Shown here in pieces: positions 1 to 64,000 of a stretch of DNA of 64,000 nucleotides (positions are counted from its first letter, which is position 1; each line of letters begins with the position of its first letter). Position numbers and translations under genes: made by a program. A model generated the notes under the pieces. It did no database searches and had not been told where the DNA came from. It saw nothing but the letters and a program-made list of their open reading frames with translations. Source of the stretch: Trichostrongylus colubriformis (Eukaryota > Nematoda > Chromadorea > Rhabditida > Trichostrongylidae); assembly GCA_963978905.1 (NCBI GenBank), contig OZ022259.1:55942727-56006726 (forward strand), written 5' to 3'.

Positions 1-150
1 TCACAAAAACCTCCGCAGCTCCACTCAGAGAATCGTTTGGCAGATTTTGAATGCAGATTTGAAATGAGTATGCAAAGGCGCGCCCAGTTAAATGTGTCCC
101 ATTGAAATGGCCTGGTCAACCTGGTATCCTTCTCTTCCCATCTCAGAGCG
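1..150. repeat. Fragment of the family-J TIR element
   Basis: From about base 10 the sequence aligns with 39,870-40,001: both read through a CCTC...CTC, an AGA(G)ATCGTT...AGATTTGAAAT-like stretch and a CCCATT..AATGGCC stretch in the same order. This is one end of the element described at 38,968-40,001, cut by the window edge. No coding potential was recognised. Confidence 0.5.
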
Positions 151-338
151 AGCGAAGCCTAATATATTTCTCACAGGTTGAAACGGGAATCCATGTGGGT
201 GGTCAACGAAGGCGTGGGAACGGCATTGTGGGAAGGGATTTCGAAAGTGACGCAGAACTTATGCACTAACTTAATACTTCGTATTTCGATATTAATAAAC
301 GAAACGTTACGACCATCCGTGAAATTCCAAATATCATT

Positions 339-510
339 TAAAGGAACCGGAAGGGGGTCCGAAACAAGAGGAAGATGCAAAGAAATGAGCATTTTGTAAC
401 GAACACTCAAGGTTAGGAGCGATAATAGGCAAAAAAAAACCCAGATTACAAAGCGCGACGTTGCGGTGTGTATTCATTCGCATCAGCGCATCCATTCCGA
501 GTTGTCCGCT
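339..510. repeat. Dispersed repeat, second copy at 61,792-61,960
   Basis: The block starting GGAACCGGAAGGGGGTCCGA runs through CATTTTGTAACGAACA, AAGGTTAG(A/G)AGCGATAAT and a GCGACGTTG(CG)GTG..ATTCGCA tail, and matches 61,792-61,960 in the same order with small indels. Family unknown. The rest of 150-1,019 shows no recognisable gene or element. Confidence 0.6.
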
Positions 511-1019
511 GTGGGAGACGGGCCGTGGGCCAACGTTAGTTGTAGCACCTGACTCCCAGCGCAGTGGAGTGGCCATTCCCAACTACATTAGCATTCATGT
601 AAGTACATCTAAAAACAATATAAGAAAGAACAAAGTAAAAAGTAAAGGAAAAAACAAAATTATAATAGTAACATCTTCTTTTGGCACCATGCCAAGGCGT
701 CAAATTGGCGAGTTTGTGCAATGGCGGCCACTTAAACTCGTCCACACTACGTCTGTTCTACCGTAAGCCAAAATTACCCCCTTCTGTTGTCTTTAAGCTA
801 GCGCTCAGTGCTGCGTTTATCACAGTGTGTTATTCAGTACGCAATATGGACTCTTTCGATATCGGTTGGTCAGTATCGACCATTTCCATATTACGTAATT
901 GTGTCGTGTTATTCGCGCAGCTCTGTGCGATAACTCAAGTGGTTGTCACATGTGAGAAAATGGTGGAGTATAACATGTAGCAGCTGCCACAGAGAGAATG
1001 TGACCTGAGCGACACTTGG

Positions 1020-1278
1020 TGGCCTTTTGGGTGGGGTCCACGAGGTCGAATTTCCGCTTCGCGGCGGTGCACTCGCGGCGCCCCCGTACGACTCGCCGTA
1101 TCGATGGCCCTTGGTCGCCCGGCCGAGCGTGACTGCGTCACGTCTGCGCTTTCCACTCATGGCCACTGCCTCGCTTGAAGGCTGCCATGCCCTGCCACTG
1201 GCACTCGCGCCCGCCGTGCCGCTCATTGCGCGCGGCTGCGCGGAAATTTGACCTCGTGGACCCCACCCTGGCCTTTTT
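1020..1278. repeat. Foldback MITE with about 29-bp inverted ends
   Basis: GGGTGGGGTCCACGAGGTCG... at 1,028 is mirrored by ...GACCTCGTGGACCCCACCC ending at about 1,268; the GGCC(TTTT) flanks also match. The interior is GC-rich (CGGCGGTGCACTCGCGGCGC) compared with its surroundings. The end sequence resembles that of the element at 29,021-29,396, so both may be one MITE family. Confidence 0.7.
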
Positions 1279-1415
1279 GGTACCCAGAAAAAAATAACTG
1301 ACGAAAATTGCTCACCCCTCACCATCAGTTCCAACCAGTGGCTTCGTTCATGAAAACCAATATATTAGTAACTCTGATTTAAATTTAAAGAACTCATCTG
1401 ACATATTGTTCTCAG

Positions 1416-2834
1416 ATTTGTCGACGACTGCGATGCTGCGAAGGAAACGCGTACCGGAATTGGAAGTTTCAGAAGACATATTGAAGAGAGGAAGGTAAGG
1501 CTGCGGTCATACTTTGCGCAGCTGCGTGAGTTGACGCCGGCACCGGCGTCAACTAACGCAGCTGCGCAAAGTGACCGCGGCCTAAGGGTTTTTCTACTGA
1601 TGGAGTTCAGAATTTATGATTTTATTTATTCGATATTATTTGTCTTTATTTGTTCAACTTGTTCTTTTGAATCAAATTATTCTGTTTTAACAATTTTATT
1701 TCTTCATTTCAACATTACAGTCCGTACGAAAATCAACAAGAAGCATTATCAACGAACCTTTGATAGAAGAGAACGAAAACATCAACACAGATGATGAAGA
1801 TGAAGAGCTCGCCGAAGATTTCCAATTCGGCATCTGGCTGAGACATCGTCGCATCGATGGTGCACTCAACAGAGTGCCCAATAATTTTTACGCGGTAGCG
1901 ATATGTTTTCGTTTTCCGTTATTCCATCAGTTTACGCTTGCGTTGTATCAAATAGCCCGAAGTCCGAGACTTTGTAGATTTCTTTGAACGTACATGGAAG
2001 AGCACCATATTAATTCATACACATATATTGTGTTATTTATAACATTAATTTTTGCTTTTATTTATTGTTATATTTTGCGATATGATTCCTGAAGCAGCTA
2101 AGGTAGATTGCGTGGTTGACCAGTATTCTTTTTAGGATCAGTCAATAAGATAATTTTTGGCAAAAGTTGAAGTACTGATAAGAGGTAGAGTTGGAGTGTT
2201 AGTAAGAATACTATTTTATATTTAGACGCTGTGGGACACAGTGAATCGGCTTCCTCATGGGGTGCGCATCAACGACACTATTCTGCACTGGGGTCTGACT
2301 CAGGAGATGACTAGACGAGAGATGAAGTTCGCGCTTGAGGTGGAGCAGGTCCTGAATCGAATCGCAGAGCCGGAGTTTAGAGAAATGGTCAGTTATGTTT
2401 GAGGCAGATTTTGTGCTAACTTTTTTGATGTCGATCTGTTGTTGAGTTATTTGGAACTATTTGCTCAACTATATCACCAGGCTAGGCCAATAAGATGTCG
2501 CTTTTTTCTTCAATCATTTCTTCGCTGCTGTTTTCTTACAAACGACAACCACTCTTGCTTGAAAAGTTGAAATCTAGGTCCTGCTCAAAATTATGGGTTT
2601 CTTCTGTTTTTTTTTTCTTCAGAAAGTTGGTGCAGAAGCGCTCAATTATCAGAAATGTGGTTTTAGACGAACCTGATCTACTGCACTTTCTTGATATGAT
2701 GCCCAATTTAGGTGGTTGAAGCCTTGTGGCTTTTGGGCAGATTGGACCGCTTAGTACAAAGCGACCAACCAAATATCCCACAAGATCGCCCTTTGGACAT
2801 TGATACTCTGCTCTGTAAAGCCAACGAATTGTTC
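1416..2834 (+). CDS. Phosphorylase b kinase regulatory subunit (alpha/beta type), C-terminal exons
   Basis: Four spliced exons are visible: 1,416-1,494, 1,721-1,894, 2,226-2,387 and 2,712-2,834. Acceptors are TTCTCAG, ATTACAG, TATTTAG and AATTTAG; donors are GTAAGG, GTAGCG, GTCAGT and GTGAGT. The joined frame stays open. Key matches to the PHKA/PHKB C-terminal region are a WLRHRRIDGALNRVP block (exon 2), EMTRREMKFALEVEQVLNRI (exon 3) and a VVEALWLLGRL block running into an acidic stretch and KANELF (exon 4). In other animals this large subunit carries calmodulin-responsive control of the kinase that activates glycogen phosphorylase. The first exon starts with one base completing a codon, so the gene began upstream, but I cannot find those exons in 1-1,415. 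The final exon expected after KANELF, with its GICxxFYDSAP-type block, was not found either. The gene may continue beyond long introns or be truncated. The family assignment is recalled from protein similarity, not from a search. Confidence 0.8.
1499..1582. repeat. Perfect-looking 42-bp-arm hairpin inside an intron
   Basis: GGCTGCGGTCATACTTTGCG... at 1,499 is mirrored by ...CGCAAAGTGACCGCGGCC ending at 1,582, with the centre at GACGCCGGCACCGGCGTC. It lies just after the donor of the first visible PHK exon. The termini resemble the GCGCAAAGTATGAACGCGGCC end at 36,658-36,680, which suggests a snapback MITE. Confidence 0.75.
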
Positions 2835-3139
2835 GTGAGTCATAACGTAGGTGTTCTGAATTGATCGTGCCTTTTGTGGTATATTATTTACTACTTTTAT
2901 TCAATGATTATTGGTTGGCCTTAGTTACTGTACCAGTGATGCACTTTTCTGCTTCACAGTAGCATCACTCTAAACTGTGCAGCATTATATGGGGTTTTTT
3001 GTGCACTGTGGTTGAAAAGGATACAAAAGAAGTAACAGGGAGAGAATGGGAAATGATCCATTCATTATTCCTCTTTTATACCCGATCACTTGCTACTGTT
3101 AGCTACCCGTGATTGAATATGCCTTGACCCTATTATGCG

Positions 3140-3755
3140 GTATTCGTACTGGGCGTCTTCATCGCGATTGCCGCAATGCACAGCTCAATCACAGGGGAGA
3201 CGGTCGTTAGGCGCGGCCCTTTGCAGCTGATTTGCCAATGAGGCACATGGGCCGTAGTTGCCACCCCAATACCGATTATTCTACGCATCTGCTACGTAGG
3301 GCAACTCGTCCACAGCACCGAACCCTCAGATTTACGTAAGTGATAATTACCACATAGAGGACCTTATCAAATAAGCAATGCCAATTACTGAGAGGAAGCT
3401 CGTACCACAACTGATAAATGATTGTGATACACCACCCCGGGGTAAACAAGCAGTGTTTCCCATTTTTGAAAATGTAGTGGAGACGCAGTAAAAGTCAGTA
3501 ATTTGCAGTTTTTGTTAAACGAAGTCTTGTGTATAGCAATCATCAACTACGAATATCTCAGGGTTCGGTGATGTGGACGAGTTGTCCGTCGCAGAAAATG
3601 CGTTGAATGGTCGGCGTTGCGGTGGCAGCGACGGCCCATGGGTCCCGTAGCAAATTAGCTGCAAGGGGCCGCGCCAAACGACACACACTCCAATCACAGT
3701 GCTGCATGGGCGCCCCTTGGCGCACTGAAAACATTGCCGCAATTAGTGCTGTGAC
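3140..3755. repeat. Foldback element, arms about 200 bp
   Basis: The left arm (about 3,150-3,335, with GCGGCCCTTTGCAGCT and CAACTCGTCCACAGCACCGA) is mirrored by the right arm (about 3,555-3,750, with TCGGTGATGTGGACGAGTTG and AGCTGCAAGGGGCCGC). The arms have diverged and the spacer is about 220 bp. No transposase is visible. The interval 2,835-3,139 holds nothing I recognise. Confidence 0.65.
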
Positions 3756-3759
3756 GCAC

Positions 3760-5180
3760 ACCAGTTCATTAAGCATTTCGTTTTAGCATTGCATAGTTGC
3801 GCCAATCGCGAACGTGTGATCGAATATGAATGCAGTCTAACATTCGAAGGTACCAATGTGGAATTGGTTTTATTTCCAGCGCGAGATGGACACCATTGTA
3901 CTTGAGTGCTGCGCATCTGGAAAGAGATGCGATGGTGCCCGCGGCCTGTGCCGACACTTTTACGACTCGGCACCGGCTGGAGAATTTGGCACAAGCCATT
4001 ACATCATCAAAGCAATGATGACTTCGTTCACGTGATGTTCATCCGCTTAAACACTTATCATGGTATTTTGTGAGGTGTGCCTCGATCGATGGTAGTCAGT
4101 AAATCAATTATTGTTCCCCTTTGTTTTTATCAGGCATCCTGTAGGTTTGAAGTACGCGGAGTGTGCAGGTTGAAACGATTTCCGGAAGTGCTTACTACAT
4201 CCTTCATCTCGTAAATGCCCTATAAGATACTCATATTACTACTGGGAGACGTTAGTAATAGTGTTGAAGAAAAACGTTGTAGTACTGAGAAACTCCATTT
4301 TTGGGCCCGCTTTTATCAGTTTTCACGCTTTCATCAATTTTCACCTACAGCAAGAGCCTGATGAACTCACATCCACATGAGGTGTTCTAAGTCGGCAAAT
4401 GATTGTGTGGTCATATAGATACTTTCTGTTATTATTATACGTTTAGGTTTTGATTTGTAGTATGATCTTGTAGCCTTAGGCATTCACGTGATGAGACAAC
4501 AGGAGTTCAGCTGCTTTTCTTTTGATAAAAGGTGGGACATTTGTTCCAACGGGCTGCAGTTTTTTGATCGTAGAAGATAGCTCATACCACAGTGCTTCTC
4601 TCCGACAGTCGGTTTAGAGACTTTCAGAACACAATAACAGTAATTTTTCCATGAAATTGTGTGCGTCCAAATCTTTGTTCCAAGGCCTTGCATTTTCTTT
4701 TCGTTTTTCAAAATGGTATCATCACGTCCTGTATGATCTTGGTTTGACCAGTCTTAAAAGCGCGTTTAGTTTCCAATCGCAGAAAGTAGGGATTTGTTGG
4801 GTGAATGTGTTTTCTTTTCTACACCGTTGCACTCCTGGGGTGTGGCAAAAGCACCAACGACGTTTCGTTAGTGATACTCCAGCCAATGCTCTCTTTTCAT
4901 TGAACATGGGATATGCGTTGAAGAAAAAGCAGTTAAGTTATGGGTCCATGACCAGTGATGTATTTTAGGGACAGCGATTCGAGTGTCTCCAAAGGCGCTT
5001 GTGAGGTTTTGTTTGGAGACGAAAACCTTAGTGGCGCGCTTCTCTGTGGAACTGTATTTTGAACTTTGTTTGTTACATAGATGGCGAATAATAGTAAAAA
5101 AAAATTAGGTCCTTGCACTTGTGCCAAGAGCCGTCGAATTGAAGGCGCATATTCCGCGTTTAACAGGAGGAGTGGGCTAC
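3760..5180. other. No recognisable gene or element
   Basis: The longest open frames here (about 105 codons at 4,651-4,968 on +, 75 codons at 4,484-4,711 on -) show no family motif and no convincing splice context. I see no tRNA or inverted repeat of note. Confidence 0.4.
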
Positions 5181-5872
5181 GCTAGTATGGGTGGGGGTCT
5201 TTAGTCAGGATTGACCTTCAACGACTCCTGCCTCCACCTTCCCTAATTACTTCGCACCTCTTCGAATGCGCCCAGGGATGACCTCGCTTAATTGGCCGAT
5301 CTGACCGTCTTCATCGATTCATCAACTACGTGACTAATTGAGATCTTTATTACATCAGCTAAATGGAATAATTACATTGACTGGAATCATTATGAAGCAG
5401 AAAAAAAGGATTTCGAAGTGTAAGGAAGTTCTAGTAATATAGCTGGACGTAGATAAAAAGTATCTTGTTTCTCACGCATGTTTTTAGACTCGGAGACCAG
5501 AAAATCGGAAAACTATCACAATTACTCCTCATGAGTACATACTTGTTCTCTTTTATCTCGCTTCTAGAAAGAGACCAATATTGCTCAATTAGTTCTTTTT
5601 CATTTCAGAATCATTGTTCCCTTTTTCTCACTTCAACCCTGTCTCTCTTTCTTTCATGAATTCTTAATAATTCCAATTAATTCTGCAAATCTTTCTTTAT
5701 CCCAGTTTAAATCCACGCTTTCTGTTCCTTGCGCAATAGATCTTGACGTAAGCGGAGGCAATTAGGAAGACCATCCCTTGGGCGCATTCGGAGAGATGCG
5801 AAGTAATTAGGGAAGGTGCGAGGCAGGAGTCGTGGAAAGTCAATCCTGACTAAAGACCCCCTCCCTCCTAGC
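5181..5872. repeat. Foldback element, arms about 120 bp
   Basis: GGTGGGGGTCTTTAGTCAGG near 5,190 and CTGACTAAAGACCCCCTCCC near 5,847 are mirror images. The match continues inward through ACGACTCCTGCCT, CTTCCCTAATTACTTCGCA and GAATGCGCCCA. The arms are about 5,181-5,301 and 5,748-5,872. The spacer carries no recognised gene. Confidence 0.7.
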
Positions 5873-5979
5873 ATTAGTGATGCATGACACCCACGCCAGG
5901 AGGCATGACGCGAAAAGTCTAAACGCTGTCCTACTAGTGACACAGCTGAGCTCCTTCTGACATTTGTGGAATGTACTTT

Positions 5980-6432
5980 ATAGGCACACCACGCAATAAT
6001 CTAAGTGGTCCTTACCTTCTCAGGGCAGGTAGACCCTTGGACAGTTGTGAAGATTGCACCCTTTTCGCGGCGCCACGGCTCACCCCCGCCGCGACACGGC
6101 TGGTCGACCTGAGCCGAGTTGAACCCATCGAGCCGAATCACTTTCGGCTTAGACGAGAGGGAACTTGCGATAAGACAAGATAAGGCAGCGATATCATTAG
6201 CAAAGGTAGCTTCAACAGGGAAGAACACGTGATATCGTAGCATTTTGCGCGATATCATTGAGGAAAAGCTCTTCTATAATCTTTCTCGTACGAGGACAGA
6301 GGGCACTGAGCTTCATTTTTGGTGGTTTTGAGGGGTTTCGATTCACTTTTCTTCACTAGTGGGTAAACCAGGGCCTCTACATCCTGTAACACGCGCGATA
6401 GCTCTCACAATTTTTCGCGAGGTGTGCCTTTA
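5980..6432. repeat. Family-C TIR element, copy 1
   Basis: It begins TAGGCACACCACGC(A)ATAATC and ends TTTCGCGAGGTGTGCCTTTA, an inverted terminal match of about 17 bp. Internal blocks GTAGACCCTTGGACA and GCCGAATCAC..TTCGG are shared with copies at 9,857-10,333 and 37,159-37,622. No open frame of interest. Confidence 0.65.
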
Positions 6433-7980
6433 AGTGTGGCTCAGACCCGTTGAATCAGCGATATCTCATTAGTGCCCTTCCTGATTTCGGAACTCAAAAT
6501 TTAAAACCTCCAGTGCTTTTTGCCGTTGACACTAAAACTGAGGTGTGTAATACATGAAGCGAATCCAAGCTGAACATCTGGATTTCCTGAAACTTCTTCT
6601 CCGTTTCTGTGTGCCAGCATTTTTCGTGAAACTCTAGTCCGCATGGTGCTGTTAATTTGGATGCTCACTGAGTTCTGTAAAATCCATGGTGATTTTGCGA
6701 AAGTCTGCTCTGTAGGAATTATTATATTAGAAATGCAATAAAGTTGGTGTTGATTTGAATTGAGCTCTTATTTTAGGAGTTCTTGGTTCGTTTGTTTACT
6801 GTTTACTAAGGAGGCTCTCAGTGTCAGGTAGGGCCGTATTCCACGTTCCAAAGCCGCTAATGAATACCATCTTGATCGTGCACGATAGGCTACCAGTAGT
6901 GCACATGTGCTCTTGGAAAACTGTACATGCCCTTTGTGTTGCGAAGCTGGCGCGCATAGGTTTAACGGAACTCGTTTGCGTCGCGCACGCGAGGTGAAGA
7001 GCGAAGGAAGCACCATGTAGCTTTCACTGCACTACAGTGATAATGAAATCGTCCTCGTAGAAAAGATACTCTGCCTTCAGACCATTGCCGCGGTATGTAC
7101 CTAAGAACATCCAACTGGTAGAGACATTGGTCACCGCGCCTCGCGAGAATTTTCACATGCGACGAATGCTTTGCTCTCCCAAAAGGGACGCCCACTCCCC
7201 TTCTTGAGGTTCCGCTATTTCTATGGTTCCTACCCAGTCAGTGCGATTCATCGAGGACATTAAAAGCCTACGGTCAAAAAGCTGAGATCAAAATCATGAC
7301 AAAATAAGTAATTATAGCCTAAGAAAATTCAGTACTTATATTCCGAAACGAAAGCGTCGCCGACTATGGATTGTGCCCGTCCTCTGATGACAGAAGGGAA
7401 GGGTAAAAGTCATGCAAATTACGAGGCAGGGATAAAGGATGAAAAAATGAGCATAAAAAAATTCAGAATTTATACAGGTCATGTAATGGGCTCCACTGAG
7501 ATTTCTGCGTCGCTGTCGCAACCTACAACGGCACGACGCGGTGATGGCGGTGAAACGCGCTATTTTCCAGTAGTAAATTTGAGCATTATTTGATTACTTG
7601 TAACGTTACTAAAATTCAGTCTCTCAGAGTAATGTAAAGTGTTTTCATTATAATTCGTAATATTTTTCGTAATAACTCCCTCAGCTCAATATATTGGCCG
7701 CTTGGTTTCCTAATGGCTACGTAGTTCTCATTATGCAAATCCCTGCTTAGTTCCCTATATGCAAATACACTCGAGGAAATTTTGGGAAATTCTTGAAGTG
7801 CTTTCTTTTGAATGGACGCAATTTCTTCCAAATTCAGTTCTATGTCGTCAATTACTCAGGCACCAGTAGGGGTAATGCAAAACTGAGATCTGGGAGTACA
7901 TGTTCTATGAAAACGAACCTTCTACTTCAGCAGAGGTCATATGTGGCGAAAATCGCATTGAAAAACGCAGCTTGGGGTCT
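6433..7980. other. No recognisable gene; two ATGCAAAT octamers
   Basis: TATGCAAAT occurs twice about 25 bp apart near 7,732-7,765. I see no splice-supported coding exon or repeat boundary. Short open frames here lack family motifs. Confidence 0.35.
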
Positions 7981-7984
7981 CCGA

Positions 7985-9585
7985 CGACTCCACAGCACGG
8001 GATGTCGTCCTGGGGGCGGGCGAGTTGCCAGGGAAAACGATCGCGGCAGGATGATTCAGCCTCTGGCCTGTCTGCAGTCCACCCCGGCTTGTGAAGCAGA
8101 GGGACGCTCGATTTTTCGCAGTTTTACGTCGTCCTTTCTCTACTCCTATATTGCTGAGCACTTCTGTTTCCAAAATCCCCCATTTTGTCAAATTTACGTC
8201 TCCTGCTGTGTTTGAAGGCAGTGATAGGGGAAATTTGGACGACCAGTGAAAAATATAGTGAGTGTGAAAGTCTGGGTGCTTAGTAATACGATGGTGAAGG
8301 AAAAACTGAAGGAAATAGCTGAAGACCCGGGAAATAGGACCCCCTTCCCACCGGTGAACGCGGAAACTTTCCGTCAAGAGGCAGGTAGTCCGAACTATTC
8401 TTCCATCGGCATGTTGCCAAGTAAACACAAGGGAATGTTTGAAAATACGACAGCATCTATTTCCTGGAATGAGCTTCAAGCTAAAAATGCGATAGCGCGC
8501 TGCACTACCTTCGATCCTGCCGCATATCCTTGCTCACTGTCATCGTAGCCAACCAAGAATCACGTCGCCTGGAGGTGGGGTCTGTCATCCAAAGGCGTCA
8601 GCTGTTAACCGTTGCGCCGTCACTACAGGCTTTTCGAAGGGATCTCGTCATAAATGACCTCTCAGGCCCATCTCATGTGAGTGACTTTTTTAAGGATTTT
8701 CCCATAACCTTCCCAGTGCTGTCTGTAAATAACACCATTTAAAGAATTTTTTTTTCCGTCGAAGTAGCGAGATCATCCTTGGAAGAAATGATCCATTGCG
8801 TCTGTTATGCCTCCAGTGTACATCTGAGGTATTCATCTGAATTCTCAGTGAATACAAACGCTTTTACAATCCGGATGATGGCTCGCTATCAGCAGTTTAA
8901 GTGCTCGTCGTAATAAGATACGAAAGAGGTCATATCAGTCAATTTATCATTTTCATCTCAAGTTGCTTGAGTATTAATCCACGCTGTCACCCGTGGATAC
9001 ATACCACTCATGATGGCTATTCGGTGAATCTCGTAGGTCCCTTTGTAAGTGTTTATGGGGCGAGCACACCAACGAAAGGGCTATTGATGTTGACCTGCTT
9101 CGTTGTGGATCGTGCCATGCATGAGGTTTCCATCGACAACCCATCAAGTTAAATGGTACATTATAACCGTGGTGGTCTTGGAATTGTTACGTGTGAACAA
9201 GGTGTAGTATCGACCTCACACCACAATATAAGTTATGCGCGTTCGGTTGGAGAAGCTTAACACCTTGTTCATACTCTACACTTCCAGTGAATCCAGATCG
9301 CTTGTATGATGTAGAACAGCAACGTTATGGTTTTTAAGTACACTGGAAGGGGTGAATTTGGCAGATTGTGAAATAAGAAACTAGAGGTGCTGCAGTGTCA
9401 CAGTAGAGAGTAGGAGAAAAGGCGAAAAAATCTAGAAATAGGAGCCCGGAGGATCCTCCTCTCTCGCAGCCTTCTGCGTCACTAGCCGTGGTAGACTGCA
9501 GACGGGCGGAGAAGCTGAATCAGCCGGCCGCAAACGTCATGTCGTTCTCGCAGCAACTCCTCCGGCTGATAAACTGCAGAACGAT
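7985..9585. repeat. Large inverted repeat flanking a family-A element
   Basis: The segment 7,990-8,205 (GATTCAGCCTCTGGCCTGTC, TGCAGTCCACC, then TTTTTCGC..TTTTACG and TCTCTACTCC) is mirrored with divergence by 9,350-9,580 (GGTAGACTGCAGACGGGCGG, GAAGCTGAATC, then GAGTAGGAGAAAAGGCGAAAAAA). Between the arms lie a family-A element (8,211-8,729) and about 600 bp with an 83-codon + frame (8,901-9,152) that I cannot assign. Confidence 0.55.
8211..8729. repeat. Family-A TIR element, copy 1
   Basis: It starts TTTGAAGGCAGTGATAGGGG and ends CCCAGTGCTGTCTGTAA, mirrored ends of the family best preserved at 23,617-24,176. Shared internal landmarks are AAGTAAACACAAGGGAATGT, a GAGCTTCAAGCTAAAA stretch and GCGCGCTGCA. 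About 520 bp, with no transposase seen, so probably non-autonomous. Confidence 0.65.
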
Positions 9586-9856
9586 CCACCGTGCTTCGAA
9601 GTGGTATTAAGACCCTATGCCGAGCTTTTTCAATGCAAATTTCGCTACACATCATCTCTTTTGAAGTGGGTTTGTTTTCAGAGAAAATGTACTCACAGTT
9701 CTCAGTTTCCTCTTATCCCTCCCGGTGCCTTCTGGTGCCTTCAATCACAAACTGTGAGCACACCATTTATGCCAATGTCACAAACTTCATCATCGTCAGT
9801 AATTCACGGTTGCTTAGGCTTAGCAATTCACCATATTAAACGTCGTAGGTTTGGTG

Positions 9857-10333
9857 TTTGAAGGCACACCACGCGATAATCGGATAAGTCGCTTAACTTC
9901 TTTGTGCAAGTAGACCCTTGGACAACTGCTCAGGCTGCGCTCTTGTCGTGGCGTCGAAGCGCAACCTCACAGCGCTATGTATGTTCAAATCTACCGAGCC
10001 GCGCCCCAACCGAATCACACCTTCATTGGACGAGCCAACTTCCAACGTGGCGAAAGAACTTGTGAACCATCACACGATTAGATAAGGTAAGACAGAAGTT
10101 CTTTCCGCGAAGAGAGGAAAACAGGAGATATCTCTGGAATTTGAGTGATACTGCCAGATAAAGAGCTTCTAGGCTGTAATACTCGTACGAGAACTGTGTT
10201 TGGGTTGCCCCATTTTTGCTGTTAGTAGGGCTTCTCGTTCGCTTTTTCTTTTCTAGTGTGAATCAGAACCACTGCTTTCAGTAGTGGGCGCGATAACGCT
10301 CACAGTTTATCGCGAGGTGAGCCTTCAAATGAC
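9857..10333. repeat. Family-C TIR element, copy 2
   Basis: It begins TTTGAAGGCACACCACGCGA and ends TCGCGAGGTGAGCCTTCAAA, a near-complete inverted match of about 18 bp. The internal block AGTAGACCCTTGGACAACTG matches copy 1 and copy 3. Confidence 0.7.
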
Positions 10334-10727
10334 GGTGTCTGTGAAAATGATCGCTACTATAGCTTACGCTCTAAACACTCAAACAACTTACCAATAGTTA
10401 TCAATATCACGCGGTTGTTGCCGTCGGGATGATTCTTACTTTCTCATTCAGAAACAGATTGGTGTGTGTTTGCATCGTTAGGATAGGACTTTGCAACTCG
10501 ACGTGCGGTGTGCGATGCAATGGGGAGCCAAGGGCGCCGTATAGTTTGGTTCCATGACAATTGCTGTTCTTATGCCTGAAATGAGGCACAAAACATGGTA
10601 ATCACATCACTCTAGCTAACTGCGCCTGTTGCTTGCTGCATCTCTCTGCAAACCTCATGCCGCGTTGCGGAATTATGTCTTATCGACACTAATACATTCA
10701 TGTTACTATCTGATTTTTTTCGTTTTT

Positions 10728-10940
10728 TGAGCATGTGGAAACGGCTGTGTTGAGCATGTGGAAACGGCTGTGGGGGGAGGGGGGTGGGTGATGGGTAAAA
10801 CCTCCTTCTCTTCCTGAACTCATACATAATCCACATTTCCTTGCCTATTACATACATGGCTGGGAGGAGGGGGGAGGGTGGGGGTAAGTGATGGGATGGA
10901 ATCTCTTCCTCTTTCTGGACTTGTACTTAATCCACATTGA
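10728..10940. repeat. Short tandem duplications, G-rich
   Basis: GAGCATGTGGAAACGGCTGT occurs twice in tandem (about 10,729-10,775). It is followed by two roughly 90-bp G-rich units (GGGGGGAGGGGGGTGGGTGA... and GGGAGGAGGGGGGAGGGTGG...), each running into CT-rich sequence ending TAATCCACATT. This looks like local slippage or tandem duplication. Confidence 0.6.
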
Positions 10941-11619
10941 CCGGAATTGACGATACTTGAGGACTTAGTGTACAACTACTACGCTTTTTTTGCGCTCTTA
11001 TCTCACTAGAAAAATGTGATGATAAAGAACAAGTGATCTCAACTCAAAGCTTTGCATGCTCATATGTTGATACTCATTGTCAGACAACAACTGCAGATGC
11101 AGTGTTGAAGGTCTCGAAAATTACTCACTTCTCTGATGGTAACGCCGTCTCTTCCTAACTTTCGTAGACCTTTCTGCTTTCACTTCGTTTTTGGAGCAGC
11201 ACCGAGAATTCGTCTTTTTTTTTTCTGCGAAGTATCATACAGAAAGGCACTTTACGGTTTTGCATTTCTTCAGTGCACTTTCTATCTTGTCATTCTGTAT
11301 GGCAGTTCAACTGCCGGACGATGACTTTTCGACAACGAGTACCCTTCTTCACCGATGCCTAAGATAAAACGTACAAATGATGAACACTTTTTTTCATGGA
11401 TGCTAGTTCTTCTAACCTAGTTGGGTGCCATGTACGGGCAATATCGTTTTCCATGATCCTATCAAATCGATATGCGACGGTGATATTCTTAAGTTTTTTT
11501 TGTAGAGCCGACCTTCCGTTCTCCCACTATTAATCTGCCCTATTCGCAAGTCCTGAACACTCAATTACATTTGGTGCCATAAGAATTCAGAGAAATTACG
11601 CGTGTTCACCTTTTTTTCC

Positions 11620-12215
11620 TCGACAAGTCAGAATATCGATTTTTTGTCGAAGTTGTACGTGTTTCAAAACCGACCGACCGCCATTCGATGTATTCTGATG
11701 CAGATCCTCGATCCAGTTGTTCAAGATGGTGCTCCATGTTTCTAAATGTTATCACTTCAGTTGTAGAAAATTTCATAAAATCTATGGGCTGGCGGAAAAA
11801 TTGCTTTGAAATCATACTCTAAACACAGACATGTGTTGGAATTTTGAAATTCTCATCTTCCAAGGTGATTTCGGTATTCTTTGGGGTGACGACAGCATCT
11901 TTCTGTTGCTTACCCAGGCTTGAGGGGCTCTACTGCTATGCACGTGCGCGGTCTTTTGAAAGCGGTCATGATAAACAGCGTCACAGCCTTCTCACGGGCA
12001 TGCATGTGAATCGCACGCGGCCAACAAAAGCTTGTGACGTTAATTAGTTACGAGGGTCGTAGTGGAGAAAATGGACAAAGTTATCACCACAGAAATTTAT
12101 ATCATTCGTTAGAATTTTTCCTGGTAAATCTAGTAGTGTCCTTTGTTCATGCCACTCGAGGATCTGCATCAGAAATTACATCGAATGACGGTTTCTTGCA
12201 GCGCATTTACGGAGG
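11620..12215. repeat. Foldback element, arms about 160 bp, diverged
   Basis: CCATTCGATGTATTCTGATG..GATCCTCGA near 11,691 is mirrored by CTCGAGGATCTGCATCAG near 12,156, and outer blocks such as TTATCACTTCAG and AGTTATCACCACAG also correspond. No transposase motif was recognised in the centre. The interval 12,216-12,526 shows nothing. Confidence 0.55.
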
Positions 12216-12526
12216 TGCTCTAATTCCGCATAAAGGAGGAGAAGTTCGACTAGAGTGATTGGGACATAAGAGTCTCAAAGATCTCTGAAATTAAACTAGA
12301 ACTGTGAGGGAATTTAATCGGCGGCTCATCACATATTTAAGTAAATTTCCCTTTATTTCTTCAGAACATGAAAAAATAGCTGATACTAGCGCTACGAGGG
12401 GGAGCATCCTATACAAAGTTGCATATCTAAGCATCCTTTGATGGGACAGTTAGGCATCTATTTTGCCTACGTATTGGTGAAGGAAAGTGAAGCTCCTCTC
12501 TCCTTCCAGGCTTAAAGAAGAATATA

Positions 12527-13207
12527 TGGGTAGTCTAAAAAGTTTTTTCGTATTTTCAAATACCGCTTTTTCCCTCCAAACTGCTTTCCAGCAATCTCTT
12601 CTGTACATACACATGTAGTACAAGTCCACACGCATCTATAGGTATTATTGTCTTCCATCTCCCGGATAACCCTTTTCGGCAAAATAAACATATCAAAGGT
12701 CAACCTCATTTTCAATACAAAAATTATAAAAAATTTTTTTCTTTGAATGGCGTCAGACAGGGAAAGGAAAAGGTGATAATCCGATGGAGCAAGATGAGGT
12801 CTATAAGGTGGATGGGGCAGCAATTTTTATCCAGGCTCGAGAATTTTTTAGCGAGTCATTTTTTCACTAGTGGTAAAAATTTTTTTGAATTTTTTCTTCT
12901 AAAAAAATTTTCGAGCTTGGATAAAAATTGCTGCCTTATAGCCCTGATCTTGCTCCATCGGATTATCACTTTTTCCTTTCCCTGTCTAACGCCATTCAAA
13001 GAAAAAAAATTGGAATTGAAAATGAAGTGACTTTTGATATTTTTATTTTGCCGAAAAGGGTTATCCGGGAGATGGAAGACAACAATACCTATAGATGCGG
13101 TGGACTTGTACTACATATATATGTACAGAAGAAATTTTCTGGAAAGCAGTTTTGAGGGAAAAAGCGGTATTTCAAAATACGAAAAGTTTTTTTAGACTAC
13201 CTAATAA
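12527..13207. mobile_element. Palindromic mariner: two 3' ends fused head to head
   Basis: Both halves encode the C-terminal part of a mariner transposase in diverging directions: minus strand 12,512-12,823 and plus strand 12,928-13,155. Each carries the SP(D/H)LAPSDYHxFLSLS block that holds the third catalytic aspartate of mariner transposases, followed by a matching VIREMEDNNTYRC tail. The outer ends are mirror images with TAGTCTAAAAA as the shared terminus. The centre near 12,840-12,930 is itself an inverted repeat (AATTTTTATCCAGGCTCGAG / CTTGGATAAAAATTGC). Neither half has the N-terminal DNA-binding domain or the first two catalytic residues, so this is a non-autonomous foldback derivative. 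TA dinucleotides lie at both borders. Confidence 0.75.
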
Positions 13208-13209
13208 TA

Positions 13210-14094
13210 TTAGGTTGTCCCAGAAGTCTTGTAGGATTTTTCAATCATCGCTCTTTATTATTTTTCTTCCAACATACAGCAATTAGGCAACGTATTCACC
13301 ATTGTTATCGACAACACTCTGCCACCACATAGGTAAATAGTTGATTACCTCCTCTCAGAACTCTGGGTTCAGAGAGCCAAAGGAGTTAGCGATCGCCCTT
13401 CCAAACAAGTCATAATCAACGAATTTTCTCTTGACCAGGGAGGATTTCAGAGGATGGGTAAGGTTGTAGTCAGAAGGGGCATTGTCTGTAGGGAATGGCG
13501 GGTGGGGCAGGACATCCCAGCCGAGCTCGTGTAGCTTGGCCTGGGTACTCTTCGCGATTTGGGAGCTGGCGTTGTTATGAAGTAGGGTGACCGCGGACCT
13601 TTTCCGGCGTTTTTCTCAAACAGCGACGGCGAGCTGCTGGAGCTGGTGGGTGCATACGGCAGTGATGACTGTCTCACCTTGTACCAGCACCTCTTAGAAA
13701 AGCATTCCTTCCGCGTCATAGAGGTACACAATCTTGAGCGTGGTTTGTCTTCCATGTCAATCTCACCGTTGCTGAAGCTGAAGAACTAGCGGCGCACAGT
13801 CTCGTAGCTCACACATCCCTTGCCCAATGCAGCACTGATGGAGTGGCAAGCTTTCGTCACTTTAGTGCCGCAAGACCACTCATAGTAGATGACACCGCGT
13901 GTTGGGTGGGTATCGACTACGGGCACTGTAGCTCTTTCCACGGGATCTGGTGGGTCAATATATACCTTGTTAGAAAGCTCAGAAAACCTTCCACCATATT
14001 TCTGAACCGTCTATACTGCCTCGAAGTCCTTCCGCGTCAGCTAGAGTTATTGATTTTTTTGGAAAAATCCTACAGGACTTTTGAGACAACCTAT
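13210..14094 (-). mobile_element. Deleted mariner element, copy 1
   Basis: The left end TTAGGTTGTCCCAGAAGTCT (13,210) is mirrored by AGGACTTTTGAGACAACCTA (to 14,093), with TA on both sides as expected for Tc1/mariner integration. About 885 bp is short for a mariner (usually about 1.3 kb). The minus-strand coding remnants (13,447-13,755 and flanking) join an N-terminal MEDKPRSR block directly to a KECFSKRCWYKVRQS block from the catalytic domain, so the middle is missing. Recognisable remnants of the HTH-side region lie at 13,760-13,930. It is the same subfamily as the element at 46,599-47,735 and cannot encode active transposase. Confidence 0.8.
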
Positions 14095-14099
14095 TAGTA

Positions 14100-16330
14100 G
14101 CCATTGTGTGATGCCCCCATTGCGATAGCTGAAGGAAACTATGAATATGCAGCACGATCTTGTAGAACTCGTCGAGCTGTTGCCAAAAATATATGCAACT
14201 TCGATAAACAAAAATCACTCATTGGGTGATGTATGTATATCGCAAAATGACGGAGAACGGAGAAACGCGTTTTTGCTGTTTTTGATCTCTTACAGCCTTA
14301 TCTACGCCCTGGTTCCTTTGAACGATCCACACTGCTCTCGAACAGCGGATAATTTATGGTTTTTACGAACCGTCTATATTAATGGTGGAGTGGCGATCAC
14401 TTTTCGCTCGTTGGTGAGCCCGCCCGAGAGTCGCTCACCTTTCTAAGGCCAAAATGTAATGGAAAACCGTTCCTGCATTAGCCTCGTCTAGGGCCACACT
14501 GCCGTCAGTTGCTACTTAAGCTGTAGGAGAATGACTTTTCGATTTCAAATCGGGCGGATGCACCATTTCGGATGCCCGTCGGAAGTGAATATAGAAGGTA
14601 GCGAACATGAAATGCACGCTATCAGTGGCCAAAGACACGAGAAATGAGATTTTTGTTTTCCCAGCTGATTCTCGCCATACATTTGTCGTAGTTCCCGCAC
14701 GCTGTTTCGCTGAATATTGATCCGTCCCACGCGTATATGTAATGTGTAGCGATGGTATGCAGCACGCTCTCGTTTAGGACGGAGCCTGCACGCAGAGAGT
14801 TCGCAGCACGCCACTGAACTTTATCAATTCCCTATGAGCGCCCTCTTAGCCGCGAATTGCGCCCGGCACCGTCTCTGGAAGCCGCTAGCCTTCATTTATT
14901 GTGGAATTCTATCTGCATCTGCCGTGAAGCAGCGAATTGTCTCTTTTGCTTCTTTGAATGCATATAAATGTGAGGTAGGACTTCATTGTGACTGGAAATT
15001 ACCCCTGTCTCAGTGAATTTGTCTTTTCTCAACGAGAAGTGTTTTTGAAGTTGAGAATTTAGTGTCTCGATAATTGGTTTCAGATTTCGCAAACACATGA
15101 TTCTTGCATTAGTAGAAGTGCCTACACTCCACATCACCCCCTTCTTCCTAGCGCCATGTTCGCTGTACAGTCTGAACGCACTTTTACTACAGTATTTCAG
15201 AATGGGTATTTCAGGGTCAGAACAAATTTGATGCCTTTTCGAGCTCGTAGCCTAGTCAACAACATTGTTTATTTGCTAATGCTCTGGCGATGTCTCCTTT
15301 AGTCCATGGTAGCATAATTTCGGAAATTTACCAGAAAATTGTTCAAACCCAGTCATACCATTCACCAGCACTGTAAATTACTAAGACAGTGTCGTAGCAC
15401 TTAGTGAAGGTTACTGTTTGGGAATGATTATTAAGGAAGTCTATCCGCCACTCCCATCATGTTTTCAAAGACACAACTAAGGGTGGTTTTAGTGAATTGT
15501 GAAATGTTCAAGTAAAGAGGCTAATTAGCAACTGTAGAGAAAGACTGGAATGGATTGCTCAAAAACTCAGGAATCATCCCCCCCCCCCCCCACCCACGAT
15601 CGAGATTGGGCTTGTGTGCCCTTAAGAAAGTGATGGAGACAAGATCAGCTGAATTCGCGTTGTCTGCTCTCCACTACTACTCACCCACCAAATTAGGTCA
15701 CACGTAAACGAGACCGCTATGAAGACCTCAAAGTGCGCTTTTCAGTGCGAGCTTCGCCGCAGAGCTCTCTTTGGAATTCATTGTTCTTTGCAATTTCTCA
15801 CCATTTTACCACTTTTTAAAGCAATGATCTTATCATAATGATTCCTTTTGGGTAGTCTTACTTGCCATCTCAGTTTGTGATCCACTTGAATCCCCATGGA
15901 ATTGATATATGTTGCAATGGCTTACTTCGTATCTTCATATCCCATAGTTATGCGAAATCGTAATGCTTTTAAAGAATATATTTGCTATCCCAACGAAGAT
16001 GGGCATATTGATGAACGTTAACCTCTATATGGCTTGTTAAACGTTGAACAATGGCAAATAGAACATCAAAATGAAGTCGAAGTGTCGGCGTAGGGAAGTC
16101 ACTGCCCTCTACCTTCACAGGTTCACACATACACAACATATACAACATCCAAGGTGCACCTTTGATACGTCAATCATGCAAAGGCATGTTGTGTATAACA
16201 CCAACAAGCTGCAAGTCTTTTATGTTGTCAGTCAGACCCATTCAGCAAAATGTCCTGCCCTCATTAGGATGGCATCTAAACTTGTAGTCCTTTCTGTGAT
16301 TTACGATCGCTGTTCATGCATCGAGGTAAT
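14100..16330. other. Long non-coding stretch; C-tract at 15,578-15,592
   Basis: I recognise no gene or repeat border in this 2.2 kb. A run of about 13 C followed by ACCCACG is the only low-complexity tract. Open frames of 60-101 codons show no family motif. Confidence 0.4.
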
Positions 16331-16332
16331 GG

Positions 16333-17684
16333 GTTGAGGAATAAGTTCCCGCGGTTTTTTTCAACCCAGTTTTTTACATTGTTCCCACCACCTTTGATAG
16401 AGCTTTTTTTGCTCTACAAAATGCTACTATCGTTTTTTTGATTCCTTTGACTACCTGATATCTATGAGGTTTGGAAATGAAGTGAACTGAAGGCGAAAAT
16501 TGGCGCTTCCGACACCTCATCTTCTTAGTCTACCATCGCGATCAAAAAATGCAAGTGTATATGTATTCGACAGAGCTTTTCCAGCTCTACAGATTGGTGC
16601 TACCTTTTATACAAATCGCTCAACTTTTTGTTGTTTTCAAGGCTCACAAAGGCAGCACTCGCAAAAGTGTGCATTTTCGTTAACTTCTCTTCCTCGCCTG
16701 CCATCGAGATTGGAGAGGATGTTCATATATGCATTCGATAGAGCTTTCTTCGCTCTACAAGATGATACCACTACTCTTTTGTATCCTCTCAAATTTTAGC
16801 GTGTAGGGATAAGTTTCCACCTTTTTTTAATTCAAAATTGCATAATGAAAACGAATTTTCTCGACAGAGTGTCCTGTATATCTCGATAGAGCTCTTTTCA
16901 CTCTACAAGATAATTTTCATGGTTTTTGTTCGAACTGATTTTTGACATTTCTTAGATCAATTAAAAGTCGACGATATCGAACATTTGCGACACCATGTGA
17001 TAAAAATGTTCGATATCGTCGACTTTTAAATGATCTAAGAAATGTCAAAAATCAGTTCGAACAAAAACCATGAAAATTATCTTGTAGAGTGAAAAGAGCT
17101 CTATCGAAATGTACAGGACACTCTGTCGAGAAAATTCGTTTTCATTATGCAATTTTGAATTGAAAAAAGGTGGAAACTTATCCCTACGTGCTAAAATTTG
17201 AGAGGATACAAAAGCGTAGTGGTATCGTCTTGTAGAGCGAAAAAAGCTCTATCGAATGCATATATGAACATCCTCTTCAATCTCGATGGTAGGCGAGGAA
17301 GAGAAGATAACGAAAATGCACACCTTTGCGAGTGCTGCCTTTGTGAGCCTGAAAAACAGCAAAAAGTTGAGCGATTTGTATAAAAGGTAGCACCAATCTG
17401 TAGAGCTGGAAAAGCTCTGTCGAATACATATACACTTGCATTTTTTGATCGCGATGGTAGACTAAGAAGATGAGGTGTCGAAAGCGCCAATTTTCGCCTT
17501 CAGCTTACTTCATTTCCAAACCTCATAAATATTAGGTAGTCAAAGGAATCGAAAAACGATTGTAGCATTTTGTAGAGCAAAAAAAGCTCTATCGAAAACA
17601 TATATAACTTTTGTCAAAAGATGATGGGAACAATGTGAAAAACTGGGTTGAAAAAAACCGCAGGAACTTATTCCTCAACCCAAT
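16333..17684. repeat. Large near-perfect foldback element with phased hairpins, copy 1
   Basis: Two arms of about 650 bp mirror each other almost base for base: it starts GGGTTGAGGAATAAGTTCCC and ends GGAACTTATTCCTCAACCC. The centre is near 16,970-17,010 (AAAGTCGACGATATCGAACA and its mirror). Each arm carries four small TAGAGC-loop-GCTCTA hairpins: 16,398, 16,571, 16,739 and 16,887 on the left, 17,085, 17,233, 17,401 and 17,573 on the right. No protein is convincingly encoded; the roughly 99-codon frames at 16,500-16,799 (+) and 17,191-17,490 (-) are the same sequence in the two arms. Superfamily unknown. Confidence 0.85.
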
Positions 17685-18177
17685 ATATTCCATTACTTGC
17701 TTGCTGTGTATGAGGCTTTCGTTGAGCACTCCCTTCCTTTATTCACTTTGTGTTCACTTGCTAAGCAGTGGGAGAGAGATGCTCCTAAGACTACCCCTCC
17801 GGCGTTATCGTGTGAGTCAGATTATGTAAATCTGAAATTGTCAGGAGAGTTTTGTTATCGCATTGCGCAGACATAGTTTCTGCATGCGATTCATGATTTT
17901 CTATATCTGTTCTCTAACCATATAGAACCATTATTCCAATTATTTCTATTTTTATTTCGATTCTGTTTCTGAATTAGGTGATGTATAGGTCATGCAAGGC
18001 ACAGAGGCCTCGTTATCAGTGTTGCCATGGGTCTTCGCTCGTTTCATCTTCTTTGTCGAGTGAGTAGGAGGCCTACTTCCAGTAGTGGACGCGATAGAGC
18101 TCATTTACCGCGAAATTCTGTTGATTCAGCTTCTATTGAGGCATATCCGAGGGAACCTGGAGCTCTGACCTGATATT

Positions 18178-18573
18178 CAGCTGTTGCTGCCACAAGACGG
18201 ATTTGGGAGGCCGGTGATTTGTTCCCACCGTGACCCTGTTTAAAGGACGCAAACGCGTCCTTTGAAGATGCTGCCGTCAGCACGGTCCTTTGAACACGGT
18301 GAAAGTTGGAATCGTCGAAGATGAGACAGATGCTTTGGCTGATGCTTTTCCATGTAGGAGGAGGGGATATGAACTTCAGCCCGAGCCTAGAGAGGGAAGG
18401 AGCTTCGACGTAATAGAAAACATTTGTCTCACCTTCGACAACCCCAACTTTCGCCGTGTTTAAAGGACCGTGCTGGTGGCAAGATCCTTACAGGGCGCGT
18501 TTGCGTCCTTTAAACAGGGTTACGGTGGAAACAATTTACGGCCTGCGCAATCCGACTTGTGTTGCTGCCCGTA
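18178..18573. repeat. Foldback MITE, core shared with the 45.3-kb MITE
   Basis: Left-arm landmarks TTCCCACCGTGACCCTGTTT, AAAGGACGCAAACGCGTCCT and CACGGTCCTTTGAACACGG are mirrored on the right by CCGTGTTTAAAGGACCGTG, CGCGTTTGCGTCCTTTAAAC and AGGGTTACGGTGGAAAC. The centre (GCTTTTCCATGTAGGAGGAG..GGATAT..CAGCCCGAGCCTAG) closely resembles the centre of the element at 45,256-45,499. Confidence 0.75.
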
Positions 18574-18579
18574 GCGACA

Positions 18580-20150
18580 CTCCCCCACTACTTTGCTAGA
18601 AGTGCCTCTTCCCATCTTCTGTTATAATGACTCACATATCTTTCGTCCGACAAGACGATTCTCAATTACTCTTATTGTTAGTCACTCATATTGCTGCCAT
18701 TGCTCACGTACTATGTGGGTCGCGCAAGTTTAGTACGAAATTTTTTTCGGAAAATTTCATAGCTTCTTCCTTTCACACCAGATGAAGGGAAAGAGTTACC
18801 AGTAGTATGTTTCACTGCAGAAGAAATACTAAAAAATTGCAGCAAAAAATTTACTCACCGACTACGGAACTTCTCTCCAAGGCTCAGGCATAAGTCACAC
18901 ATGAGTCTCAATCACTTAGAAACATTACAGACAAAGGAATCGCGAAGCTACCCACGGAACAAAAAACTATAAAGAAAGTGTGCCATGGCTCCATTCCCAG
19001 GTGACGCCACTACAATCGTTCAGATCATGTAGCACGTGTTAGTGCCTGCTTATTCAAGCCTTCACAGTCACGAACTGATTCATTTTTTGGTTTTTTGGTC
19101 CATCAATGGTTTTTGAACATTAGCAAAGTGGGACGAGCGGTGGGTTCGTGGATCGCCGCGCTTGACAAATGTCGGACAACTACAATGCGGCGTGGTGCGA
19201 TACTCGCGACGCGGTTTTGCTCTGGGGCGATCTTTGCGCCTTGCTTATACGTATCATTCGCTTTTCCTCATTTATTTCGTTGCTTTATCTTTTTTCTTCT
19301 TTGTAAGTATCAATGCACGCATTGATCTTTAGTTCATTTCTCTTTTATATTTTATAGATTTATTTTTTTGTCCAGCAGGGTGCGAAAAATGGTACCACTG
19401 GGTATGAGAGCCGAATCAGCTGCAGGTTGGGTATTGGAGCCGAATCAGCTGCAGGTCGTGTTTGTTGCCAAAGAGACGACCCCATTCTGTAGATCTAATA
19501 GACAAGGATGCTAACACTAAATTATATAATCCACAATAAGGGAAGGGTGTTTGAAGCACAAATGCCTGGGACAACGCAACGTATGAGGTGGAGGCGCAAT
19601 GCTTGCGCTCCAGTGCAAAAGTGTGTCTCGAATACCGAACCAAACCCGGCATTGAAGCTGCCCGGAATTCGTCGCGCTGCCGTCCACGATCCTAACGCTA
19701 CACACCCCTAAGCAAATAGGGAGGTAAATGTTGTGTAGTTTGTGATGTAGTTAGGTCTCTATTGAGTTTTTAATGCTTTTTTCATTGCGGCACTGCGGCA
19801 CTCATAGTACATGCGTGCCCTGCTACCTTATCTGAGTCATTGAGCTGGTAAGGCCACCATCATACTCCGCGGTGTCGGCGGCATGGCGTAGCTGCATCGT
19901 CTCTGCGTTTCCGCCCCTTCCACATTGCCTCGCTGCCTGAGCACGCAGCCACGCTCTTCCGCCGGCAAGCACGCGGGCACTACCGCAGTGTATGAAGGCG
20001 GCCTGAAGCATCTATGCTGTTGGCATTCCCTAGGACCTATGACCATTTGGTAGTCTGCGAATGTTTGTATGGGGTATGTGTTGCTTTTGCTTATCGTATT
20101 TCTACCTTCGTACCTTCGTTGCTCTCAAACCTCTTAGTAACTTATATCTT
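18580..20150. other. No recognised gene; small tandem repeat at 19,408-19,457
   Basis: GAGCCGAATCAGCTGCAGGT occurs twice with a 30-bp period. A GC-rich stretch at about 19,850-20,010 has ends (GGTGTCGGCGGCATGGCG, AGTGTATGAAGGCGGCC) like the snapback MITE termini near 1,499 and 36,680. Nothing else is supported. Confidence 0.4.
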
Positions 20151-20160
20151 CCTGTTCATA

Positions 20161-20966
20161 GAGCTTCCAACCAAGAGGTAGCCAACAAGATCGTATTTAC
20201 TGATCCGAAACCAGCGGAGCAAAGAACTATAGGATTGATGACATTAACAGTGAGTGCAGCACAAACCTAACAGCGGTTTCCTCAACTCGAGAACGTGAAG
20301 ACACTTGTAGTAAATTATGGGTGCACACATGTAGTTTTGAATTTGTCGATTCTTGCTTCCATGTAGCAAGACCATCTTATGTGCATTAAGAATGCAGCAT
20401 GCGGAGCATGCTCTTATTGCTTGATGAAGCTCGGGAGCAGTGAAAGCACAAGAAGTTGTGAACGTGTTATAGGACTTATGCACGAACCCAATATTTCATG
20501 CATGTACCTTTTCTTGTGTTTGAACTGTTTGAGATTCGGAGCTTCTACTTGGAAGAAGAATGTTAAGGACACCGTTAGGAGTAATGTAGGAAATTGAAAC
20601 AGAGGCTGCTTACCCTCTCCCCTGAAGGTAGAATGGCTTGTTTCAAAGATATGATGCACCACAAGACGCTTTTCAACGCAAAACTCTTCGGATTCTAATC
20701 GCAGCCTCATTCGGTGCTTTCGGAGCTACTGGTGACCGAGTAGTATGGAATGCTGAGCAACGTTGGCAGGATGACTCATCACGTTTCGGGTCTGCATTAC
20801 CCCTTTCAACGATGCAGAAGGAGAAGCACGCTCCCAGTCATGGGAGGAAGCCTATCTCTCCAAGCTTCATCCAAGGTTCATCCAAGGACTGTTGAAATAC
20901 TTCTGCTGGAACCCTGATCAGATCTCCTTCGATGAGGGTTTCATGAAGCGAACTGGAAAACAATAG
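20161..20966 (+). CDS. Unrecognised gene fragment: one probable internal exon and one terminal exon
   Basis: A probable internal exon lies at about 20,161-20,249, between an acceptor-like TTCATAG and a donor GTGAGTGC, reading ...NQEVANKIVFTDPKPAEQR.... A clear C-terminal reading frame ends at the TAG at 20,964-20,966; it is open from 20,775 and includes SWEEAYLSKLHPRF and FDEGFMKRTGKQ before the stop. Upstream, a different frame (20,640-20,805) also looks coding (DRVVWNAEQRWQDDSSRFGS), so either an intron or a one-base frameshift separates them near 20,805. I cannot name a family. Whether the pieces belong to one gene is inference, and a decayed pseudogene is possible. Confidence 0.4.
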
Positions 20967-20969
20967 ACT

Positions 20970-22950
20970 GAATGCTTGTACTCGTTCAAAAATGGAATGA
21001 ATTGCTTGAGTGCTGTTTTGAAGTGTTTCGGAGTAATCAGCATGCCTTCCTAACTTATCTGTATCTGTTGAGCAAAGGAAATTTGTTGGAAAACCTTGAA
21101 AAATACAATGTCAAAATCTCTGAGAATTCACTGCGCTACGTGCAACTTCTAATAAGCAATCAGTTTTTTTCTCGACTCTGCTCCCTCGTGTTGATTATCC
21201 ACCGAGCTATTAATCGCCCCTCGCTATTGATCTCACTTGGCTCATTGCCTCTGCTATTGCCACATTCCTTTTTGAATGTGCGAGAGTATACTACGCCACG
21301 TCCAAGCAATGGGAAAAGTTCTTTTGCACTTTCATAGTCCCCTCCATCCACTTACGTGTCTATTTTCTGTCAGTTTGAGCTCACAGTATATCAATGTTCA
21401 CTTTACCTACAGTTCCTCTTATTATAGGTGCAAATGGGAATTCAGGCGAGACCGGGATAAGTGCGGAATGGTCTGTTTTACAAGTAGGGATAAGTTAGAC
21501 GAGTGCGCCATAAGGTTGTGTGATTTGAAGGTTAAGTGAGCTACAACTTTCCGGCATTTGCTCTAGCCTTTTTTTCGGTCAACAGGGGACATGATTGTGG
21601 AGCAGGAGACCGATGGACGGAATCGCAAAATCGCAAGTGTCATCTTATGCAATCCCGCTTGAGCGTGCTATTTTCCCTCCTCGGCTCTGGTCCGTTACAC
21701 CTCATGGCCCCAAATGGTGAAAGAGCCAGAAAATTGCATGCTTATTCAGAGTGCGCTTAACAACACACGCTGCAATTATGCGATTGTGCGATTCTGTGAA
21801 CCGCAGCTTGATACGTACCTAATCTTCAACTGAAGTGCAGGCGGGCTGCAAACCGATCCCGGTGAGGGTGTAGCCTCAGCCTTGATCACAGCAAAGCAGG
21901 ATTCATATCGTCCACATTTGCTCTGCTTATGCGGAAATCCCCAAACGGAAGCTCCACGAAATACCCTTCCATGAATTGCTTTCTTTCTCGTTCTGCTCCT
22001 CTTTCTCTTCCGTTTCTTTCGGGAATACATTTAGTGCCATCATGCTGCTTAACGACTGTGGCAGCGATGATTTGACTGTACCACCCACTCTGTTCTTCGA
22101 CACTCGGTGCACGGTTTCACGGCCAAAGCCGACACGTCAAGCACCACGTAATTTCACTTATAGCTCTACATCGCAGTCATTGTTCGGCAAAGTCTACCTT
22201 AGGAAGCTAGTTACGTTAACCACGGGTGCGTACATCGGAATTTGTTGGGCTTTTCTTGAAGGCAGTAAGAGAGTTGTTAGTTGGTGACTGAACTGAAGGT
22301 AGAGGTGCCAACAAGGAAGGTGTTCCAACTCATGGCGCACATTTCGAAAGCGTTTTTTTTTGCATCGTGTGAGGGGTATGTGCATGAAACATACATATAA
22401 CTGATGTCCAATTTTGCTTAGCGAATCGACGAATGCCAAAAAAGGTTCAATGGTTGATCCTCATTAGGGACAAATTTGGTTTTTCAGTTTCTGGATTCGT
22501 GAACATCTGAATGTAGAGACTGAGTGCAGCAATCCAGACTACCCCCCTATTCAGTTTCCAGCAAGCTTGACAGACCAACTTTTTATCCTGTCAGCGCTCA
22601 TAGCGCACGAACCAGGCGTTTTTGCGCAAATGGATTTGATACTTGTGCTCAGAATGTCGAAGTACCCTCAGGACCCAATTTCCACCCTAGTCGACCGAGA
22701 TTTTGACCCAAAGTCGAAATTCTGAGCTGGGCATGTCGACTGCACGTTCGACGAAGAAGGCGCCTTTATCATAATTGGGAAATTGACTGCTTTTCTTGTT
22801 TGATCTTTGGTACGTGAAGTTATAGCGATAGACATTCATGCTGTGCATATTCCATCGATTTTCACGGATTTTGTTGGTTATTCTACAAATAGGAAGTGGG
22901 ACCATATACTCATGGCCAAACAATGAATACGAAAAAGTGGAATCAGAAAA
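20970..22950. other. No recognised gene or element
   Basis: Frames near 21,972-22,290 (+) and 21,927-22,112 (-) are weakly coding-like (the minus frame has an EEKEEQNEKE acidic stretch) but lack family motifs or good splice borders on both sides. No inverted repeats were found. Confidence 0.35.
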
Positions 22951-22964
22951 TGCATAAGTTCGCG

Positions 22965-23065
22965 AAGCAGGATTCGAACCACAAATCTATTCGCATCACC
23001 CTCTTGACAGTCCAGTGTTCAGTAGGCCATCCGGTCGCTGTATCAGCGCTACATTGGGGAACGGT
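22965..23065 (-). tRNA. Decayed tRNA-like sequence (probable SINE or pseudogene)
   Basis: The minus strand has an A-box-like TGGCCTACTGA and a B-box GGTTCGAATCC. Between them lie an anticodon-arm-like CTGGACTGTCA and a long variable region (GAGGGTGATGCG), a Ser-like layout. The T-stem is broken (TGTGG against CCTGC) and the acceptor does not pair, so a working tRNA is unlikely. Confidence 0.4.
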
Positions 23066-23154
23066 CATGAGAATGCTACGCACTCCTAATACACGCTACA
23101 GGTAAGGCTTTTCTCTCGTCATCCCGTTTTGTTTCGGATGTGCATGAGAAGAAC

Positions 23155-23200
23155 ACCTATCAATGAGCACATGCTCCCTATCAATGAGCACATGCTCAAA
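23155..23200. repeat. Tandem duplication of a 20-bp unit
   Basis: TATCAATGAGCACATGCTC occurs twice back to back. It is probably a local duplication without function. Confidence 0.6.
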
Positions 23201-23616
23201 GCTACAGAGAGTATGCGTTCCAATAAATGAGTTCATATCGCCGTCTTGGTAAAAATTTTCTTCACTCTTTTTTGGCATTCGTGGGGCCGCTCAGCGAAAA
23301 GAACGTCAGTTATATGACTCATGCAGGTACTTCCATACGGTGAAGGGAACCGTTCATGGAAAGCGCAACATGACCTGAAAGACTTCCTCGTGATTAGTGC
23401 CGCTCCGGCGGATGAACGGACTGAACTTCCAGAAACCCGAGAAATGGGATTCTCTTCTCCGTTGATTACTTTTGCAGTCGTGTTTTCGACCCGGGTCTGG
23501 GCCATTAAGACGGAAGTTCACGTGGCAGCATGTAGAGCGCGACGCGATGGGGGCGAGCGCTTTGGTTGGGCGCCGAAGCAATCACGCCTGAAATAAGGTA
23601 CGACACGGTTATTGCT

Positions 23617-24176
23617 TTAAAGGCATCATTAGGGGAATGTCGGACGAAAAGTAAAAGAAGTAGTGCATATGAAAGTCGAGATGCCTAGTAACAGGACAGT
23701 GGAGAAAAAAACGGATGGAAATGGCTAAAAACCCGAGAAATAGGACTCCCTTTCCACTGTCGATTCTCTACGCGGACGACCTATCCGCCAAGAGGCGCGT
23801 AGTCCAGTCTAGTTTTCCATTGGCATGTTTTCAAGTAAACACAGGGGAATGTTTGGAAATATGATAGCATCTACTTCTTGGAGCGAGCTTCAAGCTAAAA
23901 CTGCGAAAGCGCGCTGCAAAACCTTCAAACCTGCCGCATCTCCTTCGTCGCTCTCACCCCTGTCAATCGGGAATTACGTCATCGGGAGGCGAAACCGCTG
24001 TGTTCAAGAGGCGGAACCGCTGCATGGTTGCGGCTTTTCGCGGCGTTCTACAGCTCGGAGGGGCGCTTTTTCACCGGGATTTCGCTACAGATAGCCCTCC
24101 TAGGCACAGCACTACCATGTGAGTGACTTCTTGTAAAGTTTCTCCATTACCGCATTACCCCTAATGCTGTCTTTAA
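23617..24176. repeat. Family-A TIR element, copy 2
   Basis: It starts TTAAAGGCATCATTAGGGGA and ends ACCCCTAATGCTGTCTTTAA, matching inverted ends of about 20 bp with one gap. The interior shares AAGTAAACACAGGGGAATGT, GAGCTTCAAGCTAAAACTGC and GCGCGCTGCA with the other copies. About 560 bp and the best-defined copy. No transposase. Confidence 0.7.
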
Positions 24177-24179
24177 GAC

Positions 24180-24880
24180 TCAAGTAGTGCTGCGCCACCA
24201 GCTCGCACGCGCCCATACCGTCCTCGCGACGCGAATTTCTTGGTCTAATGGCATACACCCTGTGCACCCTACTGTATGGGTGCGTGAGTACCCTTAGGTC
24301 AGATCCCGCACGTGCTGCGCGACGTTTGCCCGCGAGGTTGCTGGACGTGATGGAACATTCGAGTAATAGCGTAATAAAAGCGGCGACCGTGTTCTATGCC
24401 TATTGTAATCATTTAACCGCTGCATTGAATTTGTTGCACACTTAAGTCCGTTTTACCAACGAGAATTCGAGGTTTTTACTTCACCATTTGTTGATTACAG
24501 CATTCTCCATATTCTCTTCTCCTGAAACCTCAGCATGATGTTTAGATTATCTGTAAGCTGCTTTGTAGAACGCGGTTTCTAGGTGGGTCAACTTTATCAA
24601 CAGCCTGACCTTACAACCCTTTCGTCGTCTTCAGAGGCCTTGAAAGTGAATCGAAGTTCGATGACCCTTCACTCACCCGATCGAGCGCCAAAAGCTAGCA
24701 TTTCGGACTTACCCATTCAATCCATGGAGACGTCGAGTAGACGAAAGCAAGAAGTTGAACTCACCCCGTGATCCACCGCAAGTGGTGGGACGTCGCTACC
24801 GACTCTTTTTAGTAAGCGTGCGACCGAAAATTACTATACGGCGGTGATGACAAAGTGACGGTGCTGTCAGTCGCGACATC
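24180..24880. other. Sequence between family-A copy 2 and the Penelope-like fragment
   Basis: No gene recognised. The stretch at 24,590-24,780 may be the 3' untranslated tail of the adjacent minus-strand Penelope-like fragment, but I cannot show this. Confidence 0.3.
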
Positions 24881-24882
24881 TT

Positions 24883-25540
24883 GATAGCCCACAAAGCAGA
24901 ACAAATGACAAGAATTCACCTATTACTGAGTGACCCTCATTTCTGTTGTTCATCATTGATTCTCACAGATATCCAATACGCTTCTAATTCCTTCCTTTGT
25001 GAAATCGGGTCTTATGTGACAGCATTTTGCACTTCACGTCATAGTCATTCCTGCTCTGGTGTTCACGCCTGTCTCTTCCAAGTGGTGTTGTTATTGTTCA
25101 ATTCCTCCTACTGGCCAAATGTTCATTAATACGCGTTATCAAAACGCAGCTGATCTCCCCAATATTGCCATAGCATGCCCTATATTCAATCTCATAAACC
25201 ACATCAGAGTTTGTACAGTCTCCTGTCTTACCGCAGGGGCATATTACGCAGTTCTCTGAAACACATTTGCAATCGTAGAGCCAGTTGCGCACTAGATAAC
25301 GGTTAATACTGTCGTTCAGAATATTGACAAGAACATCGTTTTGAAGCTGAGCAACTGACTTATTGCATGAGAACGGTCAAAAGTAAAGGGCAGACACAAA
25401 AGTACGCGGCTTGGAAGGGTGTTGTCATGCCGAGATTCGAAGAAGAGAAAACTTGGAAATACATAAAGTACCGCGACAGTTCTTCTCTCTGGTCCGCGAA
25501 ACTCTATCGCTTTGCCAAAGAGTAGTCGTCGTCCCAAGTC
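24883..25540 (-). mobile_element. Penelope-like retroelement fragment with GIY-YIG endonuclease region
   Basis: Read on the minus strand, 25,440-25,300 aligns with the plus-strand copy at 27,360-27,490 (TTTGTGTCTGCCCTTTA, GTTCTTG(T/C)CAATATTCTG, TATCT..GTGCGCAAC). It continues where that copy stops: a Cys-rich linker CENCVICPCGKTGDC, then VVYEIEYRACYGNIGE (a degraded form of the VVYxIxCxxC...YIGE block of GIY-YIG nucleases) and INEHLASRR. A tail ending in a FVLLCGL-like stretch reaches about 24,885. Stop codons interrupt the tail. Penelope-like elements encode a reverse transcriptase followed by this nuclease. This fragment keeps the linker and nuclease but not the RT. Confidence 0.7.
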
Positions 25541-25659
25541 CTAGAAGTTCCTCCAGCGATGCCAAACTATAGACGTGTTACCACGCTTCATAGTGAATAA
25601 GAAGATCGGTGCACCATGTGGCTTATCCGAAGATAAGAAGGATATATCGACATATGTTA

Positions 25660-27540
25660 AGTGTTGGATCAAGGAAAAAGTCATTGTATTGTATTTGTCA
25701 TTGCTGAATTGCGTTTCGGCAGAGACGGCATGCCGTCGTCTTCTCCTGGCCGGACTTTGATGAGGGTGGAAGGAGAGTCGAAGTTGATCGCGACTCTATT
25801 CGAAGGACAAAGCCTTCTTTGTGCAAAATACAACAGACTTGTTCAATCGCGTGGAGAAATCTGTAATAGCAAAGAACGAAACGCCTCTGTGGACCACCGA
25901 AATGACGTCATCCACACTGAACGTGATAATCAATCGGTTAGAGTCACTGTCATCGGAGACACTCATCTCTCGCCCAGTGCATTGCGTCTTCTTTATCTTG
26001 GCACATAGTTTTCGATTGCACAGCGCTTCAACTCATTCACGTATCGAAGAACTGGGGGGGGGGGAGGTCTGCGAAGACTGGGAAATCAGGTATGAGCTTA
26101 GTATGGAAGCCAATTAAACCCGCCGAACAATTCACTCACCTCTCGTACCTCTCGGGGCACACTGTCAGCAACACCATGCAACACCATTTCCACGCACTTT
26201 CCATAGAAAACCTCCTCCTGATCCAAAAGTTGGCGTCCATTCTGAATCTTTTTGTCAGTTACAGGTGGGTTCAAAGAGGTGTGTGAGGTAAGATTGAATG
26301 GTATGATACGTAACTCCTTGAGCGATAAAGGTAAGTGCGTAGTGATGCCACGAAGTCTTGACCGGAGCATCAGAGAACTCCATCTGCGAGATTCCTCGAC
26401 GTACCGCCGCTCTAAAGGTCGAAGAATTCCGCTCCCAGTGCAATCGCTTGAACCGAGTCTGGTAACACTAGGAAGATCTGCAGATGACAGCAAACTGGTC
26501 TCTAGGCTTAAGGCAGGTTGTCCCAGATGTCCTGTGTTCTACAGTCTGATCAAGACTCACCAGCTTTCTTCTAAATATGTGGCACAAAATTATTCCTTAA
26601 AACTCACTCTGCGCTCGGATATATCCTGGCTGCGCTGTAAAGTCATTCGACGTCATCTCTTTGTTCACAAACGTCCAAAACGACATGGCTCTACTAGCAT
26701 TGTCCGGAATGCTTGATAGGCATCATAGTAACATTGACACCTTTGGATAGAGTGAAATAACATCATGACTGTGGTTAAGAAGTGTCTTAGTTGTGACATA
26801 TTTAAATGGTCAGGTTCCTACTACTCGCAAATCAGAGGTTCAGCTATGGGTCAGCGTTTTGCACCACTTCTTGAGATAGAGAGATAATAGACACTTTCTT
26901 GAGATAATACTTTATGAGTGGAATTGAAGAACCGGTGCTGGATCGCATGCCACTGATGTACTGCAGCTACATCGATGATTGTATCAATAACATCAACGCA
27001 ACGCAGTCTGAGATGGATGAATGCTTCCGTATTCTTAACGAACATCGAGCTCACTCGAGAGACACCAACGACTGGTTGGATCCATTATCTTAACACCCAG
27101 GTGAAAGTGTCCGACGGGATGAAGCGTCGGGTGGTACGAAAAGGAAGCTTTGAAGAATTCAGGTCCACGCGAAGGGCCCACTCCATTGCTATAAAGAGAG
27201 CTGTTGTAAGCAACATAATCAAGACTGCTACAGCAGTATGCACGGGTAGCGAGGAAATACGAGAATCAGTCGCGTTAGCTTCCCGTGTAGCTTCAAAACG
27301 GCTATACTCAACCATCGTACCACGTTAGAACAATCCCTGATTACAGAGAACTACCTTCCAGGACCGCGCACCTTTGTGTCTGCCCTTTATCACTGACACA
27401 TTCTCCTCAGCATTACGTCCATGCCTAGTTCGTGCTCGCTTCGAAACATTGTTCTTGCCAATATTCTGGAAGACAGTATTAAACGTTATCTTGTGCGCAA
27501 CAAGCTCCACGATTGCGGATGTGTTTCGGAGAGTTGCGTA
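25660..27540 (+). mobile_element. Penelope-like retroelement, broken, RT region
   Basis: Several frames carry pieces in the expected order: an N-terminal LSPSALRLLYLG block (25,965-26,005), a CPVFYSLIKTH block (26,540-26,575, the PxxYxLPKTHK motif of Penelope-like RTs), a YYSQIRGSAMGQRFAPLL block (26,818-26,870), YCSYIDDCINN with the YIDD catalytic motif (26,958-26,990), and AHSIAIKRAVVSNIIKTAT (27,179-27,235). Frameshifts and stops separate them. The copy ends at about 27,538, in the linker before the nuclease. It is a non-functional relic; the neighbouring minus-strand fragment overlaps it by only about 150 bp of homologous sequence, so they are two insertions. Confidence 0.7.
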
Positions 27541-27569
27541 ATTCGCTTGTAAGTTAAGACTTACTTACT

Positions 27570-27860
27570 TAGGTTACTTAGGCGACCCGTTCCTCAGCAA
27601 ACGATTGACTTTGCGCGGGTCCCAACCTCTAATCCATTTGTAATGGGCACGTGAGTTCTCTTGAGCACCATCGGATAGTGGCAGAGCTCCATCGGTCATC
27701 AGTGCGCCGCAGCAGATGCCCTGCGTAGCGATGTTTTGATTCGTCGTCGTATGCAATCACATCCTTTATCCTACACATGGCTCTGATGTCAGAGCTGTGC
27801 AGGCCAAGTCTCCGTTGCCGGACATGTTGAGCCAGCGCGTCTTCTTACGGCTGTGATGAA
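27570..27860 (-). mobile_element. RTE-like non-LTR retrotransposon, C-terminal coding remnant
   Basis: On the minus strand a frame reads RIKDVIAYDDESKHRYAGHL then LRRTDDRWSSATIRW, the KHRxAGHxxRRxDxRW motif typical of the C-terminal end of RTE-type reverse transcriptase proteins in nematodes. The frame is broken near 27,640. It directly follows the end of the Penelope-like copy. No 5' part is present. Confidence 0.6.
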
Positions 27861-27869
27861 GAACCTAAA

Positions 27870-29015
27870 GGGAGCTTTTTATCTAGATTTACAAAGCACC
27901 CAAACCCTGAACCTCAGGCAATCATCGTAGACATGCTTCATGACTTATGAATCCTAGTTACCCAACTATTCCGCGCAACCTAGCCCTTGATCCCATGAAT
28001 TTGGCCCCTTTGCAATATTCAAAGCGCGTTCAAGGTTGCTTTCATACTCTGAGGCGCTGCCGGCGAAGACGCACAATATGGAAGCAACGTACGAGAAACG
28101 CGAGCCGGAGCTTGTCCGACTGAAACATTCGAGTAAAATGGATCAATTCACACCTTCCAAGGTGTTAAATTCATGATTATGTTTACGTTGCGTTTATGGT
28201 ATGGTTGTGTTATGTTATGGCATGTTTTTTGAATATCAGTTACGTACTTCGTTTACCTAAGGGCATAATTGCAATAATTAACTACTTGGTCTGCTCTTTA
28301 TATCCTTTCAGAAAGATTGGGTTTAGTTTTTCCAGCAGCCGTATTCGGGGTTGTTTAGAAGGAGTTGAACGCCTACAAATCGCACTTTATTTATAGAAGA
28401 TAAGCAAATAAATTTGGTAGATGAAAAGCGTAGTAATCTGTAAGTAAAGGTGTTACGCTGATATGGGTGTCGGAAGACGATTTCATGAACTAAAAAGAGC
28501 CCAGGGAGCGCATAGACGGAATGTGACGGACAAAGTCTTTGGTGAAGGATGCTGTGTAGACTCGTCAAAGCCCTTCCTTGGTCAGTACACTCTCAGTGAT
28601 GAAGCTGCTACCATAGTAAGCTTCAATCAACTGCGTATTGCTAGCACCTATCATGGATGGGTGGGTTTGATCGATACATCAGTATCGATCATCAGGAGAG
28701 CGGAAAACATGTTTCCGACGAGTGAGGAGGGTCCCATCTTGAAGTCTTTGTCCGTTGCTTTCGTTTTTCTTCTGTTGCTCTACTTGGCAAACCCTAATTC
28801 CTTTTTAAAGAACATCAAGCTACCGCCTCTGTCATTTTCCTTGTGACCCTGACATTTGCGTCGTCAACGAGGGAATGGCAGATACAACGCAGGCGAGTGA
28901 GCTAACAACAATGCGACCTCATTTACCTGCTTTATAACTCGGTAGCCCACATTATAGTGAAGATCGTAAAGATCACTAGGGCAGAAGGTAGTGAACCAAG
29001 TGATACACAGCTAGC
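27870..29015. other. No recognised gene; one unassigned 127-codon frame
   Basis: The + frame at 28,463-28,846 contains a hydrophobic SVAFVFLLLLYLANP stretch, and an opposite-strand frame over 28,640-28,760 also looks coding. I cannot assign either and see no splice support. Confidence 0.3.
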
Positions 29016-29020
29016 TAGCA

Positions 29021-29396
29021 CCGGGTGTGTAGACTTATGCGAATTTTCGCTTTGCGACGTCGCACTCGCGACGCCGGCAGCACAACTTGCCGCGGACGGT
29101 TGGAGTTCCGCTCAGGACGCAAGGGTCTGGTACCATGGAGGCCTTTCAAGAAATAGCTGTTTATCTCATCATTATCTGAAAACAGTGACGTTTGTGCCAT
29201 AAAAGGGCAAAATATTAACATAAAATCAAAAGAAACGATAGCATTACATGATAACAACCCTAATTGAGAAATAATTAATTCGGGAGTAAAACTCCAAATG
29301 GAGTGTCACAATGTAAGCAAACACACGCGACGAAATCCGCGGCGCCGCTCGCCGCGCGCGGCCGCGCAAAAATTCGACATGAGGCTACACACCCGC
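29021..29396. repeat. Foldback MITE with about 35-bp diverged ends
   Basis: CCGGGTGTGTAGACTTATGC..GAATTTTCG at 29,021 is mirrored by GCAAAAATTCGACATGAGGC and TACACACCCGC ending at 29,396. GC-rich inner shoulders (CGACGTCGCACTCGCG / CCGCTCGCCGCGCGCGG) recall the element at 1,020-1,278. Confidence 0.6.
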
Positions 29397-29404
29397 TATC
29401 TCCG

Positions 29405-29983
29405 GTTGCCTGGTGCGCACTACTGTGCGCGTAACACGAAGAGCGTCAGTATATCGGTCGGCACCAATTTTTTTTTACAAACTTTAATCTTAGATTGTAA
29501 TTCGCTCCGCCCATTGTAAACGGTTCTCCGCTTATTTTGAGTGTATTCAAAATAGCACGGACATAGGTTACTTATACCGACTTTTCCTGGCATGAAGGCT
29601 GCTTCATGACTCTGTTAGGAGTCTTATAAGGACCGCTTACTCGAGATGCGCTCCGCCCACTGTGCCCGAGCTTCTTTCAGGCTTTCAGAGCTCATTCCTG
29701 AGCTGAGTTCATCTCGAACCCAACTGACCATTTCCGGTCTGAAAACGGGTCATTCCAGTGCACGCCCCGCCTACCGTAGGCGGAGCTTAACTTTGCCTAT
29801 GTACGGTCTTTGTGTCCCATGCCCTACTCATTCAACACTTGTCCCCATCTCCAAAGGTCGTTTTTCATATAGTACCTAATTTCGTGACAGACGGACGAAC
29901 GGATGGAGGGACGGATGGACGAAGGGGCGGACGGACGGAGGGCTGTACAGACAGAGGAAGTCTTCAATATATAGTAGGGATCG
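29405..29983. repeat. Repeat-B, complete copy 1
   Basis: It starts at a short hairpin (TGGTGCGCACTACTGTGCGC) and passes through GCTCCGCCCA blocks, ACGCCCCGCC..GGCGGAGCTTAACTT and TTTCGTGACAGACGGACG. It ends at an AATATATAGTAGGGAT tail. The same order is seen at 45,108-46,213 and across 48,430-48,719 plus 58,373-59,140. No coding sequence. A G/A-rich GACGGACG simple repeat lies near the end. Confidence 0.7.
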
Positions 29984-30261
29984 CACAACGAGAAGTCTTT
30001 TAGACTTTGAGGAAGGACGTCCACGTATCTGTTGGTAGGGGATCTTATCACTGTGAGATGGGCAAGCCTGTCATCACTGAGATCATCCCACCCCCATCAA
30101 ACCTTTGCGAGGACGCTGATGTCCGCTGCCTGAGATGAGTCTCTTCCTCAACCCTAAATTCCTTAAAATGCTTATGAAGCTGTGGTATTGCAGATGCTTT
30201 ACTCGTTGATCCATTATCTGCTGCATATCCAGTGAGAAGATTTTGATAATTTTCAATGTTG

Positions 30262-30306
30262 ATAGCTGCTGATTTTCGCCGCAGCCCGCGATGCGAAAGT
30301 TGTTAC
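30262..30306. repeat. SINE, left part, split by a Tc1/mariner element
   Basis: CCGCAGCCCGCGATGCGAAA then GTTGTTA matches 63,800-63,842. At 63.8 kb the sequence continues without interruption into GCTGAGTTATGGGCAAAA; here it resumes only at 31,607 after the transposon. Confidence 0.7.
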
Positions 30307-30307
30307 A

Positions 30308-31606
30308 ACAGGGTGGCTCATAAGTATGTTCGCATGGAACAGTACCGGTAAAAGATCATTAAAACACATTTTCACAACACAAATTTATTTTTAAAAAACA
30401 ACAACAAAAAGAACTATTTTTCACAAAAGATGTTCGAAGTGACCGCCTCGGCTTTGATACAGGCTCGAAGTCTCTCCTCGACTGACTGCACGGTGGCACG
30501 TAGGTACTCTGTGTCGATCTCGTTCCACGCTTTCGTCAACGTAACCTTCAGCGAATCCAGGTCTTGGTAATTTCGACAGCTGACTTTCTGCTCCAAATAA
30601 CCCCAGACGGAGAAATCCATTGGGTTCAAGTCGGGGGAGTTAGACGGGCACACATCCTTGTCCCAAAAGCCAGGAAAATGCGTTCACAGAACTAGAGAGT
30701 GGACTTTGCCGGATGTGCGGGGGCCCAGTCCTGTTGAAGCACACATCTTCCATCGGGGAATTTGGACTGAACCCAGGGAAGAAGAACATCACGTAGGATT
30801 TCTTCCTGGTAAGTTTGGGCGTTGATTTTGACCGATCTCTCGACGAAAACCAGGGGAGTTTTGTCCTCAGAGGTGATTCCGGCCCAAACCATCACGGATT
30901 TTGGAAAAAGCGACCTGGTGCGTACAACACGTTGTCCGGAGTTTCCGCTTGACGGACGCAGCAGCTGCCTTTGGTTTTGTGAGTTGGGGGCTGCTTGAAT
31001 AGTTAATATCTTCTCATCGGTCCAGATGATATCGGAGGTGCGTGCCTCGCCCAACTTTTGCATCAAAACTTTGGCTTTCCTCAATCGGTTCTCCTTGTTT
31101 GCAGGCGTTAGCATCTGTCCACGAAAGATGCGATAAAGATGCGATACGGAATGCCAGGTTACATTTGACAATTCTCTGGACGGTTCTTCGGGAGACTCGT
31201 AGATCTGAAGCAAGTTTGTTGAGGCTTCGCTGGTTGTTGCGCCTGATCCTTTCTCGGATGACCTTACGAAGCTGTGGCGTGTTGACAGTAACGGGACGGC
31301 CGCTTTTCTTCTTCGGCTGGACTGACCCTGTCTCCCTGTACTGCTTCACGATCTTCTGGACGGTCCTTGGATTCACCCTGAGGAGGCGAGCAATGTCCGC
31401 AGCCTTGTGCCCATTGTCGACCAGAAGTGGAATAGTTTCGCGATGTGCAGTAGGTCGCATTTTTGAGGAACTGATACCCCATATTGGCACAAGTATATAC
31501 ACCCCCTGTGAAACGGGAAACAATATTGGTGTAGCGAATCGAAACGGTATTGGAATTTTTAGAAGGTTTTGAAAAATGCGAACATACTTATGAGCCACCC
31601 TGTAAT
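30308..31606 (-). mobile_element. Tc1/mariner-superfamily transposon with broken transposase
   Basis: Ends CAGGGTGGCTCATAAGTATG and CATACTTATGAGCCACCCTG are inverted repeats of about 27 bp with TA at the right border. On the minus strand an N-terminal frame starts at MRPTAHRETIPLL (about 31,459) with a helix-turn-helix ADIARLLRVNPRTVQKIVKQ and a second one around RVSRRTVQRIVK. It shifts frame near 31,110 into IWTDEKILTIQ (first Asp) and VLQQDWAPAH (second Asp), then shifts again into SPDLNPMDFSVWGYLE (third Asp) and ends at 30,414. The second-to-third Asp spacing is about 36-37 residues once the frameshift is allowed for, closer to a DD37D than a DD34 type. At least two frameshifts and a stop make it inactive. 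Confidence 0.85.
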
Positions 31607-31737
31607 ATGCTAAGTTATGGGCAAAAGCTTTGGTGTCGGACGGGACTCGAACCCCACGCACTCCACGCTTTCCGGGCATACGTGCTAATCCATTACACTA
31701 CCGACACCCCTTTCGCCTTAACTCAGCTTCTGAATCT
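31607..31737 (-). repeat. SINE, right part, with tRNA-like head
   Basis: The minus strand from 31,707 to 31,633 folds like a tRNA: acceptor GTGTCGG/CCGACAC, D-arm GTGT/GCAC, anticodon arm TATGC/GCGTG around a CCGGAAA loop, A-box TAGTGTAATGG and B-box GGTTCGAGTCC. The T-stem is only partly paired and position 33 is C instead of T, so a tRNA-derived SINE is more likely than a working tRNA. The flank CAAAAGCTTTGGTGTCGG matches the copy at 63.8 kb. Confidence 0.65.
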
Positions 31738-32520
31738 ATTGGGTTGAGGAATAAGTCCTTGCCGTTTCATCTCCGTTTTGCACACTGTTCCTTTCATCCT
31801 TCGACGAAGCTTATATATGCTTTCGATAGAGCTTTTTTTGCTCTACTAGACGCCAATATCTGTTTTCCGATTTCTTCGACTACCTGAAATTTATGAGGTC
31901 TGGAATGAAGTAATCTGAAGGCAAAAAGTTGGCGTTTGCGCACCTCATCTGCTCGTCTGCCCTCGAGATCAAAAAATGTATGTGTATATGTTTTCGATAG
32001 AGCTTTTTCAGCTCTACAAAATGGTACCACTTATTATTCAAATCGCTCAGTTTTTTGCTGTTTTTAAGACTCACAAATGCAGTACTCGCAAAAGTGTGCA
32101 CTTTTGTTATCTCCTCTTCCTCGCCTACCATCGAGATTGGCGAGAATGTGCATATATGCATTTGATAGAGCTTTTCTTGCTCTACAAGATGATACCACTC
32201 ATTTTTTGTATCCTCTCATATTTTAGCATGTAGAAATAAGCTTCCACTTGTTTTTCAACTCAAAATTGCGTAATGAAAGTAATTTGTTTGGCGGAGTGTT
32301 CTGTGTCATTTGATAGAGCTCCCTCCGCTCTACAAGGGAGTGTTTATAGTGTTTGTTCTAATAAATTTTTGACATTTTTTAGATCATTCAAAAGTCGACG
32401 AAATCGAGCATTTTCGTCAAATGGTGTCAAACTTTTCGTCGACTTTTAGGTGATCTAAAATATGTCAAAAATTTATTAGAACATAAACCATAAACACTGT
32501 CTTGTAGAGCGGAGAGATCC
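31738..32520. repeat. Phased-hairpin foldback element, copy 2, right arm truncated
   Basis: The left arm (31,738 to about 32,390) matches the 16.3-kb element throughout (GGGTTGAGGAATAAGT start, AACCTC/ATTTATGAGGT and TTGATCTCGAGGGC-like blocks, GTCGACGAAATCGA centre). It keeps four TAGAGC..GCTCTA hairpins at 31,827, 31,998, 32,166 and 32,314. The right arm runs only to about 32,520 and then breaks off in GAGCGGAGAGATCCTCG, where family-A sequence begins. Confidence 0.8.
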
Positions 32521-32525
32521 TCGTT

Positions 32526-32907
32526 GATCTCTCGTTGATCCTCAACGCGGGCGAGCCAAGAGGGGGTAATCCGGACGAAACTCCCATTGTCATACTGCCA
32601 AGTAAACACAAAGGAAGGTTTGAAATACGACAGCATTTCTCTGGAGTGAGCTTTAGGCTGAAACTGCGAGAGCGCGCTGCAATACCTTCGATCTCACCGC
32701 ATATCCTTGACCGCTTCCATCGTAGCCGACCAGGTATCACGTCGATAGGAGGCGGGGTCGAAAGATCATCGAAAGACGGCAGCTCTTATCTGTTGCGCTT
32801 CACCGGGATTTCGCCACAGATAGCCTTCTTAGGCTCATAGTTTCCATGTGAGTAACTTTTTTTCAGGGATTTCTCAATAATCACATCACCCTAATGCTGT
32901 CTTTGAG
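32526..32907. repeat. Family-A TIR element, copy 3, 5'-truncated
   Basis: It shares AAGTAAACACAAAGGAAGGT, GCGCGCTGCAATACCTTCGA and ATTTCGCCACAGATAGCC with copies 1 and 2 and ends CCCTAATGCTGTCTTTGA. The left terminus is missing at the junction with the truncated foldback element. Confidence 0.65.
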
Positions 32908-32913
32908 CTTTAA

Positions 32914-33316
32914 AGGAATCGTCCATGGGAAAATGAGCTTTTGCGTTACCCATATGTTTATGTTGTATTTGCCTAATATGGGCCACATGCAATATTTCAC
33001 GCGAAAAAATGTGAATCTGGCTGAGATACAACACCACAATGTACGTCCGGAGCCTCGACCCGTCGTCCGCCGCCATTGGGAACGGAGAGTGATACTGTTT
33101 ACGTAACTTTGTGTTTCTACAATGCGTCTCCGACCACGGCGGACGACGAGACGAGGCTTTCACTCGGAGGCTCCGCCCACCCGGACGCACATTGTGGTGT
33201 TGTATCTCAGCCAGATTCACATTTTTCGCGTGAAATTCTGCATGAGGCCCAAATTAGGCAAATACAACATAAACATATGGATGACACAGAAACTCATTGT
33301 TTCGTGGACGATTCCT
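32914..33316. repeat. Palindromic TTAA-type MITE, copy 1
   Basis: It starts AGGAATCGTCCATGG after a TTAA and ends CGTGGACGATTCCT before TCGA, a mutated TTAA. The arms mirror each other through TTTATGTTGTATTTGCCTAA, TTCACGCGAAAAAATGTGAA and TCTGGCTGAGATACAACAC. The target type and palindromic form fit piggyBac-mobilised MITEs (inference). Confidence 0.75.
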
Positions 33317-33404
33317 TCGATGCTCATTGCTTCACGGTTCGGTGCCGATATTGGCCAACTGGCTCAACACATTATGTGTGAGCTATGGTAAATATACCAT
33401 TCAG

Positions 33405-33535
33405 AAGCTGAGTTAAAGCAAAATGGGTGTCGGTAGTGTAATGGATTAGCACATATGCCCAGAATGCATGGAATGCGGGTTCGAGTCCCTTCCGACACCG
33501 AAGTTTTTGCCGATAACTCATCAAACTTGTAACAC
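33405..33535 (+). repeat. tRNA-related SINE copy
   Basis: The head at 33,427-33,499 folds like a tRNA: acceptor GTGTCGG/CCGACAC, A-box TAGTGTAATGG, anticodon arm TATGC/GCATG around CCAGAAT, B-box GGTTCGAGTCC. The T-stem has two mismatched or weak positions and position 33 is C. The tail GAAGTTTTTGCCGATAACTC corresponds to the tail at 63,935-63,960. A weakly functional tRNA cannot be excluded from sequence alone. Confidence 0.6.
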
Positions 33536-33868
33536 CAGTGAGAAGAGCCATTTTTGGATGAGATGGTGAATTTAAAGGTGGCAGAGGCAATAATTCACTT
33601 ATTCATCGAAGACGAATGCAGGGGTGCTGTGTAGTGCGACCAGAAAAGTTGAAATGAAGCATGAGAACGCCTTAGTGGCTCCACTATACTCTTTGTTGTT
33701 CCCCGCGGGTACGAGTTTCGGCGCACCTCATCACTTACCTAGTGTCACGCGGTTCTTAAATATGTGGCAGTGATAAGCAGTGGAATGGTGCGCTCGTTTT
33801 GAAGTTCTGCACACGGAGGAGTCTGCTGCACATCAAACGACTGTTAAAATTCAAAGCACGCCTATTAA

Positions 33869-34292
33869 AGGAATCGTCCACGGAGAATGAGTTTATTGTG
33901 TTACCCATATATTTATGTTGTATTTGCCTAATGTTGGCCTCATGCAAAATTTCACGCGAAAAAAAGTGAATCTGGCTGAGATACAGCACCGCAAAGTGCG
34001 GTCCCAGTGGGCCGGGCCTCCGTGTAAAAGCCTCGTCCCGTCTTCCGCCGCCGTTAGGAACGGAGAGTGGGATTGTTTACGTAACCTTCTGTTCCTACAA
34101 TGCGTCTCAGACCACGGCGGACGCGGTACGAGGCTTTTACACGGAGGCCCCGCCCCGCTGGGACCGCTTTGTGTTGCTGTATCTCAGCCAGATTCACATT
34201 TTTTCGCGTGAAATTTTGCATGAGGCCAACATTAGGCAAATACAACGTAAATATATGGGTAACACAAAAACTCATTTTCGTGGACGATTCCT
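33869..34292. repeat. Palindromic TTAA-type MITE, copy 2, intact target duplication
   Basis: It is flanked by TTAA at 33,865-33,868 and 34,293-34,296. The ends AGGAATCGTCCACGG / CGTGGACGATTCCT are exact mirrors. The arms share all landmarks with copy 1; the centre holds a GC-rich mirror (GAGGCTTTTACACGGAGGCC and its complement). Confidence 0.85.
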
Positions 34293-34299
34293 TTAACCT

Positions 34300-35265
34300 C
34301 TTTCGCATGTTTCGTCTCGAAGAACCTTGCTTTCATTCATTGTGTACCTTGCTGTACACATAAATTGCTGCTTCTGCTGTCTTTAATGAGCGCGCTTATT
34401 AGCTGTGCACTGCATAAATTCTAATTAAGCTGTCGGATGATGCATGCAGGGTGGATGAAACACTTCTCACGTTGTTTTCTTGCATGACGAAATCACTTCA
34501 GCACATCAGAGCTCCTCTGCCTTTGAGCGTAGGCAAAACCCACCCTGTCGAGCTTCTGTCCGTTTCACGCCTATAATGCCGAAGATAAGAAAAAGAAATA
34601 TGTAGGAAACCTACTATAGCTACACTTCACATGACACGCGCATTTGCCAGCTACGAATCTAATGTTCTCGCGCTTTCAGGTGATTCTAGGGCTTCCTATA
34701 CTACTTTTTATCAATACGTACCAGTCACCTCGAGCTATGTGAGCTTATTACTTTTACGGGCTGCGTACATACGTATCCGATTACTAAATCGCTGAGCAAC
34801 AACTAATAATTGTCTGTATTGATTCTGGTCTGCCATTCGCCCACTCCCACTCGATGGGCACTGAAGAATTTTAGACACGTCTTGCAAGTATCATCTTATT
34901 CGCTTGAAATAGTTATGCTTTCTTTACCGTCTCTACGGCTTTCCTATTTGAGTTCCCCAGGAGGGGTCACGCAGGGCCAAACCTATGTCAAAAAAAGTCT
35001 TCAGAAATGCGACCCCACCCTTCCTAACCCAAAATACTGTCTGTCCCCTCAAGATACCTTGTCCCATGCTTCATCCTGGGGGCACATCATTACCCATATT
35101 CTGACTGCTTATATCTCATCATGTTGCAGTAAGTAACAGTACCAGATAAGTAATATGTATGGAGCCTTTCTCACTGTCTTCTCTCAGAACAACTAAGTGG
35201 TCTATCATAGTGGTAATAAGCGTTCATAAGGCGTTAATAAGCGTTGTTAATGGTCAAGTGGTAAT
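34300..35265. other. No recognised gene or element
   Basis: The + frame at 34,810-35,136 (108 codons) shows no family motif. No inverted repeats were found. Confidence 0.35.
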
Positions 35266-35270
35266 CCAAT

Positions 35271-35449
35271 TACAGTCCATTTCAGAAAAATTGGCGGGGC
35301 GTGTCCCACGGACTTGTATGAACGTGTTTAAAAGTGTATCAAACTCTCTCACCCCGCCACACACTCCCACTCTCGCCACGTACCCTCACTCTCACCACTC
35401 ACCCAAGTCCGCAGAGTCACGCCCCGCCAGTTTTTCTGAGATGGACTAT
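35271..35449. repeat. Short foldback MITE
   Basis: ACAGTCCATTTCAGAAAAAT.. with GGCGGGGCGTG and GGACTTG on the left is mirrored by CAAGTCCGCAGAGTCACGCC..CCGCCAGTTTTTCTGAGATG and GACT on the right. The interior (CTCACCCCGCCACACACTC...) is also present at 40,508-40,580. Confidence 0.7.
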
Positions 35450-35739
35450 ATTTACAGTGTACGGCAAAAGTAATGAGCGCTTGAAAGAGCGTTACCATTT
35501 CAACTATGAAGAAGGCATCAAAAAGAATTTTGCTGGTAGTATTGGTGATAAGCAGACATTTCATAACGTGTCCCAGCATTTGATAAGACCCTTACTTACT
35601 AGGATGGCGAGGAAGAGCGTGTGTTGTCGAACGCTAGTGACCTTGGCACCAATTGTCGCAAACTTTCGCCAGAGTAAACTACAGAGAATCAAATGAGTTT
35701 TGAAGAGTAGTGCAAGCTCGCCTTCTACGGTACACTAGA

Positions 35740-36000
35740 AAGAATAGTCGAGCGAGTCGGGATCTCGTTGTCGTGTATGCGGCGACGAGGTGGAGTGTGA
35801 CGGATGTTTTGAGATCACTGGTGTCGCATTCACGTCTCGTGAGTCGGGATTGGTTCTTGCTGGAAGTTATCCCGATTAGGTGTAAGGTGGAACATTGTTT
35901 GGGTGTGTGCGTGTCTCGTGACGCCATCATTAAATCAGTACTGCTCATCGGTTTTGAATCGATATTGTCGGAGTCACGGGATTTTGGTACTCCACCGCAC
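35740..36000. repeat. Dispersed repeat, second copy at about 38,187-38,400
   Basis: GCTGGAAGT(T/A)ATCC(C/G)GATT, GTCACTGGTGT and AATC(A)GT..TTT(A)CCG(A)TTGGGTTTGA-like blocks appear in the same order in both copies. A 142-codon + frame (35,710-36,138) runs through the first copy but is not preserved in the second, so I do not call it a gene. Confidence 0.5.
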
Positions 36001-36044
36001 CGTCTCGCAACAACGCGCCTCCATACTACTCTGATGTTAGGCCC

Positions 36045-36295
36045 CGTTCATACCTGGGTGTATATCGTTAGGACAGAAACGTCGCATGACCGTGTTCGGC
36101 ACGCGACGGTATGGTGCGAGCTGTGCGCGCTGCATTAGTTGAGTCCTGAAGCGATTACGTCTAAGGCGTGGAGCACTGTCATCGCTGTAAGACCTATCCA
36201 AGACGGCGCGCATAGCTCGCACCATCCCGACGCGTTCTGAACACGGGCACGCGACGTTTCTGTCCTAATAACGTACACCCGTTCATACACCGACT
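36045..36295. repeat. Foldback MITE, arms about 80 bp
   Basis: GTTAGGACAGAAACGTCGCA..TGACCGTGTTC..GTATGGTGCGAGCTGTGCGC on the left is mirrored by GCGCATAGCTCGCACCATCC..GAACACGGGCACGCGACGTT and TCTGTCCTAAT on the right. GTTCATAC(C/A) flanks both ends. Confidence 0.7.
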
Positions 36296-36419
36296 CCGGC
36301 ACCGGCCGCGACCGCGTCGAAGTCATGTGCCCACCGAAGACCACGGCGGCACTCTGGGGACGCGCTCTGTTTGTGAAGTGCTAGACCCCACCACACTACA
36401 GCATGATGGTCGTGGCGAG

Positions 36420-36488
36420 TGCCACGAATTCAAATTCGAATATTGGTATGGTGTCAATGTGCCGAGATTCGAATTCTAATTCGTGGCT
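36420..36488. repeat. Short inverted repeat
   Basis: GCCACGAATTCAAATTCGAA and TTCGAATTCTAATTCGTGGC are mirror images with a 26-bp spacer. Just downstream, 36,530-36,685 is CCG-rich and ends CGCAAAGTATGAACGCGGCC, a terminus like that of the intronic hairpin at 1,499. Confidence 0.7.
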
Positions 36489-37158
36489 CCCGCCCGATCA
36501 CCTTACTGTAATGTGGTTGGATCAAGCGATGCAAAGTGCCTTACCGCCACTAAAGTGCCGCCGTAGCCGGCGGTCGACGGTGGGCTCTTGATTTTGACGC
36601 CGTCACTGCCGCTGCCGTCGTCAAATTGTCGCCGTCGCCGCCTGTGCTGGCGTCGATGCGCAAAGTATGAACGCGGCCTTAAGCAGTTCGACTATTACGT
36701 TTCGAGCATCCGGATTTGCAGAACCTACGCTACTCCTCATACTTCAGTCACTTTCTTTAACGCTGCTCCTACGAAAACATGTAACGTTTCGTGCGGTTAT
36801 CACCTGGGACCCACAGTAACTGCTTTTGTTCACCCTCTTAGTCATTGTGCCGCAACCGAGAGGGATCCCTTCGTATTCTGGGGCATATTACGAAATGTTG
36901 GTCGAAACTGTTTGTTGGTCATATATGCCAGTGAAACTCTTGTTGATGCTTCTTTTTCCAACTATTTTTCTTTTTTCCTAATTGTAAGGTCTGTTCGTGT
37001 GTGTACGTGCGTCCGTCAGTGTGTCGGACCGAAAATTCATAACTCACGTATCAACAATCACAGGCTTCCGATTTTTTGAGGTGCTTCTAAGGGTGGTAAG
37101 AGAATATCAACGATGGGTGGTTAGAACAGATAATGTCTGATAAGAAAAGATCTGCTTC

Positions 37159-37622
37159 AAAGGCACACCACGCGATAATCCAGTAACGGCTTACTTTCGT
37201 GGGACGAGTAGGTCCTTGGATAAGTGCTCAAACTGCATCCTTGTTGGTGTTGCACGGTGCACCCTCACGGTGTTGTGCTTACTAGAGCAAAACCGAGCCA
37301 CGCCCACCCCAGCTGAATCATACACGGCGTTAGACGGACGATTTTCCGATGTGAAGCTGCCTTCGACATCGAAACGGCTATTTCATTTAATTATCATCTC
37401 TTGAAGCAAGTTTCATTTTCCATTTGAGCGTCACGTTGGAATTTGTTCGTCTAAGGCCGGCTGTGATTGTGGGTGGACGTGACTCGGTGTTGTTCAAGCA
37501 GGCACAACACCATGAGGGTGCACCGTGCAGCCGCCACAAGGATGCATTTTGAGCAGTTATCCAAGGACCTACTCGCCCGACGAAAGAGAGCCACTAATTG
37601 GATTATCGCGTGGTGTGCCTTA
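37159..37622. repeat. Family-C element, copy 3, fully palindromic
   Basis: AAAGGCACACCACGCGATAA at the left is mirrored by TTATCGCGTGGTGTGCCTT at the right. Unlike copies 1 and 2, the mirror extends through the arms: AGTAGGTCCTTGGATAA..TGCATCCTTG, GCACGGTGCACCCTCA and GTGTTGTGC occur inverted on both sides (about 190 bp per arm, centre about 37,390). Confidence 0.75.
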
Positions 37623-37629
37623 AAAGTGG

Positions 37630-38180
37630 CTTTGAAACAGGAGGAAACATGCGCGATATTAAGCGTGTTTGGTGCGCTTCTTTTGATCTGGGAAAAGGTA
37701 CTTTTCAAAGTATGTTCTGAATATTTTAACAAATTTTCAACCGTCTCTTGAAGATTCTAAGGTTTCCGTTGTTTGTTTTTGTTTTGAGTGTCTTTCTCGT
37801 ATGTTTGGTTGGATTAATCCTTTTTAAATTTTGCGAAAAGTTACTTTTGACTACTAGCAGTTTCATTACGATTCTTGTCCGTATTATCTGACTATACTGT
37901 CCACTGTTCTGCGGTTCCTTTTTGGAAAGAACGTTTTTAAACCGGCTTTTCTGGCACCAATATTGCTCCCATGACGCGGTAATGTGCAAATACGGGCTCA
38001 TTTCGGATTGCTGTCCATATATCGAGTCTGTTTTGCATTCTACATTGTTACGCTATGTGATGCGCACAGTATTATGCACCGCCAAATTTGGTTTATGATA
38101 AGTTGTGATTGACGTGGCTTTAATCGTCGCTTCATCCTCCAATATACTCCAAACGCAATGCCGAGGGTTAAGATTCATGT
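37630..38180. other. No recognised gene or element
   Basis: AT-rich sequence without splice-supported coding frames or inverted repeats that I can see. Confidence 0.35.
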
Positions 38181-38503
38181 TGTTTGATGGTCACTGGTGT
38201 GAGGTGGTAAAGTCGTGGATTCTGAAACCAATGTTGCCGTGATCACTCCTTGTGAGCTCCTTCCTGCTGGAAGTAATCCGAATTGGGCTCACAAGAGGTA
38301 TGAATGGACGTAGCGCCTATTGATAGCATCGTTGAGTCAGTTTTACCGATTGGGTTTGACGCGAATATCGTCATATTTATGGAATTTTGATGTTATGCCA
38401 CAGGACCTCGCAGCAGATTCCTCCAGGCTGCTCAAATACCCAGCGCTCGACTGTTCCGTCTTGAGCTTTTGCTGAAGGCTCCTCACAGGATCGCCTTTTG
38501 TTT

Positions 38504-38563
38504 GGGTACATGAGAGGGAGCAACCCACGCGAAATGCGCGGGTTGCCCCCTCTCATGTATTCG
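38504..38563. repeat. Strong isolated hairpin
   Basis: ACATGAGAGGGAGCAACCC..CGCG, a loop of about 4 nt, then the mirror CGCGGGTTGCCCCCTCTCAT; the flanks TTTGG(GT)/(TTCGAA)CCAAA extend the symmetry. The stem is about 23 bp with one or two bulges. The tight loop argues against a microRNA precursor. Confidence 0.7.
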
Positions 38564-38967
38564 AACCAAAAACGATCCTATCGAGTTCGAGAGTATCCTA
38601 CTACATATAATCAGCTAAGTATGTCTGTCTGCCGTGTGTGTGTCTGTTTTTACGAAATTCATATCTCAAGTCGCAGTGAAGCTGAAACCTTGATTTTTGC
38701 AGAAGATGTGGTGTGGCACCGGGACACTAATGGGGGGGGGGCGGTTCGGATAACTACTGTAAGGACTGATAAGAAAGGCCCAAATGCGAATGCCGCCAAA
38801 TCCGTTCCGCCTTTCGGATTGATCCTAGAGCGCCGACGCTCCTAGGTGTTTCGAGGGCTGTGACTGGGATATAGACAGTGAGTGATTTAAATTGGTAACG
38901 GTTGATAAGATTCGATAAGGAGCGTTAAAAGGCAAATGTCGTCAAACCCGTTTCGCACACGACTAAT

Positions 38968-40001
38968 AAGGGAAGGACCCCAGGTCGAAGTGGCCATTCG
39001 AAATGGGATACATATGGTCCGACGCATTTTCGCACGCTGATCCCGAATCTGTATTCGAAATTTGCAGAACGATTCTCTGAGCAAAGTTATGGAGGTTTTT
39101 CTGTGGTGGGGCACTATTTCATCAGCAGGGCCGCTTGCTAATCTATCAACGGCCCCAGTGGCTCATTGGTAGTGTTCCGGATCTGCAGGACAGGGGTCGT
39201 GGGTTTGCTCCCCGTCGGTGCGGTTTTTTTTTGCATTTTGTGTTTAATTGTCAGTAAGTGCTTTTCTTTTACTCCTGAACGTTTCCTTGTACTGCAACCT
39301 ATCGCACCCATCACTCTAACACTTTATTTATAACTACTAACACCACTCACAAGGGAAGGATACCAAGTCGAAGAGATTCCCAAATACACAAGAATTAGGC
39401 GTTGTTGCGTAAAAAGATTATGATATTTGGGCACAGGAGGTCGAATTACCCCTCTGTGCAAATTTTCAGCCAAATCCTGTTTTTGGTCCAACTTCGGAAA
39501 GTTGGGGGTGGCCAGGGTATAAAGTGTAGTTTGTGAATTTTCTTCTACAGGAAACCCTGCGACCTGAACAGTATAGCCTACACATACCTTTCACACTTGC
39601 CCATCGCACTAAATGTACGAAACAAGCGTCAAATAGGAGCATTTCCTAGGCAAGGGTCAACGACTTCCCCTTCGTTCAACATGCTGCCACCCAATTAATA
39701 GCCCGTGAATTTTTCCGAAATTTGGTCAAATTCTCGAATCTGCTAAAAACTTGTCCTTTAGGGTAATTTGACTCCCTGAAAACGAAAATCGCCCTGGTTT
39801 CGCACAAGACGTCTGGCTCGCGTGCCATGGGCTTCCAAACCTACCGTCTGATAGTACTGTTTTTTCGAAAAAACCTCTATAACTCCGCCCAGAGGATCGT
39901 TCTGTAAATTTCGAATACAGATTCGAGATCAGCGTCCGAAAATACGTCGGACTATATGTATCCCATTCCGAATGGCCACTTCGACCTGTGGTCCTTCCCT
40001 T
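38968..40001. repeat. Family-J TIR element, composite
   Basis: AAGGGAAGGACCCCAGGTCG at 38,968 is mirrored by CGACCTGTGGTCCTTCCCTT ending at 40,001. The match runs about 140 bp inward (GTCCGACG..TTTTCG, GTATTCGAAATTTGCAGAAC). A third terminus-like copy, AAGGGAAGGATACCAAGTCG, lies internally at about 39,352 in the same orientation as the left end, so a 650-bp unit (39,352-40,001) may be the original element. No transposase frame. Confidence 0.6.
39150..39222 (+). tRNA. Degenerate tRNA-like sequence with T-run
   Basis: CCCCAGTGGCTCATTGGTAG includes a near A-box, GGGTTTGCTCCCC a damaged B-box, and the segment ends in nine T, a possible Pol III terminator. The acceptor stem pairs poorly. It is more likely a pseudogene or SINE head than a tRNA. 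Confidence 0.3.
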
Positions 40002-40447
40002 GTAAGAGTGGAATGTCACATTGACATGTATTGTAGGATACGCGGAAATCCATGAATCTCTCGCAGTTGCTATAAGATACAGTGTTTGAACAAATACACA
40101 AAAAAAATACCATATTCCTTCATTCTATTGCAAAAATCTGAAAGCTGAATTACCAGCGAATTTTGTCAGCGTGGAGGAGCGCTATCCAGAGTATTGCGCC
40201 CTATATTGACTTGCTTTCCTGTGTATTGATCACAAGACGACCGTCGTTTCGCTCCTTTACCCACGTGGCTCACCCACAACACCTGCGTGGACAAAAGTTT
40301 GAGAGGAAGCATTTCTTTGAGATTTTAGAATTTCCCGAAGACTTACTTGTGTTAGAGACCTATGTTAAGATAAAGGCCAAAGAATAAAAGTAGAGATTTG
40401 TGAAGGTAAGAATATAATATAGTTGGGTAAATATGATATGACCAGTT

Positions 40448-40585
40448 GGGCTGGCGCACACTACTGCGCGTCATACATGGAAGCATGCAAAATTAGCGCG
40501 TGTATCGAACTCTCTCACCCCGCCACACACTCTCACCCTCGCCACGTACTCTCACTCTAGCCACTCGCCCACGTCCGTACTGTAC
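40448..40585. repeat. Repeat-B start fragment followed by shared C-rich block
   Basis: GGGCTGGCGCACACTACTGC matches the 5' end of repeat-B. It is joined to CTCTCACCCCGCCACACACT..CTCTCACT, shared with the MITE at 35,271-35,449. Confidence 0.55.
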
Positions 40586-40607
40586 CCCAGACTTGGGTAA
40601 TTGAACC
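40586..40607 (-). other. SL1-like sequence, 19 of 22 positions
   Basis: Read on the minus strand this is GGTTCAATTACCCAAGTCTG followed by GG; it differs from nematode SL1 at three positions. It is preceded by CTGT and followed by GGTACAGTACGG, without an ORF I recognise directly downstream. It may be a decayed copy of an SL1-bearing insertion or a chance match. Confidence 0.35.
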
Positions 40608-40772
40608 ACAGGGTGGACAGACAGACATACCAAACTCCTGGTTTATATATAGGTATGATAACTCCGTTGCCATATACCCACAAGACGCAATTTCCAAGTA
40701 AAAACTGATTGAATGAATAGTATAGGTGAAATCTAAATAGTGGAACAGTCCGTAATATAGATGTATACGTAC

Positions 40773-40951
40773 TTATTGCAACGGTTCCCATAGTAAGTTG
40801 TTTGTCACGGAACAGTGGCAAGCGGGCATGTAGGAACACTTGTCGGAACAATTGCACGCTACCCATAACTTTTTCGACTTCCAGGTCTTCTCTCTTTGCT
40901 AGCGTGGAGACGTAGTGTACTGGCTGTGGCGTTCCATAACACACTCTCGTC
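40773..40951 (-). CDS. Probable internal exon of an unrecognised gene
   Basis: The minus strand has an acceptor (TGCTTTGTACAATGTCCACAG) before 40,951 and a donor GTACGT after 40,773. The enclosed 179 nt are open in one frame, including REDLEVEKVMGSVQLFRQVF and HARLPLFRDKQLTMGTVAI. The composition looks like genuine coding sequence, but I know no family that matches and see no partner exon nearby. A partial duplicate of its 3' border lies at 41,562-41,623. Confidence 0.4.
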
Positions 40952-41561
40952 CTGTGGACATTGTACAAAGCAAACACGGTAGTGCTAGCTCGTGAGAGGG
41001 AAAAACTCAAATTTATGGTATGAAAGGAAGAGAACCTCGCATTTCAGTGAGCGATCCCTTTACCTTTGCTCAACTAATGCTTGGTCCTCGTTCCATATGG
41101 GGGACTGACGATCAGATGAGGCTGTTTGTTTATCTTATGCATAGGGGTATCCACAGTAGCGGGGTGTCGACAGTGGGGTCTCAGAGTAAAAGAACAGCAG
41201 ATAACGAAGCCACTTTGGCTGGATCTGGGCATTATACGAGACTTGGATGAAGAAAGTGAACGGAGTAAGAGAAGGAAAGAGATACCAGAAAACAAAAGCT
41301 GACGAGGAAACGAGAAATACCAATGCATGTGCCCATTACGAAAATTTGCAGGGACAGTGATGATGAGCTGGCGCCACACAGCAATATAGGTTAAGAGGCT
41401 CTCTATTTTTAGTTTCCATTTCATGAAAGAGTGCTAACTTTGATTTGGAATTTTGTAAGTGTGAAGAAGTGAGTATAACGAGAGAAGCGACACAATGACG
41501 AACACTGGAGGCAGCCATCAAAAACTAATTTTGGTTTTCGGCTTTCCTTCTGAATGACTTT

Positions 41562-41623
41562 AGATGTATACGTGGAGGCTACTTATTGCAACGGTTCTCA
41601 TAGTAAGTTGTTTGTCACAGAAC
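41562..41623. repeat. Partial duplicate of the exon border at 40,757-40,815
   Basis: GATGTATACGT, then six extra bases, then ACTTATTGCAACGGTTCTCA and TAGTAAGTTGTTTGTCAC repeat the exon-donor region in the same orientation with few changes. Confidence 0.7.
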
Positions 41624-41629
41624 CCCAGG

Positions 41630-44600
41630 TTTCATTCTTGTGTCCCTTTGAGTCGATTTTCTGCCTTTCATATAGGAATACAAACGTAGTACACCTGTCT
41701 TTGTAGTGTTGATATCTACTTTTGCATCGCTTTATTTGTGGTCTCAACTTCTACTTCCTCGTGTCTCATTTTCAGGAAACGGCTTCGAATGATCTATTTT
41801 TGGGGCTTCATTATTATGCAGCAGTCTTTTCCCTCATTTGCGACTTTTTTTGGGAGGGACCTTATTTTATGGCAATCCTTCCTTCTGAGTAGCTTTTCTA
41901 CATTTGGCTGCATGATTAGGGAACCTGCGATACGTCCGAGCACCTGCCCTAAGGGTGGTTGGGCAGCCAGGTGTCTAGCACAAGCGGGTTTACCCTCGCG
42001 CCCATTGTGCAACTGCCGCACGCATCATCTCTTGTATGTAACTACGCGACCGCAAACCCTTGCAATATGCCGCAGGCGGCGAATTGGCGGTAATTAAGCC
42101 GAACAACGCATCAGGGTCAAGCGTTGCGATGAGTAAAACTTTTGAGGAATACGATTTCTCCCAAACCGACCCAATCCCATGCGACCGTCACCCTTTCTCC
42201 TCTGCAAAAATGGCCTCTCGACGAGGGTTACTCAAGATTTTTCAAAAAAACATCCCCTGTGAGAATCCCTAATCCAATGTTCGGCCCGGCAACGCTCTCA
42301 TCACCCTCATTAATTGCAAATTGTTGAACGTTGAGCAGTAACATTGGCTCCGCGGAAACCTACATGCACATGAAATCTTTTACGTTATTTACGTGTGTGC
42401 CACGTAAGTACATGTTCTGTTCAACATTCAGTGTTGAGGCTTGCCCCACTTTTCTTCGTTGCTATATTATCCTCTTCTATTTAAATCAGTACCTATAACA
42501 GTGCTGCACTAAGAAGAAATGGTAAGTGTGAGGGGATTGGTCAAAAAGCTCAGGATGAAGGCGGAACTCAAAATACATATATCGTCTTGTCTTTTCATGT
42601 CAGTAATCCATACAGGAAGCGTGAGAGGGGATTACTGCAAAAGGGGGCACGGAAGGAAGGAGTCCGTGGCGGGTCCAGTAACTAGTAACTGATCACATAG
42701 CTGCCCCAATCAACGGAAATGAGAGATGTATGGCAGATGACTCCTGCATAATTACTCAACCACGCGCAATTATGAATGTACGCTCATGCAATCACTTTAG
42801 GACCAACACGATACTCGACTACCTTTGAGGTTCCCACATTTTCGATTTTCTTGAATTCTGCTTTTATCATCTACGGAAGTTGTGGGTGTAGCAACTTTGT
42901 AACACATCATTTATGTTTTTGCAAAAGCAGTTCTATGTGTAGGTGGTGAAGGGCACTCCTATATCTTAAAATCACTAGTCATTCTAGTGCTTGTCGAAAA
43001 GCTAGCTTTTAAGCCTAAGAGTAGCAAGAATATAGGGCTTCCGTTATGTCTATATGATTTCAAATCGTCAACTCAGGATAAAGCTGGTGACTGAGCTCAA
43101 GAGATTGGATAAATACATAAGGCTATGTCGAATACTAGTATGCGCTCAAACCCGAAACCAAGTAGAGAAAGCCCTAGTGGCACAGAAGGAATAATTTGGT
43201 CGTTCGTTGAATGAAAGTAGAGGCACTGTGTGCAGGGCGAGAGTGGCAAAGAAACCAAATAAAAGGATAAAGGATAATGTTTTCGGCGTTGATCAATCAC
43301 TTCTGTGAGATGCGCTGCACATTCTAGATCCATTCAGAATCATGATGGCTGGTGAGCGTGATGTGGCCTATACAATGACTTGCGGTGGCCAGCCCATGTA
43401 CAAGTCAGTGCTTTTATCCTCCCAGACGAGTCTGGTACCATCTCGCCGACCCCGGAGGGATGGAAGGCTTGCTTGGCCTGGGGGCTTTAGTGCGGGATTT
43501 GATCCCCGCACCACGAGATGGGGTGTGCGCCACCTGTCACTACACCGCCTCCTTCTTTAAAGAGACCAAATAATACTGTTAAAAGCTCGAGAGATGATCA
43601 TTCTTTGCGACTTTTGTGGCGGATGTGTATTCTAGCGCGTCCTTTCATTTGACGTTTTGATCGAAATCGCGTGTATCTGTATGGTGGTCCACGAGGGGTA
43701 TGCCGACCTACGTGAGGCTTCACTAGGCCCTTTCAATCAAGAAGTGTATCACACAGTGTGTCTCTGGAAAGAACCTCTAGTGTTCATTCGGAGTAGCCAT
43801 ATTTCCTTTGCTGCAGACCGAAATATCCATCCTACTGCCTTTGAGTGGAGTAGCTGTTGGGTAGGGGCGCCTTAACAGTCTTTCCTCCGTTTCTGGTGCG
43901 GTGCTCTGACTGGACTTGCACGACTCCAGCGTGAACAATGCACTTACACACACAGAAGCAGGGATCAAGCACGACCACGGCTATCACATGAAAAGCACCT
44001 TTTCTCAATTTCAGAATCGTTTTTAGGACATTTTGAGACCAAAAACGAATCAGAAGAGGTTGCCGATCTCTCATAGAACTTCGAATGGAAAGCCAGGTAG
44101 ATTGATGGAGTGTCAAAGTGTCAGTTACAAGTGCTAGAAAGCAAAAGTGTTATGAGCTCTTCCGAGCGAAATAGGAGAGGTTAAATTTTGCTTTCGATAA
44201 ATCATCGACAGATTATTTCGATTGCAGTGACTCATCAAAACGGGTAATCATGTGAAAACAAAGTTCGCCTTAACTCAACTGTAGTGCATACAGATCGAGG
44301 TCAACTTTTTCGATTACATTGACAAATGATGATGACCTCCCCTGACCGTGATCAATAGTCCAAGTACTTTCCTCAACAGTGATAACCGTCTTAGCTTCTA
44401 GGTTGTTTTGAGTAGTTTATTATGAGTAGTTTATTATTTTGCTTACTCAAACACAACTTGTGTTGCTGATGCATTCTTCTTCGATCAGCAACTTTCAGCA
44501 AGTTTTTCACGTTTAGAATTAATTCAGGAAGTTATCTATAAATTGGCGATGGAGATCTAACGATAAACATCTCTGAGAAGGGGTATCACACCTTTCATCT

Positions 44601-45100
44601 CCCGCCCAATCTAGAATCTGATTTTGAAGCAGCCCCATTCGCACCTTTTCATTTTTCATGAGCCCGATCGCACAATCGATCGTTTTTTTGTACGGGACTG
44701 GGGGTCATCAGCAATTATTTCCCGCTCTTTCTCACATTATTGATGGTGCTATCGCAATAAGAGGGCGTTCCGCTATAGTCATTTCTTTAGAGGAAAGCAA
44801 CGCCTTCTTGCTTCTAGTAAGGCTTAGGCAAAAAGATACGCCTGAATGCGGATTGAGCCTCCAAGAATCCCTCCAAGATGTTAAGATACGCAACAGCTCA
44901 ATATGTCCCCTGATTGCGGTAGCATCTAGTGATCTTCCGTGTGTTCTATTGCATGCAACCGACATCGCCTTCAGAGTTCACCTATCCATGTCTTTTATCG
45001 TTTCAAAAAATCACCTTTTCAATGTCTTTCTCGACAACTTTTGCATCCTGTACCTTAATAATTTTACCACAGCTTGCTGTCGCTCACTATTTCTCACTAT
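41630..45100. other. Long stretch without a recognised gene or repeat border
   Basis: A GC-richer island at 43,342-43,560 is open in two plus frames and holds a small hairpin (GTGCGGGATTTGATCCCCGC). The + frame at 44,658-45,197 (179 codons) and the opposite frame at 44,732-44,965 overlap; neither has a motif I know. Nothing can be assigned with confidence. Confidence 0.35.
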
Positions 45101-45107
45101 CCCTCAC

Positions 45108-46213
45108 AAATTGGCTGGCGCACACTTCTGTGCGCGAATTCCAGGGGCGCCAGTACGTCGATCGGAATTACTTTTTCTTCTCGACAGAGTATTTTAATGC
45201 AAGCTCCGCCTACCGTGGGTGGGTCTTAGTGTGGTTCATGTGTGCACCTTACTTCGGGTCAATTCAAGTTCGGGGGGGGGGGGGGAGACGCAATTTTGCG
45301 TCAAATTTCCATCGACGTCGAGCTTCTTCCCCTCCCTAGGCTTAGGCTAAAGCAGATGAAAACTATGCTTTGACAGATGCTTTTTCATGTGGGGGGGGGG
45401 AGGATATCAATTTTAGCCTAAGCCTAGGGAGGGAAAGGAGCTTCTACCTTGACGCAAAATTGCGTCTCCCCCCCCCCCCCCCCCGACTTGAATTGACCCC
45501 TTACTTCTTATTCCATGCCCTACCCTTTCCGGAATTTACCCCATCTCCATGAGTTGTTTTTCATGTAATGCCCAGTCTTCGCCCACTACTGTAAGAGCTC
45601 AGCCCACCATTCAATCGTCTCATTCTTCTATAGCTCTAGCTACCACTGACTACTTTTCCTTTTCTGCTGGTCTCCAGATCATTCTAAAGACAAATTACAT
45701 TTTTTTTGCAGAGAGTGTCATCTGACGAATTACACTCCCCCCTCTCTGTAAGCGGTTTTCGCCTATTTTGAAGGTGTTCACGATAGCATGAACACTGATC
45801 ACTCCCACCGATTTTTTCTAGTTTATATGCCGTGTCGGAACCGAGTCATGAATTTTTGCTGTAGGGACCGCCCATTCAGGATGTGCTCGGCCCACTGTGG
45901 CGATGACGCTTTCATGACTTTCAGAAACTCATCCCTGACCTTATTCCATCTTTTCCCCATGTTTGGGGCATATTAGAACCCAATTAGCAATTTCCGGTAT
46001 GAAAACGGAACGTTCCAGTGCGCGCTGCTCCCATCGTGTGCGGAGTTTAACCTGGCCCATGCGTGCTCCTAAGTCCTTGTTCCATACCCTACCCATCCCA
46101 AACTTGTACCCATCACCACAGGTCGTTTTTCACATAACATCTAATTTTGTGACAGATGAACAAAGGAACAGAGGGATGCACAAACCGTCGAAGTATTTTA
46201 TATATAGTAGGGA
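45108..46213. repeat. Repeat-B, copy 2, interrupted by a MITE
   Basis: It starts GGCTGGCGCACACTTCTGTG and continues through CTCCGCCTACCGT..GGGTCTTAG, then after the MITE (45,256-45,499) resumes at TTCCATGCCCTACCC. It ends TTTTATATATAGTAGGGATA. Two concatenated B-like units (CTCCGCCCA..TTTGAAGGTGTTCA) seem present. Confidence 0.65.
45256..45499. repeat. hAT-like foldback MITE with homopolymer G/C tracts
   Basis: The ends GGGTCAATTCAAG / CTTGAATTGACCC are mirrors, flanked by an 8-bp duplication CTTACTTC (45,248-45,255 and 45,500-45,507). Just inside lie 14 G (45,272-45,285) and 17 C (45,468-45,484), then mirrored AGACGCAATTTTGCGTCAA. The core resembles the 18.2-kb MITE. An 8-bp target duplication fits the hAT class (inference). 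Confidence 0.8.
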
Positions 46214-46597
46214 TAATCGCTTCTGATCGCTACCCAATTTAATTCTACTCCATTGCGTACGCGCTTGCACAATTTCTTTGTGTTGCTTGTTGTCGCCAAT
46301 TTACTCGCTTTCAGTGATTCGTAGCTGAACAGCTTAGGTTATTTTCGGCATTATATAGGCTTTTATGCATACATAGAAACTTTTACGCAAACTCTTGCAC
46401 ACATAACTTGCAGGTGGTATCAATGGTAACCGCTCCCCAATGTCTAAATTACGCTCAATCGCTTACTGTATTGCACAACGTAAAAGATGACCATTCACAC
46501 AATCGACGAAATGCCGTTTAATTGAGACGCAGCCTTTCTTTCCATCGCTGGCGTGCAGACATTCTTCCATGGTTGATTCCTTGACCTATGCAAATAA
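46214..46597. other. No recognised feature
   Basis: AT-rich flank of the mariner copy. I see no gene, RNA or repeat border. Confidence 0.4.
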
Positions 46598-46598
46598 T

Positions 46599-47735
46599 TA
46601 GGTTGTCCCAAAAGTCTTGTAGAATTTTTTCAATCATTACTTTTTATTATTTTTTCTTCCAACAAAAAACAATCAGGCAACAACATATTCACCATTGTTA
46701 TCGACAACACTCTACCCCCTCATAGGTAAATCGTTGATTCCCTCATCCCAGAACTCTTGGTTCTGAGAGTCGAAGAAGTCAGCGATCGTCTTTGCAAGCA
46801 TGTCATAATCAGCGAATTTTCTCTTGACCAGGAAGGATTGAAGAGGATGGGTAAGGTGATAGTCGTATGGGGCAATGTCTAGAGAGTATGGGTGGACGTA
46901 TGGTGACACTTCGCGTCGTATGGGTGGACGTTGTCATGAAGGAGGGTGACCGCGGACCTTCTCAGGCGCTTTTCTCGAATAGCGACGGCGATTTGCTTGA
47001 GCTGGTGGGTGTATATCGAAGTGGGTACTGCCTCGCTTGTGCCAGCACTTCTTGGAAAAGCATTCCTTCCGCGCCCAGAAGCAGGAGAGTAGAATCCCCC
47101 TCGGATGGAGGTCGGGCGGGCTGCGCTGGCGGCTCGGCGTCACGTAGCAGCCAAAGGGCGCGGGTTGCGTTGGTATCGTACATGTTCCAGCTTTTATCGC
47201 CCGTAGCCAGATAGACGAGAAAGTCGTTGCAAAGAGGCGAAGCAGCAGCGATTGAGAGATGCTCACACAGGCACATTCGTGAGCATCCGTCAGGGCATGA
47301 GAGCCATCGCGACAGCACCATCCAAGAACCGGGCTCGTGGAGATGACGATTTACGGTTATGGGTGCTTGTCCATCTCTCTCCGCCAGATCGCGCATGGTG
47401 GTTTTAGGATCGGCGCGAACAGCGGACAGCAGCGTCGAATGCGTGTGGGCGTCCCGTGCGTGGCTTGTCTTCCATGTCAATCTCGCCGTTGCTGAAGCTG
47501 ATGAACCAGCGGCGCACGGTCTCGTAGCTCACACATCCCTTGCCCAATGCAGCGTCGATGGAGTCGCAAGCTTCCGTCGCTTTGCTGCCCCAAGACCATT
47601 CATAGTAGATGACACCGCGTGTTGGGTGGGTATCGACTACAGGCCTTAGAGAACGTTCTACCATATTCCTGAACCGCCTAGACCTGCCTCGAAGTAAACA
47701 AGAGTTATTGTTTTTTTTGGAAAAATCGTAGAGGT
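46599..47735 (-). pseudogene. Mariner transposase pseudogene, copy 2
   Basis: The left end TAGGTTGTCCCAAAAGTCTT matches copy 1; the right end is reduced to a decayed GGAAAAATCGTAGAG. The minus strand keeps the mariner order: an N-terminal domain with GKGCVSYETVRRWF (47,404-47,664), a second HTH around ITVNRHLHEPG, DFLVYLATGDKSW containing the first catalytic Asp (about 47,200), a KECFSKKCW / GMLFQEVLAQARQ region, and a C-terminal SLDIAPYDYHLTHPL block with the third Asp (46,712-46,909). Internal deletions and at least three frame changes are visible. It is closer to full length (about 1.14 kb) than copy 1 but inactive. Confidence 0.85.
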
Positions 47736-48425
47736 AAGCATTGAGCGGATTTGCAGTAATTTTATGCCCCGTGGTGCATTCAACTTCTAGGAATAGTGCA
47801 GCTTAGAAGCATCTTTGAGTGTGGTTATTTGGGTGCTAAGGAAGAAAAAACAAAGTATTAGGTATTATAAGTAAATTCTATCAAAATTTTTTCCTGTAAT
47901 TACCAGCTCGTGCACATTTCATGCAATGTTCGAAAGAGGTTTTTCTGCTCTACAATATAGCACGCATAGTTTCTCTGTTCATAGTAATATGGCCAGTTTC
48001 CAGGCTGGCGATGTGGTTGGTGTAGTCGACAAAAATTAACCGCGGCAGTAATTTATTTGAAAATATCTTTCACTCCGGAAAAACCAATTAAACTTTGCCA
48101 CTTGTTTAGTCTCAACCTCTTCTATGAGTACCACCAATTGGTTTTTGGAAAGTGCGCCGCTCTTTTTTTCAAAGTTAGTTTTGCCACCACACTCGGTGAT
48201 TCTAGCCGATTTCGTCGAATCAATGCAAGGAAATTTCCTCAACCAGTCCGCAGAGAGAAAAGGTGTTTGTAAAAAGGGTTAGTGAGCAAGGGCGAGGAGC
48301 ATCACTGACTGGACTCCTTGACTTTCTAATGAAAAAATGAATTGTGAAATAATGTCAACTGGACTTCTATTGCATGGTTTCGAGATCCAATATGGATCGC
48401 CGCCAAACTAAATCGAGAATATTTT
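47736..48425. other. No recognised gene; weak similarity to the phased-hairpin family
   Basis: TTCGAAAGAGGTTTTTCTGC then TCTACAATATAG near 47,930 resembles the hairpin unit of the foldback family, and TTTCCTCAACC occurs at 48,233. Too diverged to call a copy. Confidence 0.3.
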
Positions 48426-48429
48426 TGAC

Positions 48430-48719
48430 CGGTTGGCTGGCGCACACTACTGTGCGCGAAACACCAAGTGCGCAGTAGTTCTATCGAAATGCTCTTTTCA
48501 TGAGGGCATAGTATTTCAGTGCACGCTGCGCTCAATGAGGGAGTAGCTTAACTTGGTGCATGGGTGCTCCTTCTTATCCCATGCCCTACCCATCCCAAAC
48601 TTGTTCCTATTTCCACAGGTTGTTTTCATGTAGCGTCCAAGCTCTGCCCACCACCATGAATGCTCCGCCCACTGTCTCCAGACTTCTTTCGTGACTTTCA
48701 GAAACTCATCGCCGGTGAA
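48430..48719. repeat. Repeat-B, copy 3, left part (interrupted by the BEL/Pao element)
   Basis: It starts GGTTGGCTGGCGCACACTAC at the usual hairpin and runs to AAACTCATCGCCGGTGAA. The repeat resumes on the far side of the retroelement at 58,373 with CTTCTCCACGCTTGGGTCAT, continuous with the order seen at 45,930-45,980. Confidence 0.75.
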
Positions 48720-48724
48720 TCCAT

Positions 48725-49098
48725 TTTGGTGGATTACCAAAGGTTGTATAGGTACATGTAGTACATGTTTATTACGACGTACCTTTTGTACTATAACCCA
48801 CCACAATACATCGCAATAGGGGTTTATATACAAACAAATGTGGGCGGTGCATAAATATGGGCTCAATCCTGGACCGAAAAGGTCCAGTGGAGACACTCCT
48901 GTGCACCGCGCCAGGGGCAAACACTTAGAATACAGAGTTGATTGCACACTTATGATACCGCGAAGTCATGCCTGCGGTATCTTTTCTATGTACTTATCTA
49001 AGTTATGTCCTAGATAAACAACTTGAACTAACATGTTATCGTTCAATTCTAGCTGCTAGTTGATAAGAATGAGATATTATGGTTGTGAATCTACAGCA
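48725..49098 (-). repeat. 3' LTR of the BEL/Pao element
   Basis: Read on the minus strand it starts TGCTGTAGATTCACAACC and ends GGTAATCCACCAAA. It aligns end to end with 57,976-58,367 but has several substitutions and replaces an 18-bp longer block near 48,912, so the two LTRs have diverged noticeably since insertion. Confidence 0.85.
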
Positions 49099-49234
49099 GT
49101 GGGGCGGGGCGAAAAATAGCGGAAGCTAAAATGGTGAACAAAGAAAGTAATCACAAAGTTCTGAGACATACAAAATTGTAGCACAACAATACATGTGAAT
49201 AGGTTCGATGTGACTAGTAAGAACAAAAATTGCT

Positions 49235-51355
49235 GTGTTGGCATTCAATCAGCAAACCATCCGCGTGAGGACCTTCAAAACTGCGAAAACTGTAGCGGTA
49301 ATGAAGATGGCAGCTGCGATGAAGACGAAGATTGTTGACTTCCAGGGCTCATTCGCGATGTCCAATAAGTCTAAGATCGGGGAAGTTGAACATAGTGACG
49401 TAGTTGGCATGTTCAACAAGTTGCTCTGATGGAGTTTTCTAATGCGTGTGGAACGCCAGTATTCCTGTTATGTTTAGCTTGTGCGTTTTTCGTCCACACT
49501 TCTTTTGACAGGTGTCCTTATATCTTGGCACTGTTGCATGAATAGTTGCCTTCGATTGAGAAGTGGACGAGTTGCATGCAGCAGAGAACACGTTCTCTTG
49601 GCATTCTATTTCTATCATGACTGGGCGATCTGAGTAGAAGACGACTTCAGCTGCTCGACTGCATGAGAAGACGACATCAGCTGCTGGAATGCAATTGCAG
49701 CAGCCTTGTAGTGATGAAGTCTTTAGGTCGCACTCCTCGTTATCGACCATGGTTTCTGTGGTGCACTGCGGAGGTGCTTATTGTAAGATCAATCACAGCC
49801 CTGTGTATGGCTCCGAAAACTCTTCCATGATTGTCCCGGAGGTGCAGGACTGAAGAAGATAGTGGTATCCGGTTTTCCATAGAGGTCATCTTGCTGCTGA
49901 CGTCAACGTTTCTGCAAGAGCATTTTTGTTCCGGTTCGGATGGCGAGCACGAGCATCTGTTTTCGACGTAACATTCAGATATGTTAGAGGCACTTCTTCT
50001 TGGAAGAAGTCTTCCTTATCGATTATGGCTCCCTGTGATTGGTTGAAATTCGTAGTTTCGATGAATGTCGTGCTTAGCAAAGGGATTGCTGGCGTGGTGA
50101 CGAATTCCAGCGTCATGTTCGCTGTCTTCATGACATGTGTTGTCTGCGTGTTGATCGTAATCATTTCTGAGATCTTGTTCCTCGAGTTCCAGTGTAGGTG
50201 AAGGTTATCAGAGCAGATTCTTACCACGTTGGGCAATGGAACACATAAATTTTCTCGTTTTTTGTCTTCGTATAGAAGCGAGAGAATATGCATCCTGGCA
50301 TAGGAAGAAGGCAGCCGCAACCGATTCCTCCACAAGATGTGGTACAACGGGCGATTCCAGGGAATTCGTATGTCTCGCGAAGTTCCGGGATCTCAGAATT
50401 ACTACTGATGTGTGCACAGGTTTGCGAAGGACAGGAACCAGCTAGATGACATCGCTTTACAGATTCTGTGAGATGTTGACGTTTCTAGTGTAGATGAGAA
50501 CAACCGGGTTGCAGGTCAAAAATACATGCTGCAACTGTATCTCCATGCTTCCAACTGTTTGGTTCTTGCTCCGAAGGCGAAAGCAAGCTTGCGGTCTGTT
50601 TTCGCTCAGTGTAATGGTACTTTCCTGTACTTCTTGGAAGTCTGTTCCGTAAGTTGAACGAAAGCAAACTGTGTTGTTTGCGTTGAGAGTATGCGTGTAT
50701 TGACACGTTTCTCCGCTACAGATCATGTGAGCAATAATTACGCTAAATATGACCAGTTTTGAGCGCGCTGGGAAAGTTGACAGGCCTCTCATTGTGAAGC
50801 TTTCCTTGTCCTGGTGTGATGATGCTTTTTGCTTCCTTCCAAAACGTATCCACCGTTATTTGCGGAGGAAATGTCGCATGACTACGTAACACGCCAGTGA
50901 TAGTGGAGCGAAGATGATTGCTAGGCAAATCGCAATGATGCCTATCGTCATTCGAGGATCACAGTGCTGATTTCCGAGGAATTCTGCGCACATTGTGCAT
51001 CCGATTCTTTAGCAGAATTCTTCTGGAGGACATATTATGGTTTCCGTGTACTGCTTAGAATCATTAATTGTGCGCCACTGAATGGTATGTTGATTGACGA
51101 GTACTTGTATGGTAATGCCACTTCTGTAATGTTTGCTCCGCCCGGAATTATCGTGCACTCTTTATAGTTTATGCAGACTTCGGCTTTCGTGGAGTGTGTT
51201 GTATTGATTCGTGCTCCTTCAATCTAGAGGATACTGTGGCTGCATATGCCGAGCTAGGAAGCGTAAATGCGCACATCGCGATCATCAATTTAGTTGATGA
51301 AATTGGCTTCTTGGATCCCGTCGATCTCATCGTTGTTCCATCGTAAGACATCGAA
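49235..51355 (-). pseudogene. env: Envelope glycoprotein gene, phlebovirus Gn/Gc-like, broken
   Basis: The gene lies between integrase and the 3' LTR, the position of env in nematode BEL/Pao elements. Four or more frames carry its parts. The N-terminal part (50,870-51,355) has a short hydrophobic leader and ends in a membrane segment (IGIIAICLAIIFAPL, about 50,900-50,945). The second part begins near 50,792 with an internal signal-like stretch (KLVIFSVIIAHMICS) and is Cys-rich. Around 49,700 is a CDLKTSSLQGCCNC block, like the Gly-Cys-x-Cys region of phlebovirus-type Gc proteins. The last frame ends in a membrane anchor (STIFVFIAAAIFITATVFAV) with a stop near 49,245. Frameshifts near 49,440 and 49,890, and stops in the N-terminal unit, disrupt it. 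The fusion-protein assignment is inferred from position, layout and the Cys motif, without a search. Confidence 0.6.
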
Positions 51356-51368
51356 TTTTTCGCTGCTC

Positions 51369-51445
51369 TTGGTGGCTGCCGTCTGATGATAATATCAGCT
51401 TCTTCGGTGGCTGCCGTCTGATGATAATATCAGCTTCTTCGGCCA
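51369..51445. repeat. Tandem duplication at the 3' end of pol
   Basis: GGTGGCTGCCGTCTGATGAT followed by AATATCAGCTTCTTC occurs twice in tandem with a period of about 36 bp, at the junction of integrase and env. Confidence 0.75.
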
Positions 51446-52969
51446 ATCTGGTAGATGGTTTTCTTCAAGCAACAGTTTTTTCTTTCACTGCTGAGTGTTC
51501 GCCAGTTCCATTTTCTGGGCTGTATTTCAAGAGGAATGAGACGATTAATAGGTCTCTGAACATTCTTCCTGTTGAAGTTTGGAACATGGCGCTTCGAATT
51601 TCTTCGTCTCTACGCGTGATGAGGTCGATAATCACTGCCATTGGCCATTGTCCTCGTGGCAAATGAGAGTCGTCATCGAGAAGTACGACGTCTCCAATGG
51701 AAGGTTGTGGATCTGAGGATCGAAATCTTTTCCAATGACTTTATAACGTTCCCGTAGCTCCAGCAGGTATTCGTTCCTCATATACTCCAGAATTTCTTCA
51801 CTAGCTTTTCTGTGGCTGATGTAGCGAGCTTAGCAGCTTTTTGGGAAGAAAGTACAGGAAGAGGTTGAAAATATGGATCGTCGTTGTGGTCTTCTGAAGT
51901 AAGCTGGGTCGTCACATGTCTTTCGTCCTAGTATATGAAGTCTATCGGTCGCAAGGCTTCACATGGTGAATCCTGGTCTCCGATGGTGGTGAGCGGCCTT
52001 GAGTTCACAACACTTTCAATTTCGCAGAGCGTTGTGTGAAGCAATTCATCTGTCAGTTTTCTTCGACCAATTGTTTTTTGGAGAGATCCCTTTACAGTTT
52101 CGACCATTCTTTCCCATACACCACCCATCCATGGTGAGGAAGGTGGCATGAAGTTCCAGTGATTCGGTGTTGGGCAATGAACAGGGATAAGTGGGATTCT
52201 TCATCGTTGCTCTGATTTTGAGCTAGAATTGTTTCGGTCAGCTTGAAGTTTGTACCGTTATCGCTGATTATTTTCAGCGGTACTCCTCTTCGGGCGATAA
52301 ATCTCTTGAACGTGAAGATGAAGCTTTTTGCCAAAAGATCTGTTGCGACTTCCAGGAGAATAAGTCTTGTGACTAAACACGTGAATGGTGCAAGGTATCG
52401 TTTCAAGTCTTCGCCGGGTGAAGATTTGATCAGTATAGGTCGCATGAAGTCCACTCCCGTATGAGAGAACGGAGGTGATTTTGTGACACGTTCAGCAGGT
52501 AGAGGCCCCATATTAGGGTATCTGACGGTGCCATATTGAACTTCTTGCATGTGACACAATGCTTGAGAATCCTTTTGCACAGCGCCCTGTCTTGGGCAAT
52601 CCAGAATCGTCGTCTTATATTGTATAGTAACTGATTCGTACTGCAGTGTGACAGACTTTGGTGCAAATGTGCAGCTATTAAATATCCTAGCTTGCTCTGC
52701 TTGGGAATGTGTACAGGGTTGCCAGCTGAGAAACTGAGCTCGGAGTTCTCGTGTCTGCTTAATATCCTGAATATGTCGTCGTTGTCGGCTTTGACGTTGA
52801 GCTGCTTGTTCTTCCTTAGCAGGGTGGAGTTGTATATTGCTTGTTTTGTCGAATGATCAGTTTTTCGGCTATAACGGCTTCCTCCGCTGTTGTTGCATTC
52901 GCCGCAAATCCACTCTTTTTTAAAGGAAAACATTTTCCATGCGAGGCTTTGCGGATGGAACGTGCACAA
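51430..52969 (-). pseudogene. Pol: integrase of the BEL/Pao element
   Basis: The zinc-binding domain is at 52,560-52,700 (HLHQSLSHCSTNQLL...HCVTCKK, an H2C2 pattern). The core domain follows: HTGVDFMRPI with the first Asp, then IISDNGTNF with the second (52,150-52,490). SPWMGGVWERMVETVK (51,928-52,149) matches the BEL-type stretch that normally holds the catalytic Glu (WGGxWERxV). A C-terminal domain with LPRGQWPMAVIIDLI and REEIRSA-like residues reaches about 51,430. The parts lie in overlapping frames, so the gene is frameshifted at about 52,120, 52,470 and 51,900. In an intact element this enzyme inserts the cDNA and makes the 5-bp target duplication seen here. Confidence 0.75.
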
Positions 52970-53180
52970 TAGGCAACTATTCTGATCAGTTTGGAACAGT
53001 TGCTGATTTTTTTATTGGCCATATTTGCTTTGATGGTCCCTGTAGCGAGTGAACATATTTCGTCGCCGGTGAAAGTTTGTTCGCACAGATATTCAGCTTT
53101 CTTGACTGGCCAGTTACTCATGGGTCTATTAAGCCAAAGTGGCCCACACCACCATCTGTGGTTGACGAAAGTTCCCTTGG

Positions 53181-53765
53181 TCACTCCTCGTGTAGCACAA
53201 TCAGCTGCGTTCTCGTTGTTGGCACGTGAAAGAACGAAACGTTGCTAGCTTCTTGTAGTCGTTTCGCGATGAGTCTGATTTTTTGAACGAGTGTTGTGAC
53301 GATTGATGGCAATCGTCTACTTCCTTGTATCCACCACAGTGCGATAGTAGAATCGCTGAATAGATTTATTTGCTCGAAATCCATACTGGTTTTTTGAATA
53401 CTCGATTCGGCAAGGCTCAATCCAATGAATATGGAAAGGAGCTCTAGGCGTGGTATCGTCTGCTCTTTGTTTATTGGAGCAATCTTAGACTTGGCAGTGA
53501 ACACTCGTGACTCTGTAGTTCCTTTGCATAATGTCGATGTGACGTATATGCAGCAAGCATACGCTCGTTTAGAGCTGTCCACAAAGATCGACATCGTCTT
53601 TGCCGCTGTACTGCTCTTTTCTACCTTTCGCGGTAAGGTGATTTGAAATCCGCTGATGTCGTGCTTTATTACCTCCCTTGACTTTTGATTTTGACTGGAT
53701 AAGGGAGCGTCCCAACCATACTTCTGTTTGTGAAGATCTTGGAGGAAGCCTTTCGCAGGGGACAT
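53181..53765 (-). pseudogene. Pol: RNase H-like domain of the BEL/Pao element
   Basis: A 194-codon frame with FVDSSKRAYACCIYV (first Asp), TIPRLELLSIFIGLSLAES (Glu) and LFSDSTIALWWIQG (third Asp), the conserved order of BEL/Pao RNase H domains. The linker from RT (GFLQDLHKQKYGWD) precedes it. It overlaps the end of the RT frame at 53,569-53,765 in another frame, indicating a frameshift. Confidence 0.75.
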
Positions 53766-54094
53766 AAGCGTTGATAGTAGGGTAAGTGGATCGTAGCACG
53801 TATGGAGAATTGGAGAGGTAATCGCGGAGATTCATTCCAATTGACGAAAATACCTTTTTTGACTCGGTATATTTGTGAGGAAGGGTATTTGGATCCTTCC
53901 CTTCTAGCAGAACATTGTCGACGTAAAGCGACTTAGACAGCACTTGAACTATGTCCGACTCTCACTTCTCAATGTGCTTCAAAACAGATTGATTTAGAAT
54001 GGCTGGACTCGCGTTTATAGGAAATGGTACTCTGCAGAAGCGAAGGCACATGACATTGTTTCCAATTGCTGGGCGTCTGATAAAATAGTTCGGT

Positions 54095-54412
54095 GGTTCA
54101 GTTGTTGGCCACGCTGTTGCTCACCACACGACAAACACCACTTTTATTACCAATCCAAACCAATCGACCCTCAAACTTGGGTAATTAAACAAGAACAATG
54201 TTATTCAATAAAATTAAAAAACCTAAGAGAGCTAGAAAGGGAAAGTGGTGGGTCTCATCGATTTCTCCCCAATTTATACCCCCCTTGGTCCTTTTGGCGC
54301 GAACCGATACTTGATGGGGGGTCGCGACCTACCGCTGGCCTGATCTGGGCGGTCAATTTTTCCTCGCCCCTCGTGAAGGGGGCCTAAATCCTTCCAGCAA
54401 GATCGCGAAGTG
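54095..54412 (-). repeat. Putative solo LTR inserted in the RT, carrying an SL1-like sequence
   Basis: About 315 bp interrupt the RT frame. On the minus strand it has a TATA-like GGGGTATAAATTGGGG (near 54,285), an AATAAAA signal (near 54,142) and compact LTR-like size. The left edge reads ATATCGCGACACTTCGCG and the right edge GGTGAGCAACAGCGTGGCCA. I could not settle the exact borders or a target duplication. It does not match the BEL/Pao LTRs of the host element, so it comes from another family. Confidence 0.5.
54170..54191 (-). other. SL1 sequence inside the putative LTR, 21 of 22 positions
   Basis: On the minus strand TTTAATTACCCAAGTTTGAG is exact, preceded by G, with only the first SL1 base changed (T for G). 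It is followed by GGTCGATTGG and lies about 100 bp downstream of the TATA-like box and about 30 bp upstream of the polyadenylation-like signal. Confidence 0.75.
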
Positions 54413-54941
54413 TCGCGATATCTGATATTTTCACCCATAGAAAGCGTGTGACGTCCCTGTGATCTTCAGGCAGCTTTATTTGCAGGGAAGCCTTTTGTAT
54501 ATCCGCTACCATTGTGTACTGGTGAGTTTGGAATTGTAGAACTACTTCGTGATTAAGAGGTGTCAGAGAGTGTCCTTCGTAAATGACATCATTTAGGCAG
54601 AACCCGTTTTTTTTTGCATGAGGGGATGCATCGAACACTATTCGGAGCTTGGTGGATTTTGATGGTGTCCACACATGTCGGTGAAGAAGGTAGAAGATAG
54701 CAATTCCAAACGAGCGATCATTAGCCCCTCGATTACCCTTCGTGTAGATAGCTCGTGAAGGTTTCAGCGTAGAGTTTGAGCTTTTCATCATCTCCCTGAA
54801 GAGCCCCTAGAAGATTTCGTAATCTTCGGAATGCAACGTTGAAGTTGTCTATCAGATTTTTGACTTCCTCCGTGAATGGGAAGCCGGCAGTTATCTTGCC
54901 GTCTTCTATGATGATGGTCTTTCGGTGGTTATCTATGAACT

Positions 54942-55560
54942 TTATGACTGCTGCTTCGTCCGTATCGTTCTGACTGTTGATACCCAGCGATTCCAACTCG
55001 TATAGATGCTTATATCCTTCTTGTAGCTATCGTTAGATAGCGCTACGGGTGTAGCTACCACGAGCGAACTACATTGTGAACCCTCTTCATTATTTTTTGC
55101 AGAGGCGAATGAAGCGGTGGCTCCAGAAATGTTGTAGTCGAAGACGGTTGGCGTGAGAACCAACCCTAACAATAACTTCACCACTGGATTGTTGTGTTCA
55201 ATCACTTGATTAAACAGGTCCTGTCCAATTAGTAGGTCAGGAGATACTTCTGAAGAGAGAAGATTGTGCTGAGCGATTGTGATTTTTTTATTCTTGATGA
55301 AGCTTTTGTCCGCTTCTGACAGCTGAACCATTTTGGTTATGGATGTGAGTTTGTCCTTGGTAAAACCTGGCAGATGTTGCAGTTTTCTAGAGCTGCGTCA
55401 TGCTTTCAGAGTGACCTTTACTTCGTTTGATAGAAAGGTTTCTGAAGCTCTCCCATTCCTGTTGTAGTAAACGACAAGAAAGTAGTCGTTGGTAGTTTCA
55501 ACTTATCTTTTGTCTTTGTCTTTATGAAGCTTTTTTGAGCTCCTGAAACGAGAAGGATGG
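54942..55560 (-). pseudogene. Pol: protease region of the BEL/Pao element
   Basis: The 129-codon frame at 54,942-55,331 includes SPDLLIGQDLFNQVIEHNNP, typical of the retropepsin-like domain between gag and RT in BEL/Pao elements (the PDxLIGxD block near its end). The upstream part, expected to hold the DSG/DTG catalytic triad, is broken between 55,331 and 55,600; I could not find the triad. Confidence 0.55.
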
Positions 55561-55625
55561 TAATTAGTCCATTTTGGCTTTATTTAAGACCGGCGCAGAT
55601 GCCATTTGTAGAACGCACTGGCTAG

Positions 55626-57235
55626 CTATCGGGCGTTCCGCTGCCGTAGCGATGTTTCGAAGAGGAGCTGCGTGTATTGATTGCACTCTGCTTGTCTCTC
55701 TTGGTTGGTTATGTTGTTATATCTATGTGGCGGATGTCTGGAGCGGTTGGTTTGCGTGGAGAACCCTGACCTTGTTTCTCCTCGCTGAACCGAACTTAGC
55801 GGTAGGTCTCGCCTTGATGGATCGGTTGTTTCCCGAACGTTCCTCGATGCTGTGCATAGGGAGGAGTGATGATCCCCATTGCACTTTGGGCACTGTCCCA
55901 TTGCTGCACAATGCTTTGACCCGTGATTCCTATTAAAGCATTTCCAGCATGCTCTTTGGCGCTTGGCTTCCATCTGCCGTGCCTCAGGCGTTGGGTACCT
56001 TGTGCACTGCTGTGAGGAATGTGCATCTCCGCACAGGCATTTTTGCTTTGTCCGTTGACTAAAGAACTGTTTGGTCTCGTGATATCCTATGCTCATCCTT
56101 CTGGAGTTGTTCATGCCTTGAGTAGTACCGAACAGGGTATTCGTCGTCAATTCGGCAGTCTCTCGAAACGTGATGATGTCATCAACGGCGTCGATCATTG
56201 CCTTCACTTCGAATCCTACGCCAGCTTCGTTTTCTCTTTTTAAACCCTAGCCAGATATTCTCTGTAAACTCTGAAAGAATTAGACGGCGCCATACTCGGT
56301 CTGCGTTCACTAGCACTCCAGTTTGTTCTGGATGCGCGATACGAGACGATATGGTGCTTAGTGTGTTGCGGCAACTTGATGAGTTTTCTTGAGCCCTTGG
56401 TAGGTGCTCGATCTCATTGATCAGGATGTCCGCTATACTAGGCGACCTGTCATACTGTTTCTTCAGAATGGTTACAGCGTCGTAGTATTTGTCCCCAATA
56501 ACGGGGATGCTGCTGATCGAAGCAGTCGCCTTTCCTTTGACTGCTTGTTTGAGGAAAAGGAGTTTTTCCTGGTCGCTTAGGTCCGCATCATTGTGAAGAA
56601 GGGACTCGAAGACACCAGAAGGTGTTGAACCCTCTGAAGTTCCCAGAGAATGTTGAGTTCTCAAGGAGAGGGCGTCGAACCTGTAGATTGCGTTCGTAAG
56701 AGTTGACGCTGGCAGTTCCGCTGTGATAATTCTTTCGGCTGCTCCCAGCCCGGTTAGTGATGCTAGCGGTTCCGTGATGAGTGTTGATCGCTGTACCAAT
56801 TCCTTCTTTCTGGAGTCAATTGTGCTCAGCCACTATATCACCGTGATTTCTAAATTACTAGATTCGAGCTCCTGATGTTTGTGTAGCTCGAGCGCTAACT
56901 TCTCCCTTTCCTTTTGTTCCGATCGTGAATTAATTGTTTCGATCGCTTTCTCAAGCTAAGTATCGTGTAACTGCTTTGCCTTTGTGATACTTGTCATCAA
57001 GTGGTTCAGTATTGCAGTTTTCTCTCTGATATAGGCCTCACATTCTTCCTTTTGAGAGGGGAATGCAAATGGTAGTCCAAGAGTCCAAGAGTGCAAAGTC
57101 CAAGAGCTTCATATTAGCCTCACTCGATCTGATCAAGGTGCAAGCAAGTGTGATTTTGGTTTTGTATACTTGGATCTCTGCCATTTTGATGTTTATGGCC
57201 GCTTTTCTGTTGAGACGTTGGAGTTTCTTCAAGCT
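55626..57235 (-). pseudogene. gag: Gag of the BEL/Pao element
   Basis: The start is probably the Met at about 57,184 (MAEIQVYKTKITLACTLI). The 205-codon middle frame (56,182-56,799) has a long helical region with DLSDQEKLLFLKQAVKGKA, a BEL gag signature. A third frame (55,626-56,207) has two zinc knuckles, CWKCFNRNHGSKHC and CPKCNGDHHSSLC. Gag packages the RNA into particles. Frame changes at about 56,810-57,030 (with stops) and at 56,190 interrupt it. Confidence 0.75.
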
Positions 57236-57244
57236 TTGTTGACT

Positions 57245-57956
57245 TTTTGCACGAATTTCGGAGCCAGTTTATGCGTATGAAGCTGTATGTATCACTTCAG
57301 TTACTTTTTACTTGGTTTCTAACTTCTTTGGTTCCGTGTAGGATCTTTCCTGCCACGCAGGTCTTTCCATTCTTTTTCCGGATTCCTCAGGGAGGACTCA
57401 CACGAAATTGCTTCTTCTGTTTTCTCACTGAGGAGAACTTGCGCAGAAGGTTGCTTCTGTTTCTTTATGGAGGATTCCCTGAAAATTTCTCGAATTTCTC
57501 TCGAATTCGTTCGGAAGAAATGAGTTATTTGATTTTGCCTGTCGTTTCTTTGAAAGGAGTGACTTAACGGGGCTATGAGTGATAGTTTTCCGGATCTGTG
57601 AGGAATCGCGGATAAACGGTTCATTTTCTTTCTATCTTGTTAGAAAGATTGAGGTTAAACGTCTATTTCCCACTATTTCCCACTGCCTGCGGTACCTTTC
57701 CAATAGGTACTTATCTAAGTTATGTTCTAGGGTAAACACTCGCTGGTGAGAACTGGCTTAGACGGTTTGATTTGTTTCCAGCTGGTGGAAAGTAGTAAAG
57801 TTATCTTCTTTCTCTCACTGGAGAGAGCTAACGTAGAAGGTTTTTCAAATTTTTGTGTTTCTCAGGGAGGAGTCGTAGAAAAAATTTGATTTGTAGAGAT
57901 GTTGTTCACCTTCTATCTCTCGCTTAGAAAAGCTAGCGTAGAAAGGGTGGTTTTTT
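57245..57956. other. Leader between PBS and gag, with an LTR-derived duplicate
   Basis: 57,672-57,735 (GCCTGCGGTACCTTTCCAAT, AGGTACTTATCTAAGTTATG, TTCTAGGGTAAAC) duplicates part of the adjoining LTR at about 58,230-58,290. The rest of the leader has several CT(C)ACTGA(G)GAG(A) repeats but no gene that I recognise. Confidence 0.6.
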
Positions 57957-57974
57957 CCAGCGGTCGATGCACCA
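57957..57974 (-). other. Primer-binding site
   Basis: Directly after the 5' LTR end on the minus strand (one T between), TGGTGCATCGACCGCTGG begins with TGG as expected for pairing to a tRNA CCA end. I cannot name the tRNA. Confidence 0.6.
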
Positions 57975-57975
57975 A

Positions 57976-58367
57976 TTTGGTGGATTACCAAAGGTTCTAC
58001 AGGTACATGTAGTATATGTTTATTACGACGTATCTTTTGTACTATAACCGACCATAATACATCGCAATAGGGGTTTATATACAGACAAATGTGGGCGGTG
58101 CATAGATACGGGTTCAATCATGGACCGAAAAGGTTCAGTGGAGACACTCCTGTTAGGGGATGAAAGAATGCTCGCGCCAAGGGCAAATACCTAGAATACA
58201 GAATTGATTGCACACTTATGATACCACGAGGTCACGCCTGCGCTACCTTTCCAATAGGTACTTATCTAAGTTATGTTCTAGGGTAAACAACTTGAACTAA
58301 CATGTTATCGTTCAATTCTAGCTGCTAGTTAATAAGAATGAGATATTATGCTTGTGAATCTACGACA
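57976..58367 (-). repeat. 5' LTR of the BEL/Pao element
   Basis: Read on the minus strand it starts TGTCGTAGATTCACAAGC and ends GGTAATCCACCAAA. It is 392 bp and aligns with 48,725-49,098. A TATA-like GGGGTTTATATAC appears on the plus strand at 58,069-58,081 in the mirror orientation, so the promoter position is unclear. Confidence 0.85.
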
Positions 58368-58873
58368 TCCATCTTCTCCACGCTTGGGTCATATTGAAAC
58401 CCAATTTACAATTTTCGGTCTGAAAACTGGACATTCCGGTGCACGCCCGCCCTTCCGTGGGCGGAGCTTAACTTGATCCATGTGTGGTCTTTACTTCATA
58501 TCCCATGCTCAACCCATCCCAAACTTGTCCCCATCTCCATAGGTTGTTTTTCATGTGACGTCCAAGCTCCGCCCACCACTGCAAATTCTCCGCCCATTGT
58601 GAACACGCTCGTTCCTGCCTTTAAAAAACTTATTCCTGACCTCAATAGCTTTACTCACCTTTGGAGAACCCCATACACAATTTTCGGTATGGAAACGGAA
58701 CATTCCAAAGCCCACCCCGCCCACCTAGGCGGAGCTTAGCTTGGTCCATGTGGGGTCTTTAGTTCCCTACCCATACCACACTTGTCCCCATCACCACAGG
58801 TAGTTTTTCATATAATACCTAATTTCGTGACAAACGGACGGACGGACGGAGGGACAGACACACGAAGAGTTTT

Positions 58874-59111
58874 TTTGCCAATACCAGCTCCAGAACCAGC
58901 AACACCAACGGTAACAGCTCCTGCTCCGATATATTTGGCAGCACTGTCAATATCCTTGCGAGCGACAGAGGTATGGAGGCACCGCGCAGCCAGCGCACTC
59001 TCCGCACGAAGAGCAAGAGGTACTCGAGTGGCGGCGATAGAGCGAGCCAAAGGGACGGCGAGGCGCTGGCAGTACATAATTAACCTCAAACTTGGGTAAT
59101 TAAACCCTATT
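58874..59111 (-). pseudogene. SL1-capped retrocopy of mitochondrial ATP synthase subunit c, 3'-truncated
   Basis: On the minus strand an exact 22-nt SL1 (59,085-59,106) is followed by a 7-nt leader GTTAATT and an ATG at 59,077. The 67 codons to 58,877 match the start of ATP synthase lipid-binding protein (F0 subunit c): a basic mitochondrial presequence ([20 protein letters not shown]), then [15 protein letters not shown] and [10 protein letters not shown] of the first membrane helix. Homology stops there, in AAAAAAA. The second helix and the proton-carrying Glu/Asp are absent; the frame just runs on into repeat-B sequence. A 7-bp duplication GAGTTTT flanks the insert (58,867-58,873 and 59,112-59,118). 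Because SL1 is added only by trans-splicing, the source must have been a mature mRNA. Five bases (AATAG) precede SL1. Uncertain: why the 3' end is missing. Confidence 0.85.
59085..59106 (-). other. Exact genomic copy of the nematode spliced leader SL1
   Basis: The minus strand reads GGTTTAATTACCCAAGTTTG then AG, all 22 positions of nematode SL1. It is not an SL RNA gene: no donor GGTAA, Sm site or SL RNA body follows, but a coding 5' end does. Confidence 0.95.
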
Positions 59112-59139
59112 GAGTTTTATATATACAAGGGATAGAGCA

Positions 59140-59336
59140 AAAAAATCCTTACGAATGCTTCATGAAGCACTACTGCGCAAGAGATTTGAAAAGAATAATT
59201 TCATTCTGAATGAACATGAGTGCTCAGAAAAGGATTTTAGAAAAAGAACGACGCAACTTCTCGATCGGGCAATTTCGAAACTTGCACAAGAGGTCGGGCC
59301 TAAGTGCATGACACATGATTGGCTGTTCCTGAAGTG
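59140..59336 (+). CDS. Unrecognised coding-like 3' exon
   Basis: An open frame of at least 65 codons with balanced composition (KSLRMLHEALLRKRFEKNNF, HECSEKDFRKRTTQLLDRAI) ends at the TGA at 59,334-59,336. AG dinucleotides at 59,127-59,135 could be an acceptor. The helical, charged pattern looks real, but I know no family. It could be the last exon of a host gene or, like its neighbour, an inserted fragment. Confidence 0.35.
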
Positions 59337-59754
59337 AAATATAGTGTTTTAATTATCTGCAGGTTTGGTCAATTTTTGTCGGCTGGCCTAGCTCTTCGCC
59401 AGCTTGAATATCGACCCCATTCTAATCGACTCAAAAACTGAACGACGTTTTTAGTGAACAGGAGAATCACATTCAAACCATTTATAAAATTTATGGACTG
59501 ACCAAATAGCTGACTGTAGAATCACGGCGGTTGCCTAAGCCACAGTGTGTTACGATTTTTGACATTTCCCAATGAAAGGCACACCGTAATTGCAAACTGT
59601 TCAACGACCTTGAGCCCTGAGACACTAGCTCTCAGAAGAAAAAGTTCGACTTGATTACCTTTTTCATATTATTCCACGGTCACTTCAAACTGAAGTCCAA
59701 TAACTTTCTTATAGTTAGAGAATCAAGAACCAGGGGCGGATCCAGAAAAATTTC

Positions 59755-60005
59755 TGATTAGAGGACATGGCTGCCGTTTGACAGACTGCTAAGGTTAGAG
59801 GTTGTCACAAATAAATTGAATTCGTTTAAAGCGGCACTGGACAAGCATTTGACATCATAGGGCACACATTCATCTTCTTTCTCAGTGCATTTGTTTCAGT
59901 CACTTTGTTCCATACTGCTCAAGTCACATTTGTTTGTTGCTGTTCTGAGTTTGTTATCTAAATTTTTCCGCATGGGCTCAGGCCCATGCAATAAACAATT
60001 GCAAT
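59755..60005 (+). mobile_element. 3' end of a non-LTR retrotransposon
   Basis: The plus frame with PFDRLLRLEVVTNKLNSFKA then LDKHL and a stop matches the usual C-terminal ending (WNxLPxxVV....FKxxLDxxL) of CR1/RTE-like reverse transcriptase proteins. A tail with GGGCTCAGGCCCATGCAATA and AACAATTG follows. Only the last part is present. The interval 59,340-59,754 holds nothing recognised. Confidence 0.5.
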
Positions 60006-61790
60006 TTCAACGAGCCCTACAGACTCTGAAATGGTGAGCTATACCGATCAGTGCCTTAGATGTAATGTGTAAGATTATACTTATCATTCTAGCAATTTAT
60101 ACCATATACATATACGCTGCACATTAGCAAAGGTCGTTAATACTCACATTCGCGGAGCGGTACGAAGGTGAAAAAAAAGCAATAGTACACTGAATTTCAC
60201 CTAGATAATCTTGAATAGCTTTGCGTGTTAGAGTTAGGCCAGGGTCAACTTTGTGTCTAGAAATCGTCGAAGAGAGTGGATCGTGATTTCTGGTTCGGAA
60301 AAGGGATCGTATTTGGCGCTGTGAATTTTCGTTCGGTTCGCCGCTATCGACTCATTGTTCAGACGACCAGATGTGGTCACCGGTCGGCTCACGAGGCATC
60401 GATATACTCGCACTCTACTTGTCACTTATTTTCGTCGCGTTAGAGAGCAAGTAAAGGCGTTCGGCAATCTTTCCTTCAGCTCTCAGAGAAAGTGGTGTTG
60501 CAGATCTCGAAAACTAAGTGTCCCGAGTAAGCTTCCCGACACTATGGTCACTCTAGAGGATGTTGAATGCTTTACCGGCGGTGATTGGAAATTGCTCAAA
60601 ATCCACATTCCCCTCATACCTCAATTTACGGATGAAAAATGTGGCAGGAGTGGAAATTATCCAATGGCGCGTTAACGTTGTATAGCGTGCTATTAATCGA
60701 ACAAGCGGTGGTGAATTTATGGAAGCTTATTACTTTTTGAAGCCAAATATTCACGACTTTACAATAAGTCCCTCTCCACGCTGTACATGTGAACTCCAAG
60801 CCACTCCTAGTCCATTTTCTTTCTGAAATTGTCTTCTACCGTACTCCTTAATTGATCTTCTTTTGGATGTTATTCTACGTTAATTCCGATGCGGCATTCT
60901 TCATGAGGCCCTGGAAGCAACATGGGCAAACGTTCCAAAGTCCGCTGAGAGCAAAAGTGAGATCGAGAGTGATGCATAGATGGAGGGAAATGTCAAAAAC
61001 CAGGAAATGGGATTTCTATTCTCACTACTCAGTTTTCTTCTTTCCGCGTGCCTCCTCGAAGACGTGTCTATGGGAGCCGCGTGAGTCCAAGATGTATAGC
61101 CTTATGGAGCTGAACGTGATTTTCACTGCAGTTTGCGCCCAAGATCCACTCATTAGATCATTTGTAGCGGTATAGTTCCCCCCAACTAATCTCTCTTACT
61201 CTCACAACCGCTGATTTGAGACCAATTCTGCATTCAAAATGAACATGTTTCCTAAAATGGGCATATCCTCCCTGGTTGGAGAATAGCTGGTTAAGGGCAA
61301 AAAAGAGGTAAAGTGAATAGTGCATCCATGTAATTCAATATGTTAGTTTGCAAACCCCAGGAAATTGATGGCAAATGTTTCCACTGAAGGATAAGGAAAT
61401 CAGCTAGCATTTCACAAAATGCAAGAATGAATTGGCTGATGATGTGTCTTCTCTCATAACGAGAAAGCCCATTGCTTGCAACAAGTTTCTCCTAAATCTC
61501 TAGAAAAGGCAGTCTTCCAAACGAATAATAGGAACTTTGCGTCCGGTTTGCCTGAAATGAACACAATCGCTAAACTATTCCCTGGTAGTTACAACCTATG
61601 ATGGTTGCTTTTCCGCATGCCTTCCCCCCCCCGTTTTCATTTTCATCATTTACCAACATAACCATTCGAGCCGAAGCATATTTTTGTATGGCATCCTTAC
61701 CTCTGCATCATCGAGGGCAACTTCAGATCAGAAAAGAGCGTACAAAAACGGCTCGCTACGCGACACTCCAGAGCGGCGATAGGCCGCTTT
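60006..61790. other. Coding-like frames without assignment; family-A-like fragment
   Basis: Opposed frames at 60,234-60,425 (-) and 60,355-60,675 (+) look partly coding, but I know no family and see no clear splice pairs. 60,955-61,020 (GATGGAGGGAAATGTCAAAA, ACCAGGAAATGGGATTTC) weakly resembles 23,705-23,755 of family A. Confidence 0.3.
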
Positions 61791-61791
61791 G

Positions 61792-61960
61792 AAGGAACCG
61801 GAAGGGGTCCGAAGGAAGAAGGAGATGCAAAAATGGTCATTTTGTAACGAACATTAAGGTTAGAAGCGATAATCGGTGGAAAAACCGGTGTCCAAGCGGG
61901 ACGCTGTGGTGAGTATTCGCACCACATTCGCATCACTTTTAACTGCACACACTGACTTTC
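61792..61960. repeat. Dispersed repeat, second copy of 339-510
   Basis: It begins GGAACCGGAAGGGGTCCGAA, followed by CATTTTGTAACGAACATTAA, GGTTAGAAGCGATAATCGG and a GTGAGTATTCGCA block. Order and orientation match the first copy. Confidence 0.6.
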
Positions 61961-61964
61961 CGAG

Positions 61965-63790
61965 TTGTGTCAAAGATATGTCATTTGTTATCTCGTAAAG
62001 TGTCTTTCATTTATTCGTGATAAGTGAAATAAGTGCAACAACACACAGCAACAAACATGTAAACGGGTCAAATGAAGAATAAGCGAAAGCGTGAGAAAAA
62101 AGTGTGATTACATTCAAAACCTTATGAACACTTTCGACGTCTTGGCAGGTGTCATGTATGCATTGCGGCAACTGCAAGCCTCCGTAATCACATATCGTAA
62201 ACAAAACTTGCTTCCCTTCAAGTATTTTTGAAAGCGACGCCTCGGGTAAGGAGAATGTGAGAATTGGGAAAGCGCGCTTTCTGGAAACAAACTTTACAGT
62301 TCTGAAGAGGTGAGACTCTGCTTTCATATTCTCCGATTTTCCCAAAATCTGCCGAATTCACACCTTCCTGTGTCTCTGAGTGTCCTTTAACTTGTTTCCG
62401 GCGCATATGTGTCGCACCCGGCGTCTCCGTAATTTTGCGCGACGCTTGGCGTTGACCTCTTGCTATACATTCCCATTCTGAAGCGTTTTTTTGCTGAGTG
62501 CGGTAGTAGATCACCCATGGTTGCTCCGAACGTGCAACTCCAATATCACTGTACCTCATGTGGATGCAGGTTTCCTTTAACATTTGTTCATCATAGTCAG
62601 TCAGCGCGACAAGCAAAATCTACCACAAATCAATGCAAAATTTCCTGTACACGATTGCTCTGTACCTCAGTTTTCCTCTCTTACAACTTCTGCTGGCTGC
62701 AATTTTTTCTTTTTGGAAGTATCGCTATCCATGGGTCGATAGTTGGTGGTCTTACAGGGTCATGTCCAGTATAGGACAGGCAGAGGTTATGGAAGCACCA
62801 ATCGCCACGACGCGCGATGTCGCAGGTGGTGTCGCACACGACTAGTACACACCGCGCGGCTGTGATTTCGTAACCCATCAATATTCGCCCGTTTATTAGT
62901 TATTATCCTCATCATGTCGTTTTTGCCGCTTTTTTTTTTGAGGGAGTAGAGGAGTAAGAGGGAAACATGCAGTGAGCTCCCCAGGTCGTGACACAGACTT
63001 CTATGGGGTAGAGGGGATTGTGCGACGTCAAAAATGTTTCCGGTGCGATGCTTGATCCTAATGCTATTATTTGTAAATTTTTTTACTGACAAGGGAACGA
63101 ATTAAATGCTATCGCTTTCTTGTGTACATATGAACGCACTTCCCGCACTCTCACTGGGTCTTCCACTCGTGCTCACCGCCTTTCTATTTAATCAATATTT
63201 CCAACTTAATGGCCCAGAGTGTTTTCTGGTTCGCTCAATTTCTCTTACCCACACAAAGAGATGTGAACTGAAGCAGAATGCGTTGGCGTATATGTTCGGG
63301 GCTGAGCAGCAGTGCAGAGAATCACAGGGCCTTCGATATTTTGCGTATCCGGATCGCGGATTCCTCAAGCGTGTTGAGCTGCATCTGCTTGCACCTAGAG
63401 GAAGACCACGAATATTGTACTTCTTTCAATCTTTGTATCTAGTTATGCACTCGTCCTCCATGGTAATGGCATAACAAAGTAGGGTTAACGCATAAATGGT
63501 ATTCGCTTCATTGAGATTTAAAACATCGGAGATCACATTTCTTTCGAACGACTAAAATATTCAAGGGATGACCTCCCGCGTGTGGTAGGCCACAATCTCG
63601 GCGGCGCGGCGGAGGCGACGTCATGCGCGGTGATCGCGACGAGAACAAATCTGTATGATTTCGAAGTGAGTAGAAGTATAACCACGGTAGCATTTGACTT
63701 AACACCAGTATCGATTGGGAGGCCAAGTCTACTAACGCTCGGTTGTGCCAGTGTGAATTTAATTACTAAATTGTCCATTCATATTTTTGG
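61965..63790. other. No recognised gene
   Basis: Frames of 104-132 codons occur at 62,218-62,616 (-), 62,460-62,774 (+) and 63,106-63,474 (+), without motifs I know or convincing splice borders. 63,590-63,640 is a GGCGGCG-rich island. Confidence 0.35.
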
Positions 63791-63795
63791 ATGTT

Positions 63796-63966
63796 CATAG
63801 CTGTTGATTATCGCCGCAGCCCGCGATGCGAAAGTTGTTATACAAGCATGCTGAGTTATGGGCAAAACTTTCGGTGTCGGACGGGACTCGAACCCGAACT
63901 CCAGGCTTTGGAGTGTGGGTTCGAGTCCCGAAGCTTTTGCCCACAACTCAGCATACTTGTTGCAAG
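63796..63966. repeat. tRNA-related SINE, uninterrupted left end
   Basis: CCGCAGCCCGCGATGCGAAA, GTTGTTATACAAGCATGCTG and AGTTATGGGCAAAA are followed by a minus-orientation tRNA head (GGTGTCGGACGGGACTCGAA), then by a plus-orientation B-box piece (GGGTTCGAGTCCCGAAGCTT) and the mirrored tail TTGCCCACAACTCAGCATAC. The copy is partly palindromic. It gives the empty-site reference for the Tc1/mariner insertion at 30.3 kb. Confidence 0.65.
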
Positions 63967-64000
63967 TACCCGTGTTGGATTTTCTGTCGGACTTCTTCGC

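Follow-up and report, generated by a model that had tools for sequence, protein, structure and literature searches.

Evidence for retroposition of an SL1 trans-spliced ATP synthase c mRNA in the genome of Trichostrongylus colubriformis

Processed pseudogenes made by LINE machinery are intron-less, dispersed and flanked by target-site duplications; usually they are 5'-truncated and carry a poly(A) tail. Retrogenes of dinoflagellates are described as retaining relicts of the spliced leader (PMC6050394; see also PMC12014239). For Brugia malayi, 120 integral SL1 sequences are described, 60 of which lie no more than 1 kb from PAO elements, and trans-spliced retrotransposons are invoked in the passages concerned (PMC7181701). 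Partial leaders at LTR and LINE elements of flatworm loci are ascribed there to the integration of trans-spliced retrotransposon transcripts (PMC12582326). Spliced Cer1 mRNA of C. elegans is described both with and without SL1 (PMC3315495), and the SL1 of Haemonchus, as given in the passage cited, is identical to the sequence considered here (PMC7652881).

We analysed a stretch of 64,000 nucleotides of Trichostrongylus colubriformis (hereafter the window; C6:55942727-56006726), which lies about 196 kb short of its contig's end in an assembly of 52 contigs and 330,937,049 bases. The first-pass annotation had proposed that an SL1 trans-spliced mRNA was retroposed at 58874-59111, and comparison with the rest of the assembly gives this proposal good support. 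With a probability of roughly 0.9, we suggest that LINE-type machinery reverse transcribed a capped, trans- and cis-spliced ATP synthase c mRNA and that the product entered the genome at a staggered break.

The ATP synthase c insert, its parent gene and its target site

Read on the minus strand, the insert carries an exact 22-nt SL1, a 7-nt leader and the first 67 codons of ATP synthase c (Table 1), just as the first-pass annotation had described it. The SL1 match is not expected by chance (0 matches in 100 shuffles of the window, even allowing 3 mismatches). SL2 was tried as the leader and rejected, with no match in the window. The 67-codon translation ends in ...GAGIG; the copy's protein matches solved ATP synthase c chains (best E 2.7e-13), and the 67-residue piece by itself gives no Pfam match. 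In an SL RNA gene, SL1 would be followed by a GT donor and then by the body of the SL RNA; here the sequence is SL1|GTTAATTATG, and nothing in the window matches SL RNA of Rfam.

Searched against the whole genome at the DNA level, the insert with its short flanks returned three matches: the insert itself, C6:15590664-15590722 and C6:15591344-15591501. The last two belong to a gene at C6:15590664-15591501 (plus strand, about 15.59 Mb), the single parent found by this search and, as had been anticipated, located in the same assembly. It encodes a protein of 116 residues with a Pfam ATP-synt_C domain (PF00137, E 2.3e-12). Exon 1 of the parent opens TTTCAG|GTTAATTATG, so that the trans-splice acceptor falls exactly at the SL1 joint of the copy. 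The leader is thus present at the splice joint of the copy (SL1|GTTAATT) and absent from that of the parent (TTTCAG|GTTAATT), the pattern that characterizes a spliced-leader-tagged retrocopy. SL1 is not ordinary genomic sequence of the parent locus: every 22-base site in 9.9 kb, on both strands, has at least 6 mismatches to it. A GT-AG intron of 622 bp separates exons 1 and 2 of the parent; it is missing from the copy, where the exons are joined exactly. With the leader included, the copy differs from the parent at 6 of 210 nt, four of the differences being synonymous and two not. Taken together, the parent without SL1, the acceptor at the exact SL1 joint and the missing intron give good support to retroposition of a trans-spliced mRNA.

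As the first-pass annotation had noted, the copy has its full 5' end, up to and including SL1, but no 3' end. The match to the parent ends in the middle of exon 2 with GGCAA; beyond this the parent goes on with CGTATTC and is not A-rich there. An exon end as the cause of the 3' stop is therefore rejected by the mid-exon position of the break, and the earlier suggestion of internal priming on an A-rich stretch found no support as stated, the parent having just GGCAAC at this point. The A-run reported at the 3' junction does exist, seven A in all; as a poly(A) tail it was rejected. On the mRNA strand the joint reads GGTATTGGC-AAA-AAAACTC, in which four A can be assigned to the duplication, two (58875-58876) agree with the parent GGCAA and one (58874) is extra and unexplained. 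A poly(A) tail or the 3' end of the mRNA, usual in processed retrocopies though not universal, is hence absent from this copy, which ends within exon 2. At the 5' joint, AAAACTC-AATA-G-SL1 on the mRNA strand, the 5 nt AATAG (59107-59111) separate the duplication from SL1.

The GAGTTTT duplications were likewise found on both sides, as first reported. An exact 7-bp repeat with each copy no more than 5 bp from its breakpoint turned up 51 times in 20000 trials with random breakpoints 245 bp apart. A script also took out the insert and one duplication, and the joined flanks (junction at position 103) were aligned to other sequences. Positions 1 to 119 of the joined flanks align with the paralogous empty site over 123 columns at 77%. 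Pieces of four further loci (L005, L021, L022 and L024) extend 5 to 17 bases beyond the junction, L022 at only 64-70%, and the alignment to the repeat copy at 29829 ends at position 97, short of the junction. The duplication by itself is moderate evidence of insertion; the empty site is the stronger evidence.

Table 1. Positions of the insert, its surroundings and SL1-bearing sequences (window positions unless loci are named)
Feature	Position or loci	Strand	Basis
Insert, partial cDNA of SL1-trans-spliced ATP synthase c mRNA, 238 bp	58874..59111	-	parent comparison
Left target-site duplication copy GAGTTTT, 7 bp	58867..58873	.	read directly; empty-site comparison
Right target-site duplication copy GAGTTTT, 7 bp	59112..59118	.	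read directly; empty-site comparison
SL1 spliced leader, exact 22 nt (GGTTTAATTACCCAAGTTTGAG)	59085..59106	-	sequence match
Leader GTTAATT, 7 nt, equal to the parent sequence right after the TTTCAG acceptor	59078..59084	-	
ATP synthase c coding 5' part, 67 codons plus AA, without intron 1 (starts at 59077)	58875..59077	-	
3' junction, three A on the mRNA strand	58874..58876	-	parent comparison
Extra G immediately 5' of SL1, proposed cap copy	59107	-	
Four extra nt, AATA (mRNA strand), between duplication and G	59108..59111	-	read directly
Dispersed repeat, cDNA inserted at its end (GACGGACGG-rich)	58398..58866	+	partial copies in window
Partial copies of the flanking repeat in the window	29719-29912, 45979-46154, 48539-48675		
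Paralogous empty site, repeat unbroken across the junction (CGAAGTATTTTATATATAGTAGGG vs CGAAGAGTTTTATATATACAAGGG)	46093..46215	+	
Second sequence like SL1 (1 mismatch), outside the insert	54170..54191	-	
TATATAAACCAGGAGTTTGGT-type repeat site in the window	40586-40607	-	
TATATAAACCAGGAGTTTGGT-type repeat sites elsewhere	L013:3244; L025, L026, L028-L034, L036, L037		
TATATAAACCAGGAGTTTGGT-type repeat, further loci	L051, L053-L057, L059, L068, L076, L079		
LTR or LTR-like families, loci each	A 6, B 6, C 5, D 3, E 2, F 2, G 1		

Exact SL1 copies and the base that precedes them

Genome-wide, exact SL1 occurs 905 times (263 forward, 642 reverse); the reversed control pattern occurs 0 times. By subtraction, SL1 is followed by GTA in 859 copies. 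The other 46 matches, at 45 loci, continue with A, C or T (14), with G and a base other than T (4) or with GT and a base other than A (28). We read all 45 non-GTA loci and grouped them from sequence clusters into 10 copies of a TATA repeat (dispersed, and with a TATA-like box ahead of SL1), 25 LTR or LTR-like copies, 3 SL RNA-like copies, 1 unassigned locus (L050) and 6 of insert type, namely the window copy, L044, L045, L047, L052 and L080. Among the SL1-GTA sites, 20 of 859 were read, all on C1: 13 are TATA repeats and 7 are SL RNA genes or gene-like. Units of the SL RNA array read SL1|GTACTTTTAAGATCC. Tandem SL1 copies at about 450-bp spacing occupy C1:31.90-32.08 Mb, where six places were read and contain SL1 RNA genes. 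At C1:32.53 Mb lie two SL RNA-like copies with altered donors (L062, L087). A dispersed repeat in which TATATAAACCAGGAGTTTGGT or a similar sequence precedes SL1, usually with a GTAC donor-like sequence after it, may be a mobile repeat carrying an SL-RNA-like unit.

A genome search for SL1 with a preceding G found exactly 6 of the 905 exact copies, identical to the six insert-type loci. In the 25 LTR-class copies, SL1 is preceded by A (21) or T (4) and never by G, and at L050 it is preceded by C; a preceding G thus marks 6/6 insert-type events, or 6/7 if L050 is counted among them. The six loci had been labelled insert-type among the 45 non-GTA loci before this search, and the labelling was not blind, the preceding base having already been seen when L045 was kept and L050 set apart. 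The PIN domain of L045 was found only after labelling; L050 has no Pfam match. Fisher's test of 6/6 versus 0/899 gives 1e-15, an overstated value as the 899 copies represent a few families and not independent events, and the test over the 45 loci with L050 as an insert (6/7 versus 0/38) gives 9e-7, which is overstated likewise. Reverse transcriptases are known to copy the cap as G. The extra G fits copying of the RNA cap, and in part it could reflect an insertion-site preference. One further match to SL1 with the preceding G, over 17 bases, lies at C7:23135246-23135262 (minus strand) and is possibly an older retrocopy.

Further inserts and SL1 inside LTR elements

The first-pass annotation had expected other SL1 copies followed by coding 5' ends and flanked by short duplications. 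Such inserts are present, two of them with parents; clear flanking duplications were not seen at either. The first (L044, on C1) is an intron-less copy of ICMT (Pfam PF04140, E 1.3e-31). Its parent at C7:9372652-9375359 matches in six exon pieces that are 98-99% identical, and its five introns are missing from the copy. At the SL1 joint the parent reads TTTCAG|ATGCC, with no SL1-like site in the 439 bases examined, 60 of them upstream. The 3' end of the copy falls within the 3' UTR, at ...GCACAGAA, where repeat sequence takes over; no poly(A) is present. Its surroundings are a high-copy repeat, represented by 39 other copies and one short piece among 40 scored of 3193 candidates, and the copy replaces about 470 nt of this repeat, so that the insertion is not clean. 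Two other copies of the repeat have related sequence on both sides. A template-switch chimera was considered for this locus; an insertion into the repeat that removed about 470 nt of it is no less probable.

The second (L080, on C7) copies a gene for a proline-rich protein, whose parent at C5:58739663-58740777 (58.74 Mb) has a TTTTCAG acceptor without SL1 and two introns of 52 and 59 bp that are missing from the copy. Copy and parent are identical at 969 of 1003 aligned bases (96.6%), with one base missing in the copy; the same search also brought up four weaker relatives, split evenly between C5 and C7. The copy extends beyond the stop codon and an AATAAA, with no poly(A) run. Together with the window copy, three cellular SL1 retrocopies with parents (ATP synthase c, ICMT and the proline-rich protein) are established. 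By content, L045 (PIN_4, E 1.1e-9) and L047 (GPS, E 1.3e-4, just above Pfam's cut-off) are probable mRNA copies as well. The remaining insert (L052, with L089) is a LINE according to its endonuclease and reverse transcriptase matches and has SL1 with the preceding G at its 5' end; neither its 3' end nor a flanking duplication was found in the 1.2 kb read.

Among the LTR-class loci, the pairs L064/L065, L077/L078, L081/L082 and L085/L086 have SL1 in both LTRs. In all four pairs the 300 bp upstream are near identical (0-1 mismatches), and the two members diverge 62-89 nt after SL1, at the LTR end. The inner copy of each pair has TGGTGCATCG at the LTR end or after 1-2 bases; this resembles a primer-binding site, which we take to be that of tRNA-Gly. 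L048/L049 show no divergence within the 1.2 kb read, and the LTR end of family D was not seen. LTR status is shown by the pairs for families A, B and E; families C, D, F and G were read as LTRs from sequence. Directly before SL1 stands AATAAA in 6/6 copies of family A, GATAAA in family E and one of the two copies of family F, AATGAA in the other copy of F, GAATAA in family G and AGTAAA in family B, with nothing similar in C and D. A putative polyadenylation signal before SL1 is thus clear in one family only. L070 (family B, C5:27860606-27860648) has a tandem SL1, the second without its first G, as would be expected if trans-splicing had used the AAAG before an LTR-encoded SL1 as its acceptor, with the resulting RNA then copied back into DNA. 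The perfect SL1 in these LTRs is a selection effect of a search that used exact SL1.

The position of SL1 in the LTRs suggests that it may act as their R repeat. We tentatively extend this to a possible cycle in which host SL1 is the R repeat of BEL/Pao-like elements and is rewritten in each round: the 5' SL1 would come from trans-splicing, and the 3' SL1 would be LTR-encoded, after AATAAA in one family. LINE machinery would also copy trans-spliced, capped RNAs, and cellular retrocopies with a cap-derived G would be its by-product. SL1-containing LTRs make it possible to test whether a retrotransposon borrows an essential repeat from host trans-splicing.

Several further features were observed in these elements. 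After its 5' LTR, L065 resembles an extended portion of a tRNA in complement, presumably of tRNA-Gly, and not just its last bases. CCGCGTGGCA recurs just after SL1 in several LTR families. The second SL1-like sequence of the window is part of what is probably a solo LTR, TATA-bearing and about 300 bp long. This solo LTR is nested within a BEL/Pao-like element, at about 52.1-56.8 kb, that was named by eye from its open reading frames. By eye this solo LTR is like LTR family C (L060), yet it does not cluster with that family.

Mechanism and comparison with known systems

In the reading that we prefer, the mature mRNA, carrying SL1 by trans-splicing, cis-spliced and capped, would have been the template for reverse transcription. 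An enzyme of LINE type would have run through to the extreme 5' terminus of this template and read the cap as G. Synthesis would have started inside the message, or on a broken message, with the T-ending target strand (GAGTTTT-3') pairing with AA; a template switch is an alternative start. The AATA at the 5' joint would be an untemplated addition, and a staggered break in the dispersed repeat would have given the 7-bp duplication on insertion. The LINE-type enzyme, the copying of the cap and the internal start are what we infer for the window copy from its joints. Both 3' ends measured against a parent, those of the ATP synthase c copy (atp-9) and of the ICMT copy, are internal, lie at AA and share 2-3 nt with the neighbouring sequence; these two cases are too few for a rule.

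The same 3' ends, internal and without poly(A), and their 2-3 shared nt would also be produced if a free cDNA had been captured at a double-strand break by end joining and not by target-primed synthesis. This is the main rival, and the filler AATA at the 5' joint of the window copy and the replacement of about 470 nt of repeat by the ICMT copy speak for it. The exact 7-bp duplication and the empty site nevertheless suggest a staggered cut with gap filling, and we regard capture by end joining as unlikely here. It is very improbable that LTR-retrotransposon machinery produced and inserted the copy. Such elements do carry SL1 themselves in this genome, at 25 of the 45 non-GTA loci, and one SL1-like sequence of this kind lies 4.9 kb from the insert. 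However, the preceding G is found in 0/25 LTR-class copies against 6/6 inserts, and the insert has no LTR or primer-binding site, in contrast to the four LTR pairs described above. Moreover, LTR integrases usually leave duplications of 4-6 bp, which the 7 bp seen here exceed. Later deletion of the 3' part from a full-length retrocopy would account for a complete 5' end with a missing 3' end; the duplication adjoins the truncated end, however, where the deletion would have needed to stop exactly, and we give this explanation very little credence. An assembly artefact or cDNA contamination, which would likewise look spliced and SL1-tagged, is hardly credible given the flanking duplication, the empty-site paralogue, the 6 of 210 nt at which the copy departs from the one parent that was found, and the two other cases at unlinked places, 96.6% and 98-99% identical to their parents.

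Because SL1 joins a message only once it has been transcribed, every copy of this kind records, unambiguously and with its strand marked, the return of an mRNA to DNA. SL1 with the preceding G forms a 23-nt signature that here selects 6 of 905 copies, each of which belongs, to judge by its content, to the mRNA or LINE type. A scan for this signature can be applied to any nematode assembly to gauge how much retroposition cellular genes undergo, how completely 5' ends are copied and what use LINEs make of trans-spliced RNAs. In the part of the literature that was covered, we found no report of an SL1-tagged cellular retrocopy in a nematode, which does not prove that none exists.

Like the processed pseudogenes made by LINEs, the window copy is intron-less and dispersed and has a duplicated target site; unlike them, it is complete at the 5' end through SL1 and lacks the 3' end. 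The SL1 sequences near PAO elements of Brugia malayi are likewise SL1 fixed in nematode DNA through retrotransposed trans-spliced RNA; they concern retrotransposons, whereas a cellular mRNA copy is found here and none is described in the passages cited (PMC7181701). The passages on partial-leader loci of flatworms describe no cellular gene copy either, in contrast to the window copy (PMC12582326). A further close parallel is with the DinoSL-tagged retrogenes, which are likewise mRNAs with a trans-spliced 22-nt leader that came back into the genome with leader relicts kept (PMC6050394). They belong to a different phylum, carry a different leader and are recognised by the leader relicts, and whereas the passages cited contain no such set of evidence (PMC6050394), the locus described here combines parent, intron, duplication and cap-G evidence at a single site.
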